Source: Thalassolituus maritimus (GTDB lineage Bacteria > Pseudomonadota > Gammaproteobacteria > Pseudomonadales > Oceanobacteraceae). Taken from it: a DNA stretch of 55,847 bases. Below, piece by piece: positions 1 through 55,847 of this stretch. A program made the translations under genes and the position numbers. Numbering within the stretch: position 1 is the first letter of the stretch; each line of letters opens with the position of its first letter. The stretch covers positions 1 to 55,847 of the forward strand of contig CAJWBH010000022.1 in NCBI GenBank assembly GCA_913019975.1, in the 5' to 3' direction. The notes beneath the pieces were generated by a model. That model was not told the DNA's origin, made no database searches, and was given only the letters and a program-made list of their open reading frames with translations.

Positions 1-55
<55 letters not shown>

Positions 56-156
56 CCATGTGGCCCTCCACTATCGTTACTTTTTGGCGTAACTACTGAG
101 AGCGACGTCCTTGAACGATGTAAACTCTTTAATACCAACTATTGGGAGGAACAACA

Positions 157-576
157 ATGACATACCACCGTGGTTTCACGTTGCTTGAGCTTCTTGTTGT
201 ACTAGCAATTGTTGGTATTCTCGCGGCTGTCGCATACCCCTCCTACCAAGATAGCGTAAGGCAAGCGAACCGCTCCGATGCTATTGCGGAGCTGCAAGGC
301 ATACTTGCAGCCCAGGAGCGATATTTCCTCGCAAACCGCGAATACGCAACAGCATTGTCCAGCCTTGGCTTTGCGACAGATACTCATGCTATTGATGTCT
401 ACAACATCACAGCAGGGGATTGTGATGCGCCCAATAATGACGCAACTCTATGCGTTGAAATAACTGCTGCTGCATCAACAGACAGTCAAAAGAAGGATGG
501 CGATATTGTGATGAACAGTATTGGCCGTTCTGAACTCGTTGAAGCAGGAACGGACACCGTTAAAAAGCAGCTGTGA
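157..576 (+). CDS. pilE: Type IV minor pilin, PilE-like
   Basis: Minor pilin assembled into type IV pili at the inner membrane. The ATG at 157 lies 6 bases after a GGGAGGA ribosome site and gives 139 residues. The N-terminus is a classical type III signal: a short basic leader MTYHRG, PilD cleavage after Gly6, then FTLLE with the required Glu at mature position 5 (residue 11). A hydrophobic helix follows to about residue 30. Two cysteines (GDC and TLC) bracket a likely D-region loop. In Pseudomonas pilE sits directly next to ispH, as here. The pilY/pilX/fimU genes expected upstream lie outside the window. An earlier TTG at 142 is in frame but overlaps the ribosome site. Confidence 0.85.
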   Translation: MTYHRGFTLLELLVVLAIVGILAAVAYPSYQDSVRQANRSDAIAELQGILAAQERYFLANREYATALSSLGFATDTHAIDVYNITAGDCDAPNNDATLCVEITAAASTDSQKKDGDIVMNSIGRSELVEAGTDTVKKQL

Positions 577-594
577 CCTTTCAGCTGAACAAAT

Positions 595-626
595 AAAAAA
601 CCCCAGCATTAGCCGGGGTTTTTTAT
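595..626. terminator. Bidirectional rho-independent terminator (pilE / ispH)
   Basis: A-run, then CCCC-AGC, loop, GC-C-GGGG, then TTTTTT. The stem at 601-618 is flanked by A-tract and T-tract, so it can stop transcription from both strands. It lies between the convergent ends of pilE (+) and ispH (-). Confidence 0.85.
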
Positions 627-644
627 TACCAGAGAAATATCGAC

Positions 645-1589
645 TTACACTTCGGTCATCCGTAACTCTTTTGGTAACGAGAAAACCACGTTTTCTTCTC
701 TGCCCTGCAATTCCTCAGGCTCCTCACCACCGAGTGATACCAGTTTAGCAACGACTTCTTTAACCAGAACATCCGGAGCAGAAGCACCTGCAGTAATACC
801 AACGGCTTTAACGCCCTGGAGCCATTCAGCCTGAATTTCGGAAGCATCGTCGATCAGAAAAGCTTTTGCCCCCATACGCTCACCAAGCTCACGGAGACGG
901 TTAGAGTTACTGCTGTTTGGCGAACCAACTACCAGCATCAGGTCACAATCAGACGCGAGGATTTTAACGGCGTCCTGGCGGTTCTGTGTGGCGTAACAAA
1001 TGTCGTCTTTTCGAGGCCCGGTAATCTCAGGAAACTTCGCACGCAGTGCATCAATAACCCGGGCAGTATCATCCATCGATAATGTTGTCTGAGTTACGTA
1101 TGACAGAGCAGAAGGATCTTTGACCTCAAGAGCATCAACGTCCTCTTCATCTTCAACAAGATAGATATTTCCGCCCTTGCTGAAGTCGTACTGACCCATG
1201 GTACCTTCGACTTCAGGGTGCCCTTTATGGCCGATAAGGATGCACTCTCGGCCGAGAGCGCTGTAGCGGGTCACCTCAAGGTGAACCTTAGTCACCAACG
1301 GGCAGGTCGCATCAAATACTTTAAGACCGCGGTCGGCTGCATTTTTACGCACAGCCTGAGAGACGCCATGAGCTGAAAAAATAACGATATTATCGTCTGG
1401 CACTTCATCTAGCTCGTCGACGAAGATAGCACCTCGATCACGCAGGTCATTCACTACAAACTTATTGTGGACGACTTCGTGACGAACATAGATAGGCGGT
1501 TCAAACAGTTCCAGTGCGCGATTAACGATATCGATCGCCCGATCAACACCAGCGCAGAAACCGCGTGGATTAGCGAGCTTAATCTGCAT
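645..1589 (-). CDS. ispH: 4-hydroxy-3-methylbut-2-enyl diphosphate reductase
   Basis: Last enzyme of the MEP isoprenoid pathway; a [4Fe-4S] enzyme that reduces HMBPP to IPP and DMAPP in the cytosol. The 314 residues match the family length. Cluster ligands are visible as Cys12 (NPRGFCAGV), Cys96 (DATCPLVT) and Cys198 (ICYATQNRQ). Substrate-binding residues His41, His74, His124 and Glu126 (HKGHPEVEG) are in place. It is the last gene of ileS-lspA-fkpB-ispH and overlaps the end of fkpB by 11 bases, suggesting translational coupling. A terminator follows at 595-626. Confidence 0.97.
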
Positions 1590-2022
1590 CCTTCACCTCG
1601 AGAATCTGAACTTCAAAATGGAGCTCTTTTCCTGCCAGCGGATGATTGAAATCAACGGCAACGTAGTCACCTTCAATAGAGCTGATTACGCCAGGAAGCT
1701 CAGCCCCCTGAGCATCTGCGAATGACACCATCAAACCTGGCGCCACCGGCATATCCACCGGAAAATCGGAGCGTTTCATATCCTGAAGATTCTGCGGGTT
1801 TGGTTGCCCGAATGCTTTTTCGGGCGGCACGGTAAAAGTCTTGTGATCACCCGTGGTTAAACCGATCAGACATTCTTCAAAGCCTTCGGGTAAGTTTCCA
1901 TCGCCGACCGAGAATTCAGCCGCGTCATTTTCGAAGGTGGAGTCCACTTCCTGCCCATCTGCCAGACGCAAGGCAAAATGCAGTTTTACCCGACTTCCGT
2001 CAGCAATAATTCCGAGAGACAT
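1579..2022 (-). CDS. fkpB: FKBP-type peptidyl-prolyl isomerase (SlpA/FkpB type)
   Basis: Cytosolic peptidyl-prolyl cis-trans isomerase and chaperone of the SlyD/SlpA group. The sequence contains the FKBP core split by an insert-in-flap segment ([22 protein letters not shown], then [11 protein letters not shown]), and ends with [17 protein letters not shown], the typical SlpA C-terminal strand. I place the start at 2022 ([12 protein letters not shown]), preceded by AAGGTG, rather than nine codons upstream. That gives 147 residues, normal for FkpB. It lies between lspA and ispH as in Pseudomonas and E. coli. Confidence 0.93.
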
Positions 2023-2078
2023 ATTCACACCTTTTAATGGGCCACACACTATGAAGGTGCAGCGTTAGTACGCAGATG

Positions 2079-2594
2079 TCAGGCTTTCGCCCGCTCTTCT
2101 TTAATTTCCCGAACCACATCAAGCGCCATCATAATCGCGCCTAATGTAATCGCGGAGTCAGCAATATTGAACGCTGGGAAATAACTGTTGTTCCAGTGCA
2201 CCGAAATGAAATCGACGACGTGCCCATACAATACCCGGTCAATCAGATTGCCCACGGCACCGCCGAGTATCAGCGTCAGCGCAATAGGCAACCAGATACT
2301 TCCTCGCGGAAGTCTGGCCAGCCACACGAGCAACATAACTGAGACGCCCGCAGAGATAATCGTAAAGAACCAGCGCTGCCACCCCGCCTGATCCGCCAGG
2401 AAGCTAAAAGCCGCACCAGGGTTGTAGAGCAAGGTAAAGTCCAGAACAGGCAGGATGTACACCGGCTGGGCGTAGGTCAGCATGTTCTCCGCAGCCACTT
2501 TGGTCACCTGATCCAGCACCACGGCCAGCACGGCTAACCACAACCAGATCAGCGGCGAGCGTCCGCTGTCCGCTACAGCACTTGAATCATTCAT
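2079..2594 (-). CDS. lspA: Lipoprotein signal peptidase II
   Basis: Inner-membrane aspartyl peptidase that removes signal peptides from prolipoproteins after diacylglyceryl transfer. It has 171 residues with four predicted membrane helices. The family signatures are visible: NPGAAFSF near residue 58, GNLIDRV near 116, and the catalytic dyad Asp128 (HVVDFI) and Asp146 (FNIADSAIT). The ATG shares one base with the ileS stop (TGATG), so it is probably coupled to ileS translation. Confidence 0.97.
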
Positions 2595-5491
2595 CAGGCG
2601 TAATGACGGACTTCACCGTCACCCTCAACGTTCTCGACACAACGGCCGCACAAGGTTGGGTGACGCTCGTCGCTACCCACCGTCTCACTGTGATGCCAGC
2701 AACGTTCACACTTCTCGGCATCGGATGCCATAACAGCAACGCGAAGACCATCAAGGTCAGTCGCTTCACCACCCTCTTCGCTCAGAGGTTTTACAACGGC
2801 ACCCGAGGTAATCAGTACAAAGCGTAATTCATCACCTAAGCGATCCAGTTTGGCTTTCAACTCGTCAGCAGCGAACAATACGACTTCAGCACTCAAAGAA
2901 GCACCAATGCGTTTTTCACCCCGTGCTTTTTCCAGCGCGCCATTGACCGCTTCTTTGGCTTCCATGACGGAGCGCCAGTAAGCATCATTAAACTCGGACG
3001 CGGCAATCTGCGGAAAGTCTGTATACCACTCTGAAAGCTGAGCAGACTCTTCGCGCTCACCGCTCACTGGCGCAGGTAATGCGCTCCAGATTTCTTCAGC
3101 GGTGAAAGACAGCACAGGCGCGATCCAGCGAGCCATCGCCTCAGCGACATGATAAAGCGCAGTCTGCGCGCTACGACGTGGCAGGCTATCGGCTTTACAG
3201 GTGTATTGGCGGTCTTTAATCACATCAAGATAGAAAGCACCCAGCTCAGATACACAGAAATTCATCAGTGTCTTCGTCAGCGCCTTCAGGTCATAGTTGT
3301 GGTACAGCGCGATGACTTTTTCCTGCAGGCGCTCTGTGTAGCTGACCATCCAGGCATCGAGTGGCAGCAGTTGCTCCGCTGGCACCATATCGGTCGCTGG
3401 CATAAAGCCATTGATGTTCGCCAACAGGAAGCGGCAGGTATTACGTACGCGGCGGTATGAGTCAGCGTTACGTTTCAGAATTTCATCAGAAACCGTCATC
3501 TCACCTGAATAGTCAGTATCGGCTACCCACCAGCGAAGGATGTCGCCGCCCAGTTGATTAATAACCTTCTGAGGTTCTACCGTGTTGCCGATCGACTTGG
3601 ACATCTTGCGGCCCTGACCATCAACGGTGAAGCCGTGAGTCAGTGCTGTTTTGTAGGGTGCTTTGCCATAGGCTGCGACGCTGGTCAGCAGTGATGACTG
3701 GAACCAACCACGGTGCTGGTCAGAACCTTCCAGATACAGGTCGGCGGGCATTTCCAGCTCGTCACGCGCCATGCAGACGGCCGTGTGAGTCACCCCAGAA
3801 TCGAACCAGACATCCAGTGTATCGACGACTTTATCGTACTGAGTCGCTTCATCACCCAGTAACTCTGCCGGATCAAGATCAAACCAGGCATCAATGCCTG
3901 CACCTTCAACGCGCTCTGCAACCTGAGCAATTAATTCAGACGTACGCGGATGCAGTTCGGCGGTTTCTTTGTGAACGAAAAGTGCGATCGGCACCCCCCA
4001 GGTGCGCTGACGAGAAATACACCAGTCAGGGCGATCGTTCATCATGCCTTCGATGCGCGCCTTACCCCAGGACGGACGCCACTCGACGGTGTTCTCAACT
4101 TCATTCATCGCCTGATCCAGCAGGCCTGCCTGATTCATGCTGATAAACCACTGCGGCGTCGCACGGAAAATAATCGGCGTTTTATGGCGCCAGCAATGCG
4201 GATAGCTGTGCGTGATGTTGGCTTTTTTCACCAGAGCACCGCGCTCATTCAGAATGCCCAGTACACGGAAGTTACCTTTATCCGCTGTACTTAATCCCGT
4301 CAGCTCAAGCGCTTCCAGGGCAGGGTTGGCAATAAAGTTACCCTGAGAATCAACCAGCATTTCGTCGGATTTAACGCCGTAAACGTTCGAGACAACGTAG
4401 TCATCCACACCGTGCATGGGCGCGGTATGAACAGCCCCGGTACCCGAATCGGCCGTGACGTGTTCGCCGGTGATCACAGGCACGAATTTATCGCCGCCTT
4501 CTTTACCCGGCATAAACGGATGCTTGACCTTAAACGGCGCTTCATTCTGGTCTGGCGTCTGACCAAAAGCTTTACCTTTTGCAGTGCCCAGAACTTCATA
4601 ACCATCTGCATCCAGCCCATAACGCTGAGCCGCGTCATCTACGAGGTCTGTAGCCAGCAGAAGAACTTCGTCCGCTTCTTTCAGCAGTACCAGTGAGTAT
4701 TCCAGTTCAGGGTGAACAGATACCGCTTCGTTAGCAGGCAACGTCCATGGCGTCGTGGTCCAGATCACGATACTGACTGGCTTATCGACGTCGACGTTAA
4801 ATACACCAGCAATTGCCTGGGTATCCGGGAAGGTGAACTTCACGTCAATCGCGACGGATTTCTTGTCCTGATATTCAACCTCTGCTTCCGCAAGCGCAGA
4901 GCCACAGTCAGAACACCAGTTAACCGGCTTGAAGCCTTTGTGCAGGTGTCCGGCATCAATGATCTTGCCAAGGGTGCGGATGATGTCGGCTTCAAATTTG
5001 AAGTCCATGGTCAGGTACGGGTTTTCCCAGTCACCCAGAACCATCAGGCGTTTGAAATCGTTGCGCTGACCATCCACCTGCTCAGCCGCGTATTCACGAC
5101 AATGCTGGCGGAACTCGCTGGCGCTGACCTTCTCACCGACTTTGCCAACCTTAGCTTCAACCTTCAGTTCGATCGGCAGACCATGGCAGTCCCAGCCCGG
5201 AATATACGGCGCATCTTTACCGCTCAGCGTCTGGGACTTGATGATGACGTCTTTCAGAATCTTGTTAACTGCGTGACCGATGTGAATATTGCCGTTCGCG
5301 TACGGAGGGCCATCATGCAGAATAAATTTATCCCGTCCTGCGCGTGCTTCACGGATTTTGCGGTACAGACCAATTTCTTCCCAGCGCGCCAGCATTTCAG
5401 GCTCACGCTTTGCCAGATTTCCACGCATTGGAAATTCTGTATCCGGCAGGTTCAATGTCGGTTTGTATTGGCTTTCCACTTTATCGTTCAT
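2594..5491 (-). CDS. ileS: Isoleucyl-tRNA synthetase
   Basis: Class I aminoacyl-tRNA synthetase charging tRNA-Ile. The 965 residues are close to the usual length of the bacterial type. The HIGH motif is at residues 70-73 (GNIHIGH) and the KMSKS loop is present as [11 protein letters not shown]. The editing domain and the C-terminal zinc-binding cysteines (CERCW and CGRC) are intact. It heads ileS-lspA-fkpB-ispH on the minus strand, 47 bases after ribF. Confidence 0.98.
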
Positions 5492-5538
5492 AAATTCACT
5501 GATTGCGTCAGGGGCCTGCTGCGTTAATGCGCGGCCTG

Positions 5539-6510
5539 TTATCGGTCAAATCGGAAAGAATCCGGTCGCGAAGCAAAATATGCCCGCGCCGCTTTCTTAT
5601 CAGAGTCTATTGCAGACTTGAGCGCATCAAGTCCGTCGAATTTCATTTCATCACGAATCTTTTGCATAAAAGAGACGGTCAGGTGTTTACCGTACAGGTT
5701 TCCACTGAAACCAAACACGTGGACTTCCAATGATGGCTCAGGTTCACCACTGATCGTCGGCTTAACACCCAGATTAGCCACGCCGATGTATTCCTCGCGG
5801 CTTTCCTGCTCAATCAGGTGCACTGCGTACACACCGGTCATCGGCAGTCGGCTACGTTTAATCAGCACATTAGCTGTCGGTGTATCCAGCGTCCGCCCCA
5901 GTTGGCGACCATAGGCTACACGGCCTGACATCTGATATGGACGCCCCAACAGCTCCGCAGCCATCGGTAAATTGTCACGGGCCAACTCTTTGCGAACGCG
6001 GGTGCTGCTTACCCGATCACCCGCAATTTCATGCGTTGGGGTATCGTCAACACTGAACCCTGACACCTTACCAGCGGTCTCCAGTGCGGCATAATCACCA
6101 CTGCGATCGCAACCGAACCGGAAGTCATCGCCGACAATCAGGTGCTTCACCTGAATGCCGTCGATCAGAATACTCTGGATAAACTGAGCAGCAGACATAC
6201 TTCGCAGTGATTCGTTGAATGGCAGGCACAGAAGATAGTCAATGCCAGCGTCGCGTAGATCCTGAAACTTATCGCGAAACCCTGCCAGACGCGGTGGCGC
6301 CAGATCAGGCGCAAAGAACTCTTTAGGCTGAGGCTCAAACATCATCACCAGAGTAGGCTTACCGTCCTCTGCTGATACCTTTTGCAGTGATTCCAGGATG
6401 CGGCGATGGCCAAGATGAAGGCCATCAAAATTCCCGATGGTCGCGACGCAACCATCGAAATCGACGGGCAAACTGGCATTCAGATTGTGCAGGCCACGAA
6501 TCAGGCGCAT
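5539..6510 (-). CDS. ribF: Bifunctional riboflavin kinase / FAD synthetase
   Basis: Converts riboflavin to FMN and FMN to FAD. The N-terminal nucleotidyltransferase half shows [14 protein letters not shown] (HxGH-type motif) near residue 27 and ISSTR-like [10 protein letters not shown]. The C-terminal flavokinase half shows [11 protein letters not shown] and the PxxGVYAV segment. The 323 residues match the family. I use the ATG at 6510; a GTG directly before it is in frame. It sits between murJ and ileS, the conserved order in pseudomonads. Confidence 0.96.
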
Positions 6511-6562
6511 CACAGGTACCGCTGCAAAATTAAAAGCACGGATTATAGCGGTTTAACACTGA

Positions 6563-8131
6563 TCAGAACAGCTCGCCGCGGAGATGACGCAGACGCAACC
6601 CTGCCGCTGTCATTACGGCGAAATACACCACCACACCGGCCCCAACCAGCACAGACAGCCAACTTATTCGTTGCATCGTTTCCCAGGTTAACCAGTCTCC
6701 CGGAGCCCCCATCAACCATACAGACACGGCGGCCAGAGCCGAGTTAGCCAGCAAAAGGATCAGCATGAACTTCAACCAACCAGACTGAGGCTGATATACC
6801 CCACTTTTACGCAGTCCGCGGTAAAGCATGAAGACGTTGTAATAAGCTGCCAGAGAGGTCGCTAAAGCGAGACCGGCGTGCTGCAGTGGGTACACAAGTG
6901 CCAGATTCAACACCATATTCACGACCATAGCCTGAATACCAATTTTCACTGGTGTTTTCGTATCCTGACGGGCGTAATAGCCCGGCGCCAGAACCTTAAT
7001 CATCATAAAGGCGAGCAGCCCAACGGCGTAGGCCTGCAAACTCAGAGTCATCTTACCGACGTCGTAAGCCGTGACTTCACCGTAGTAGAAGATCGTCGCC
7101 ATCAGAGGCGTTGCGAGAAGCACCAGAGCCAGAGCAGCAGGCGTCGCTATCATAAACACCATACGAACTGCCCAGTCGATGGTGCGAGAGAACGCCTCTT
7201 TGTCTGCAGCCGCGTGCTTACCCGACAGCGCAGGTAAAATCACCACACCAATAGCAATCGCGAATACCCCCAAGGGCAGGTTATTCAAGCGATCTGAGTA
7301 GTACAGCCAACTGACGCTGCCGTCCTCAAGAAACGAGGCCAGCAGAGTATCCAACAGGAGATTGATCTGACTGACGGACACACCAAACAGCGCCGGTACC
7401 ATCAGCTTACCAATGCGCCGCACACCTTCATCTTTCGGCTTTACGGAAGGTAAAACCAACAGGCGCATACGCGCAATAAAAGGCAGCTGGAACATAAACT
7501 GGAACAAGCCAGCAAAGAATACCCCCCATGCCAGTGCGTACTGAGGCTCTTCAAAGTAATCCGTAAAGCCTAATGTCGCGGCAATCAGCGTGATATTAAG
7601 AATAACCGGTGTAATCGCAGGCACGGCGAAGCGGCCATACGTATTCAGCACACTGCTGGCAAACGCCGTCAGTGAAATAAACAGCAAGTACGGAAAGGTA
7701 ATGCGCAACAAGTCACCCGTCAGCGCAAACTTCTCTGGGTCACTGCGAAAACCCGGCGAAAATACCCAGGGCAGGTAATCAGCACCCAGCATCGCCAGAC
7801 AAGTCACGGCCAACAGGGCCAGCCCCAACATCCCGGATACACGGGCCACCAACAGGCGGACTTCGTCAAATGCCCTCTGAGTACGATACTCGCTAAGCAC
7901 AGGCACAAACGCCACGGAAAACGCGCCTTCGGCAAATAATCTTCGGAAGAAATTGGGAATCTTAAATGCCACAAAAAACGCATCGACCCGCGCACCAAAA
8001 TAATTCGCCACAATAATATCGCGCGCCAGCCCCAGAACCCGACTCAGCAGGGTCATAACACTGACAATGGATGATGAGCGGAGCAGACTGCTGCTTTTAG
8101 CCTCGGGGCCGGATTCAGGCGTAGCGGACAT
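6563..8131 (-). CDS. murJ: Lipid II flippase MurJ (MviN)
   Basis: Multidrug/oligosaccharidyl-lipid/polysaccharide-family flippase that moves lipid II across the inner membrane for peptidoglycan synthesis. The 522 residues consist mostly of hydrophobic helices (about 14). N-terminal RSSSIVSVMTLLSRVLGLARDIIVANYFGA and the segment AFFVAFKIPNFFRRLFAEGAFSVAFVPV are typical MurJ sequence. It is upstream of ribF on the same strand with a 52-base gap. Confidence 0.96.
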   Translation of the reverse strand: MSATPESGPEAKSSSLLRSSSIVSVMTLLSRVLGLARDIIVANYFGARVDAFFVAFKIPNFFRRLFAEGAFSVAFVPVLSEYRTQRAFDEVRLLVARVSGMLGLALLAVTCLAMLGADYLPWVFSPGFRSDPEKFALTGDLLRITFPYLLFISLTAFASSVLNTYGRFAVPAITPVILNITLIAATLGFTDYFEEPQYALAWGVFFAGLFQFMFQLPFIARMRLLVLPSVKPKDEGVRRIGKLMVPALFGVSVSQINLLLDTLLASFLEDGSVSWLYYSDRLNNLPLGVFAIAIGVVILPALSGKHAAADKEAFSRTIDWAVRMVFMIATPAALALVLLATPLMATIFYYGEVTAYDVGKMTLSLQAYAVGLLAFMMIKVLAPGYYARQDTKTPVKIGIQAMVVNMVLNLALVYPLQHAGLALATSLAAYYNVFMLYRGLRKSGVYQPQSGWLKFMLILLLANSALAAVSVWLMGAPGDWLTWETMQRISWLSVLVGAGVVVYFAVMTAAGLRLRHLRGELF

Positions 8132-8165
8132 AAGCGTTTCCGTGCGGATATGCGGTATTTATACA

Positions 8166-8194
8166 CAAAAAAACCCGCCGTTGGCGGGTTTTTC
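8166..8194 (-). terminator. Rho-independent terminator of rpsT
   Basis: Stem CCCGCC/GGCGGG (8174-8179 with 8183-8188) with a three-base loop, flanked by A7 and T5 runs. It lies 19 bases beyond the rpsT stop and upstream of murJ. The flanking A and T runs would also allow termination on the plus strand. Confidence 0.85.
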
Positions 8195-8212
8195 TTCGAT
8201 CTGAAAAAGCGA

Positions 8213-8479
8213 TTAGCCTTTCAGAGCGACAACCTTAGAGTTCAGACGGCTCTTGATGCGGGCAGCAGCGTTCTTGTGCATGATGCCTTTAGTCACAGAC
8301 TTGTCGATGTAAGGTTTGCTTTGAGTAAACGCAGCCTGAGCCTGCTCGTAGTCAGCAGTTTCGATGGCGGCATTAACTTTCTTAACATAAGTGCGCACCA
8401 TAGAACGCAGTGCCATAGTACGGGCACGACGTTTGATAGCCTGACGGGCGCGTTTACGAGAACCAGCGGAATTTGCCAC
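8213..8479 (-). CDS. rpsT: 30S ribosomal protein S20
   Basis: Primary 16S rRNA-binding protein of the small subunit. The 88 residues are strongly basic and begin MANSAGSRKRARQAIKRRAR, a standard S20 start; GIMHKNAAARIKSRLN is the conserved C-terminal helix. The start is preceded by GAGGAGCC. It has its own promoter (8558-8586) and terminator (8166-8194), so it forms a monocistronic unit between kdsA and murJ. Confidence 0.98.
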   Translation of the reverse strand: MANSAGSRKRARQAIKRRARTMALRSMVRTYVKKVNAAIETADYEQAQAAFTQSKPYIDKSVTKGIMHKNAAARIKSRLNSKVVALKG

Positions 8480-8557
8480 AGTCGGCTCCTCAAATTCGGT
8501 TATTAACTTTAGTCGGGAATCTACGCGCTTGTGTGTAGGTACCCAGAGAGGGCCGGA

Positions 8558-8586
8558 ATTATCCGGATATAAGCGGGGGCTGTCAA
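8558..8586 (-). promoter_or_regulatory. Sigma70 promoter of rpsT
   Basis: On the minus strand TTGACA (8581-8586), a 17-base spacer and GATAAT (8558-8563). A GC-rich stretch (CCGGCCC) follows the -10, as in stringently controlled ribosomal promoters. The predicted start lies about 70 bases before the rpsT ATG. Confidence 0.75.
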
Positions 8587-8599
8587 CAGCTACAGCCCC
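8576..8599. repeat. Inverted repeat overlapping the rpsT -35 element
   Basis: GGGGCTGT and ACAGCCCC form a perfect 8-base stem around an 8-base loop. It lies between the kdsA stop and rpsT, and one arm contains part of the rpsT -35 box. There is no T-run on the minus strand, so it is a poor intrinsic terminator for kdsA; it could be a rho-type end or a protein site. Confidence 0.6.
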
Positions 8600-8634
8600 T
8601 TTACCTTAAGCTCAATGCGAGCCAGAGATCAGAA

Positions 8635-9510
<876 letters not shown>

Positions 9511-9524
9511 TCACACATTCTGGT

Positions 9525-10664
9525 TCAGAGAATAACCAGATTATCCCGGTGAATCATCTCGGGCTCTGTTACCGTTCCCAGCGCTTGTTCAAGTCCGGAC
9601 GTCGGTGTTTTTAAAATCTTCTGCGCTTCGCTGATGCTGTAATTCACCAGCCCCTTGGCGACCAACTGCCCACGCTCATCACGGCATTCAACCACCTCAC
9701 CGCGCTCAAAGCGACCTGTGGCTTTGCTGACACCAATTGGCAACAGACTGCGCCCGCCAGTGCGGAGCGCCTTCACTGCACCATCATCCAGCGTGAGTAT
9801 ACCGTGGGTCTTAAGATGGCCTGCGATCCATTGCTTTCGCGCAGCCACTGGCGCCTGCCCGGCTTTCAGCAGAGTGCCCACCAGTTCGCCCTGATGCAGG
9901 CGGGAAATAACATTATCTATGCGACCACCAACGATCAGGGTATCCGCTCCAGAGCGCGAAGCCAGCGTTGCTGCACGCACTTTGGTGACCATACCGCCAC
10001 GCCCAAGCGCACCGCCGCCACCGGCCATCGCGGCGTATTGTGGATCAGAAGCCATGCCTTCGAAGATCAGCGTTGCGTCGGGGTTTGAGCGCGGGTCCGC
10101 CGTGTACAGACCATCCTGATCCGTGAGAATAACCAGCAGGTCTGCTTCCACCAGATTGGCCGCTAACGCACCCAACGTGTCGTTATCACCAAAGCAGATT
10201 TCATCAGTTACCACAGTGTCATTTTCATTGATGATGGGAACAACCCCCATATCAAGGAGAGTACGCAGCGTGGTGCGAGCATTGAGGTAGCGCTTACGGT
10301 CGCTCAGATCATCATGCGTCAGTAACACCTGCGCAGTATGCCGACCGTGTTTTGAGAAAGAGGTTTCGTAGGCCTGTACCAGACCCATCTGACCGACGGC
10401 GGCCGCTGCCTGCAGTTTATGCACTTCATCCGGGCGGGTCTTCCAGCCAAGGCGGGTCATACCTTCAGCAACTGAGCCTGAAGAGACCAGCACCACTTCA
10501 TGACCGGCATTGAGCAGACCAGCAATCTGATCTACCCAGCTTTGCATACCCTCACGATTCAGGCCTTTGCCGTCATTCGTCAACAACGCACTGCCGATTT
10601 TAATCACCCAGCGTTTTGCGTCTTTCAGATTGTTACGCGAAGCCTGCCACTGCTCTGTTGTCAT
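9525..10664 (-). CDS. proB: Glutamate 5-kinase
   Basis: First step of proline synthesis, phosphorylating glutamate. The 379 residues comprise an amino-acid kinase domain ([48 protein letters not shown]) and a C-terminal PUA domain from about residue 275. Partner proA is far away at 27752. It lies just downstream of obgE (52-base gap), the same order as in Pseudomonas. Confidence 0.97.
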
Positions 10665-10716
10665 GCGTTACTGTCCGGCACGGATTAGTCTTTTTTCGGG
10701 TTATTCGTTTGTCGAA

Positions 10717-11979
<1,263 letters not shown>

Positions 11980-12001
11980 GCATCAGCATATTCCGGTGCA
12001 A

Positions 12002-12262
12002 TTAAGCCGCTGGAACGATGCTTACGGTCTTACGGTTGTTCTTACCTTTGACCTCAAACTTCACTGCGCCTTCAGCGGTAGCGAAGAGAGTGTGGTCACG
12101 ACCGATCTTAACGTTTTCACCAGCGTGGAAACGGGTGCCTCGCTGACGAACGATGATCGCGCCAGCTTTAGCAGTCTGACCGCCAAACAGTTTTACGCCA
12201 AGGCGTTTACTTTCGGAATCGCGACCGTTCTTGGTAGAACCACCAGCTTTTTTGTGAGCCAT
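12002..12262 (-). CDS. rpmA: 50S ribosomal protein L27
   Basis: Large-subunit protein reaching the peptidyl-transferase centre. The 86 residues start [20 protein letters not shown], the standard bacterial L27 N-terminus without the cleaved extension of Firmicutes. It follows rplU by 79 bases and is preceded by AGGAGTAA. It ends at the terminator at 11945-11979. Confidence 0.98.
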
Positions 12263-12341
12263 TGCTTTACTCCTAGCTGCGAGGTCACTGCAACACTGCG
12301 GATGCGGCGGTGTTAACCGCGCGGACCTCTGAAATTAGTGT

Positions 12342-12653
12342 TTAGCCAGCGATGCTGGTGATTTTCAGTTCAGTGAACCACTGACGGTGGCCCATCTGCT
12401 TCATGTGGTGCTTACGACGCTTGAACTTCATGATCTTCACTTTCTTGTGACGACCGTGATTAACAATTTCAGCTGTTACTTTAGCGCCTTCAACCACTGG
12501 AGCACCGATTTTAACATCGTCGCCGTTACCAATCAGCAGAACTTTTTCCAGTTCAACGTTTTCGCCAGTTGCAACTTCCAGTTTCTCAACTTTCAGAGTC
12601 TGACCTTCTTCAACACGGTATTGCTTACCGCCAGTGACTACTACAGCGTACAT
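12342..12653 (-). CDS. rplU: 50S ribosomal protein L21
   Basis: Large-subunit 23S rRNA-binding protein. The 103 residues begin [20 protein letters not shown] and contain [21 protein letters not shown], the L21 signature. It is the first gene of rplU-rpmA and is transcribed from the promoter at 12833-12861, leaving an untranslated leader of about 170 bases. Confidence 0.98.
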
Positions 12654-12832
12654 AACTGTAATTCTCCGCTAGCACTTAGTGTGCATGACTTTTCAGTGCG
12701 TGGCCTTTGTCGCCGTTACTGACGCCATAGCGCCAGCCTTTCGCACTGCCTTTCCCTCTCGCTACTTAAGCCTGCTTCTATTGGCAGCACTCTGGCGTCC
12801 ATATGGCAGGGAGCGTAATTTCGGGGCGCGAG

Positions 12833-12861
12833 ACTATACCGCACTCCCGTTTTGGCCGCAA
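12833..12861 (-). promoter_or_regulatory. Sigma70 promoter of rplU-rpmA
   Basis: On the minus strand TTGCGG (12856-12861), 17 bases, TATAGT (12833-12838). It is arranged back to back with the ispB promoter at 12882-12910. The predicted start is near 12826. Confidence 0.7.
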
Positions 12862-12881
12862 GTATGGAACAGGCCTTTTTC

Positions 12882-12910
12882 TTGACAGGGCGGGTCGGCC
12901 TCCCTAGCAT
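12882..12910 (+). promoter_or_regulatory. Sigma70 promoter of ispB
   Basis: TTGACA (12882-12887), 17 bases, TAGCAT (12905-12910). The predicted start near 12917 lies 25 bases before the ATG at 12942. This rules out the in-frame ATG at 12852, which is upstream of the promoter. Confidence 0.75.
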
Positions 12911-12941
12911 TCGTTGCATTATAAAGCAGGCACCCGAATCC

Positions 12942-13910
12942 ATGCATATCAAAGACGTACTTGCCACGGTTAACGACGAGTTTCAGGCCGTCGACAAGCT
13001 GATCCACGAGCAGCTCGAGAGCCGAGTTCCTCTGGTTGAAAAAATCGCCGAATACATCGTCAGCAGTGGCGGTAAACGTATCCGCCCTCTTCTTGTCCTA
13101 CTGACAGCGAAAGCATTCGATCGTGCCGATGCTGACGCAGTGAAACTCGCCACTGTGATTGAGTTCCTGCATACCGCGACATTGCTTCATGATGACGTCG
13201 TTGACACGTCTGATATGCGCCGTGGAAACCCAACTGCCAATGCCCGCTGGGGCAACGCTCCCAGCGTTCTGGTCGGTGACTTTCTATACAGCCGCGCTTT
13301 CGAAATGATGGTCGAGCTACGCTCTATGCCCGTCATGGAGATACTTTCTAACGCCACCTGCGTCATTGCAGAAGGCGAAGTTATGCAGCTCACCAACGTC
13401 AAAAACCCCGACACTACCGAAGCTCAGTACATGGAAGTCATCCACGGCAAAACCGCCATGTTGTTCGAAGCTTCTACCCATTCAGCGGCGGCACTGCTCG
13501 AATTAAGTGACGCGGATCGCACTGCCCTTAAAGAGTACGGTAAAGAACTAGGTATGGCTTTTCAGCTGGTTGATGATGTGCTCGACTACGAAGGTGATGC
13601 TGAAGAGATGGGTAAGAACGTCGGTGACGATCTCGCCGAGGGGAAAGCCACTCTGCCTCTGATTCATGCCATGGCACATGCGAATGAAGACGACCGACAG
13701 CTTATCCGCAACGCTATCCGTAAGGGCGGACTGGATGACATGAACGAAGTCCTGCGTGTTGTGAAAAGCTGTGGATCTCTCGACTATACGCGCCAGCAGG
13801 CTAATGCATGTCGCGACCGTGCTCAGAAGCACCTGGAAAACTTACCAGCATCAGTCGCACGCGATGCTCTCGCAGCACTGGCAGCCATCGCAGTAGAACG
13901 AACCACCTGA
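12942..13910 (+). CDS. ispB: Octaprenyl diphosphate synthase (long-chain polyprenyl synthase)
   Basis: Makes the polyprenyl side chain of ubiquinone from farnesyl diphosphate and IPP. With the start at 12942 (MHIKDVLATVNDEF) the protein has 322 residues, the usual IspB length. The first Asp-rich motif is LLHDDVVD (Asp84, Asp85, Asp88) and the second is QLVDDVLDYEGD near residue 210; GGKRIRP near 43-49 binds IPP. It is divergent from rplU, as in Pseudomonas and E. coli. Chain length cannot be read reliably from sequence alone. Confidence 0.95.
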   Translation: MHIKDVLATVNDEFQAVDKLIHEQLESRVPLVEKIAEYIVSSGGKRIRPLLVLLTAKAFDRADADAVKLATVIEFLHTATLLHDDVVDTSDMRRGNPTANARWGNAPSVLVGDFLYSRAFEMMVELRSMPVMEILSNATCVIAEGEVMQLTNVKNPDTTEAQYMEVIHGKTAMLFEASTHSAAALLELSDADRTALKEYGKELGMAFQLVDDVLDYEGDAEEMGKNVGDDLAEGKATLPLIHAMAHANEDDRQLIRNAIRKGGLDDMNEVLRVVKSCGSLDYTRQQANACRDRAQKHLENLPASVARDALAALAAIAVERTT

Positions 13911-13926
13911 CGGAGTAACAGATCAC

Positions 13927-15684
13927 ATGATGCGCGCAGGACTTTGGCTCTTGTTGTTTATTACCAGCATCCCGGCGCATTCCGGTCTGCTGGACGGCCT
14001 TGGCGGTTCGGATGATTTCCTGCCTGTCGAACAGGCTTTTCCGCTAGAAACATATACAGAGCCCGGCCAGATTACTGCACACTGGCAGAATGCCGACGGC
14101 TACTACCTTTATGAACACCGTATTTATCTGACTCAGGGGGCTGTCAGACTTGATCCTGCCACCTGGTCTAAAGACGGCAAAGAAAAATACGATGAAGCCT
14201 TTGGTGACATCGTCGCCTATTACGGTCAACTGGAAGTCTCTTTTGACACCGCCAGCCTGACACCCGGAACCGCGACTCTCCATTATCAGGGCTGCGCCGA
14301 TGCGGGCTTGTGTTACCCACCTCAGACCAGTGAAGTCGTCATTACTGAACCCGTCGCCAACCCAATCACTGATGCAGCCAGCACCGGCGATAGTGCGATT
14401 TCCAGCAGCCAGTCATCCGCCAGCAGCGACGACTCTTTCTTTTCTGGCCGCTCGCTACCCACGGTCATTGGTATCTTCTTTCTGCTCGGTCTGGGCCTGA
14501 CATTCACCCCCTGTGTATTGCCTATGGTTCCCATCCTTACCAGTGTTGTACTGGGTGGAGCCAAGACCAGCGCAGGCCGGGGCTTCTGGCTTTCATTTCT
14601 GTACGTCACCGGCATGGCCATTACGTACGCAGCAGCGGGCCTGACCGTTGGTCTGCTGGGTGCCGGAGCCAACGTACAGGCCATGATGCAGAGCCCTCCC
14701 GTGTTAATCGGTTTCGCGATTTTCTTTATCGTGCTCTCGCTTTCTATGTTTGGCGTATATGAGCTGCAACTACCCTCGGGCATACGTAATCGCCTGAATG
14801 CTGCCAGCCAGAAACAGAGCGGTGGTCAGGCTGGCAGCGTCTTTGTTATTGGCGTTCTGTCGGCGCTGGTAGTCTCGCCCTGCGTGTCTGCGCCATTAGC
14901 CGGTGCACTCGCCTATCTGAGTACCACAGGTGACGCCACAAGCGGAGCGCTTGCCCTGTTGGCGCTCGGCTTCGGCATGGGAACGCCATTGATTGTCCTG
15001 GGCACTACCGGAGCCAGCGTTTTACCAAAAGCCGGAATGTGGATGGAGCGTATTAAGTATCTGTTCGGCATCATGCTGATTGGTGTGGCGATCTGGTTGG
15101 TCAGCCGATTATTACCCGGATATATCGTACTGGGCTTATGGGGTGCGCTCGCCGTCGGCGCAGGTGTTTCCGCTGGCGCACTGAATACTGCCAATGAAGG
15201 ACCACAGCGCCTGATAAAGCCGGTGGCAGTGGGTGTTTTTGCTTACGGCATCATCGCGCTTGCAGGGGCTGTCAGCGGCCGTTCAGATCCTCTGAATCCA
15301 CTCGGTCACGCTGAAGACGTTCATGTCAGCCCGTTTTACCAGACAGAGTCAGTTGCAGAAGTAAAAGGTCTGATCGCCGGTGCAAATACACCCGTCATGG
15401 TCGAACTGTACGCAGACTGGTGCATTTCATGCAAAATTATGGACAAAGAAATCTTCGCGACTGACGAAGCGCAACAACGTCTGAGCCATGTACAGTGGAT
15501 ACAGCTGGATGTCACCGACAACACTGACGAGCATCAGAGCTTTATGAAAGCTCAGGCAGTCTTTGGCCCGCCTACTGTGCTGTTTTTCGAGCCCGGTGCT
15601 GACAACGCCAGCGGACGTATTATCGGTGAACGCGAGAAAGATGACTTCCTGCAGGAAGCACTCAATATTTCACCGGCCCCTTGA
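13927..15684 (+). CDS. dsbD: Thiol:disulfide interchange protein DsbD
   Basis: Carries reducing power from cytosolic thioredoxin across the inner membrane to periplasmic DsbC/DsbG and cytochrome c maturation. The 585 residues show a signal peptide (cleavage near PAHS), an N-terminal domain with the cysteine pair in GCADAGLCYP, a membrane core with eight helices carrying the pair FTPCVLP and VVSPCVSAP, and a C-terminal thioredoxin-like domain with ADWCISCK. GGAG precedes the start. trxC follows after 46 bases, so the operon pairs the transporter with a cytosolic thioredoxin. Confidence 0.95.
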   Translation: MMRAGLWLLLFITSIPAHSGLLDGLGGSDDFLPVEQAFPLETYTEPGQITAHWQNADGYYLYEHRIYLTQGAVRLDPATWSKDGKEKYDEAFGDIVAYYGQLEVSFDTASLTPGTATLHYQGCADAGLCYPPQTSEVVITEPVANPITDAASTGDSAISSSQSSASSDDSFFSGRSLPTVIGIFFLLGLGLTFTPCVLPMVPILTSVVLGGAKTSAGRGFWLSFLYVTGMAITYAAAGLTVGLLGAGANVQAMMQSPPVLIGFAIFFIVLSLSMFGVYELQLPSGIRNRLNAASQKQSGGQAGSVFVIGVLSALVVSPCVSAPLAGALAYLSTTGDATSGALALLALGFGMGTPLIVLGTTGASVLPKAGMWMERIKYLFGIMLIGVAIWLVSRLLPGYIVLGLWGALAVGAGVSAGALNTANEGPQRLIKPVAVGVFAYGIIALAGAVSGRSDPLNPLGHAEDVHVSPFYQTESVAEVKGLIAGANTPVMVELYADWCISCKIMDKEIFATDEAQQRLSHVQWIQLDVTDNTDEHQSFMKAQAVFGPPTVLFFEPGADNASGRIIGEREKDDFLQEALNISPAP

Positions 15685-15688
15685 AATA

Positions 15689-15733
15689 CATAACTGTCGC
15701 CTCATATAGAAAAAACAACAGGAGACAGTTATG
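15689..15733 (+). promoter_or_regulatory. Hairpin covering the trxC ribosome site and start codon
   Basis: CATAACTGTC (15689-15698) is the exact reverse complement of GACAGTTATG (15724-15733), which includes the trxC ATG. One G-A mismatch further in, CC (15700-15701) pairs with GG (15721-15722) of the ribosome site. The remaining loop is A-rich. The RNA could therefore hide the start of trxC; it is not known to be a described element. Confidence 0.5.
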
Positions 15734-16165
15734 CATATTACTTGCCCGGACTGCGGAGCCATCAACCGCATCCCAGACGAAAAACAGAATCAGCCCGGAC
15801 AGTGCGGCAAATGTAAAAGTCCGCTATTCACGGGCTCAGTCACAGACCTGAGTGACGCGAACTTCCAACGCTTTATTACAAAGAATGATTTGCCCGTTGT
15901 CGTCGACTTCTGGGCAAGTTGGTGCGGCCCTTGCCAGATGATGGCACCGATATTCAAAGATGTTGCCGCGGCTATGCCTTATCAGGCCCGCTTCGCCAAG
16001 GTGAATACGGAACACGCCCAACAGACCGCTGGCCAGTTTTCGATACGCAGCATTCCCACACTGATGGTGTTCAAAAACGGTAAGGTGATCGACCAGATGG
16101 CAGGCGCCCTACCTGCTCAGCAGTTGAAGCAATGGATACATCAGGCTCTGGTTAAAGCCAGCTGA
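15731..16165 (+). CDS. trxC: Thioredoxin 2 (zinc-finger thioredoxin TrxC)
   Basis: Cytosolic thioredoxin with an N-terminal zinc finger. Cys5, Cys8, Cys25 and Cys28 form the CxxC pair set; the active site WCGPC is at residues 64-68. The 144 residues match TrxC. The start follows AGGAGACAGTT. It is cotranscribed with dsbD, unlike in E. coli where trxC stands alone under OxyR. Its translation start can fold into the hairpin at 15689-15733. Confidence 0.95.
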
Positions 16166-16188
16166 TTCTGTGGCTGACGCGGTGAGTA

Positions 16189-16902
16189 TCAGGCTGATTG
16201 CTCACCGCCACTGACAACAAACTCAATCGCCTGCATGACCGGCTCGAGATCTTCCTGCCAATCCATAGCCTCGTTGTACAGACCCTCGAGGCTCTTCAGA
16301 AAATCCATCACCAGACTCAACATGCGCTCTTCCTGCTCTTCATGCAGACCGAGAGTCAGGAGCTCCTCGCGCAGCTCAAGCTTAACGTCGTCCCGCTCAT
16401 TCGCTGCACGAATCTTCATTTCATCCTGACGCTTCTGAACATCCAGCAGCGTGTGTTTAACATCAGACACAACATCAAGAAGACGATCTTTCTGACGCAG
16501 ACGCTCTTCCATATTCAGGCTGCTCACGCGAGCGTCGGTAGCGCTAAGCACCACGGCCAGATGGTCTTTAATGCGCCCAAACCGCGCTTCGTCTTCATAG
16601 GGTACGTTTTTTATAAGAAGTGCCGTGCGCGGATAATTCACCAACATCCGGCGGCCGAACTCCATGATACGACCACCACCGTGACCGGACTGCATCAGAT
16701 CTTGTTCAAGTGGAGAAGCCGCTCCAGAATGCGAGTAATAATGAGGCCACTCATCGCCTTCGAGCCAGCACGAAAAAACGGCATTCAGACCAAAACGCGA
16801 GAGAAGATTCAGCAGTGCCTGTGCCAATTCATCCAGCTTCTGACACATCGAGATCTGCTCCATGTAGCGCACAATTTCGCCCTGTTCCGCAGCGTGCGTC
16901 AT
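16189..16902 (-). CDS. GAF-like / coiled-coil protein, response-regulator output-domain relative
   Basis: 237 residues. Residues about 20-130 look like a GAF-type sensor fold (ALLNLLSRFGLNAVFSCWLEGDEW, RTALLIKNVPYEDEARFGRIKDHLAVVLSATDARV); residues 130-195 are a charged coiled coil; the tail is helical. From memory, similar segments form the C-terminal part of some gammaproteobacterial response regulators, but no receiver domain is encoded here. The ATG at 16902 has no ribosome site of its own. The same frame stays open upstream to a TAG at 16972-16974 without a usable start and encodes residues that look like a continuing linker. Function unknown. Confidence 0.6.
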   Translation of the reverse strand: MTHAAEQGEIVRYMEQISMCQKLDELAQALLNLLSRFGLNAVFSCWLEGDEWPHYYSHSGAASPLEQDLMQSGHGGGRIMEFGRRMLVNYPRTALLIKNVPYEDEARFGRIKDHLAVVLSATDARVSSLNMEERLRQKDRLLDVVSDVKHTLLDVQKRQDEMKIRAANERDDVKLELREELLTLGLHEEQEERMLSLVMDFLKSLEGLYNEAMDWQEDLEPVMQAIEFVVSGGEQSA

Positions 16903-16928
16903 GGCTTCAAAAGCGGCCTGCTTGGCAT
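16899..16928 (-). CDS. Possible 9-codon leader ORF upstream of the GAF-like gene
   Basis: On the minus strand an ATG at 16928 follows GAGG by six bases and reads nine codons (MPSRPLLKP) to a TGA that overlaps the ATG of the gene at 16902 (ATGA). This is the only good ribosome site near that gene, so translation may enter through the short ORF. It could also be chance. Confidence 0.3.
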   Translation of the reverse strand: MPSRPLLKP

Positions 16929-17113
16929 TTTCTTCCTCGTGGCTGAATAAACTACTTACTAATTGAGTTACCTATAAATAATGACCACAACCTGAAATTA
17001 GTCCAGACACAATGTATGGAATAGTACATCTGAGGAACTCATCTACCTGACACAGGTCAATGCCGTTACGTGCAACAGGGGTAATCTGAGATTATCCCAA
17101 CAGGAGGAAACTT

Positions 17114-17353
17114 ATGAACGTCGAACATCATGATTTACACCACGACTTCCCAGACATGGCTGACCAGATCCACGAGCTGAAAATGAAGGACCGGCATTTC
17201 GCCCGCCTCTTCGATGAGTACCACGAGCTGGACAAAGAAGTACGTAAGATTGAAGAAGACACCACACCCGCTTCGGATGACACCCTCGACGCTTTACGAC
17301 TGAAGCGTGTACACCTGAAAGATGACTTGTACTCGATGCTGAAACAGGCCTGA
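17114..17353 (+). CDS. YdcH family protein (DUF465)
   Basis: 79 residues, mostly charged helices: HDFPDMADQIHELKMKDRHFARLFDEYHELDKEVRKIE and then LRLKRVHLKDDLYSML, the pattern of the DUF465/YdcH family of small helical-hairpin proteins. A strong AGGAGGAAA precedes the ATG. The biochemical role of the family is not known. An 8-base inverted repeat (ATAAGCGG 17356-17363 with CCGCTTAT 17377-17384) just after the stop may end the transcript but lacks a T-run. Confidence 0.85.
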   Translation: MNVEHHDLHHDFPDMADQIHELKMKDRHFARLFDEYHELDKEVRKIEEDTTPASDDTLDALRLKRVHLKDDLYSMLKQA

Positions 17354-17402
17354 ATATAAGCGGAGCCTGTCGTGCCCCGCTTATAACGTGCCGGTCAGTT
17401 AT

Positions 17403-18374
17403 TCAGCTGACGGGCACGCCGCTGACATCGATGCCTTCGGCCTGCTGATCAGCGTGATAGGAAGAGCGCACAAGCGGCCCGCTGGTCACACGAATAAAGC
17501 CCATCTCTTTTGCGATATCACCTAATTCTTTGAACTCTTCCGGTGTAACGAAGCGCTTCACTGGTGAGTGATCGCGACTTGGCTGAAGGTATTGGCCAAG
17601 GGTGATGTGATCGATGTTGTGCGCGCGCATGTCACGCATCACATCAACCACTTCTTCATTCGTCTCACCCAATCCAAGCATCAGACCTGACTTGGTGATG
17701 ATCTCAGGATTACGGGCTTTGTATTCCTTCAGCAACGTCAGAGACCACTCATAGTTGGAACCCGGACGACACTCCTTGTACAAACGCGGTACCGTCTCAA
17801 GATTGTGGTTAAACACGTCAGGTTGAGTTTCCGTCAGGATATCGAGTGCGACCTCCATGCGACCACGGAAATCAGGCACCAGAACCTCCAACTGAATACC
17901 CGGACTATGCTCACGGGTCAGGCGAATGCAGTCGGCAAAATGCTGGGCGCCACCATCACGCAGATCATCACGGTCGACCGAGGTGATCACCACATACTTC
18001 AGGCCCATATCAGCAATCGCGGTCGCCAGGTTGACTGGCTCTTCGGTATCCAGAGGATTAGGACGGCCGTGGCCAACGTCACAGAACGGGCAGCGACGTG
18101 TACAGATGTCGCCCATGATCATAAAGGTTGCGGTACCGCCGCCGAAACACTCTCCCAGATTAGGACAACTGGCTTCCTCGCAAACGGTATGCAGCTTATG
18201 CTTACGCAGTTTCTGCTTAATCTCATTGATCTTCGGAGTCGCTGGAATGCGCACGCGGATCCAGTCTGGTTTACGCGGTATTTCTTCGGTCGGAATGACT
18301 TTAATCGGGATGCGGGCGACTTTATCTGCACCTCGCAGTTTTTCGCCCTGCACTACTTTGCGTCGTTCTGACAT
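17403..18374 (-). CDS. lipA: Lipoyl synthase
   Basis: Radical SAM enzyme inserting two sulfurs into protein-bound octanoyl groups. Both iron-sulfur clusters are visible: the auxiliary-cluster motif [12 protein letters not shown] and the radical SAM motif [11 protein letters not shown]. The conserved C-terminal [13 protein letters not shown] supplies the serine ligand of the auxiliary cluster. The start at 18374 ([10 protein letters not shown]) follows GGAG by six bases. 323 residues. It follows lipB with only three bases between stop and start. Confidence 0.97.
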
Positions 18375-18377
18375 CAA

Positions 18378-19016
18378 TTACTCCGGAGTCGTTTCATCAG
18401 TACCTGAACCGTCATTGGCTAGCAGGCGCTGTAAATGATAGTCGAGACGGTCGGTCACTGCGTCGAAACTCACCGCGCTGTCAGTTTCGGCAGTCATCTG
18501 CGTCATCTCCATCCCCGCATACCCACAGGGGTTAATCCGGCGGAAGGGTTCAAGATCCATGTCTATATTCAACGCCAGCCCATGAAATGAGCGCCCATGG
18601 CGTATTCTTAAGCCCAGCGAGGCAATTTTCCGTTCGCCCGTGTAAACACCTGGCGCGTCGCTGCGCGGCGAGGCTTCGATATTCCACTCGGCCAGAGTAT
18701 CAACGATGGCCTGTTCAATAGCACTGACTAACTGTCGAGGCCCCCAACCGCGGCGGGCGATGTCGATCATCAGATACACCACCAGCTGACCAGGACCATG
18801 GTAAGTTACCTGACCACCACGATCGGTCTGCACGACCGGGATATCACCGGGAAACAGAACGTGCTCAGCTTTACCGGCCTGCCCCTGAGTAAACACAGGA
18901 GGATGCTGAAGGTACCAGAGCTCATCTGGAGTTTCGTCATTGCGTCCTTCGGTGAAGGCCGTCATGTCATCATAGACCGTCTGATAATCTGCCAACCCCA
19001 GCATGCGGGTCTGCAT
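18378..19016 (-). CDS. lipB: Octanoyl-[acyl-carrier-protein]:protein octanoyltransferase
   Basis: Moves octanoyl from ACP to lipoyl domains, forming the substrate of LipA. The 212 residues carry [14 protein letters not shown] near the middle and the catalytic cysteine in [12 protein letters not shown]. The ATG overlaps the ybeD stop by one base (TGATG). Order ybeD-lipB-lipA is conserved in E. coli and Pseudomonas. Confidence 0.97.
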
Positions 19017-19288
19017 CAGATCACCATGCGTACGTTAGCGTGGGCCATCAGGTCTTTGTGGATATTAACCAACTGATCTTTACCCGTCGCGGTGATATAG
19101 AGGGTCACGGAACGGAAACGTCCATTCGAACTCTCCTGAATGCGGATTCGCTCCATGTCACAGTCTTCCGCATGAACACGGACAATTTCGACGATCACCT
19201 CTTCGTAGTTTTCCATCGCCTCGCCGACCACTTTGATCGGATAGTTCTCACAGGGAAACTCAATTTTAGGGGCTTCAGGTTGGCTCAC
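19016..19288 (-). CDS. ybeD: DUF493 family protein YbeD
   Basis: 90 residues with [28 protein letters not shown] and an alternating strand-helix pattern ([27 protein letters not shown]), as in the ACT-like YbeD fold. A small cytosolic protein that may modulate lipoate synthesis; its role is not settled. It uses a GTG start with a weak ribosome site and is followed directly by lipB. Confidence 0.92.
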
Positions 19289-19413
19289 GGCGGTATCTCA
19301 GAAGATAAACAGAACAATGGTTACATTTATGGATGCTGCCGCCTGAATTTTCAAGCGGCAGACATGAAAAGTGTGCTGCCAGTACGGTCAGCGGCAGCTT
19401 AGTGGCACCAGCT

Positions 19414-20568
19414 TCAGGCGAAGAGGCGCACGAAGAAAAGTTTGATGGATCCGATCAGACGTCCAAAGAAGCCCGACTCTTCAATATCCGTCGCTGCAAC
19501 AAGATCATGCTTGCCCAGTTCTTCCTCACCCATCTTCAGCGTCAGCGTGCCAACACCCTGCCCGGCCGACAGCGGAGCTTCTGGATAATCAGGGCTAACG
19601 ACTTCTGCGACTAACTCATCCCGCGAGCCACGCGGCAGGGTCATGTAAATGTCTTCAGCAACCACCAGGTCGATGGTGTCCTGCTTCGCCAGCCAGACTT
19701 TCTCAGTCGCCAGCACATCGCCCTTGCTATAGAGCTTGTGCGTTTCAAAATAGCGGAAACCGTAGCCCAGAAGTTTCTGAGTCTCACGTGCACGCGCTTC
19801 TTCGCTGCGTGTCCCCATCACAACGGCAATAAGGCGAGTGTCATCACGCTTAGCTGATGCCGCGAGACAGTATCCAGCTTCTTCCGTATGGCCGGTTTTC
19901 AGGCCATCCACGCTCGGATCACGCCACAGCAGTTTATTGCGGTTTGGCTGGCGGATGTCGTTGTATTCGAAATACTTTTCAGCGTAAAGACTGTAATAAG
20001 TCGGGTGGTCTTTAATAATGTGCTTCGCCAACAAAGCAAGATCACGTGCCGTTGTCAGGTGGCCTTCAGCGGGCCAGCCTGTCGCATTCTCGAAGTTGGT
20101 GTCGAACATACCAAACTCCTGCGCGTACTGGTTCATCCACCCTGCAAACGCACTCTCAGACCCGGCGAAATACTCAGCGACTGCGATGGACGCGTCGTTA
20201 CCTGACTGCACAATAATACCGCGCAGCAAGTCGATCATTTTCACTTCAGTGCCTTCACGGACCCACATCTTAGAGCCGCCTTTTTTCCAGGCGGTCACAC
20301 TGATCGGCACCATGGTGTCTTCGGTCACATTGCCTTCAACAATTTCGTGAACAGCAATGTAGCTGGTCATCATCTTGGTCATACTCGCAGGCGGCAAACG
20401 CTCACCCGAGTTGTGCTCAACCAGAACTTCGCCGCTATCTGCATCCATCAGGATATAGGCTGTAGCGTCCAGGACAGGAGGTTTAGGGATAATGACAGCA
20501 GCAAGAGTCAGAGAAGAAAAGGAAAAGGAAAAGAGTAACGCAGAAATAAACAGACGGAATAAGTACAT
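19414..20568 (-). CDS. dacA: D-alanyl-D-alanine carboxypeptidase (PBP5/6 type)
   Basis: Low-molecular-weight penicillin-binding protein trimming stem peptides in the periplasm. The 384 residues start with a signal peptide (to about residue 23). Active-site SMTK is at residues 62-65, SGN near 124-126 and KTG in DGLKTGHTEEAGYC. A beta-rich C-terminal domain is followed by an amphipathic membrane-anchoring helix (FFGRLIGSIKLFFVRLFA). It is the gene before ybeD on the minus strand. Confidence 0.96.
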   Translation of the reverse strand: MYLFRLFISALLFSFSFSSLTLAAVIIPKPPVLDATAYILMDADSGEVLVEHNSGERLPPASMTKMMTSYIAVHEIVEGNVTEDTMVPISVTAWKKGGSKMWVREGTEVKMIDLLRGIIVQSGNDASIAVAEYFAGSESAFAGWMNQYAQEFGMFDTNFENATGWPAEGHLTTARDLALLAKHIIKDHPTYYSLYAEKYFEYNDIRQPNRNKLLWRDPSVDGLKTGHTEEAGYCLAASAKRDDTRLIAVVMGTRSEEARARETQKLLGYGFRYFETHKLYSKGDVLATEKVWLAKQDTIDLVVAEDIYMTLPRGSRDELVAEVVSPDYPEAPLSAGQGVGTLTLKMGEEELGKHDLVAATDIEESGFFGRLIGSIKLFFVRLFA

Positions 20569-20612
20569 GGTTCGCTATCAGTATTGGCTGAATTAAAACA
20601 ATAATGGCCCGG

Positions 20613-20640
20613 ATTGTATCACGGCTGACGCGCTTGTCAG
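20613..20640 (-). promoter_or_regulatory. Sigma70 promoter of dacA
   Basis: On the minus strand CTGACA (20635-20640), 16 bases, TACAAT (20613-20618). The predicted start near 20606 is about 38 bases before the dacA ATG. Confidence 0.6.
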
Positions 20641-20715
20641 CGCTATCCGCTCATACGACCCGAGCCACAGGTATTGGTTCCACCCGAGGGAACCACGACC
20701 GGCATTTCCGACGGC

Positions 20716-21831
20716 TTACTGACCGACCTGCTTAAGCAGAGAAGAATCGCGCGGTGGGTGCAGCGCCACGATCGCAGACTCTCCAACGGCAACTGGCTGA
20801 TAGCTGTGGCGCAGGCGGTATCCACGGTCAATGCGACGTGCGCAGAGAGTCAGGCGTACAGCCAACCAACGATAATCCGACTTACTGGCCGAATGAACAA
20901 CCACCGAAGCGTCTTCGTCCACCATCTTCTGGCAGATATCGCCCATTTTTTCGGCAATAGCACGGTCTTTAGACTGGAGTGCCTGAGGTGGCACCGTATA
21001 TTCAGCAATAGCGTCGCTCTCTTCTTTCGCCTGGGCCCAGAGTCGCGTGGACTGAGCCGTCGGTGTCTTCGCAGCGGCCTTCGGCGCCGCCAGACGTGGC
21101 TTAGGCGCAGGTGCCGGAGCAACAGGGTCCAAAGCAATATCATCGAGATCGATCGGTGAATTCAATACTGGCGACGAACTTGAGGCCTTCTGCTTGGCCG
21201 CGGCTACAGCGGCAATCTGGCGCTGACGCTCCTGTTCTGCGCGACGCTGACGTTCCTGCTCTGCTCTACGCGCCTTTTCGGCGGCTTCGCGACGTCGTTT
21301 TTCTGCGGCTTCGGCAGCGGCTATCTTGCGTTGCTTCTCAGCTTCAATACGTAAACGTTCTTTTTCTTTCTCAGCTGCCGCAGCCAGCTCACGCTGACGG
21401 GCCTGTTCTTCGGCGTCGGCTTTTTCTTTCGCGGCGACGGCGCGGGTATCGACGCCAGAGCTTGCCTTAGCCTGATCCAGAGCACGCTGCTCATCTTCAA
21501 GGCCCGGCGTCAAAGCGGCTACTTTCCAGACGTTATCCAGATACCCCTGAGCTTTGCTCAACTGGCCCTTCTCACGCGCCTGCGCAGACAAGGCCACGTA
21601 CGCCTCACCCCAGTCATAAGCGAGCGGCACCACGCGATAATCGAAAGGCGCTTCACTGCGGAACTGAGTTATTTTTTCCAGCGCATTGTTGCCTTCCGGT
21701 GACGAAAGACGTTTCGCTGATATGTCGTTTTTGATCTGCTGCAGCAGCTGATCCAATTGCTCAGGCGTTGCAGACCAGGCATTCGACACCGCGAGAAATG
21801 CGGACAAAACAAGCAAAGAAATCTTTTTCAT
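20716..21831 (-). CDS. Exported coiled-coil protein of unknown function
   Basis: 371 residues from MKKISLLVLSAFLAVSNAWSA, a clear signal peptide, so periplasmic or envelope-attached. Residues about 20-135 are a helical domain, about 140-225 a highly charged Ala/Glu/Arg coiled coil, about 225-270 a Pro/Ala-rich linker, and the last 100 residues a compact domain with two cysteines (MGDICQKM and LTLCARRID). The layout resembles TolA- or TonB-like envelope spanning proteins, but the C-terminal domain is not one I recognise. I prefer 21831 to the in-frame ATG at 21936, which would put an unlikely 35-residue charged segment before the signal peptide. Confidence 0.65.
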   Translation of the reverse strand: MKKISLLVLSAFLAVSNAWSATPEQLDQLLQQIKNDISAKRLSSPEGNNALEKITQFRSEAPFDYRVVPLAYDWGEAYVALSAQAREKGQLSKAQGYLDNVWKVAALTPGLEDEQRALDQAKASSGVDTRAVAAKEKADAEEQARQRELAAAAEKEKERLRIEAEKQRKIAAAEAAEKRRREAAEKARRAEQERQRRAEQERQRQIAAVAAAKQKASSSSPVLNSPIDLDDIALDPVAPAPAPKPRLAAPKAAAKTPTAQSTRLWAQAKEESDAIAEYTVPPQALQSKDRAIAEKMGDICQKMVDEDASVVVHSASKSDYRWLAVRLTLCARRIDRGYRLRHSYQPVAVGESAIVALHPPRDSSLLKQVGQ

Positions 21832-21934
21832 GAAACACTTATTATCGTTGTGGTGAACCAGCAGTGAGGGGTAAGATGCAGACTTCTTATAACTTCTGTC
21901 AAGTTTCCTTTCTGCGTTTAGAGAGATTGCGCAC

Positions 21935-22210
21935 ATGCTGACGCGTTACGGCTCCCTGTTATTCGCCCTTCCTGCGATTACCCTGATTGTTGCCTTCGGC
22001 TTTGAATTAATGTCAGCCGGTCAATGTACCGATGCCGGGCTGCACTATGACTATACCAGTGGTGCCTGTTCAGAAGAAGCAGTTCCCCAGCTAAGCTACT
22101 ACCAGCGCAACACCGTCTTTATTAACGTGATGTTATTGCTTTCTATGGCCGGTGCATTAGCCATGACCTGGGGCATGCTACTCAAAGGCATGCAGCCCTC
22201 AGATAAATAA
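21935..22210 (+). CDS. Small two-helix membrane protein, hypothetical
   Basis: 91 residues with two membrane helices (about 8-27 and 64-84). The segment between holds two cysteines (AGQCTDAGLHYDYTSGACSEE), which would be periplasmic and could form a disulfide. The gene is divergent from the coiled-coil protein with 103 bases between starts. No family recognised. Confidence 0.55.
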   Translation: MLTRYGSLLFALPAITLIVAFGFELMSAGQCTDAGLHYDYTSGACSEEAVPQLSYYQRNTVFINVMLLLSMAGALAMTWGMLLKGMQPSDK

Positions 22211-22259
22211 GCAGCCCTCAAATCTTCAGAAAAGGCTGCTGTCAAAAATCAGAAGCGAC

Positions 22260-22724
22260 TCAGCCGCAGCACTTTTTCCACTTTTTCCCCGAGCCGCACA
22301 GGCAGGGGTCATTCCGGCCGACATCGGGCGAGCGAAAATCGGTTTCTCCGGCAAGGTAATACCATCGCCCACCCAGCCGTTCAAAACGCGACTTTTCTTC
22401 AAGCAGAAGCCACTCACCATCTTCGTTAAAGGTGGCAATAAAATGAACCGTGCCTGTGTCTCCGTCGCTGCCTTCCTCCAGAATATCGAGCCCTGTCCAC
22501 CGGGTATCGGCGGCGAACTCCAGGGTTTGCGGGCGATAGTCCTTATGCCAGGTAGCTAACAGATAATCGGCATTTTCCAGAGCGAAGGCCGAGTAGCGAG
22601 AGCGCATCAGTGCCGTAGGCGTCGGTGCGACTTCACCCTCATGGTACAAACCACAACAAACTCTGTAGTCTTTACCACTGTTGCAGGGGCACAAGGTTCC
22701 CGGTTGGGCCTCATTCAGACTCAT
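22260..22724 (-). CDS. ychJ: YchJ family protein with SEC-C motifs
   Basis: 154 residues. An N-terminal CPCNSGKDYRVCC and a C-terminal NDPCLCGSGKKWKKCCG are SEC-C zinc motifs at both ends; the central NTF2-like domain carries RSRYSAFALENADYLLATWH, the YchJ signature. The ATG overlaps the stop of the DUF3549 gene by four bases (ATGA), so the two are probably cotranscribed. The function of the family is unknown. Confidence 0.9.
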   Translation of the reverse strand: MSLNEAQPGTLCPCNSGKDYRVCCGLYHEGEVAPTPTALMRSRYSAFALENADYLLATWHKDYRPQTLEFAADTRWTGLDILEEGSDGDTGTVHFIATFNEDGEWLLLEEKSRFERLGGRWYYLAGETDFRSPDVGRNDPCLCGSGKKWKKCCG

Positions 22725-23743
22725 TGCACACCACTGCGGGCTGCGCTCATCAGCACACCAATAGCAGCTCCCAGCTCATCGCTGCGCTGCGGATTACGGA
22801 AGGCTTCTAAAATCTGTTTACGCTTGCCCGGTAAAGTCATCAGATCGGCCACCAGAGCAAGGAATACATCCTGTCCTGCCTGAGCAAGTTTCTCGAGATA
22901 CAGGCTAAGCGTGTCTCCTTCGAGGTCATTCCAGCAGCGACTTCCGACAGCACTGAGAATCTCGACTTCACTCGCCAATGGATGCTGCAACACCAGCTGC
23001 AAAACCTCCCGACGGTGGTTAACGCTGACACTCTGCGACATCGCGCGGCAATAGAGCGCGAGTGCGGTGGCGTCGGGCTGGCCTTTCATAGCCTCAGCCA
23101 GCGAGTCTGTCAGGGCAATGGTCAGATTCACATCAGGTTCGGCATTCTCAAGAAAGCCCAACAGAACATTGCGCGGAACACTCGCACCAGCGTTATCCAT
23201 TTCGGGCAACGCCTTCTGCAACAGCTCGCTGTTATTACTTTCATCCAGCCTGGCGACAACTTCAGCAATCCCTTGCAGCCCCAACTGCTGCCAGTTCTGC
23301 CAGCCAGTATCGCCGCTGAAATAAGCGCGTGCCGTCGCGTAGTACTGCGTCTCTGGCTGCTTCAGGGTTTTCAGAGCAATAGAGTGGAAGTACGACATAC
23401 GGTTGCCATCGGGCTTAAACGCACAAGGCGCCTCACCGTGATCTTTATCCGGATGCTGTACGACACGGAGCCAGTGCTGCAGAAACTGATCACGCGGTCC
23501 CGGCTGCAGGATATTCTGCTCATCCAACGGCAATTTCAGAAACCAGATATTGTGTTGCCCCGGTTCATCCGGATTCCAGCTGAGAATACCGACCCAGGCA
23601 TGACGTAGATAAGGTGTTGGATAAGGTCGCGCCAGATCCTCAATCGCTTCAAATTCGCTCAGACCGATTTTTGCTATTCGACGCCCAAGATCAAACACTC
23701 GCATACGAGCGCCTGTGCTGGCAACAAACTGAGTGATAGACAC
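22721..23743 (-). CDS. DUF3549 family protein
   Basis: 340 residues. The N-terminus MSITQFVASTGARMRVFDLGRRIAKI and the segment YLRHAWVGILSWNPDEPGQHNIWFLKLPLDEQ match the DUF3549 family, which I know from Pseudomonas-like bacteria. The C-terminal half is helical and repeat-like. No catalytic motif is visible. First gene of a two-gene unit with ychJ. Confidence 0.8.
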   Translation of the reverse strand: MSITQFVASTGARMRVFDLGRRIAKIGLSEFEAIEDLARPYPTPYLRHAWVGILSWNPDEPGQHNIWFLKLPLDEQNILQPGPRDQFLQHWLRVVQHPDKDHGEAPCAFKPDGNRMSYFHSIALKTLKQPETQYYATARAYFSGDTGWQNWQQLGLQGIAEVVARLDESNNSELLQKALPEMDNAGASVPRNVLLGFLENAEPDVNLTIALTDSLAEAMKGQPDATALALYCRAMSQSVSVNHRREVLQLVLQHPLASEVEILSAVGSRCWNDLEGDTLSLYLEKLAQAGQDVFLALVADLMTLPGKRKQILEAFRNPQRSDELGAAIGVLMSAARSGVQ

Positions 23744-23830
23744 AACCTTCTCCTACTGTAATTCAGGTGCGCATGGTATCAGGTTTTCGTTATCATTGAG
23801 TCTCAATCAAGACCCCCTGAGGACCATAAG

Positions 23831-24091
23831 ATGATGTTAATTGCAGCCATTATTGCCAGCTTCGTATTAGGGGCCGCGCTGACTGCATCCGTTCTGGGTA
23901 AGCGCTGGAAAAGCGCCGTCAATGAAGCAAAACAGGAACTGGAAGGTATGGCTGAGCGTTACAAAGCCCATGAGCAGGAGAACCGCGAACTACGCCAGAA
24001 GAACGCCGACCTCGAATACCAGATGGGTTCCCTTAAGAAAGACCTCGCGTATGAGCGCAGCCGCCATTCCGACGACTCTGCCAGTCATTGA
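23831..24091 (+). CDS. Small membrane-anchored coiled-coil protein
   Basis: 86 residues: one N-terminal membrane helix (about 2-22) and a charged coiled coil with heptad-like spacing (LEGMAERYKAHEQENRELRQKNADLEYQMGSLKKDL). GAGGA precedes the ATG by eight bases. The stop is directly adjacent to the convergent DedA gene. Similar in shape to ZapG/DUF1043-type or LapA-type proteins, but no specific family assigned. Confidence 0.6.
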   Translation: MMLIAAIIASFVLGAALTASVLGKRWKSAVNEAKQELEGMAERYKAHEQENRELRQKNADLEYQMGSLKKDLAYERSRHSDDSASH

Positions 24092-24682
24092 TCAGCGATG
24101 ACGTTGATTAACCAGCACACTGACCACCAGTGCAATCAGGGTGGCCAAAGCGAGCAATGCCGCAATAACGGGTAGGTCAAACGTATCGCGGAATGCCTCA
24201 CCCAGCCAGTACATGGTTGCCAGATACGCCATGCCCCAGGCGGGTGACGAGACAGCATTGGCAAACCAGAACTGACGCGATGACATACGCATCGCACCCG
24301 CCACCAGCGGTACCACTGGACGAATGGGCCCGATAAAGCGGCCTGTCATAATACTCCAGATTCCCCAGCGCTGAAAGAAAGCTTCACCGCGTGTCAGCCA
24401 GTGCGGGTGACGCTGAAAGAACCGCCAGCGGTGAACTGCAGGACCGGCGCGCTGACCCAGAAGAAAGCTAATGCCATCGCCAAGAAAAGCCCCAACAGTG
24501 CCACAGGCGACCCACAACCAGAGCGGAATATCACCCGCAGCCGCCGCCAGAGTAAGTGCCAGCAGAAGACCGACTCCTGGCACCAGCAGTCCTATCACGG
24601 CCAGTGATTCCGCAAGAGAAATACTGAAGACGGCGAACAGCAGCAGGCCAGTACCCCAGTCAGAAAAATTTATTTCGTCCAA
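24092..24682 (-). CDS. DedA family inner-membrane protein
   Basis: 196 residues with five to six membrane helices. SLAVIGLLVPGVGLLLAL, GTVGAFLGDGISFLLGQRAG and TGRFIGPIRPVVPLVAGAMRMSSRQFWFANAVSSPAWG are the DedA (SNARE-associated) signature, including the Gly-Arg and Arg-Pro-x-x-Pro residues. Members flip undecaprenyl phosphate or phospholipids. The start is TTG at 24682, supported by GGAGG five to seven bases upstream. Confidence 0.88.
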   Translation of the reverse strand: MDEINFSDWGTGLLLFAVFSISLAESLAVIGLLVPGVGLLLALTLAAAAGDIPLWLWVACGTVGAFLGDGISFLLGQRAGPAVHRWRFFQRHPHWLTRGEAFFQRWGIWSIMTGRFIGPIRPVVPLVAGAMRMSSRQFWFANAVSSPAWGMAYLATMYWLGEAFRDTFDLPVIAALLALATLIALVVSVLVNQRHR

Positions 24683-24836
24683 AGGCCCTCCAGCCCGTAG
24701 TTTCCGGCCTGCGTACGGCTATAGCGCAGGCATTCGTCGATTTTGCAGGATTATTGACTGGTAAATCCATTGCGCCCCACGTAGGTATGCAGTTAACCTT
24801 CGTTTCACCAATACAAACAATAAGGAATGGCGTGCG

Positions 24837-25730
24837 ATGGGCTCCGGCTCACGACACTCCCCGGATATTACAATGAAGTCAGCGTCTACAGACACCTCGC
24901 GAATCAGCGTAAGTGCCCATTACACCGGTTACATCTGGTACAAACATGGCCTCTCGGCAAAAGGGTTTGTCACCCGCGCCGGACAGTTTGCTAACGCGAC
25001 CCTGGCTCCCGTCAACGCTTTGCTACGAACACTCGCCGGCGCCGACATTGATATCTTCCTGCTACAGCGCCATTCAGTTATTGACCATCAGGTTAAAGAA
25101 CTGATTGAAAATGAGGGTGTGACTCAGGTGGTCGAACTGGCCTGTGGCCTTTCTCCCCGTGGCTATCGCCTGAAACAAGCCTACCCGCAATTGCGCTACA
25201 TTGAGGGCGACCTTCCCGGTATGGCAGCTCGTAAAAAAGCGCTTCTCGAAGAAGTAGGACTGGTCGAAGGGCATGAAGTTCGCGAGTGCAACATACTCAA
25301 CGCAGACGGCCCGGCGTCGATTGGTGCGCTCTTGAGTGAGCTCGACCCCACCCAGCCAACGCTGATCATCACCGAAGGACTGGTGAACTACTTTGAACTG
25401 GACAAAATTCGTGAGGTCTGGTCGCGCATGGCGAGCGGATTAAAAGCTTTCCCTAAGGGGTGGTACGTAACAGATTTGTACCCTGACTTTGCAGAGCATC
25501 CGTCATACCGCTACGTAAAATTTGCGCAGAAGCTCGTCGGTCTTTTTACTCGTGGGCAATGGCCGTTGCACTACCCTTCCGATACCGCCATTAAAGAAGG
25601 CTTTCAGGAAGACGGCTTTGATCAGGTAGAGGTTCATGACCCGGCAAGCTTTTACGGCAAGCTGAGTCACTTGCCGGAAGTAAAAATTCAGACGCTGGTG
25701 CGCATCATTAAAGCGGGAATCAGTCGCTGA
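24837..25730 (+). CDS. SAM-dependent methyltransferase, leucine-carboxyl-methyltransferase-like
   Basis: 297 residues. ISVSAHYTGYIWYKHGLS at the N-terminus, VVELACGLSPRGYRLKQAYP as the SAM-binding glycine loop, then RYIEGDLPGMAARK and LIITEGLVNYFELDKI match the LCM/TcmP O-methyltransferase-like family. Substrate unknown. It converges on the GGDEF gene, whose 3' end overlaps by 11 bases. AAGGA lies about ten bases before the ATG; a second ATG at 24873 is possible. Confidence 0.75.
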   Translation: MGSGSRHSPDITMKSASTDTSRISVSAHYTGYIWYKHGLSAKGFVTRAGQFANATLAPVNALLRTLAGADIDIFLLQRHSVIDHQVKELIENEGVTQVVELACGLSPRGYRLKQAYPQLRYIEGDLPGMAARKKALLEEVGLVEGHEVRECNILNADGPASIGALLSELDPTQPTLIITEGLVNYFELDKIREVWSRMASGLKAFPKGWYVTDLYPDFAEHPSYRYVKFAQKLVGLFTRGQWPLHYPSDTAIKEGFQEDGFDQVEVHDPASFYGKLSHLPEVKIQTLVRIIKAGISR

Positions 25731-26712
25731 AAGCCGCCAACTGAAGACTGGTTTTCTGCTGTTTATTGAGCCGCTTAAGTAAGCGTTTTTCAATGGATTC
25801 GCTGTCTTCATCAGCATTGCGCGTTACCGCGGCGATGCTGATGGATACCTCAGCAAACGGCTTCCACGATTGCTCCTGCACCTTCCTCTTAATCCGCTCC
25901 ATCAGAACAATCGCGCCCTCTTCACCGCAATTCGGCAGTACCAACATAATCAGATCATCTTCGAGCCTGAATATATCGTCTTCGCCACGAATCAACTGAC
26001 GGATTTTTTTGACGAACTGCGGCATAAACTGAACCACAGAACGATTACCGTGCAAGTCTATTAACTGGCGATAATCATCAAGCACAATGCCGATCATGCT
26101 GACGCTCTGCCGCGTCGCTTCGCCCCGCGCCAACTCCCGCTCAAGAAGATGATAAAAGTGCTCCCGGTTATAGGCGCCTGACACCTGATCGGTCAGCGCC
26201 AGCCGCTGCAGAGACGCACCCTTCAACAGCGTCAGATAGGAAAAACACCAGGTCGAGAGCACCAGCAGAGAAAAATTAGTGGTGTAACGCACGGCGGTCT
26301 GGACATCCACCTTACCCCAGAGAATCACCCCCATCGCGCTGGCAACGAGAACATTCACCACAGTGGCATGCTGCATGGGTAAGCAGAAGTACGTAAACAT
26401 CGGCATCGCGAACAGGTAGTGGATCATAAGATCGGGATACCTTGGTAATTGCAGCAGAGCTAACCCAGCAAGCGCCGCCACTAAGGGATAGTTCACCCAC
26501 AGAAAAGAATCGCGATCACGATTGATATAGATGTACGCCGCACTGAATAAAAACGCCGGAATCGAAATCGCATTCGCCAGTACCAATGAATACAACCCTT
26601 GGCGGTACTGATCGTAGATCAGCAACAGCAATGCAAAAGCCACCAGCGAATAAACGATAACCTGCAATCGGGGCAGCAGTTGTTCCTGCGGCGGCGTATT
26701 AAAGCTGATCAT
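25720..26712 (-). CDS. Membrane protein with degenerate GGDEF domain
   Basis: 330 residues: about six membrane helices to residue 170, then a GGDEF-type domain starting LTDQVSGAYNREHFYHLL. The active-site loop that should read RxGGDEF is RLEDDLIMLVLP, so both glycines and the DEF core are lost and cyclase activity is not expected. The rest of the fold is kept, pointing to a regulatory or protein-binding role. It overlaps the similar upstream gene by 14 bases, so the two form an operon. Confidence 0.75.
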   Translation of the reverse strand: MISFNTPPQEQLLPRLQVIVYSLVAFALLLLIYDQYRQGLYSLVLANAISIPAFLFSAAYIYINRDRDSFLWVNYPLVAALAGLALLQLPRYPDLMIHYLFAMPMFTYFCLPMQHATVVNVLVASAMGVILWGKVDVQTAVRYTTNFSLLVLSTWCFSYLTLLKGASLQRLALTDQVSGAYNREHFYHLLERELARGEATRQSVSMIGIVLDDYRQLIDLHGNRSVVQFMPQFVKKIRQLIRGEDDIFRLEDDLIMLVLPNCGEEGAIVLMERIKRKVQEQSWKPFAEVSISIAAVTRNADEDSESIEKRLLKRLNKQQKTSLQLAAFSD

Positions 26713-27637
26713 TGAGCTTTCTCTCTATCCGTTCTATCAGTACATCAACATCATCTTCCGGGCTGTACACATCGCGGTGCAGCCGGATATCGGCGAGCCC
26801 TTCGAAACGACCACTGCCTTCAAGATCATCCATCAGGTTCTCACACAACGCGTCTACAACGTTTTCGGTACTGTGTGGCAGCAACACAACAAAGACATCA
26901 GAATCCAGGCGGTAACAGGTATCAAAACGACGCAGGCAGCGCTTGAGGCGTTTGCTCAGATAGCCCAAGCGGCTTTCGTACTCCTCGGTTTTCAATACCT
27001 GCCAGCTGGCCGGTACCGCAATGCCAACCAGACTGAGCAGGTCAATCTGGCGGTCAGCACGGGTCATTTCCTTGGAAAGGTCGAGCCCCAATTGGTACTG
27101 GTTGTACACCTGCGTCACCGGATCGGTATTCACAATGGCGCTCAGACCATGATTGTGGCGATCATTGATCAGCGCATACATAACTGCGAAGGCGTAGCAG
27201 GCGCCGTAGGTGAACAGAATCTGCAGACGCAGATAACTGTCGAACTCGCTGATTACCATAAGCACCATGGCGGTGCTGTAAATCAGGGCAAAGTAGCTGG
27301 CAACATGAAAGGGAAATAAGAAGTAAATATAGCCGGGGACGAAGTAGACCCAGTGCACCACATCTTCGCTGCGCTGCATGCCGAACAAAGTAAACAGACA
27401 CAACCCAAAAATCATCAACCATTCGGTCACGGGCGATGATCGCTGCTGACCTCGCAACAGAAGAATCAGTGCATACAACAACAGAGCAAGAGCAAATCCA
27501 GCAGCAACCGCCGCGAAGACAGTACGTGCTTCGACCAGATCCAGCACAGCGATGATGCTCAACGCCAGTGCTGCAAACAGACAATAAATAACCTTAACCT
27601 GCAGCACTACCAGACTGTGAAAGCGTGCTTTTTCCAT
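26699..27637 (-). CDS. Membrane protein with degenerate GGDEF domain
   Basis: 312 residues from MEKARFHSLVVLQ: about six membrane helices to residue 165, then a GGDEF-like domain beginning NTDPVTQVYNQYQLGLDL. The signature loop is RLDSDVFVVLLP in place of RLGGDEFVVLLP, so it lacks the catalytic glycines and acidic pair. It is a likely paralogue of the following gene with the same layout. An upstream in-frame ATG at 27715 is inside the divergent proA promoter region, so I use 27637. Confidence 0.72.
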   Translation of the reverse strand: MEKARFHSLVVLQVKVIYCLFAALALSIIAVLDLVEARTVFAAVAAGFALALLLYALILLLRGQQRSSPVTEWLMIFGLCLFTLFGMQRSEDVVHWVYFVPGYIYFLFPFHVASYFALIYSTAMVLMVISEFDSYLRLQILFTYGACYAFAVMYALINDRHNHGLSAIVNTDPVTQVYNQYQLGLDLSKEMTRADRQIDLLSLVGIAVPASWQVLKTEEYESRLGYLSKRLKRCLRRFDTCYRLDSDVFVVLLPHSTENVVDALCENLMDDLEGSGRFEGLADIRLHRDVYSPEDDVDVLIERIERKLNDQL

Positions 27638-27700
27638 GAATAACGGGTTCCTGACAAACTCTGACCTCTCGGCCTCCGCTAAACAGTGTAGTAGTTCGTG

Positions 27701-27706
27701 TATACT
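27701..27706 (+). promoter_or_regulatory. Candidate -10 element for proA
   Basis: TATACT 46 bases before the proA ATG at 27752. No convincing -35 is seen 16-18 bases upstream. The palindromic GTATAC core could also serve the divergent GGDEF gene. Confidence 0.4.
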
Positions 27707-27751
27707 ATCGCACACTCTGACTTACAGACTTTCCGTTTTAAGGTATTCCAG

Positions 27752-29008
27752 ATGAACGTTGCTGACTATATGCAGACCCTTGGCCAGCAGGCCCGGACTG
27801 CATCCCGCGCTATGGCCCGGGCGTCCACCAATGACAAAAACCGCGCATTGCTCGCCATTGCTGACGAAATCAGCAATAGCCGCGACGCTCTGCGTGCCGC
27901 AAATGCAGAAGACATGGCACGCGGCGCAGAAAACGGCCTGGATGCAGCCTTGCTGGACCGCCTTGAGCTGACTGACGCGCGCATCGACACCATGATCGAA
28001 GGCCTGCATCAAGTCGCTGCTCTGCCTGATCCCGTGGGTGAAATCACCGACATGAAGTACCGTCCGAGCGGTATTCAGATTGGTAAAATGCGCGTTCCAC
28101 TGGGCGTTATCGGTATCATTTACGAAAGCCGTCCGAACGTGACTATTGAAGCAGCCAGCCTGTGCCTGAAGTCGGGTAACGCCGCTATTCTGCGTGGCGG
28201 CTCTGAGGCCATTGCCTCTAACAAGGCGCTGGCTGAATGTATTACTTCTGCACTGAACGCTGTCGGTCTGCCAGAAGCCTGCGTTCAGGTCGTTGAAACC
28301 ACCGACCGAGAAGCCGTCGGTCAACTGATCACTATGCCGGAATACGTGGATGTCATTGTACCGCGCGGTGGTAAAGGCCTGATCGAACGCATCAGCCGTG
28401 ACGCACGCGTTGCTGTGATTAAGCACCTTGATGGTATCTGCCACGTTTATATCGATCGCGAAGCGGATCGCAGTAAAGCAATCAACATCGCGATCAATGC
28501 CAAAACGCACCGTTACGGCACCTGCAACACCATGGAAACCCTGCTGGTTCACGCAGACATTGCCGGGACCATTCTGCCTGAGCTGGCCGAAGCCTATGAG
28601 CAACTGGGTGTAGAACTGCGAGGCTGTGAACAGGCGCGTGCAATTGTCTCCGATATGGTTCCTGCGACAGAAGACGACTGGCACGAAGAATACCTGGCCC
28701 CCATCCTGGCTGTGAAAATTGTCAAAGATATGGACGAAGCCATCGACCATATCAACACCTATGGCTCTCACCATACCGACAGCATCATCAGCGAGAACTA
28801 CACACTGGCTCGTCAGTTCCTGACTGAAGTAGATAGCTCATCTGTGATGGTGAATGCATCTACGCGCTTTGCCGACGGTTTCGAGTATGGCCTGGGTGCA
28901 GAAATTGGTATCTCCACCGATAAAATCCACGCTCGTGGTCCTGTCGGCCTCGATGGTCTTACCTCTCAGAAATACATAGTGCTGGGCAACGGTGAAGTCC
29001 GTAAGTAA
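27752..29008 (+). CDS. proA: Gamma-glutamyl phosphate reductase
   Basis: Second step of proline synthesis, NADPH-dependent reduction of glutamyl 5-phosphate. The start at 27752 ([16 protein letters not shown]) follows AAGG and gives 418 residues, the usual length. [14 protein letters not shown] and [18 protein letters not shown]-type segments are present, and the catalytic cysteine lies in [13 protein letters not shown]. First gene of proA-nadD-rsfS-rlmH-mrdA-rodA-mltB-rlpA. Confidence 0.97.
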
Positions 29009-29636
29009 CAACGCCTCTATTGCCATACTGGGCGGGACCTTTGATCCCGTCCATATTGGTCACCTGCGGATCGCAATACGTCTGCGTGATGCAGGTTTCG
29101 ATCAGGTGTTACTGATTCCTAATTGTGTCCCCCCTCATCGTGATCAGCCTCTGGCAACAGGAGAACAACGCCTGCGTATGCTGGAGCTCGCGGTCGCAGA
29201 ACTGAACGGTATTGCACCCAGTGATATCGAGTTGAGTCAGGGTGACACCAGCTATTCAGCTCGCACGGTCGCCCTGCTCAAGGAACAATACCCTCAAGCC
29301 AACCTCACCTGGGTTATGGGCACCGATGCCTGGAATGGCTTTGATCGCTGGAAAACACCCGAAGACATTCTGGCCCGGGCCAATGTACTGGTGATTTCGC
29401 GCCCCGGAGACCAGGCTCGCACTGATGGCTGGCTTGGGCAGATTCTCGACAAAAACCGCTGCCAGCTCAGTGAGTTACACGAGACTCAGCACGGAGGCGT
29501 CTGCCATCAGGCCTGGCCAGAGCTGGATATATCTGCATCCGACTTGCGTCAGGCACTCAAGCAAGGCGACAATATCGCCTTTCTGACACCCCAGCCGGTG
29601 TTGGACTACATAAAAGAACACCAACTGTACCGATAA
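28992..29636 (+). CDS. nadD: Nicotinate-nucleotide adenylyltransferase
   Basis: Makes deamido-NAD from nicotinate mononucleotide and [18 protein letters not shown] is the (H/T)xGH nucleotidyltransferase motif; [14 protein letters not shown] and [11 protein letters not shown] (ISxTxxR-like) follow. 214 residues. It uses a GTG start within the proA 3' end (17-base overlap), so coupling to proA is likely. Confidence 0.95.
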
Positions 29637-29654
29637 CTTTACCGACAGGTCTGC

Positions 29655-30011
29655 ATGCAAACTGAGCAAATCAAAGAGCTCGTCATCGACGCTCTGGAAG
29701 ACATGAAAGCACATAACATCACTGTGCTGGACGTACGTGGGCGCACGTCCGTCACCGATTGGATGATCATCGCCAACGGTACCTCTAACCGCCACGTCAC
29801 TGCCGTTGCAGGCAATGTCGAAGAAAAAGCAAAACACGCAGGCCTGAAACCGAACGGCACAGAAGGCCGTGCTGCTGCTGACTGGGTACTCATCGACCTG
29901 ATCGATGTGGTTGTGCATGTTATGACTGAACAAGCCCGCCACTTCTATGATCTCGAACGTCTCTGGGGAGAAACACCCGACGCTGGGCAGGCAGGACAGA
30001 AGGACGCATGA
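29655..30011 (+). CDS. rsfS: Ribosomal silencing factor RsfS
   Basis: 118 residues. [35 protein letters not shown] and [29 protein letters not shown] are the RsfS/DUF143 signature. It binds L14 and blocks subunit joining during starvation. Follows nadD by 18 bases and overlaps rlmH by four (ATGA). Confidence 0.96.
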
Positions 30012-30475
30012 AGATACGGCTGCTGGCCGTTGGCAATAAAATGCCTGCGTGGGTAGAACAGGGTTATCAGGAATACGCGAAGCGCCTGCCACGTGATTGC
30101 AGCCTTGAGCTGGTCGAAATTTCTCCCGGCCACCGCGGAAAAAACGCCAGCTCCGACAAAGCCATGCAACAGGAAGCTGATGCACTCAAAAAAGCGATCC
30201 GACCGGGCGAGCATGTCGTCGCATTAGCTGTCGAAGGCAAACCCTGGTCGACCGAGCGTTTAGCAAAAGAGCTGGAAGGCTGGCGCAACCAGGGTGGCGA
30301 TGTTGCCCTGTTAGTCGGCGGTCCTGACGGTATGACGGACGACGTACTGAGGCTGGCCAAGCAACGCTGGTCTTTATCCCCCCTGACACTGCCCCACCCG
30401 CTGGTCAGGGTGTTATTGTCAGAACAGATTTATCGCGCCTGGACGATTCTCCAGGGTCACCCGTACCACAAGTAA
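30008..30475 (+). CDS. rlmH: 23S rRNA pseudouridine-1915 N3-methyltransferase
   Basis: SPOUT-class methyltransferase acting on 23S rRNA of the 70S ribosome. 155 residues. [32 protein letters not shown] (SAM knot) and [28 protein letters not shown] are diagnostic. Overlaps rsfS by four bases, the usual pairing. Confidence 0.97.
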
Positions 30476-30484
30476 GGCTGGAGT

Positions 30485-32338
30485 ATGTGGGAACAGTCGA
30501 TCAGGGATAAGGCCTACGAGCGCAGACTCTTCCGCGCACGAGCCATCGTCGCTGCTGTTCTTGTCGTATCGGCGCTACTGACCCTCGCCTGGCGCATGAC
30601 CTACCTGCAGGTCACACTGCACGAAAAATATCAGGACCTCTCTGAAAACAACCGGGTAAAAATACGCCCTATCGCACCTAATCGCGGACTGATCTACGAC
30701 CGCAACGGTGTACTTCTGGCTGAAAACATTCCTGCCTACAGCCTAACTCTGGTGCCCGAGAAAGTAGATAACCTCCAGGAGACTCTCGCCTTTCTTGATG
30801 AGCTGGTTGGCGTGTCTGAGCGGGATCTCGAGCAGTTTGAGAAACGCTCGAGTTACCGGCGCCGTCCATACGAACCTGTGGTACTGCGTCAGCGGCTGAG
30901 CGAAGAAGAAATTGCCGCCATCATGGTTAACCGTTTCTATCTGCCCGGCGTTGATGTTGAGGCGCAGCTTATTCGACACTATCCGCACGGCGATGCCTTT
31001 GCACACGTGCTGGGTTACGTCGGCCGGATTAACCAGCGGGATCAGGAACGCATTGAGGACGATGAAGAAAGCCAGCGCCGCTACAGCGCGACCTCCCATA
31101 TAGGTAAAACCGGTATCGAAAGACGCTACGAAGATATTCTCCATGGTGACGTAGGTTATGAGCGTATTGAGACTAACGCCCGCGGACGCCTGCTCAGAAC
31201 CATGCAGCGGGAAAACCCGAAACCGGGCACCGATCTGACGTTGCATCTCGACAGCCGGCTCCAGTTGCTTGCCGCAGAATTACTTGAAGGGCGCCGCGGT
31301 GCCGTTGTTGCTATCGAAGTGGAAACCGGCGGCATTCTCACGCTATACAGTAACCCCGGTTACGACCCGAACGCCTTTGTTACAGGGATTTCCTTCGATG
31401 ATTACGAAGCGCTGACCAGCAGTCTCGACAAGCCACTCTTCGATCGGGCGACGCGTGGTACTTACCCACCCGCCTCGACCCTGAAACCTTTTGTCGGTCT
31501 TGCCGCTCTGGAAGCTGGCAGTACCACCTGGAACTATAAAGTGCGCGATCCGGGCTGGTTCCAGCTTGAAAATGATGACCGCTTTTATCGGGACTGGAAG
31601 CGCGAAGGACACGGCGTCGTCGATCTTGAAATGGCCGTGGTGGAATCCTGCGATACCTACTTCTACGACGTTGCCGTCAAAACAGGCATCGATGATCTCA
31701 CGCCATTCCTCGGCCAGTTTGGCTTCGGCCGGGATATGTCGATTGATGTCATCTCGGCAGTATCCGGGATTCTGCCAGACCGTGAATGGAAGCGAGCCAC
31801 CGGTCGTGGCCCATGGTATCCGGGGGATACAGTCAATCTCGGCATTGGTCAGGGCTTTATGGCCGTGACGCCATTACAGCTCGCAACAGCGACCGCTGTT
31901 CTGGCCAATAAAGGCAAATGGGAAGTCCCAAGACTGCTCGCGGCAGAAGACAACGTCCCGACGGAGTTTCCACACGGCGATATCCCCGACATTACACTCA
32001 ATGATCCTTCCGACTGGGATCGCATGTTCACGGCAATGGATCATGTGATTACCGGTCGTCATGGTACTGCCCGCGCCTTGCGCGCCAACCTCGACTTCCC
32101 GATTGCTGGCAAAACCGGAACCGCACAGGTCGTGGGTATTGAACAGGATGCCGAATACGATTCGGAAGCCCTTCAGGAGCGTCTACGCGACCATGCCTGG
32201 TTTATGGCGTTCTCTCCGATAGAGAAACCACAGATCGCCATTGCCGTCATCGTTGAAAATGGCGAATCATCCGGGCGCACCGCCGCACCGATCGCACAGT
32301 CCATCATCAATGAATACCTGGGAGGCGCAGAGGGCTGA
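30485..32338 (+). CDS. mrdA: Penicillin-binding protein 2 (elongation transpeptidase)
   Basis: Transpeptidase of the rod-shape elongasome in the inner membrane. 617 residues: one membrane helix near 22-42, a pedestal/dimerisation domain (NRGLIYDRNGVLLAENIP), and the transpeptidase domain with SxxK in YPPASTLKPF, SxD in ESCDTYFYD and KTG in AGKTGTAQV. It ends in TGATG shared with rodA, so the two are coupled. Confidence 0.97.
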   Translation: MWEQSIRDKAYERRLFRARAIVAAVLVVSALLTLAWRMTYLQVTLHEKYQDLSENNRVKIRPIAPNRGLIYDRNGVLLAENIPAYSLTLVPEKVDNLQETLAFLDELVGVSERDLEQFEKRSSYRRRPYEPVVLRQRLSEEEIAAIMVNRFYLPGVDVEAQLIRHYPHGDAFAHVLGYVGRINQRDQERIEDDEESQRRYSATSHIGKTGIERRYEDILHGDVGYERIETNARGRLLRTMQRENPKPGTDLTLHLDSRLQLLAAELLEGRRGAVVAIEVETGGILTLYSNPGYDPNAFVTGISFDDYEALTSSLDKPLFDRATRGTYPPASTLKPFVGLAALEAGSTTWNYKVRDPGWFQLENDDRFYRDWKREGHGVVDLEMAVVESCDTYFYDVAVKTGIDDLTPFLGQFGFGRDMSIDVISAVSGILPDREWKRATGRGPWYPGDTVNLGIGQGFMAVTPLQLATATAVLANKGKWEVPRLLAAEDNVPTEFPHGDIPDITLNDPSDWDRMFTAMDHVITGRHGTARALRANLDFPIAGKTGTAQVVGIEQDAEYDSEALQERLRDHAWFMAFSPIEKPQIAIAVIVENGESSGRTAAPIAQSIINEYLGGAEG

Positions 32339-33489
32339 TGGCCAGTACAGATTTCAGTCGCACGGTCTCCACGCCGTCACAGCATCATACCTTCGACCGC
32401 AGCGGTGCCTTTTTCGCGCGATTGCACATCGACCTGATACTTCTACTGCTACTTATTGCACTCGCCACCACCGGGCTGGCTATCCTTTACAGTGGCAGCG
32501 GTCAGGAAATCGGCATGGTGAAACGTCAGGCTGTGCACTTTGGTATCGGCACCTTACTGCTATTCATTACTGCCCAGATTCCACCGCGCCTCTACCAACT
32601 TATCGCGCCCTGGGCGTTAGCCGTAGGTACTTTACTATTGGTCGGCGTATTGGTTGCGGGGGTCGGCGCAAAAGGCGCTCAGCGCTGGCTGGACTTACCC
32701 GGGCCATTACCCCGCTTTCAGCCGTCTGAGCTGGTGAAGCTGGCGCTACCATTAGCGGTCGCCTGGTTTATGGCCAAACGGCCCGTACCGCCGCGCTTTC
32801 GTGACCTTCTTCAGGCACTGGTCATTATTTTCATTCCCACGATCCTGATCCTGAAACAGCCTGATTTAGGCACGTCGATACTGATCAGCACCTCGGGGTT
32901 GTTAGTACTGTTTTTTGCCGGGATGTCCTGGCTCCTGATTTTTTCCATGATCGGCATAGTCGCGGCGATGGCGCCGGTTATGTGGTTCTTCGTAATGCAC
33001 GCTTATCAGAAGCAACGTGTTCTTACGTTCCTGAACCCCGAGTCCGATCCGCTCGGCTCAGGCTGGAATATAATTCAATCGAAAACGGCGATCGGCTCGG
33101 GCGGTATTCATGGCAAGGGTTACCTTCAGGGGACTCAATCCCAGCTCGAATTTCTACCAGAGAGCCATACCGACTTCATCATTGCCGTCCTGGCAGAGGA
33201 GCATGGATTAATTGGGGTCTGCCTGCTACTGGCGCTCTATGCCTTAATTATTCTGCGCTGCCTTTACATTTCCAGCCGGTGCGAAACTCTTTTCGGTCGA
33301 CTGCTGTCTGGTAGCATGTCAGTCACGTTTTTTATCTATGTCTTCGTGAATATAGGCATGGTCAGCGGCATTCTTCCGGTCGTAGGCGTACCCCTACCAC
33401 TGGTGAGTTACGGCGGAACGTCTGTCGTCAGTCTGCTTCTGGGCTTTGGCCTGATTATGTCGATGTACACTCATCGGCAAAGGAAATAA
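32338..33489 (+). CDS. rodA: Peptidoglycan glycosyltransferase RodA
   Basis: SEDS-family polymerase working with PBP2 in cell elongation. 383 residues, about ten membrane helices. Signatures RWLDLPGPLPRFQPSELVKLALPLAVAWF, KQPDLGTSIL, FLPESHTDFIIAVLAEEHG and GVPLPLVSYGGTSVV are intact. The ATG overlaps the mrdA stop by one base. Confidence 0.97.
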   Translation: MASTDFSRTVSTPSQHHTFDRSGAFFARLHIDLILLLLLIALATTGLAILYSGSGQEIGMVKRQAVHFGIGTLLLFITAQIPPRLYQLIAPWALAVGTLLLVGVLVAGVGAKGAQRWLDLPGPLPRFQPSELVKLALPLAVAWFMAKRPVPPRFRDLLQALVIIFIPTILILKQPDLGTSILISTSGLLVLFFAGMSWLLIFSMIGIVAAMAPVMWFFVMHAYQKQRVLTFLNPESDPLGSGWNIIQSKTAIGSGGIHGKGYLQGTQSQLEFLPESHTDFIIAVLAEEHGLIGVCLLLALYALIILRCLYISSRCETLFGRLLSGSMSVTFFIYVFVNIGMVSGILPVVGVPLPLVSYGGTSVVSLLLGFGLIMSMYTHRQRK

Positions 33490-33502
33490 CAGGGTTATTA
33501 CT

Positions 33503-34474
33503 ATGTTGAAACATGTGTTAGCTGCAATCACCTTGGCAGCTTCTGCGCCCTTCGCAGGCGCAGCCTACGACCAGCACGAACGTACCGACGAGTTCGTCGC
33601 CGAAGTGGAAAAGGAATACGGCATTCCGGCAGAAGAAGTACGCAACTGGCTGAAACAGGCTGAAAAGATGGATTCAGTGCTCGAAGCCATTCAGCGTCCT
33701 GCCGAACGCACCATGAACTGGGCGCGGTATCAGGATATTTTTCTGACAGAAAAACGGATCAGTGCAGGTAAGAACTTTCTCGAAAGCCAGGCTGATATTC
33801 TCGCCGAAGCTGAAAAGAAATACGGCGTACCGCCGGAAATTATTGCAGCCATCATTGGCGTAGAAACCTTTTACGGCACCCGCCAGGGTGGATACAGAGT
33901 GTTGGACTCGCTCTCAACACTCGCTTTCGATTACCCGAAGCGTCCACTGTTCTGGCGCGAGCTGAAAGCCATGTTCGCCCTCGCCCGTGAAGAAGGCGTC
34001 GACCCGGGTACCATCAAAGGGTCTTATGCTGGTGCAATGGGCTACGGCCAATTTATCCCTACCAGCTACCTGCACTACGCTGTCGACGGTGATGGTGATG
34101 GCAAACGTGATCTATGGGGCAACCCAGTGGATGCTATCCACAGCGTGGCTAACTATTTCTCAGAACACGGCTGGAGAACTGACGAGCCTGTCACACACAG
34201 AGTCACCGTCAGTGGCGACAAACACGAACCGCTGGTGAATGTCAGCCGCAAACCGCAGCACACGGTTGCAGACCTGACGGCCGCAGGTGTTGAGTTGCCA
34301 GTAGATATCAAGGGGGATAAGCCAGCCAACCTGATGCGCCTTGAAGGTAAAGAGGGCGACGAATACTGGCTCGGTGAATACAACTTCTACGTTATAACTC
34401 AATACAACCACAGTAAGCTGTACGCCATGGCGGTGTATCAGCTCAGCCAGGCTCTGAGTGAGGACAAGCAATGA
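33503..34474 (+). CDS. mltB: Lytic murein transglycosylase B
   Basis: Periplasmic muramidase-type transglycosylase cutting glycan strands. 323 residues with a signal peptide cleaved after about AGA (residue 20). Catalytic Glu121 lies in IIGVETFYGTRQGGYRVLDSL; GAMGYGQFIPTSYLHYAVDGDGDG and DAIHSVANYF follow. No lipobox, so a soluble form like Pseudomonas SltB1. Its stop overlaps the rlpA start (ATGA). Confidence 0.94.
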   Translation: MLKHVLAAITLAASAPFAGAAYDQHERTDEFVAEVEKEYGIPAEEVRNWLKQAEKMDSVLEAIQRPAERTMNWARYQDIFLTEKRISAGKNFLESQADILAEAEKKYGVPPEIIAAIIGVETFYGTRQGGYRVLDSLSTLAFDYPKRPLFWRELKAMFALAREEGVDPGTIKGSYAGAMGYGQFIPTSYLHYAVDGDGDGKRDLWGNPVDAIHSVANYFSEHGWRTDEPVTHRVTVSGDKHEPLVNVSRKPQHTVADLTAAGVELPVDIKGDKPANLMRLEGKEGDEYWLGEYNFYVITQYNHSKLYAMAVYQLSQALSEDKQ

Positions 34475-35256
34475 TGCGTGGGCTGGCCGTTCTGGTCAGT
34501 CTTGTTCTGCTTCATGGCTGCGCAACGTCCCGTTATCAGCACGCGAACGATTTTACGCCGGCGCCAATCGCTGACATCAAGGCAATTGCTGATCCCGTAC
34601 CGGTATCCGAACCGCGCAGCAGTCTGGGCAATCCGTCGCGCTATCGCGTGCTGGGTAAGGACTATAACGTTATGAAGGATGCGGAGGGCTTCACGCAGGA
34701 AGGCATCGCTTCATGGTACGGAATGAAATTTCACGGTCACGACACCTCAAACGGCGAAACCTTCGATGTCTACAAAATGACCGCAGCACACAAAACGCTC
34801 CCACTGCCGTCGTATGTAAAAGTTACCCGCAAAGATACCGGCCAGTCGGTCATCGTCCGGGTGAACGACCGAGGGCCATTTCACGAAGGCAGGATTATTG
34901 ATCTGTCGTACGCAGCGGCCGTAAAACTGAATATTCATAACGACGGCACGGCACCAGTAAAGATCGAAGTATTAAAAGCACCATTATCTGAAGCCGTGCT
35001 ATGGATTCAGGCGGGTGCGCTAAGTAACCCGAACTCAGCAGAGCGTCTGCGTAAGAAATTATCCGGGATTACTGCCAACGTAGGAGCAGGCGACTGGACA
35101 GTCGGTATCTACCCGAAAGAAAAAGACGACATCACCCTTCACAGGGTGCGCATAGGGCCTGTTCCTGAATCGGAAGTCCCCGCGTTAATCGAAGCCCTCA
35201 ACGATGAAGGCATCACTCAGCCGGTTCTGCTCTCTCAGCATCAACTGGAACGCTGA
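34471..35256 (+). CDS. rlpA: RlpA septal-ring lipoprotein / lytic transglycosylase
   Basis: 261 residues. Lipoprotein signal with lipobox LLHGC (Cys17). The double-psi beta-barrel domain (GIASWYGMKFHGHDTSNGETFD, AAHKTLPLPSYVKVTR, VRVNDRGPFHEGRIIDLSYAAA) is the RlpA catalytic domain acting on peptide-free glycan. A SPOR domain fills the last 75 residues (LWIQAGALSNPNSAERLRKKL). Last gene of the cluster; it converges on the small CcoM-like gene. Confidence 0.95.
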   Translation: MMRGLAVLVSLVLLHGCATSRYQHANDFTPAPIADIKAIADPVPVSEPRSSLGNPSRYRVLGKDYNVMKDAEGFTQEGIASWYGMKFHGHDTSNGETFDVYKMTAAHKTLPLPSYVKVTRKDTGQSVIVRVNDRGPFHEGRIIDLSYAAAVKLNIHNDGTAPVKIEVLKAPLSEAVLWIQAGALSNPNSAERLRKKLSGITANVGAGDWTVGIYPKEKDDITLHRVRIGPVPESEVPALIEALNDEGITQPVLLSQHQLER

Positions 35257-35267
35257 GAGACCAGACC

Positions 35268-35387
35268 TCACTCGCCAGTGCCGTGCTTTTTAATGTCTTT
35301 CTTCACCGCAATATATACGCCGACAAAGAAAGCACAGGTAAGGCCGACAATCGCAAGACCAGAGAATACAACTTCGTCCATAAACAT
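35268..35387 (-). CDS. 39-residue single-helix membrane peptide, CcoM-like
   Basis: The ATG at 35387 follows GAGGTG by seven bases and reads MFMDEVVFSGLAIVGLTCAF, then a short basic tail, to TGA at 35268. One membrane helix (about residues 6-28) with acidic N-terminal and Lys-rich C-terminal ends. From memory this resembles CcoM, the small extra subunit of Pseudomonas cbb3 oxidase (MFVD-like start, one helix, KD-containing tail). The gene has a good FNR/Anr-type promoter, which fits a microaerobic respiratory role. No other cbb3 gene is in the window, so the assignment is tentative; the existence of the gene is better supported. Confidence 0.65.
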   Translation of the reverse strand: MFMDEVVFSGLAIVGLTCAFFVGVYIAVKKDIKKHGTGE

Positions 35388-35435
35388 AATAAGCACCTCG
35401 CATTGAGAAGAGACATAAGTCGTTGTTTCAATCTC

Positions 35436-35476
35436 AATATAGCGAGGCTGTCAGCTCCATCGTTGACCTGTGTCAA
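35436..35476 (-). promoter_or_regulatory. FNR/Anr-type class II promoter
   Basis: TTGAC-CTGT-GTCAA (35463-35476) is a perfect palindrome close to the FNR/Anr consensus TTGAT-N4-ATCAA. On the minus strand TATATT (35436-35441) lies with its centre 31 bases from the box centre, as in a class II FNR promoter with the box at -41.5. The predicted start is near 35429, 42 bases before the ATG at 35387. Confidence 0.65.
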
Positions 35477-35512
35477 ATATGCTTATAAAGGAATGGAGGA
35501 CTCGCAGACAGC

Positions 35513-35526
35513 TTGACCCAAGTCAG
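35513..35526. promoter_or_regulatory. Second FNR/Anr-like half-matched box
   Basis: TTGAC-CCAA-GTCAG, one base from a perfect palindrome, 50 bases from the first box (centre to centre). It could be a second upstream site for the same promoter. Confidence 0.4.
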
Positions 35527-35636
35527 TATTCTTATCAGAACACCCGACTTAGCCCGGTACTTAATTGACGGAAATGCGGCAACCTTTGCACCGTTTTATG
35601 ACACAAAAGCTGCCTTCGCACTATTACGGAACAGAT

Positions 35637-35951
35637 TTAGGCTTCAACGAGTTGCCCACGATACATTTTCTGTTTCGCCTGTCGCACCCGTGACGAGTCG
35701 TCCATAAGAATTTCACTGCCACGATACACCTTCCGGCTTTCCTGCATCTGTGGCTCAACCGGTGGTGCCTGACTGGGCAAAAAGTCTTCGACCAACGCGA
35801 GAAGCTCAGCACTGACGCCGCTTCGCACCAGTACCCGCAAATCATTTTCGAGAGTATTTGAATCAAAGTGAATTTCGCAACCCACTTCGTCTTTAGCGAT
35901 TTTTTTTATTTTTCGGAGTAACGCAATACTACGGCGGTTGAATTCCACCAT
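35637..35951 (-). CDS. Hypothetical small cytosolic protein
   Basis: 104 residues from MVEFNRRSIALLRKIKKIAKDEVGCEI. The N-terminal half is strand/helix and basic; the C-terminal half is charged (MQESRKVYRGSEILMDDSSRVRQAKQKMYRGQLVEA) with two YRG repeats. The start at 35951 follows GGGGAAG; an upstream in-frame codon at 35984 overlaps the glycosyltransferase end. No family recognised. It is downstream of the glycosyltransferase gene on the same strand. Confidence 0.55.
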   Translation of the reverse strand: MVEFNRRSIALLRKIKKIAKDEVGCEIHFDSNTLENDLRVLVRSGVSAELLALVEDFLPSQAPPVEPQMQESRKVYRGSEILMDDSSRVRQAKQKMYRGQLVEA

Positions 35952-35980
35952 AACTTCTTCCCCCCCTACAGATATACTTA

Positions 35981-37147
35981 TCAAGAAGTAGTCTGCAAGG
36001 GGTGTACCACTCCGCTGGATTCACAGTGACTTGCCAATAAAGCTTCAACGCGGCGCTCAAACTGCCGCGCAACCATATCCCAGGAAAGCTGTTCGGCCTG
36101 ACTCCGGGCATCCAGCCCCATCAGAGTAGAGTCAAAGCGTAAGGCAACACGAAGCGCATCAGTAAATGCCTCATCCGTTTCATCAGACGCAAGAGAGCCA
36201 TCGACACCTGTCCGAACAAATTCTCTGGCTGCGGCCATGTCATACGCGACCACAGGTAACCCACTGGCCATCGCCTCGAGAGTCACCAGACCAAAGGTCT
36301 CCGTCTGACTGGGCATTAAAAAGAGATCAGCAGACGCGAAGCACTCAGACAACGCCTGACCGGTTTTCACGCCAGTGAACACCGCTTCAGAAAACTCCTC
36401 GGACAGAGTTTCACGTAGTGGGCCATCACCGACAATCACAGGTCGTATCTGGCGTCCTTCCCGACGCATTTGTCTCACGGCTTTAAGGGCCACGATCAGA
36501 TTTTTTTCCGCTGCGACGCGCCCGACACAAAGCGCCACCTGCTCACCAGATTCAACGCCCCATTCCTCTCTCAAGGTCGCAGATCGATGTGCAGGATTAA
36601 AACGACGACAGTCTACGCCGTGAGGCAACCACTCAACGCGTTGCATACCTTCACTGGTCAACTCATTCACCATAGAACGTGATGGCACCAGGGTAACGTG
36701 CGTCCGGTTATGGAAGCGGCGCATCCAGGCCATAATCATACGACGCATAACACCGAGGCCATAATAGCCGCTGTAACGATGAAAATTCGTATGAAACGCG
36801 CTGATGACAGGCAAGTTATGTTCGCGGGCCATCGCGACGGCAGAGGCACCGAGCAAGCCTTCCGTTGCAACATAAACCAGATCAGGCGGGTTGGCTTTCC
36901 AGTGAGACCTGAGAGCCGTCTTTGAAGGCAGGCCTAACTGAAGGTCTGGATACTGCGGAATGCTGATACCTTTTACCCAGACTTCATTATCCGGTGCCTC
37001 CATGTCGACCCTCGGAGCTGGTCGCACAATGGTGACCTGATAAAGATCAGGATTGAGGTGAGTGAACAGGTGCTGCAGAGAATTAGCAACACCATTCACT
37101 TCAGGAAGATACGTTTCTGTAACGACACATATGTGACGAATGCTCAT
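35981..37147 (-). CDS. GT4-family glycosyltransferase
   Basis: 388 residues, GT-B fold. N-terminal HICVVTETYLPEVNGVANSLQHL and ISAFHTNFHRYSGYYGLG are typical of MgtA/SQD2-like lipid glycosyltransferases; the C-terminal half holds CVGRVAAEKNL, VIVGDGPL and the EX7E donor-binding stretch ETFGLVTLEAMASGLPVV. Donor and acceptor are not evident. A paralogue lies at 47628-48857 next to a PAP2 phosphatase. Confidence 0.85.
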   Translation of the reverse strand: MSIRHICVVTETYLPEVNGVANSLQHLFTHLNPDLYQVTIVRPAPRVDMEAPDNEVWVKGISIPQYPDLQLGLPSKTALRSHWKANPPDLVYVATEGLLGASAVAMAREHNLPVISAFHTNFHRYSGYYGLGVMRRMIMAWMRRFHNRTHVTLVPSRSMVNELTSEGMQRVEWLPHGVDCRRFNPAHRSATLREEWGVESGEQVALCVGRVAAEKNLIVALKAVRQMRREGRQIRPVIVGDGPLRETLSEEFSEAVFTGVKTGQALSECFASADLFLMPSQTETFGLVTLEAMASGLPVVAYDMAAAREFVRTGVDGSLASDETDEAFTDALRVALRFDSTLMGLDARSQAEQLSWDMVARQFERRVEALLASHCESSGVVHPLQTTS

Positions 37148-37208
37148 GTCATACCCGGCAATAACTACTCATAAGAGCTAGTTTGCCGGGCAATCAATGA
37201 CAGTTTAA

Positions 37209-37913
37209 TTACGCCTCAGCAGCTTCTTCGCTGAGTTTTGAAAGGCGGTAACGCAGCTGGCGTGGCGTCAGTCCAAGTACTTTGGCCGCCATCGTCTTGT
37301 TGCCGTTGCACTTATCAATAGCCGCGTGAATATCATCCAGTTCGTTTTCCTGAACCCGCTGATAAGGACGCGCATAAAGTGTTTTGAAATTCGGCACAAC
37401 CTGAGTCGCAAGAATGGTCGCAATCTGAGCACCAATAAAGCGGATCTCCGCAAGGTCCAGGGTGCCCGCATCATGACCGCGCAGATCAACCACCATAACT
37501 GCCATGACAGACTGACGAATAGTCAGCGGGACCAGCAGACAACGCATAGAGCCAGAAAGAGATTCAAGCTGTGGATCAAAGTGCTCTGGGCGCTCACTGT
37601 TATCACCAATCGTCAACCACTCACGGCTTTCAAACTGACGGCACAGAGCATGTTGAACTGCAAAGCTGTAAACGCCGTTGCTGATGCCTGTCGAACAATA
37701 CTGAGCTTTAAAACGGCTCGGAGAATCCGGTACTGCGATTGAGATATTGCTGAGACCTGTCACCTGAGTCGCTAACATCAGCAACTGCTGAATAGCTTCA
37801 TCATCGTGGTAGCGACTTTCCAATACATTGGCTACTTCATTCACCCATGCTGATGGGGATGATTTGATGCCGCTGTCTTTACGGTATTCCTGGATATCTG
37901 CGATTTTGTACAT
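37209..37913 (-). CDS. GAF-domain regulator with C-terminal Fis-type helix-turn-helix
   Basis: 234 residues. A GAF-type sensor region (about 30-170: LLMLATQVTGLSNISIAV, GSMRCLLVPLTIRQSVMAVMVVDLRG) is followed by a linker and a Fis-type HTH (ELDDIHAAIDKCNGNKTMAAKVLGLTPRQLRYRLSKL), as at the end of NifA. The central AAA+ sigma54-activation domain is absent. The start at 37913 is fixed by AGGAGGAG six bases upstream; a long in-frame extension upstream is rejected. DNA-binding regulator of unknown target. Confidence 0.8.
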   Translation of the reverse strand: MYKIADIQEYRKDSGIKSSPSAWVNEVANVLESRYHDDEAIQQLLMLATQVTGLSNISIAVPDSPSRFKAQYCSTGISNGVYSFAVQHALCRQFESREWLTIGDNSERPEHFDPQLESLSGSMRCLLVPLTIRQSVMAVMVVDLRGHDAGTLDLAEIRFIGAQIATILATQVVPNFKTLYARPYQRVQENELDDIHAAIDKCNGNKTMAAKVLGLTPRQLRYRLSKLSEEAAEA

Positions 37914-38169
37914 AGGCTGCTCCTCCTGAATGCTTATGCTGTCGCAAAACCCGTACCAGCTTAATCGGGTCGAATTAAATTCGGTAAAAGACGCATAAAT
38001 ACGCCGTTTTAACCACGCACTGCAGCATTGCGATAGCCGACGCTGCAGCCTAACCTGTTGATGATGAAAGAATTTTTTCAGTGATGTGACAATCAGAAAA
38101 AAAACGCGACAACCACCTATTCCGTCAAGCGTTTGTGGCACCCGGATAATTACTGCTTCATCCAGATGC
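37914..38169. other. Intergenic region upstream of the GAF-Fis gene
   Basis: AT-richer non-coding stretch with the GAF-Fis leader and ribosome site at its 3' end (minus strand). No clear sigma70 or sigma54 promoter pair and no short gene was found. Confidence 0.4.
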
Positions 38170-38196
38170 AAAAAAAGAGCTTAACGCCCTTTTTTA
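38170..38196 (-). terminator. Terminator downstream of the CBS gene
   Basis: AAAAAAG-A-GC, a five-base loop, GC-C-CTTTTTT, with one mismatch in the stem, flanked by A and T runs. It lies about 35 bases after the CBS-protein stop on the minus strand and before the GAF-Fis leader. Confidence 0.65.
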
Positions 38197-38230
38197 ATGC
38201 AGAAAATGATTTTATTCAGCCGGACACCTG

Positions 38231-38665
38231 TCAGGCGCACCCCGGATCATCGGTAGGTAAATAGGTTTTCTTTAACCAGGCCGAAAAACCTTTCGCAGCA
38301 TCTTCCAGAGTGAATATTCCTGCAAGACGGTCACCTTTCATAATCAACACCGCATCAAAGTCATCCTGAACCATCCGATCAAGAACAACATCGAGGCGGG
38401 TATGAAGGTCTATGGCGGGAATCTCCCGGCGGCACATATCTAAGGCCGTCAGTTCGCTGATATCACTGGCTGGGTGCCCAGGGCTTCGTGCGAGTTCGAT
38501 ATCAGCCCACGTAAGAAGTCCCGTGACTTCATGGTGATTCATGACAGGGACGTGATGACAATGATGGACCTCCATCACGCGGGCGGCTTCTGCCAGGCTC
38601 GTGCTCTCTTCGACATGAGCCGGAAACGCCGTCATGAGTTCGGTAATGGTCGGCATATGACGCAT
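38231..38665 (-). CDS. CBS-domain pair protein
   Basis: 144 residues made of two CBS modules (MPTITELMTAFPAHVEESTSLAEAARVMEVHHCHHVPVM and IPAIDLHTRLDVVLDRMVQDDFDAVLIMKGDRLAGIFTLEDAAKGFSAWL). Such stand-alone pairs sense adenine nucleotides. GGAG lies nine bases before the ATG. The ACEFG of CBS protein and DUF4404 protein are 12 bases apart and likely cotranscribed. Confidence 0.85.
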   Translation of the reverse strand: MRHMPTITELMTAFPAHVEESTSLAEAARVMEVHHCHHVPVMNHHEVTGLLTWADIELARSPGHPASDISELTALDMCRREIPAIDLHTRLDVVLDRMVQDDFDAVLIMKGDRLAGIFTLEDAAKGFSAWLKKTYLPTDDPGCA

Positions 38666-38677
38666 TTGGGATGCTCC

Positions 38678-38935
38678 TTAGACGCCAATGCGCCCCAGAG
38701 TGTCGGTCAGTTGGCGAAGTATAGCCGAGATCGCCGGATGTTCATGTTCAAAGCGGATGACCTGTTCCTGCACCGCATCGCTCAACTCAGGTGAACCTAC
38801 TTCATTGGCCTCAAGCTTCGCGATGTCATCAGCGATTTTAAGTAGCAGCGCGTGGGTTTCAGAGTCGAGTTCGGGGCTTTCCTTGAGGGTACGATGGAGG
38901 GATTCGAGTTGCTCGTTGAGAACCTGTTTGACCAT
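38678..38935 (-). CDS. DUF4404 family protein
   Basis: 85 residues from MVKQVLNEQLESLHRTLKES: two helices with ALLLKIADDIAKLEAN between, and a C-terminal EHPAISAILRQLTDTLGRIGV, the DUF4404 pattern. The start at 38935 follows GGAGAAGG. Upstream of the CBS gene in the same direction. No known function. Confidence 0.8.
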   Translation of the reverse strand: MVKQVLNEQLESLHRTLKESPELDSETHALLLKIADDIAKLEANEVGSPELSDAVQEQVIRFEHEHPAISAILRQLTDTLGRIGV

Positions 38936-38960
38936 AACCTTCTCCTTTAACTGGAAGTGA

Positions 38961-38983
38961 TCATGCTTTGATAATGTAAGCAT
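38961..38983. promoter_or_regulatory. Inverted repeat upstream of the DUF4404 gene
   Basis: CATGCTT (38961-38967) and AAGCATG (38977-38983), perfect 7-base arms with a 9-base centre, 26 bases before the DUF4404 ATG. A second perfect repeat, GTGAAAA/TTTTCAC (39005-39021), lies further upstream. Either could be an operator or a weak hairpin. Confidence 0.35.
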
Positions 38984-39065
38984 GTCTCAGTTCCAGTCTA
39001 CTCCGTGAAAATAGTTTTCACACTATATAAGAAGTAAGGTAATGGCGCTGGTGGACGGACTCAGA

Positions 39066-39566
39066 TCAATAAAACGCCTGAAAGCAGAACTTCATTCCGC
39101 ATTTCTCGGCGAGCTGCTGCAGCACTTCCCTCAGTCCTGCATCGCCCACATAAAGAAGCGTCATATCCCTGAGGCGACTGTCAGACTTAGACGGTAACAC
39201 CTGTTTCAAGGCACTGATCAAAAGACTGGCGTTCGCGGCAACAGGCATCCATACCAGGCTTTCGCCTTCATGCTGCTGCAAAAAACCGGTCAATCGGGCA
39301 TCGTCGTTGGCTTTTTTGTCTGCGAAATCACAATGCAGCATAAAGAGAGGGCTGGATTCGTATTCCGGATAGCGACTCAGAGCGTGCAATGCCAGAGGAA
39401 GTAAATCTGACACCTGTTCTTCTACACATTGCACTGTTTTGGAGCCTGGGTACTGCAACACAGAGACTGGCCGACCTTTTAGAGTGCGTTCAGAAATCGC
39501 TCCGTGCGTCGCTGTTTCAGTAATTCCGTTTTCTGCGCCCGGCAGAGTCGCGCTGTATGCGGTCAT
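39066..39566 (-). CDS. Hypothetical cytosolic protein
   Basis: 166 residues from MTAYSATLPGAENGITETAT; AGGAG lies eight bases before this ATG. The sequence has an alternating strand-helix pattern (SVLQYPGSKTVQCVEEQVSDLLPLALHALSRY, PLFMLHCDFADKK, MTLLYVGDAGLREVLQQLAEKCGMKFCFQAFY) suggesting an alpha/beta fold. No motif or family recognised. Confidence 0.5.
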   Translation of the reverse strand: MTAYSATLPGAENGITETATHGAISERTLKGRPVSVLQYPGSKTVQCVEEQVSDLLPLALHALSRYPEYESSPLFMLHCDFADKKANDDARLTGFLQQHEGESLVWMPVAANASLLISALKQVLPSKSDSRLRDMTLLYVGDAGLREVLQQLAEKCGMKFCFQAFY

Positions 39567-39690
39567 TCTCGTGGCTCCTGCGGGGAAACTGTGTCCCTTG
39601 CAAATGTAGTGATACATAAGCGTTACAAGGACTGTGCCACTTCAGACCAGGCTGGATAATTCCAGCCAGAATACAGAAAAAGGCGCTAAA

Positions 39691-39891
39691 TCAGTTCTCC
39701 AGCACGTATTGCAGAATCACCTTAATCAGATATCCCGCCATGCCTACACCCAGACCCAGAAGGAGAATCATGGTGCCAAATTTACCTGCACCCGAACGCC
39801 GACCAAGATCAAAAATGATAAAGAACATAAACGCAATCAGTCCCCCCACCCCCAGGGTCATACCAATCTGCTCAAGTAACGCTGTGTCCAT
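39691..39891 (-). CDS. DUF2788 family small membrane protein
   Basis: 66 residues with two membrane helices; MTLGVGGLIAFMFFIIFDLGRRSGAGKFGTMILLLGLGVGMAGYLIK carries the DUF2788 pattern (FIIxDLGRRSxAGKFG). Common in gammaproteobacteria, role unknown. Confidence 0.8.
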   Translation of the reverse strand: MDTALLEQIGMTLGVGGLIAFMFFIIFDLGRRSGAGKFGTMILLLGLGVGMAGYLIKVILQYVLEN

Positions 39892-40105
39892 CCGGCAATC
39901 CCGACAAAAATAAAATTGGGCCCAATGGTACTCAAACTACGCCAGTAATGCAGCTCAGGCGTGCATGCTTTGCGGCATCAGGCCTTTTTTTTGCCCCGCA
40001 GATATGCGTATCATTGGCCGAAACAATCACACAGCTCTGATTACTTCGGTGAATATCCTGAAACTAAGCAGAGCGAATAACAATAAAATCATTGGGGATA
40101 CTAAG

Positions 40106-41107
40106 ATGCGCTTGATCGCAGTCGCACTGACGCTGTTCAGTTTTGCCTTCGCTGCGGAGGGAAAGGAGCTTCCACAAAAAACGTTTTGTATTTTTGATCC
40201 GGTGGGAGCGAATGGCCCTATTTTTACCCGGATGCAGGACTTCCGCACAGCAGCTCTTGAATGGGGCGTAGAAGCCGAACTCAAAGCGTACACCAACGAA
40301 GCCGTTGCTCTGGCGGACTTCCAGTCTGGTGTTTGCGACGGCTCACTGATCACCGGCACACGTATTCGCCCGTTCAACGTTTTCACTGGTAGCCTGGAGG
40401 CCGTCGGCGGTCTGACCAGTTATCAGCAGCTGCGCGAACTGATCAATATGCTGGCCCGCCCTCAGGCAGCCAAATATATGGTGGATGGCCGTTACGAAGT
40501 GTCTGGAATTATTCCGGGTGGTTCGGTTTATGTCTTCGTTCGCGACCGCGCCATCGATTCTGTTGAAGCAGCGGCTGGCCGCAAAGTAGCAACACTGGAT
40601 TACGACCTCGCGTCTAAAAAGGTCGTCGAACACATCGGCGCTACCATGGTCCCGGCTACGGTCGCCACCTTCGCTCCGCGCTTTAACAATGGCGACGTAG
40701 ACATCGCCTATGCGCCAGCTGTCGCCTATGAGCCGTTCGAAATGTACAAAGGTCTGGGACAGGCGGGCGGTATCTACCGCTTCTCTTTCGCACAGATGAA
40801 TTTCCAGTTAATTACCTACAAAGACCGTCTGCCTGACGGCTTTGGCCAGGCTTCGCGGGAGTTTTTCGCCGAGCACTTTGACCAGGGGATGGAACACATC
40901 CTCACGGCGGAGCGCGGCATTCAGGAGAATTACTGGATCGACCTTCCTGACGAACAGGAGCTCGAATACCTCGATATGCTGGCCGGTATCCGTGACGAGC
41001 TGGCCGCTCAGGGCGTGTACGACACACAAATGATGAAGCTGATGAAGAAGCTTCGTTGCCGTGCAAACCCAATGCACCACGAGTGCGCTACCGACCTGCT
41101 CTTCTGA
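40106..41107 (+). CDS. Periplasmic solute-binding-like protein (DUF6091-like)
   Basis: 333 residues from MRLIAVALTLFSFAFAAEGKE, a signal peptide. The mature part looks like a type II periplasmic binding fold (TFCIFDPVGANGPIFTRMQDF, DGSLITGTRIRPFNVFTGSLEAVGG, ASKKVVEHIGATMVPATVATFAPRFNNGDVDIAYAPAVAYEPFEMYKG). From memory it resembles proteins annotated as putative solute-binding (DUF6091). No transporter partner is adjacent; the next gene is an FAD oxidoreductase three bases downstream, so ligand delivery and oxidation may be linked. The upstream in-frame ATG at 39965 is rejected because it precedes the signal peptide by 47 residues. Confidence 0.65.
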   Translation: MRLIAVALTLFSFAFAAEGKELPQKTFCIFDPVGANGPIFTRMQDFRTAALEWGVEAELKAYTNEAVALADFQSGVCDGSLITGTRIRPFNVFTGSLEAVGGLTSYQQLRELINMLARPQAAKYMVDGRYEVSGIIPGGSVYVFVRDRAIDSVEAAAGRKVATLDYDLASKKVVEHIGATMVPATVATFAPRFNNGDVDIAYAPAVAYEPFEMYKGLGQAGGIYRFSFAQMNFQLITYKDRLPDGFGQASREFFAEHFDQGMEHILTAERGIQENYWIDLPDEQELEYLDMLAGIRDELAAQGVYDTQMMKLMKKLRCRANPMHHECATDLLF

Positions 41108-41110
41108 GCT

Positions 41111-42226
41111 ATGCCCGCCGACTTTGACGTAACTATCATTGGCGGCGGGGTTATCGGGCTGGCGTGCGCACGCACGCTGTCTGCCGACCGTTCAGTACTC
41201 TTAGTCGAACAACACGGCCTGTTTGGCAGCGAAACCAGTAGTCGTAATAGCGAAGTCATACACGCAGGGCTCTACTACCCTCCCGGTTCGCTCAAAGAAT
41301 CACTATGCATTGCCGGTCGAAAGCAACTCTATGCATTCTGCGAGCAACACGACGTGCCTTATCGTAGAACCGGTAAGCTTATTGTCGCTCCTTCCCCTGA
41401 TCACCCTGAACTGAATCGGCTGGAACAGAAAGCTCAATCGCTCAATATTCCGACAGAACGCCTGACACGGCAGGAAATTAACGAGCGTGAACCCCATGTC
41501 CGTGCCGAAGCGGCTCTGTTCTCACCGGAGACCGGCATCCTCGATAGCCACACCTACATGCTGCGTCTCCAACAGGAAGCAGAACGTCAGGGTGCGTTGT
41601 TAATGAAGCGCACCCGCTATCTTTCGGGTAAAGCAGAAAACGGCCTGTGGAATATCAGTTTACAGACCAGCGACGGTGAATTCAGAGTCACGTCAGAGCG
41701 AATGATAAATGCGGCCGGACTTCACTCCCACGATGTCGCCGCCCGCTCAGGCACAGATACATCACTGTTACCGCCACTGCATTATTGTCGCGGCCACTAC
41801 TTTTCGTATCAGGGGTCAGCACCCTTCCGTCACCTTATATACCCGTTACCAGAGAAAGACCTGGCTGGGCTTGGTATTCACGCGACTCTGGACCTCGGAG
41901 GGCAAGTGCGATTTGGTCCGGACACCCAGTTCATTAATGGCCACAGCAGGGTTTATGAGGTCTCCCCAACCCTTAAAACAAAGTTCTGCCGCGCTATTTC
42001 ATCGTATTTTCCAAATGTTGACGTTTCTCAGTTACATCCCGATTACGCGGGTATTCGCCCAAAACTCAGCGGCCCGGGCGAACCAGCCCAGGATTTTGTC
42101 ATATTTGGTGACAATCGACCGGAAGCCGCGCCATTACTGCATTTGCTTGGGATAGAGAGTCCAGGTTTAACCAGTTCTCTGGCGCTGGCCGATAAAATCA
42201 CCGCCAGACTTTCAACGGAAACATGA
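41111..42226 (+). CDS. FAD-dependent oxidoreductase, L-2-hydroxyglutarate oxidase-like
   Basis: 371 residues of the DAO family. DVTIIGGGVIGLACARTLSADRSVLLVEQ is the Rossmann dinucleotide-binding start; ETSSRNSEVIHAGLYYPPGSLKESLCIAGR and INAAGLHSHDVAARSG and HYCRGHYFSYQG match the LhgO/YgaF group. Probably oxidises a hydroxy acid at the membrane. It starts three bases after the solute-binding-like gene. Confidence 0.82.
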   Translation: MPADFDVTIIGGGVIGLACARTLSADRSVLLVEQHGLFGSETSSRNSEVIHAGLYYPPGSLKESLCIAGRKQLYAFCEQHDVPYRRTGKLIVAPSPDHPELNRLEQKAQSLNIPTERLTRQEINEREPHVRAEAALFSPETGILDSHTYMLRLQQEAERQGALLMKRTRYLSGKAENGLWNISLQTSDGEFRVTSERMINAAGLHSHDVAARSGTDTSLLPPLHYCRGHYFSYQGSAPFRHLIYPLPEKDLAGLGIHATLDLGGQVRFGPDTQFINGHSRVYEVSPTLKTKFCRAISSYFPNVDVSQLHPDYAGIRPKLSGPGEPAQDFVIFGDNRPEAAPLLHLLGIESPGLTSSLALADKITARLSTET

Positions 42227-42410
42227 CTTTTGTGTAACATTGTGTGGCGAGTTCTTACATTGCGACTACACTCTTATTAATCGCAGCGAAATGCCGACGG
42301 TATGGGGTTTACATTTGTTCACCATAAATGACATGGCGGACACCGGAAGCCAGGGAGTAGCTGCTAATCTGAAAGTACGTTCAGAAAACGAAACCAATAA
42401 AGGGCGAACC

Positions 42411-42653
42411 ATGACTCAAGCGATGCGAGTGACTGCAGACAACAATAACGATATCAGCACTATCCTATCGGAACGTGTACTGATTCCTGTTGGTTGTGAT
42501 CACTGCGACAAGGAAACGGAAGTCAGTCTGGAGACTCTCAAGAGCACCAGCACTGTGATGTGTGAACACTGCTGCCATGTACGGCCATTCAGCAACGCTG
42601 AAATGAACATGCTCCTGGCGGTACTCGGTCGTGCGGGATACCGGGTACCCTAA
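42411..42653 (+). CDS. Small zinc-ribbon-like protein, hypothetical
   Basis: 80 residues from MTQAMRVTADNNND. Two CxxC pairs (VGCDHCDKETEV and VMCEHCCHVRPF) suggest a zinc ribbon in the middle. AAAGGG lies six bases before this ATG. A longer frame to 42240 has no ribosome site and no recognisable content. Role unknown. Confidence 0.55.
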   Translation: MTQAMRVTADNNNDISTILSERVLIPVGCDHCDKETEVSLETLKSTSTVMCEHCCHVRPFSNAEMNMLLAVLGRAGYRVP

Positions 42654-42660
42654 CGAATCT

Positions 42661-42682
42661 GAGCTCTGAGAGATCAGAGCTC
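42661..42682. terminator. Perfect 9-base hairpin at convergent gene ends
   Basis: GAGCTCTGA-GAGA-TCAGAGCTC. It lies directly after the zinc-ribbon gene and covers the stop codon of the convergent TetR gene. No T-run follows on either strand, so it may pause or protect 3' ends rather than act as a classical terminator. Confidence 0.45.
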
Positions 42683-43384
42683 TGGCTGCACCAGCATAGG
42701 AAGCAGCATACTCAGATAGCGCCGGAGAATTCTCTCTGGTGCATCACTGTCCCCTTCATCAAGCAACAACTGGTACTCAACAGAATGCAGGATGGCCATC
42801 ACGATGGCGGTATCTTCCTCAACCATCTGAGATCCCATCAGCATAGTGATTTCCCGAACGGCCTCTGTCAGAGCCTTGCGATGCATCAGAGCAAGACGCC
42901 GCACCCTGTCCTCGACAAATACCTCATAACGGAACGCCTGCTCGCTAATCAACATTCGCGTGTCCTCGGCAAGCTTGCCTCTCGAGAAACCGCTGAGACT
43001 GGTCACTAAGCGCTCAATGGCCTCAAGCTGCTGTCGCGGGTCCGTCATGTCGTATCCGCGGATATCTCTCGCGGTGTCACGGAATTCCGAAGCAAACTTC
43101 TGCACGTACGCAAGCGCCCACTCGGTATACAGAGTAAAGGCATCCGCAATCAGCTCATGAATGTCTTTGAAGTAGTAGGTCGTCGCAGCCAGTGGAACTT
43201 CCGCTTCAGCGGCTACTGCTCTGTGCCGGACCCCCCTGACGCCATCACGAACAATGATGCGCATGGTTGCTTCAAGAATCTGCCGACGCCGCTGTTCGCT
43301 TTTCTCGCGACTGGTTCGTCGCCCCCGATATTTAAGCTCGGCCTTCCCGTCTTGGGCAGGACGGCTGTCATTATTATTATTCAT
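42674..43384 (-). CDS. TetR-family transcriptional regulator
   Basis: 236 residues from MNNNNDSRPAQDGKAELKYR. The HTH is RRRQILEATMRIIVRDGVRGVRHRAVAAEAEVPLAATTYYFKDIHELIADAFTLYTEWA. The ligand-binding half is helical. GAGGG precedes the start. The target is not evident; the neighbouring genes on both sides run in other directions. Confidence 0.88.
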   Translation of the reverse strand: MNNNNDSRPAQDGKAELKYRGRRTSREKSEQRRRQILEATMRIIVRDGVRGVRHRAVAAEAEVPLAATTYYFKDIHELIADAFTLYTEWALAYVQKFASEFRDTARDIRGYDMTDPRQQLEAIERLVTSLSGFSRGKLAEDTRMLISEQAFRYEVFVEDRVRRLALMHRKALTEAVREITMLMGSQMVEEDTAIVMAILHSVEYQLLLDEGDSDAPERILRRYLSMLLPMLVQPEL

Positions 43385-43598
43385 TATTGTCCCTCGCTGA
43401 GGGCTATTATGGGGAAATACCAAAGGCGAATGAAGCACCGAAGCGGCAAGACATGCGCTAAATTTCCGTCAATAGCGGCAAGGTTCGACAAAAACTAATC
43501 ATAGACTCATCCACAATATCGGTAAAAGCCTATATTTATCAGATAGTTATATTCTTGGCACAGCCCATGCAATCCCCTATCAGAACAGGAGAATTGTC

Positions 43599-44066
43599 AT
43601 GTTACTTAATGCGCTCACTAACTATCTGCAGAACCAGCCCACCAGCTCCGATCTGCAAAGTCAGCAGGCCCAGGCGCCTTCCGGTGTATCCGAACGCGCA
43701 GAAACTGGCTCTGACGACACCTCTCCTGCGTTATACACCGTCTCTGACCGCGCCGTGATGATGAGCGCTGTCGCCATGGAGTTTGATATCCATGCTCTGG
43801 CACCTGAGCAACTCGGGCAGTTTCAGAACCGCCTGCAGGAATACGGTCTGATTGACAATCAGGGGATTCAGGCACTGAGTATCGTGCACACTGCCCGGCT
43901 CAACAGTGAAGACAACGGGGCGGTTGATGCAAAAGCCATCATAGATAAGGCATACCAACAGACCCAGGAGCCCGGAGCAACCTACAGCCAGCGCAAGCAG
44001 ATTCACCAATTGCACACCCTTTTCAGCAACCTCGATTCGGCCACTCCGCAGCAAAAAGCTTCATAA
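43599..44066 (+). CDS. Hypothetical protein
   Basis: 155 residues with a Gln/Ser-rich N-terminus and helical C-terminal part (LAPEQLGQFQNRLQEYGLIDNQGIQALSIVHTARL, QRKQIHQLHTLFSNLD). AACAGGAGAATT gives a good ribosome site. It has no signal peptide or membrane helix. No family recognised. Confidence 0.55.
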   Translation: MLLNALTNYLQNQPTSSDLQSQQAQAPSGVSERAETGSDDTSPALYTVSDRAVMMSAVAMEFDIHALAPEQLGQFQNRLQEYGLIDNQGIQALSIVHTARLNSEDNGAVDAKAIIDKAYQQTQEPGATYSQRKQIHQLHTLFSNLDSATPQQKAS

Positions 44067-44119
44067 TCCATTAAGAATGGTACACTGGATCTCCCATTTT
44101 TACCGGAGACCCGCAACGT

Positions 44120-44863
44120 ATGTTTCGTCCGCTTCTCGTGCTGACCCTGATTCCCCTCCAGACTTTTGCCATCACCAATATTGAAGAAAAACGCCGCGCC
44201 GCGGATGCCGATGGCTGGCAAAGCAGTGCCACTGTGGGGCTGGATGCACAATCAGGAAACACCAAAGAACGGGAATGGAATCTCGGACTGAACACCAGTT
44301 GGCAAAATGCAGAACACCGCGCCTTCGGCTGGTACACCAGAACCTATGAGTCTGTTAATGACGAACGTACCAGCGACAATACCTTCGCCCACTTACGGTA
44401 CGTGCATAACTTTCGTGCGACAGTAGGCCAGGAAACTTTTCTTCAATACGAGCGTGATCCGTTCGCTGAACTGCAATATCGTTTTCTCGCCGGTGCCGGC
44501 GTACGCTTTCAGAAAACCTGGAAAGAAGACCAGCTGATTCGCCAGGGCGTCGGTGCTTTCCATGAGTCGATTAAAGAAGATAACGGCGCAGGCGATGAAG
44601 AAGCTCAGCTTACGCGTCTGAACCTATACACCCATGGTGAAACACCGCTGGGCTATAGCCACATTCTCGGCACCGTATATCTGCAGCCATCCGTGGACGA
44701 TACCGATGATGTTCGGGCTTTGGCTCGCTTTAAAATGCGTTTGCCGTTAGCCAGCAACACCGATCTCAGCTGGCAGTGGCAGACCCGCTGGGACAGCCGC
44801 CCACCAGAAGGCGCTGAAGAACTGAATCATCAGACTCAACTGTCGGTCGCTATACGCTTCTGA
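44120..44863 (+). CDS. DUF481 outer-membrane protein (YdiY-like)
   Basis: 247 residues with a signal peptide to about residue 17. The mature part alternates beta strands: SATVGLDAQSGNTKEREWNLGLNTSW, FLAGAGVRFQKTW, and ends HQTQLSVAIRF with the terminal Phe typical of outer-membrane barrels. DUF481 family. GGAG lies ten bases before the ATG. A long inverted repeat follows at 44871-44910. Confidence 0.82.
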   Translation: MFRPLLVLTLIPLQTFAITNIEEKRRAADADGWQSSATVGLDAQSGNTKEREWNLGLNTSWQNAEHRAFGWYTRTYESVNDERTSDNTFAHLRYVHNFRATVGQETFLQYERDPFAELQYRFLAGAGVRFQKTWKEDQLIRQGVGAFHESIKEDNGAGDEEAQLTRLNLYTHGETPLGYSHILGTVYLQPSVDDTDDVRALARFKMRLPLASNTDLSWQWQTRWDSRPPEGAEELNHQTQLSVAIRF

Positions 44864-44870
44864 TAGCACG

Positions 44871-44910
44871 CATGGAGTGAGTGACGCATCGCGCGTTGCG
44901 CCACTCCATG
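44871..44910. terminator. Inverted repeat between DUF481 and mioC ends
   Basis: CATGGAGTG (44871-44879) pairs perfectly with CACTCCATG (44902-44910), with a GC-rich centre. It lies between convergent genes but lacks T-runs, so it is a possible bidirectional end or stabiliser. Confidence 0.45.
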
Positions 44911-44911
44911 A

Positions 44912-45364
44912 TCAAAGTGCTTCTTCCATCCACTCTTTCAGCCAGAACAGTGCATCGTCGTCTGGCGTCTGAGTTTCAGTGGCATCGATGGTTACACGCG
45001 GAACTGGCGCCTTGCCCTGCAACTCAATGAAACGTGCTTCCATCAAAGCGCCCGCCTGACAGAACGTCATATCATAAGAGCTGTCCCCCAGACAGATCAC
45101 ACCAAACGGACGACCATTCTGACCTGGAGCCTGTTCTTCCAGAGCAACATAAAATGGCGACAGATTGCTTGGAATATCTCCCCGCCCCGTTGTTGCCGTC
45201 ACCACCAGAACGGCATCCCAATCGCCACTATTTAATGCATCAATACTCGCTTCAGTATCGACCTGGGCCTGATGCCCTTCTGCCTGCAAGGCGGCAGCGC
45301 ATGCCTCGGCCACCACTTTTGCTGTACCGCTCACCGTACCCACAGGAATATAAACTCTGGCCAT
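44912..45364 (-). CDS. mioC: MioC-like flavodoxin
   Basis: 150 residues. IPVGTVSGTAKVVAEACAAAL is the FMN-phosphate loop, VVTATTGRGDIPSNLSPFYVAL and ICLGDSSYDMTFCQAGALMEARF complete the flavodoxin fold in the MioC/short-flavodoxin version. Electron carrier. Starts 74 bases before the divergent 45459 gene. In E. coli mioC adjoins oriC; no origin features are seen here. Confidence 0.85.
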   Translation of the reverse strand: MARVYIPVGTVSGTAKVVAEACAAALQAEGHQAQVDTEASIDALNSGDWDAVLVVTATTGRGDIPSNLSPFYVALEEQAPGQNGRPFGVICLGDSSYDMTFCQAGALMEARFIELQGKAPVPRVTIDATETQTPDDDALFWLKEWMEEAL

Positions 45365-45458
45365 AACGCCTCCCGAAAAGCGCGGAGTATACCAGCTCCT
45401 GCAGATCTCTCAGTCGTCTGCTTTACTTATATAAGTGGCATGTCTTGAGTGAGGCACT

Positions 45459-46316
45459 ATGCAGGATACATTGATCAACCGCATCGAATCGGCAGTCAAC
45501 TCACTGCTGATACGTTTCGCGCCCGTCTGGTACGCAACCCAGTCGGTCCAGAACATGCCCCTGCCCGACTATGTGCCGCTCAATCCACTCAGCACGGACG
45601 CAAAGACCTGGTTTGACCTGCCTGCGGCACTGACGCAAACGAGTATCCTTCTGGTTGATGAAGCTCATGGCTGGCAGGGTCTTGGGAAAGAACTGGAGCA
45701 TCTGGCCGTCCAGAAGCAGGTGCACCGGCCACTCTCAATTACCCGTCTGACCGGCGCCAGTGAGCTGCCCTCCAGCGACGCTATCTCTCAGGCACAGACG
45801 CTACGCGACGCCGCATTGAACGATCAGGAGCTTGAAGAACCGGAAAGCGAAGAAGCCTTTGAGCAACAAATGCGTGAATTGCCACGCACACTGACCGCCA
45901 CCCACCGCGAATGGGACGGACGTCTGCTGCTGACTTCGCACGAGCTTTTACCTCAATTAATGCCACTTATCCGCTATGCCGGCGCACGACAGCGGGATGC
46001 CATGGTGCCAGCGACGGTCACCATCGAAGGCATACGCCAGGAAGCCCTCGAACGCATAAGAAACAAGTATTGGTGGTTTCTGATGCACCCGCAGAGCGCC
46101 GAGGCACTGGTTGTACTGTTGAGGCAATGTGGCTTCTCTGCAATCTCATCCGGGCCATTGGGTAAAGACGGAAAACACGCCTTCTTTTTCTGCAACAAGT
46201 CCTCACAAGGCCTGAATAAGGTCATCCTGCACCTGATGTCGTCCAAGCGCAGCGCCCAGCTGTCAGAGTTTGGGCGATTTCTGAGCAAGCACCGCCACCG
46301 CTTCCGCACGCCGTGA
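45459..46316 (+). CDS. Hypothetical protein
   Basis: 285 residues. Contains SILLVDEAHGWQGLGKELEHLAVQ and a helical acidic centre (DQELEEPESEEAFEQQMREL); the C-terminus is basic (SSKRSAQLSEFGRFLSKHRHRFRTP). No signal peptide. GAGG lies four bases before the ATG. No family recognised; the next gene is an AraC regulator in the same direction, 155 bases on. Confidence 0.5.
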   Translation: MQDTLINRIESAVNSLLIRFAPVWYATQSVQNMPLPDYVPLNPLSTDAKTWFDLPAALTQTSILLVDEAHGWQGLGKELEHLAVQKQVHRPLSITRLTGASELPSSDAISQAQTLRDAALNDQELEEPESEEAFEQQMRELPRTLTATHREWDGRLLLTSHELLPQLMPLIRYAGARQRDAMVPATVTIEGIRQEALERIRNKYWWFLMHPQSAEALVVLLRQCGFSAISSGPLGKDGKHAFFFCNKSSQGLNKVILHLMSSKRSAQLSEFGRFLSKHRHRFRTP

Positions 46317-46335
46317 TAAATTTGGTTACATTGCC

Positions 46336-46375
46336 GTATGGCGTTAAATGCCCTCTTTATAGTAAGGTATGGCGT
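46336..46375. promoter_or_regulatory. Direct repeat, candidate AraC-type operator
   Basis: GTATGGCGT occurs at 46336-46344 and again at 46367-46375, 31 bases apart (about three helical turns), upstream of the AraC-family gene at 46472. A TATAGT sequence lies between them. This spacing fits AraC-type half-sites. Confidence 0.4.
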
Positions 46376-46471
46376 CATCGAACACGTTAAAATTCGGCCA
46401 GTGATTAAAAACCACCGAATCGAACAACGTAACGCCCTGTGCGACAGGCATAACAATAAGACGGATATCCC

Positions 46472-47500
46472 ATGATCAGAGGCACCTGGAGTCTGACGGA
46501 CCCACTGGTACCGGTGAACATTCCGGCCACCATGCTGAAAGTCGGCGAAGATAAAGGCGTCAGCCGTGACGACCTTCTTAAAAATACAGGCATCAGCGCT
46601 GAAGTGCTGGATGACCCATCTGCACGCCTGACCTATCAGCAGCTGTTATTTCTGGCCGAGAACCTGATCCGTAACTATCCGGACGACAGTGTCGGCCTTG
46701 ATCTCGGTGCAGCCATTAACATCAACCAGTTCGGTATGCTGGGATACGCCATTCTCAGCTGTGCTGATCTGCGCAGTGCACTGCAACTGGGTATTAAGTA
46801 CCACACTCTGGTCGACCCGGCGTTCACGTTTGAAGTAATGAACCTCGGCGATACCTCGGCTGTGCGTCTGACCAGTCACATTCCGTTCGATCATATCTAC
46901 CGCATGATCTGTGATGTGTTTGTCGCGTCTTTCTCAACGCTGGCCCGCTTCCTCACCGGACGCTACGACGCTCAGCCGATTGAGGTACACCTCAACCACC
47001 CAGAGCCTGAGTACGCCGCACGTTACAGAGAATTCTTCGACTGCACGGTAAAGTTTGATCAACCTCGTACTGAGTTCATCATTGATAACACGGTGCTGGA
47101 CTTCAAACTGGTGATGGCCGACAAGGCAACAGCCGCCATGGCTGAAAGCCAGTGCGAAGAGATCCTTGCGCGTGTGGGTCCGAAAGAAGGCATCATTGCC
47201 AAGGTACGCCGCATACTGCTGAGCAACCCCGGGCACTTCCCACCGGTCGACGACGTCGCCAGCCAGCTGGCCACTTCAACCCGGACTCTCAGCCGCAGCC
47301 TGCAGGATGTAGGTACGTCGTATCAGCGTATTCTTGATGAAGTGCGTAAAGAGATGGCGATTGAATACCTGCGCAGCTCTAACCTGCCGATTGAAGAGAT
47401 CGCAGCCTTGGTAGGTTACAGTGATCCATCCAACTTCCGTAAAGCGTTCCGCCGTTGGACACAGAACGCACCTTCGTATTATCGCGAAGGTAAATCCTGA
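46472..47500 (+). CDS. AraC-family transcriptional regulator (arabinose-binding-domain type)
   Basis: 342 residues. The N-terminal ligand-binding domain (VPVNIPATMLKVGEDKGVSRDDLLKNTGIS, QFGMLGYAILSCADLRSAL) is the OruR/ArgR-like type seen in Pseudomonas. The C-terminal AraC HTH pair includes VASQLATSTRTLSRSLQDVGTSYQRILDEVRKEMAIEYL and IAALVGYSDPSNFRKAFRRWTQNAPSYYR. Ligand unknown. A GTG-rich hairpin follows the stop. Confidence 0.9.
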   Translation: MIRGTWSLTDPLVPVNIPATMLKVGEDKGVSRDDLLKNTGISAEVLDDPSARLTYQQLLFLAENLIRNYPDDSVGLDLGAAININQFGMLGYAILSCADLRSALQLGIKYHTLVDPAFTFEVMNLGDTSAVRLTSHIPFDHIYRMICDVFVASFSTLARFLTGRYDAQPIEVHLNHPEPEYAARYREFFDCTVKFDQPRTEFIIDNTVLDFKLVMADKATAAMAESQCEEILARVGPKEGIIAKVRRILLSNPGHFPPVDDVASQLATSTRTLSRSLQDVGTSYQRILDEVRKEMAIEYLRSSNLPIEEIAALVGYSDPSNFRKAFRRWTQNAPSYYREGKS

Positions 47501-47507
47501 TATTTCA

Positions 47508-47527
47508 GTGCCCCTTCACCGGGGCAC
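47508..47527. terminator. Hairpin after the AraC-family gene
   Basis: GTGCCCC-TTCACC-GGGGCAC, a perfect 7-base stem directly after the stop codon. The bases after it are AAAACC, so no T-run. Confidence 0.45.
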
Positions 47528-47627
47528 AAAACCTTATTAACCCCCGATAAAACAACCTTCCCTTTCGTCATCATAGCTTCACCGAGCTGAAACCTTTCTG
47601 TCATATCGCAATTGCAAAGTAGTGTAT

Positions 47628-48857
47628 ATGCACGAAGAACAGGCAAATGCGATGACACCAGAGCTCTCAAGAATCACCATTGTGACCGAAACTTACGCCC
47701 CTGAAGTCAACGGCGTAGCGCACACACTGGCGACTCTGGTAACCGGCATGCGAGCGCGCGGGATTGAAGTTCAGATTATTCGTCCGCGCCAGAATAAACA
47801 CGACAAGGGTGACGAGTATTCACTCACATTACCTGGCCTACCGATTCCGGGTTACCCGGAACTGAAGTTCGGCCTGCCTTACTATCGTCGTGTTCTTTCA
47901 GCGCTGAAAGACTTCAACCCTCAAGCCATTTACGTGGCGACCGAAGGGCCTCTCGGCTGGGCCGCCTGTAAGGCAGCAGAAAAGCTAGGCACAGGCGTTG
48001 TCAGCGGCTTCCATACGAACTTCCACCAGTATGGCAAACACTACCGCCTGGGCCTGATAGAAAACCTTGGCTACCGCTACATGCGCTGGTTTCACAACAA
48101 TACAGCCGCCACTCTGGTACCCACACAGGCACAGGCCGATGAATTAAACAGCCACGGCTTCGAGCGCGTCAGTGTGATGGCACGCGGAGTAAACAGCGAA
48201 CAATTCTCGCCTGAACATCGCAGCCAGGAATTGCGGGCCAGCTGGGGCGTTAACGATGACACGCCGGTACTTTTATACGTAGGTCGTATCGCTGCCGAGA
48301 AAAATCTTCAGCTTGTTGTGCGCACCTACGAAGAACTGAAAAATCAGGACAACAGCATTCGTCTGGTACTGGTCGGCGATGGCCCAGAGTTAGAGAGCAT
48401 TCGTCAGCGCCACCCAGAAATTATCTGTGCAGGCATCCGCCGCGGAGAAGAACTCTCCCGCTATTACGCCAGTGGCGATATTTTCCTGTTTCCTAGCCTG
48501 ACCGACACCTTTGGCAACGTCGTCACCGAAGCACTCGCCAGCCAGCTTGGCGTCGTGAGCTTCGATTACGCCGCCGCCCACGAGCATACAAAGGACGAAG
48601 ACAGCGCAATGCTGGCTCCGTTTGGCGATGAACAGGCATTTATCCGCGCCGCCTTATCGCTCAGTGAGCGTCCGAACCTGCTCAAACATATTCGTAAAAA
48701 CGCCCGTGATATTGCTCAAGGCATTTCATGGGACAGCATTATCAATGAGTTTCTGCAGCAACTGGCTGCAGCTCAGACAGAGGTAACATCGAATGGACAT
48801 TCTCAAGCAACGCGAAGCAAGAGCCGAGTTTCTGTTCCGCAGAGCGGATCACTTTGA
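47628..48857 (+). CDS. GT4-family glycosyltransferase
   Basis: 409 residues. N-terminal ITIVTETYAPEVNGVAHTLATL and VVSGFHTNFHQYGKHYRLG and C-terminal LYVGRIAAEKNLQLV, LVGDGPELESI and DTFGNVVTEALASQLGVVSFD match the paralogue at 35981-37147 closely. Likely a lipid or membrane-linked glycosyltransferase. ATG at 47628 or 47652 (MTPELSRIT) are both possible. Its last 65 bases overlap the PAP2 gene, and the last 20 or so residues are unlike the family and may be non-essential. Confidence 0.85.
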   Translation: MHEEQANAMTPELSRITIVTETYAPEVNGVAHTLATLVTGMRARGIEVQIIRPRQNKHDKGDEYSLTLPGLPIPGYPELKFGLPYYRRVLSALKDFNPQAIYVATEGPLGWAACKAAEKLGTGVVSGFHTNFHQYGKHYRLGLIENLGYRYMRWFHNNTAATLVPTQAQADELNSHGFERVSVMARGVNSEQFSPEHRSQELRASWGVNDDTPVLLYVGRIAAEKNLQLVVRTYEELKNQDNSIRLVLVGDGPELESIRQRHPEIICAGIRRGEELSRYYASGDIFLFPSLTDTFGNVVTEALASQLGVVSFDYAAAHEHTKDEDSAMLAPFGDEQAFIRAALSLSERPNLLKHIRKNARDIAQGISWDSIINEFLQQLAAAQTEVTSNGHSQATRSKSRVSVPQSGSL

Positions 48858-49377
48858 ACTGAGTCTCTGCCAGCGCCTCAATCGAATGGGGCACATGCGC
48901 GCAATCCGCCTGTTTTTTAAAGGCGTCAGCCGCCTTGGCGATGGTGTGTTCTGGTATTCACTGGCGTTAGCGCTGCCACTACTTGCGGGCATGGAAGGTC
49001 TGGCGAAACTAGGCCATATCACAGTCGCTGGGCTGGTGTGCATTCTGGTCTACAGTCAGCTCAAAAATCGCCTGGTTCGTAAGCGCCCGTTTATTTCATT
49101 TCCGGACATTCACGCACACACAGCGCCGCTGGATAAATACAGCTTTCCATCTGGCCATACCATGAATGCTGTGAATTTTGCGGTACTGTTTACCTGGGCG
49201 TATCCGCCGCTGGCTTATATCGTTGTGCCTTTCGCGTTTCTAGTGGCTCTGTCACGCGTCATCCTTGGCATGCACTACCCAACCGACGTTGCCGTCGGAG
49301 CTGCGTTAGGGATTATCCTCAGCTGGACATCACTGCTGCTGTTTCCGCTGGGAATGTTTGCAGACCTGATGGGTTAA
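48793..49377 (+). CDS. PAP2-family phosphatase
   Basis: 194 residues with about five membrane helices. The three phosphatase signatures are present: KNRLVRKRPF (KxxxxxxRP), YSFPSGHTMNAV (PSGH) and SRVILGMHYPTDVAVG (SRxxxxxHxxxD). GAGG precedes the ATG by nine bases. It is translationally overlapped with the glycosyltransferase (65 bases), so the two may act in one pathway. Confidence 0.88.
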   Translation: MDILKQREARAEFLFRRADHFELSLCQRLNRMGHMRAIRLFFKGVSRLGDGVFWYSLALALPLLAGMEGLAKLGHITVAGLVCILVYSQLKNRLVRKRPFISFPDIHAHTAPLDKYSFPSGHTMNAVNFAVLFTWAYPPLAYIVVPFAFLVALSRVILGMHYPTDVAVGAALGIILSWTSLLLFPLGMFADLMG

Positions 49378-49397
49378 GCTGCTTTAAGGCATGCCGC

Positions 49398-50663
49398 TTA
49401 ATGACCGGCATGCCCTGACAATAAACTCCCCTGCCACACCACCCCCACCGCAAAGCGGTCCTGCTCTTCAGGCAACGTCTGATCTGAAGTGTATTCAGCC
49501 CTGAACTCGATCTGAGGGCGCCACTGATACAGCCACGACAGTGAAAAACGTTCAGGGGTGTGGCCATCTTCACTGAGCAGGCCAGCGCCTTCGCCTAAGG
49601 TGGCAGCGGCGGCACCCGTCAGGGTGTTATCCGCGACCAGTCGCTCCGCACGCAACGACACCGTATGGTTGTGCAAAGTAAGATAGGGCTGCAACCAAAC
49701 CGCATACTGGTCTGCGACAATATCGGCTTCGCGACTTCCTGAATCGTGCAGCATACCCTCCATGTTCAACTGCGCCCAGGCGCCTTTTATGCCAACACGA
49801 GCAGATTCTCCAACGCCGACACTGGCCCCTGCATGAACGCCCGTCAGATCGAGATCACCGGTATAACGAACATCCGGAAATTGCACCGCCTGCTCACCCG
49901 GCGCCGCCACCGGTGTATGTTGATGCCCACCACCGTAACGGTGGTCTGCCCGCGAATTGGCCTGCGCCCGGTAATGCCAGGCGCCGATATTGGCATAGAC
50001 AGAACCAACAGAAAACGAGTAGCGCGCAAAGGCATCCCACGCGCCGCCATCAGTACCATCAGTTGCAGGGAAGGCTTTTCCCTGCCAGATCTCTGCTCCA
50101 GCAGACCAGCCAGCCGTTTCGTGCAGCCAGATACGTATTCCCTGATCGTGAAAATGACGGCCAAAAAATACATCGGCAATTAACGAAGGTTCAGTAAATT
50201 TCGACGTCGACCTGTGCGCCAGCAGTTCTGGCGAAAATGCTGCCGACATCCGCCCAACTTCAACAACCCAGGGCCCTTTCACATCGCAGCAGACGAATCC
50301 AATACTTGCGTGTTCGATACCCACACTCTGATGGCCATCGCTGCCGTCGTGTGTACTGACACCCAGCTTAACGAAGGTATTCTCGTCGAGGCGTTTCGCT
50401 GTCATCACAGATACTTCATCCAGACTGACACCCTGTGATACTGGCCATGCATCGCCGCCCATAAAGGCGCCCGGAATTTGCCAGAACTCATACTGATCGA
50501 CCGGTGACGCAGAACGCCATGTCGTCATCACCGTGCCATGCACCTGCGTGGGCTCGCCCTCCGCTGGAATGTAATGGGCATATACCTGAGACGGTAAAGC
50601 CAACACGAGAGACATCCCCGCCGCACTGGCCAGACGCTTAGCAGGAGTCTTGGTTATTTTCAT
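49398..50663 (-). CDS. His-rich outer-membrane-type protein of the mbn-like operon
   Basis: 421 residues with a signal peptide ending near VYA-HYIP. The mature part is rich in beta-strand alternation and His (RADHRYGGGHQHTPV, GSDGHQSVGIEHAS) and has a CC pair (FVCCDVKG). It ends GSLLSGHAGH. Porin-like, but without the terminal Phe of barrel proteins. Not a family I recognise by name. It follows the mbnH-like gene on the same strand, 39 bases on, and may bind or pass metal. Confidence 0.6.
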   Translation of the reverse strand: MKITKTPAKRLASAAGMSLVLALPSQVYAHYIPAEGEPTQVHGTVMTTWRSASPVDQYEFWQIPGAFMGGDAWPVSQGVSLDEVSVMTAKRLDENTFVKLGVSTHDGSDGHQSVGIEHASIGFVCCDVKGPWVVEVGRMSAAFSPELLAHRSTSKFTEPSLIADVFFGRHFHDQGIRIWLHETAGWSAGAEIWQGKAFPATDGTDGGAWDAFARYSFSVGSVYANIGAWHYRAQANSRADHRYGGGHQHTPVAAPGEQAVQFPDVRYTGDLDLTGVHAGASVGVGESARVGIKGAWAQLNMEGMLHDSGSREADIVADQYAVWLQPYLTLHNHTVSLRAERLVADNTLTGAAAATLGEGAGLLSEDGHTPERFSLSWLYQWRPQIEFRAEYTSDQTLPEEQDRFAVGVVWQGSLLSGHAGH

Positions 50664-50702
50664 ACAATAAATTTCCAGCGAATCATTAAAATTATCTGGC
50701 GC

Positions 50703-51893
50703 TTAATCAGCACGCCACGGATTGGAAAATCGAGGATCTGTGAGAAAGGCGTCGTCGGTCAGAGATTCAAGAAATGCCACCAGATCGCTGACCTCTGCAT
50801 CAGTAATCTGGAACGATACCAACACACCATCTTTGTACGGGCTGATACGTCCATCACCCGCATTCTCACCTGAGGCAATCACCCGGCCGCCTGCGGCATA
50901 ATTGCGGATAACGTCTTCCAGCGTCGCCACTGACCCATCGTGATTATAAGGTGCAGTGACGGCGACATTTCGCAAGGATGGCGTACGGAACTGCCCCATA
51001 TGATCCGGATTACCTGTGACTTCGTGGCGCCCGGTATTCGGGTCTGGGTAAGCGCCCATACCATCAATGTTATAGAGGCCGGTGTTATGAAAAAGCGGTT
51101 CGAGGAAAGTGACACCACGGTCTATGGTGGCATCACTGAAGTTATAGCCATCGTGGCAATGAAAACACTCAAGACGCTCGCTATTAAACAGGGCTTCGCC
51201 GCGCTTCGCAGATTCGCTCATTTCGCCGCGATCAAATGCGCTGTCGAACGACGTCATCCCGCGTACAAATGACGCAATGGCTTTGACAGAATTATCCCAG
51301 GCCAGCTCACCCAGTAACGGCTCCTCCTGCTCAGGAAAGGCTGCGGCATACAAACGCAGGTAGGTTTCGTCTGCCTGAATCGACATCAGAATCTGTTCGA
51401 AATTACTCTCGTTAATGCCATGCTCAATGGGCGATTCGCCAAACAACGGCAGCATGACCTGCTGCTCGATTGTGGCCAGAGCTGGGTTGCCCCACGTCAG
51501 ATTATTAAAGTACGCCGCGTTGGTCAGCGACTGGCTGTTGCGCGGATGCACCTCGCCAGTCGCACCCAGCGGGTGCTGTACACCATCGCTGAACGCACGC
51601 GCTTGCTCGTGACAACTGGAGCAACTGATTTCACCATTAACCGATAAACGCGCATCGTAAAAAAGATGACGCCCGAGCTGGAATTTTTCTTCCGTCATCG
51701 GGTTATCGTCGGGCTCGTAAGGGAGCGGAACAGACGCTGGTACGCGCCAGTCAAACGCCGATTCACGCGCACCGGCATCATCGACGAATGTCTGGCTCTC
51801 TGTCTGGCAACCACTCAGAAACAGAGCGGCTGAAACAAGAGCGAATAACCTGGTCACGTTAATTCTGAACACAGCAAACACAGATCTGATCAC
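50703..51893 (-). CDS. mbnH: MbnH-family di-haem enzyme (MauG-like)
   Basis: 396 residues. Lipoprotein signal with lipobox FLSGC (Cys29). Two c-type haem sites: CSSCH at 91-95 and CFHCH at 243-247. GRHLFYDARLSVNGEISCSSCH, QSLTNAAYFNNLTWGNPA and HMGQFRTPSLRNVAVTAPYNHDGSVATLEDVI match the di-haem peroxidase/MauG group, and specifically the MbnH type. In the characterised case MbnH oxidises a Trp of MbnP to kynurenine. It uses a GTG start overlapping the mbnP stop (GTGA). Confidence 0.85.
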   Translation of the reverse strand: MIRSVFAVFRINVTRLFALVSAALFLSGCQTESQTFVDDAGARESAFDWRVPASVPLPYEPDDNPMTEEKFQLGRHLFYDARLSVNGEISCSSCHEQARAFSDGVQHPLGATGEVHPRNSQSLTNAAYFNNLTWGNPALATIEQQVMLPLFGESPIEHGINESNFEQILMSIQADETYLRLYAAAFPEQEEPLLGELAWDNSVKAIASFVRGMTSFDSAFDRGEMSESAKRGEALFNSERLECFHCHDGYNFSDATIDRGVTFLEPLFHNTGLYNIDGMGAYPDPNTGRHEVTGNPDHMGQFRTPSLRNVAVTAPYNHDGSVATLEDVIRNYAAGGRVIASGENAGDGRISPYKDGVLVSFQITDAEVSDLVAFLESLTDDAFLTDPRFSNPWRAD

Positions 51894-52933
51894 TCAGCGG
51901 ATTCTTTCTCACGTACGGAAAATACCGATTGTTCAGACTCTGCATTTTCACCCGTTCCCAAATCCAGGCCCAAGCCCAGATTAGCGAATACAGCCTCACA
52001 CTCAGGGTCGGTCGTGCCCGACATACACCCCGGTGCACCACCCTCGTCCTGTGCCACACTGACGCCACTCACCAGCGCCGCGTAATCGATCACGATCTCA
52101 GCCTGCTCGACATCAATAGCACCAAGCTCAATCGTGATTTCAGGGCGGTTAGGATTTTCACAGGTTTCTGGCTCGGTGCCCGACTCCAGATCGGATACCG
52201 ACACTGGGCAACCCGTGCTACCCAGGTGCATATTCCAACGATTGCCTGTGCGTTCGCCGTCTTGCGGGTCAGTCCAACCACCGACTGGAGCCACATCAAT
52301 GCCCGTGAACTTATATCCGCCCTGCCAGTTCCAGCCCGCGCCAGATGCCCGCCCAGGATTACGCAAAGGCTCATCGGCCGCTGCCTGATCCTTGTGGTTC
52401 AGATCAAAGGGTACCCCCAAGGTGAAACGAATGGCCGCGACCGTTACGCCCTCTTCGACTGTTGCGGTGACTTGCACACCATCATTAAAGTTCGGGTTAA
52501 CATCGGCCTCTGCTTCGCACCCGAGAGTGTCACGAAAATCGAGTTGAGCTACCCGGCTGTTCTGTGACGGACTGGTTTCAGAAGCATCACTCTCACCTGA
52601 AGCGGTTGTCGATACATCATCAAGGCTCAGTTCAATCTCAGCGCCTGTGTCTGTCACCAACTTAAAATCGTGAACATAAAAACGGAAATCAACAAAACTG
52701 ACGGTCGACGCATCGCTACCCACATTCAGATAATCTTCACCGCAAACAACATCAGCATCGCCCACCACGGCCGCAAACGGGATAGTCGCGGCAATCTCAC
52801 GAGGGCCTACAATTTCAGTCGACGAGCTGCTGTCACCACCACATGCGGTCAAAAGCGCGGAAGAAGAGAGCACGGCTGAAGCAATCAGCGCAGTCGAAAA
52901 AAAAGACGTCGGAGCAGTAAATAAGGGGCGCAC
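51890..52933 (-). CDS. mbnP: MbnP-family copper-binding lipoprotein
   Basis: 347 residues, GTG start eight bases after AGGA. Lipobox LLTAC (Cys31). FRFYVHDFKLV, PFDLNHKD (His180), GWNWQGGYKF (Trp201, Trp203), NRWNMHLGSTGC (His236, Cys242) are family landmarks; cysteines also at 139, 258, 303 and 312. In the characterised family the Trp of this region is converted to kynurenine by MbnH to form a high-affinity copper site. First gene of mbnP-mbnH-OMP, with a TATAAT -10 about 30 bases before the start. No methanobactin precursor or biosynthesis genes are in the window. Confidence 0.85.
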   Translation of the reverse strand: MRPLFTAPTSFFSTALIASAVLSSSALLTACGGDSSSSTEIVGPREIAATIPFAAVVGDADVVCGEDYLNVGSDASTVSFVDFRFYVHDFKLVTDTGAEIELSLDDVSTTASGESDASETSPSQNSRVAQLDFRDTLGCEAEADVNPNFNDGVQVTATVEEGVTVAAIRFTLGVPFDLNHKDQAAADEPLRNPGRASGAGWNWQGGYKFTGIDVAPVGGWTDPQDGERTGNRWNMHLGSTGCPVSVSDLESGTEPETCENPNRPEITIELGAIDVEQAEIVIDYAALVSGVSVAQDEGGAPGCMSGTTDPECEAVFANLGLGLDLGTGENAESEQSVFSVREKESAE

Positions 52934-52968
52934 AGTGTCATCCTGTCGGTAGGTTGCAAGTGCGACGA

Positions 52969-52974
52969 ATTATA
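52969..52974 (-). promoter_or_regulatory. -10 element of the mbnP operon
   Basis: On the minus strand TATAAT, about 36 bases before the mbnP GTG; predicted start near 52962. No good -35 is seen, fitting activator dependence together with the palindrome at 52997-53013. Confidence 0.5.
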
Positions 52975-52996
52975 GAGATGGTGCCGGGATTGAGAA

Positions 52997-53013
52997 TGCG
53001 ACAGGTTGTCGCA
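52997..53013. promoter_or_regulatory. Perfect palindrome upstream of mbnP, candidate operator
   Basis: TGCGACA-GGT-TGTCGCA, 7-base perfect arms. Its centre is about 43 bases upstream of the predicted mbnP start, over the missing -35. It is also between the dinB stop and mbnP. Confidence 0.5.
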
Positions 53014-53051
53014 GTTGGGCAGAGCCAGCTCTCAGGGGGGGTTATAAGAGC

Positions 53052-54095
53052 TCAGAACAGATTCAGCTGCTTTTCACTGATCTGAGGAAAGCGCCCACCA
53101 ATACCTAACAGGCGTACAGGCTTGTCTTCCCGTTTCAGAGCCTGAAGCAATAACCGCTGAAAACCCTCGGGCGTCGCCGATTCCTGAATATCGGCCATGG
53201 TGGTCTGAGTGAAATCAGCGAACTTCACTTTTACGAAAGGCGCCAGCGCTTCTGGCTTCCAGGGGGTTCGGCTTACCCTCTCCTGCCACTTCTCGTATAG
53301 AGCCGAGACCTCAGCCACGCACTCTTCATGGCGGGTCTTATCCTGAGCATAGGTACGCTCGACACTGACGGACTTGCGCTCACGATCCATACTCAACGGT
53401 CGGTTATCCTGTCCCCGACAACGCTGATATAAATGGACACCTGAGCGGCCAAAACGACGTACCAGTTCATTGAGATCCCAGCTTCGGGCGTCGTCGCAGG
53501 TTTCGATACCCAATACCTTTAAGCGCGCCTGAAACGCCGGGCCAATACCGGGAATACGGCCAACAGGTAACGCCTTCACGAATTCATCCACTTCTTGAGG
53601 CGGAATCATCTTCTGGCCATCGGGCTTATTCCAGTCACTCGCGACCTTCGCCAGAAACTTATTCGGTGCACCGCCCACCGACACACTGATACCTAACTCG
53701 TGCCTGACGCGCTCACGAATCTCAGCCGCTACCTGACTCGCCTGCTGATCCGGGTCTAACTCAAGATACGCCTCATCAACCGATACCTGCTCAAGCAAGG
53801 GTGAATAATCACGCAGGATATTCATCACCTGAGCAGAGACCTCACGGTACAGCTCCATACGACCACGCAACAACACCAGATCAGGGCAAAGACGACGCGC
53901 CGTCGCCGTCGCCATCGCCGAGCGAACCCCAAATACCCGAGCCGGATAATTACAGGTCGCGATAACACCGCGCCGGTCAGATTCACCACCAATCGCAATC
54001 GGCACATCACGCAGATGCGGCTGCTCACGCATCTCAACCGCCGCGAAAAAGCAGTCACAGTCGATATGCAATACCTTACGGCCAGGCTCACTCAT
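53052..54095 (-). CDS. dinB: DNA polymerase IV
   Basis: Y-family translesion polymerase. The start at 54095 (MSEPGRKVLHIDCDCFFAAVEM) gives 347 residues. Catalytic Asp12 and Asp107/Glu108 (VSVDEAYLEL) are present; the little-finger region ends in the beta-clamp-binding-like EKQLNLF. An in-frame upstream start at 54176 would include the LexA box in the coding region and is rejected. The C-terminal helix-hairpin region contains GRIPGIGPAFQARLKVLGI. Confidence 0.95.
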   Translation of the reverse strand: MSEPGRKVLHIDCDCFFAAVEMREQPHLRDVPIAIGGESDRRGVIATCNYPARVFGVRSAMATATARRLCPDLVLLRGRMELYREVSAQVMNILRDYSPLLEQVSVDEAYLELDPDQQASQVAAEIRERVRHELGISVSVGGAPNKFLAKVASDWNKPDGQKMIPPQEVDEFVKALPVGRIPGIGPAFQARLKVLGIETCDDARSWDLNELVRRFGRSGVHLYQRCRGQDNRPLSMDRERKSVSVERTYAQDKTRHEECVAEVSALYEKWQERVSRTPWKPEALAPFVKVKFADFTQTTMADIQESATPEGFQRLLLQALKREDKPVRLLGIGGRFPQISEKQLNLF

Positions 54096-54143
54096 GGGTA
54101 CGTCACTCCTGCCCCAAACGACGGGCAAATGCTCATGACGAAA

Positions 54144-54163
54144 TACTGTATACATAAACAGTA
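54144..54163 (-). promoter_or_regulatory. LexA (SOS) box of dinB
   Basis: TACTGTATACATAAACAGTA matches the CTGT-N8-ACAG SOS consensus with the usual flanking TA/TA. It lies about 50 bases upstream of the dinB ATG. Confidence 0.85.
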
Positions 54164-54176
54164 TTCTTGGCAACAC

Positions 54177-54462
54177 CGGTAAATTCAGTGCTCATTTGCA
54201 AGATCAGAACAAAACGAGCATACACACTATGAAACCTATCAATAAGAAACACCCCATTGAAATCAGTTAGTTGCAAATTCTGTAGGGGTGATAGTGTGCG
54301 GAATGTAAAGCCTATGAAGGCGTGTAAACGCGCATGCTCACTTTCACACTGGCAAAAGGCGTCGCCTCAGGCACTTTTCATAGTGGTGACAGGGGGTTAT
54401 GCTCGAAACATCGAAAGGAAGCGGAGCGTCAAAACGCGCACGCTCACAAATAAACTAATGAA
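54177..54462. other. Non-coding flank between dinB promoter and IS element
   Basis: No supported gene. It holds a near-perfect 16-base direct repeat (AAACGCGC, then AT or AC, then GCTCAC) at 54326-54341 and 54432-54447, a 7-base inverted repeat CTATGAA/TTCATAG (54312-54318, 54377-54383) and a 6-base hairpin GAGCGT/ACGCTC (54424-54445). The composition looks unlike the genes before it. Confidence 0.5.
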
Positions 54463-54475
54463 ATGGACACCCCTC
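54463..54475. repeat. Left inverted repeat of the IS
   Basis: ATGGACACCCCTC, exact reverse complement of 55730-55742. Confidence 0.9.
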
Positions 54476-54515
54476 CCTTACACTGAAACTTCAGTTTCTT
54501 CGCGGGAGATGGTTT

Positions 54516-55547
54516 ATGGAACGGCTAACAGTGATAGGAATCGACCTGGCAAAATCGGTGATTCAGATCCATGGCAGTGATAGCAGAGGAAAATGCTTAA
54601 TTCGTAAAAAGCTTCGACGTAATCAGTTGTTACCATTTCTGGGTAAGTTACCTCGTTGCTTAATCGGGATGGAAGCTTGTGGCGGTTCTCATTACTGGGC
54701 TAGAGAAATAAAGCAGCTTGGCCATGATGTGAAATTAATACCGCCGCAATTTGTGAAGCCTTACGTAAAAACGAATAAAACTGACGTTGCGGATGCAGAA
54801 GCAATCTGTGAGGCGGTTGATCGGCCAACAATGAGGTTTGTGCCAATAAAAGGTCCAGAGCAACAAGCAGTACTGCTTTTGCATCGAGAGCGGGAAGGGT
54901 TGATAAAGGAGCGGACGGCAGTAATTAATCGCATACGCTCATCCTTTTCCGAATTTGGAGTGGCGATTCCTGCAGGACCGAAGCGGTTGAGGCAATGGTT
55001 GTCAGATTCATATGGAGATGTTGAAAATGACTTGCCATCAACACTTAATCGCCTGATGCTTCGGATGATCGATCGGTTAAATTATATTGAATCGGAGATC
55101 GGTGATCTTGATAAGGAAATCAATGATCAAAATAAGTCTGATGAACGCTGTAAACGATTAATTGAAGTTCCTGGTGTTGGTCGGTTGGCAGCTTCGGCGA
55201 TAGTAGCAAGCGTCGGTGATGCGAAAGAATTTCGATCAGGGCGAGAATTCGCAGCTTGGTTGGGGCTGGTCCCCAGACAATATTCAAGTGGCGGGAAGCA
55301 AAATTTACAAGGCATCAGCAAGAGAGGTGATGCTTATATTCGTAAGATGCTGATCCATGGTGCCAGAGCCGTAATTCGTCATATGAACAGGAATAATGCT
55401 CCGGTAGATTGGCTTGAAGATCTTATGAGGCGTCGTCACCACAATGTAGTCATCGTGGCGTTGGCGAACAAACTAGCAAGAACGATCTGGGCTTTGCTGA
55501 GCAAGGAACAGAGTTACAAAAGATATGAAGACACCGTAGTTGCGTAA
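54516..55547 (+). CDS. IS110-family transposase
   Basis: 343 residues. DEDD-type N-terminal catalytic residues Asp10 (GIDLAK), Glu53 (GMEACGGSHYW), Asp90 and Asp93 (KTDVADAEAI). The C-terminal Transposase_20-type region starts EVPGVGRLAASAIVASVGDAKEF and contains RQYSSGGKQNLQGISKRGD with the conserved Ser (257/258). Intact. Works with a guide RNA in characterised relatives. Confidence 0.93.
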   Translation: MERLTVIGIDLAKSVIQIHGSDSRGKCLIRKKLRRNQLLPFLGKLPRCLIGMEACGGSHYWAREIKQLGHDVKLIPPQFVKPYVKTNKTDVADAEAICEAVDRPTMRFVPIKGPEQQAVLLLHREREGLIKERTAVINRIRSSFSEFGVAIPAGPKRLRQWLSDSYGDVENDLPSTLNRLMLRMIDRLNYIESEIGDLDKEINDQNKSDERCKRLIEVPGVGRLAASAIVASVGDAKEFRSGREFAAWLGLVPRQYSSGGKQNLQGISKRGDAYIRKMLIHGARAVIRHMNRNNAPVDWLEDLMRRRHHNVVIVALANKLARTIWALLSKEQSYKRYEDTVVA

Positions 55548-55729
55548 GTGAAATCAGATGTCTAACAGGTAGGACCGCAATCCGGAAACTCTGTTCCTAA
55601 CTACGTTCTTCGGGAACGATAAACTGATAAGAACCGGGTTGGCGAAGTTCATCAAGGATCTGGCCCTAGGCCAATTGGAATCCGAATAGATGGCTGCACT
55701 ACACCAAAGGCAGATTTCGCTTGCACAAT
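55548..55729 (+). ncRNA. Candidate seekRNA / bridge RNA of the IS1111-type element
   Basis: Non-coding between transposase stop and right inverted repeat, where IS1111-group elements encode their guide RNA. It contains clear hairpins: CGTTC-TTCGG-GAACG (near 55604-55618) and TGGCC-CTA-GGCCA (55661-55673). ATAAACTGAT (55619-55628) matches the left flank ATAAACTAAT (54450-54459) with one difference, and ATAGATG (55686-55692) equals the right junction ATAGATG (55741-55747). These may be the guide segments. Confidence 0.5.
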
Positions 55730-55742
55730 GAGGGGTGTCCAT
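55730..55742. repeat. Right inverted repeat of the IS
   Basis: GAGGGGTGTCCAT, exact reverse complement of 54463-54475. Confidence 0.9.
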
Positions 55743-55757
55743 AGATGTTAAGCTTGG

Positions 55758-55786
55758 TTGTTGCGTGATGCGCAACATGCTATTAT
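55758..55786 (+). promoter_or_regulatory. Promoter and operator of higB
   Basis: TTGTTG (55758-55763), 17 bases, TATTAT (55781-55786). A palindrome GTTGCG-TGATG-CGCAAC (55760-55776) sits in the spacer, the usual site for antitoxin autorepression. The predicted start falls at or next to the ATG at 55793. Confidence 0.6.
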
Positions 55787-55792
55787 TCCCTC

Positions 55793-55847
55793 ATGATTAA
55801 ATCATTCCGTCACAAAGGACTGAAACGGTTCTACTCGACTGGCAACA
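55793..55847 (+). CDS. higB: HigB-type toxin (partial, cut by window end)
   Basis: ATG at 55793 reads MIKSFRHKGLKRFYSTGN to the last base of the window. This is the conserved start of HigB/RelE-ParE-type mRNA interferases (IxSFxHKGLxxFxxTG). The rest of the gene and the expected higA antitoxin lie beyond the window. No ribosome site precedes the ATG. Confidence 0.75.
   Translation, partial: MIKSFRHKGLKRFYSTGN

Follow-up and report, generated by a model that had tools for sequence, protein, structure and literature searches.

The window, a stretch of 55,847 nucleotides of Thalassolituus maritimus DNA, contains close to its right-hand end an IS1111-type insertion sequence (IS) whose 3′ non-coding region (NCR) very probably encodes a four-segment guide RNA that directs insertion into the attI site of an integron. 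The evidence read from the DNA consists of the element and its ends, the matches between guide and flanks together with their specificity across the family, covariation in the RNA, the attI and cassette context, and a clade of related elements. IS1111 elements that insert in attC are already known. What appears to be new is attI as a target, since we found no report of an attI-specific IS1111 in the titles, starts of abstracts and passages among the matches listed.

The element, its ends and its transposase

The element occupies 54456-55745 on the forward strand (1290 bp) and, judged by its sequence features, is a complete IS1111-type insertion sequence. Its ends were placed by the 7/3 rule, under which 7 bp lie outside the left repeat and 3 bp outside the right repeat, as described for the extensions of IS1111 elements (PMC11187229). 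The left terminal extension TAATGAA (54456-54462, 7 bp) is followed by the left subterminal inverted repeat ATGGACACCCCTC (54463-54475), and this has a perfect 13-bp partner (13/13 in inverted orientation) in the right subterminal repeat GAGGGGTGTCCAT (55730-55742), which is followed by the right terminal extension AGA (55743-55745, 3 bp). IS1111 elements have subterminal repeats of 11-13 bp with 7/3 extensions, and this arrangement is of that kind. The same ends are found in the copy in genome G035 (94% at the amino acid level). Joining the two flanks gives AATAAAC|TGTT (the bar marks the junction), which is the sequence of uninterrupted sites, and there is no target duplication. Among 28 aligned homologous empty sites, from which the window's own was left out, 18 read AATAAAC|TGTT.

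The transposase gene (54516-55547, forward strand) encodes a DEDD protein of 343 aa, with the motif GLVPRQYSSG and with D10, E53, D90 and D93, which we take to be the catalytic residues on the basis of alignment and recall. This is as expected of an IS1111 protein (DEDD RuvC-like, 330-350 aa, with a GL-P----S(t)G motif). It contains PF01548 and PF02371, both of which are IS110-family Pfam domains, and also matches NCBIfam NF033542. At E 0.01 two solved sequences are related to it, ISCro4 and IS621. The gene is followed by a long NCR (182 bp, 55548-55729), as in the IS1111 group; elements of the IS110 group have their NCR upstream of the transposase gene and lack long inverted repeats, whereas here the NCR is downstream and the repeats are of 13 bp. 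At E 1e-118, a protein search of the class (369 genomes) matched the window alone, and the window's own genome (G000) carries one copy only.

Predicted guide segments and RNA fold

The first-pass annotation had pointed to two stretches in the NCR that repeat the DNA at the two junctions. Both are present: ATAAACTGAT (55619-55628) agrees with ATAAACTAAT (54450-54459) at 9/10 positions, and ATAGATG (55686-55692) with 55741-55747 at 7/7. They had been described as matches to the flanks, but they straddle the ends of the IS and do not lie wholly in the flanks. On the left ATAAAC is target and TAAT is the left end of the IS, and on the right ATAGA is the right end of the IS and TG is target.

The predicted guide (seek or bridge) RNA covers 55560-55731 on the forward strand, which is the extent given by the covariance model discussed below (169 bits, the window being a match by construction), and it contains four candidate segments, all on the same strand. 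The first, T (GTCTAACAG, 55560-55568), would pair with the top strand of the target, CTGTTAAGC, at 8/9 positions with one G.U pair; its match is poor in the decayed copy of genome G001. The second, B (ATAAACTGATAAG, 55619-55631), matches the left flank in sense orientation and continues past the junction. The joined empty site is AATAAAC|TGTTAAGC, and NCR positions 55619-55631 agree with it at 12/13 (compared with ATAAAC|TGTTAAG). The core of B, ATAAACTG (55619-55626), agrees with the left flank and, once the empty site is joined, reaches over its junction; the B segment is also found in loci L089, L096 and L127. The other two are putative donor guides: TTCAT (55648-55652), which is antisense to ATGAA in the left end (54458-54462), as the right donor guide, and ATAGATG, which is sense to the right end plus the first two flank bases, as the left donor guide.

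The chance of such matches was estimated from 20,000 dinucleotide shuffles of the window NCR. The 12/13 match to the joined site has P = 0.00035, the exact 8-mer ATAAACTG P = 0.0048 and exact ATAGATG P = 0.010, so that the matches are rarer than the one in five to ten each that had been guessed at first. The T match is not significant alone (P = 0.24). These words were however chosen post hoc, and because the matching segments had been picked after looking, a family-wide comparison was relied on in preference to the shuffles.

For this comparison, 125 loci with a transposase hit yielded 93 with both ends defined automatically, and 74 elements once NCRs more than 85% alike had been dropped. The target and end windows of each element were sought in its own NCR, and the result was set against windows from elements with a different sequence (swapped). 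Sense matches peak at target positions -7 to +3 and antisense matches at about -2 to +10, with the swapped level reached further out. The B segment scores at least 8/9 in 22/74 elements with their own windows, against 3.1% of 5082 swapped pairs, and T does so in 35/74 against 2.4% of 5118. The word represented by ATAGATG, composed of right end plus flank, reaches 7/8 in 67/74 (6.9% of 1532 swapped), left flank plus left end is matched in 66/74 (8.1% of 3210), and the left-end antisense match is found in 38/74 (14.8% of 332). Within the attI clade described below (n = 13), the corresponding numbers are 4 for B, 6 for T, and 13 each for the right end and for left flank plus left end, and the left-end antisense match reaches 7/8 in 3 members. 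By this comparison both of the matches noted at first are family-wide guide features. ATAGATG had been regarded as spurious at one stage, being mostly inside the IS, and this judgement was reversed by the swapped-pair test; the five IS-internal bases of the right end alone do not discriminate (74/74 own, 94.3% swapped).

One alternative is coincidence: the IS would be an ordinary one, and its hairpin-rich 3′ region and its flanks would have two short words in common by chance. The single matches in the window are indeed short, and that of T is unremarkable when considered alone, but ATAAACTG and ATAGATG occur together in exact form in only 1 of the 20,000 shuffles, the own and swapped results differ over 74 de-duplicated elements, and the guides of the clade change with the target. 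We consider coincidence barely credible.

The segments seen across the family resemble those of a bridge RNA, which has four, two for the target and two for the donor (PMC11208160), in the reversed order of the IS1111 seekRNAs, in which the match to the top strand lies 5′ of that to the bottom strand (PMC11187229). Both target strands are matched in the window, with T (55560-55568) before B (55619-55626), and the order T, B, right end is seen in 45 of the 49 elements, among the 74, in which all three score. This architecture is not itself new, because a published analysis already predicts guide RNAs for 93% of IS1111 elements, many of them having a multiloop with potential donor bases (PMC11208160).

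The 3′ region had also been called hairpin-rich. Alone, the window NCR folds little better than shuffled sequence (z = -1.56; 16/200 shuffles as good), but covariation supports a fold over 13 sequences, namely the window element and 12 relatives. In this consensus of 34 pairs, 97.5% of cells are paired compared to 89.6% in shuffled data, and 12/34 pairs change on both sides with pairing kept, compared to 6.4 when shuffled; pairing falls to 26.5-41% when the 3′ strand of the helices is shifted by 1-3 columns. The count of further pair types is not above that of the shuffles (126/500 as high). The two-sided changes are mostly in the main stem of the target loop (helix 2; 55576-55644, forward strand), where 55576-55585 pairs with 55634-55644 and 7/10 pairs change on both sides. 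The B segment begins directly 3′ of a conserved hairpin and within the loop of this stem. Helices 5 and 6, which carry the donor segments, are nearly invariant and so give little covariation support.

A folding match to known IS1111 guide RNAs had been proposed as a check. An Rfam search with the sequence returned no family at gathering scores, but the covariance model R1, built from the window and its 12 relatives, matches 67/67 of the other IS1111 NCRs given to it, at full length and with a weakest E of 0.049, as expected of the conserved fold of an IS1111 seekRNA. These 67 come from 80 elements outside the clade, the 13 left out being 10 near-copies together with L103, L111 and L136, which are not near-copies. 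The proposal of an IS1111-type guide RNA with target-matching and donor-matching segments is thus supported by the family-wide test and by the covariance model. There were two extra model matches, one to a known second copy (L104) and one to a presumed second copy (L075); the latter, at 181-354 of a Mesorhizobium locus, is about 2.8 kb upstream of the transposase and is presumably another IS1111 copy.

The attI target and its clade

The left flank (54202-54455, forward strand) is a leader that ends at the attI-type site, with a divergent dinB-like gene upstream. It is 79% identical to positions 358-612 of contig C24 from the same genome, where the sequence runs uninterrupted through the site as AAGAAAC|TGTTATG. 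A search with the leader (54100-54456) gave 34 hits in 11/44 genomes of the family, and 28 of them extend to the junction, where the query ends; past the core, the aligned sites diverge. The attI variants in G000 are AATAAGC and AAGAAAC. The dinB-like gene beside the leader encodes a Y-family polymerase (53052-54176), and a LexA-box-like sequence is seen by eye at 54144-54163; contig C24 has, also by eye, a similar LexA-like box without the polymerase gene.

On the right of the element, the integron core site GTTAAGC (55747-55753, forward strand) starts the first gene cassette; on contig C17, the attC-like stretch that follows higBA begins with the reverse complement of this core, GCTTAAC. The window's last 55 bp (55793-55847, forward strand) hold the start of the cassette gene higB and are identical to the end of C17, which carries the remainder: a gene pair for a HigB-like toxin (PF05015) and an HTH antitoxin (higBA). 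C17 was joined to the IS contig through this 55-base overlap and not by the assembly. An exact overlap of this size is as at an assembly k-mer break, and the cassette may occur in several contexts.

The same arrangement is found at the other IS-bearing sites, where an integron core makes up the seven bases that follow the junction T. The core of the first cassette occurs again downstream, reverse-complemented, in 14/16 sites, compared to 39/232 swapped combinations; the misses are L213 and L218, and the hit in L004 is at the end of the locus, with no attC to see. As in an integron, such sites precede a cassette, and the core of that cassette pairs with the next attC. There are 17 attC-like pairs downstream, or 0.29 per kb against 0.07 in shuffled sequence and 0.02 upstream, under loose scoring (threshold 8), and the core-pairing test is the better evidence. 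An integron integrase gene (intI) lies 207-395 bp upstream of the IS, in divergent orientation, in 7/19 regions (three full-length and four partial hits), namely those of L005 (Shewanella), L058 (Marinomonas), G004, G359, G150, G221 and G395. The integrase of G000 itself is on contig C23, beside CACTAATAAGC|TGTTAAATG. Integron integrases cut at G^TT. Judged by this context, the target is an integron attI, entered two bases before the cutting point of the integrase and between the leader and the first cassette (higBA).

The first core is also found again downstream in 20/28 uninterrupted leader sites (L174-L201). The attI leader is dispersed, with four in the closed genome G028 (at about 0.84, 1.31, 1.54 and 3.12 Mb) and intI at 1.62 Mb; the two leaders of genome G004, both of which end at attI, are 87.6% alike over 299 bp.

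Relatives of the element occur at the same kind of place in 14 other genomes. The order-wide DNA search for copies scored at most two candidates per genome among the matches listed, and the numbers of copies are therefore at least those given. The first-pass annotation had suggested examining whether the guide-matching flank bases recur in other copies, and in the closest ones they do. The G035 copy has flanks AATAAAC| and |TGTTAG, the G042 copy has lost its left end and has |TGTTAG on the right, the decayed G001 copy has |TGTTGG, and the flanks of a G027 copy, which are on two different contigs, are AATAAGC| and |TGTTATG. Distant relatives (57-63% at the amino acid level) are found in G004 (two copies), G123, G150, G221, G288 and G359, and also in Pseudohongiella, Shewanella, Marinomonas and Oceanospirillum; their right flanks begin TGTTA and their left flanks are TATTAAAA, TATACAAA or TATAAAAA. 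In all, TGTT is present at 17/19 clade right ends read, one of which is a second right end in G359 (L130:235), as for an element that enters a specific site in fixed orientation, and 15/17 left ends read are attI-type by eye. In these counts L134, which is the same insertion as L058, is counted once, and L137 and L142 are without right flanks.

The recurrence is not complete. One G027 copy (on C18) interrupts a coding sequence, where the site is near-cognate but is not attI, with AACAAGC| on the left and |TGGTTA on the right on another contig, the two being paired by us (L129 at 1500; L206 at about 1500); this suggests that mismatches to the guide are tolerated. A copy on C28 of G395 also lies outside attI, with TTAAATATAAAA| at its left end and no leader; its IS is identical to the one that G395 carries at an attI-type site. 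Finally, a decayed relic in G042 has |TTTAGG on its right. In G042 (L096 1500-2070; L208) a deletion reaching the leader has removed one left end, and with the relic this amounts to insertion turnover. In G359 the second right end (L130 235; L210 about 5022) is also at |TGTTAGG, about 1 kb upstream of the main copy and beyond a partial intI.

In the transposase tree, the 13 elements that have both ends group as a single clade (100/98). In the alignment, guide bases -4 to +1 equal the target in 13/13, while the target varies between AAAC, CAAA and AAAA, and the guides of the clade change along with their attI variants. The B match is exact over about 6-8 nt, with 4/13 reaching 8/9, and guide position -5 is mismatched in six members (L004, L005, L058, L130, L133 and L135). 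In 11/13 the first base of the left-end segment changes together with the base that closes the left extension (TAATGAA with TTCAT, TAATGAG with CTCAT), the misfits being L135 and L004.

These observations bear on the alternative that the transposase itself recognises attI, by sequence or structure, the words in the NCR being left over from the ends or serving as regulatory copies of them. As attI is common to the clade, protein and target are correlated too. Within the clade, however, guide bases vary with the attI variant, and in 67 elements this RNA architecture is combined with other targets. In related systems, the NCR RNA of ISEc11 is reported to be essential and reprogrammable, and for ISPa11, ISKpn4 and ISPst6 the NCR RNA is reported to be recovered together with the purified transposase (PMC11187229). 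Recognition by the protein is thus highly unlikely, and guidance by the RNA is the reading followed below.

Proposed mechanism and relation to known systems

If the RNA is made and pairs with DNA as predicted, the right half of the target would be bound by T as its antisense, and B would act as sense to the left half plus the junction; of the two IS ends, the left would be matched in antisense by TTCAT and the right in sense by ATAGATG. Target and circular donor would in this way be held together by the RNA, and the DEDD transposase would join them at AATAAAC|TGTTA, between the leader with the left arm of attI and the first cassette, two bases before G^TT. The would-be circle junction reads TTGC.., a 17- or 18-base spacer and GATAAT in 13/13 clade members, and by analogy with characterised relatives joining of the ends in the circle would create a promoter for the transposase gene and the guide RNA. 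In the window as it stands, predicted promoters (2, shuffled mean 3.1) and terminators (2, shuffled mean 1.6) are not above shuffles.

Since the IS splits attI and sits between the leader and the first cassette, loss of cassette capture or of leader-driven expression is expected after insertion, as a prediction from position. Whether the element now blocks or silences the integron, with attI split and the leader promoter parted from the cassettes, is less certain, and we regard it as somewhat less than an even prospect: its position favours this, but different first cassettes are found beside the IS, and exchange may continue at the right boundary or may predate insertion. A wider reading, for which the balance is close to even without quite reaching it, is that a single RNA-guided clade is programmed on attI, follows its variants and fills dispersed platforms, switching capture or expression. 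If so, an RNA-guided element would share a recombination site with a tyrosine recombinase system and compete with it. attI is the capture point of new genes, including resistance genes, and an RNA-guided element homing on it would be a natural switch of cassette capture that can be put to the test. Within one transposase clade there is moreover a natural series of guides and targets from which to learn how IS1111 bridge RNAs pair, in their donor segments as well.

Of the known systems, that of ISEc11 and ISXne4 is alike in its 7-bp and 3-bp extensions, an NCR 3′ of the transposase gene, T before B, and natural retargeting by a change of guide (PMC11187229). Its target is a short linear sequence unrelated to integrons and its guidance has been shown experimentally, whereas that of the window element is a prediction. 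The bridge RNA of IS621, from the IS110 group, likewise has four guide segments, but it is located in the left end, and repeats in that group are only 2-3 bp (PMC11208160); the window element has its RNA in the right end, repeats of 13 bp, and the reversed IS1111 order of segments.

The nearest comparison is with the IS1111-attC group (ISKpn4, ISPst6, ISPa25 and ISPa21), whose members belong to the IS1111 family, have a seekRNA in the 3′ NCR and use an integron site as target. They insert at the attC ends of cassettes, whereas the attI clade inserts upstream of the first cassette. Such attC elements are well established (PMC11187229, PMC11616780, PMC9229058), and the GTT core on the right side of the target is common to attI and attC, so that the window element might be one of them that hit attC or an attI/attC hybrid, and not an attI specialist. 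The left flanks argue against this: those read either consist of attI leader sequence or have intI at a distance of 207-395 bp, and no attC arm was seen among them. We therefore think this explanation very improbable indeed, and retain attI as the specific target. Five IS110-type insertions, none in attC, are described in Shewanella cassette regions, and the portion of that text consulted does not mention insertion in attI (PMC9229058).

Flanks resembling the start of attC are found elsewhere in our tree, with L046, L054 and L055 together and L011 apart, and the attI clade is separate from them in this tree, which is drawn without ISKpn4, ISPst6, ISPa25 and ISPa21. By eye, these loci (L046, L054 and L055 from the Marinobacter group, L011 from Gallionella) read TAAC|GC...TTCAGCGG, and they are a possible attC-targeting comparison group.
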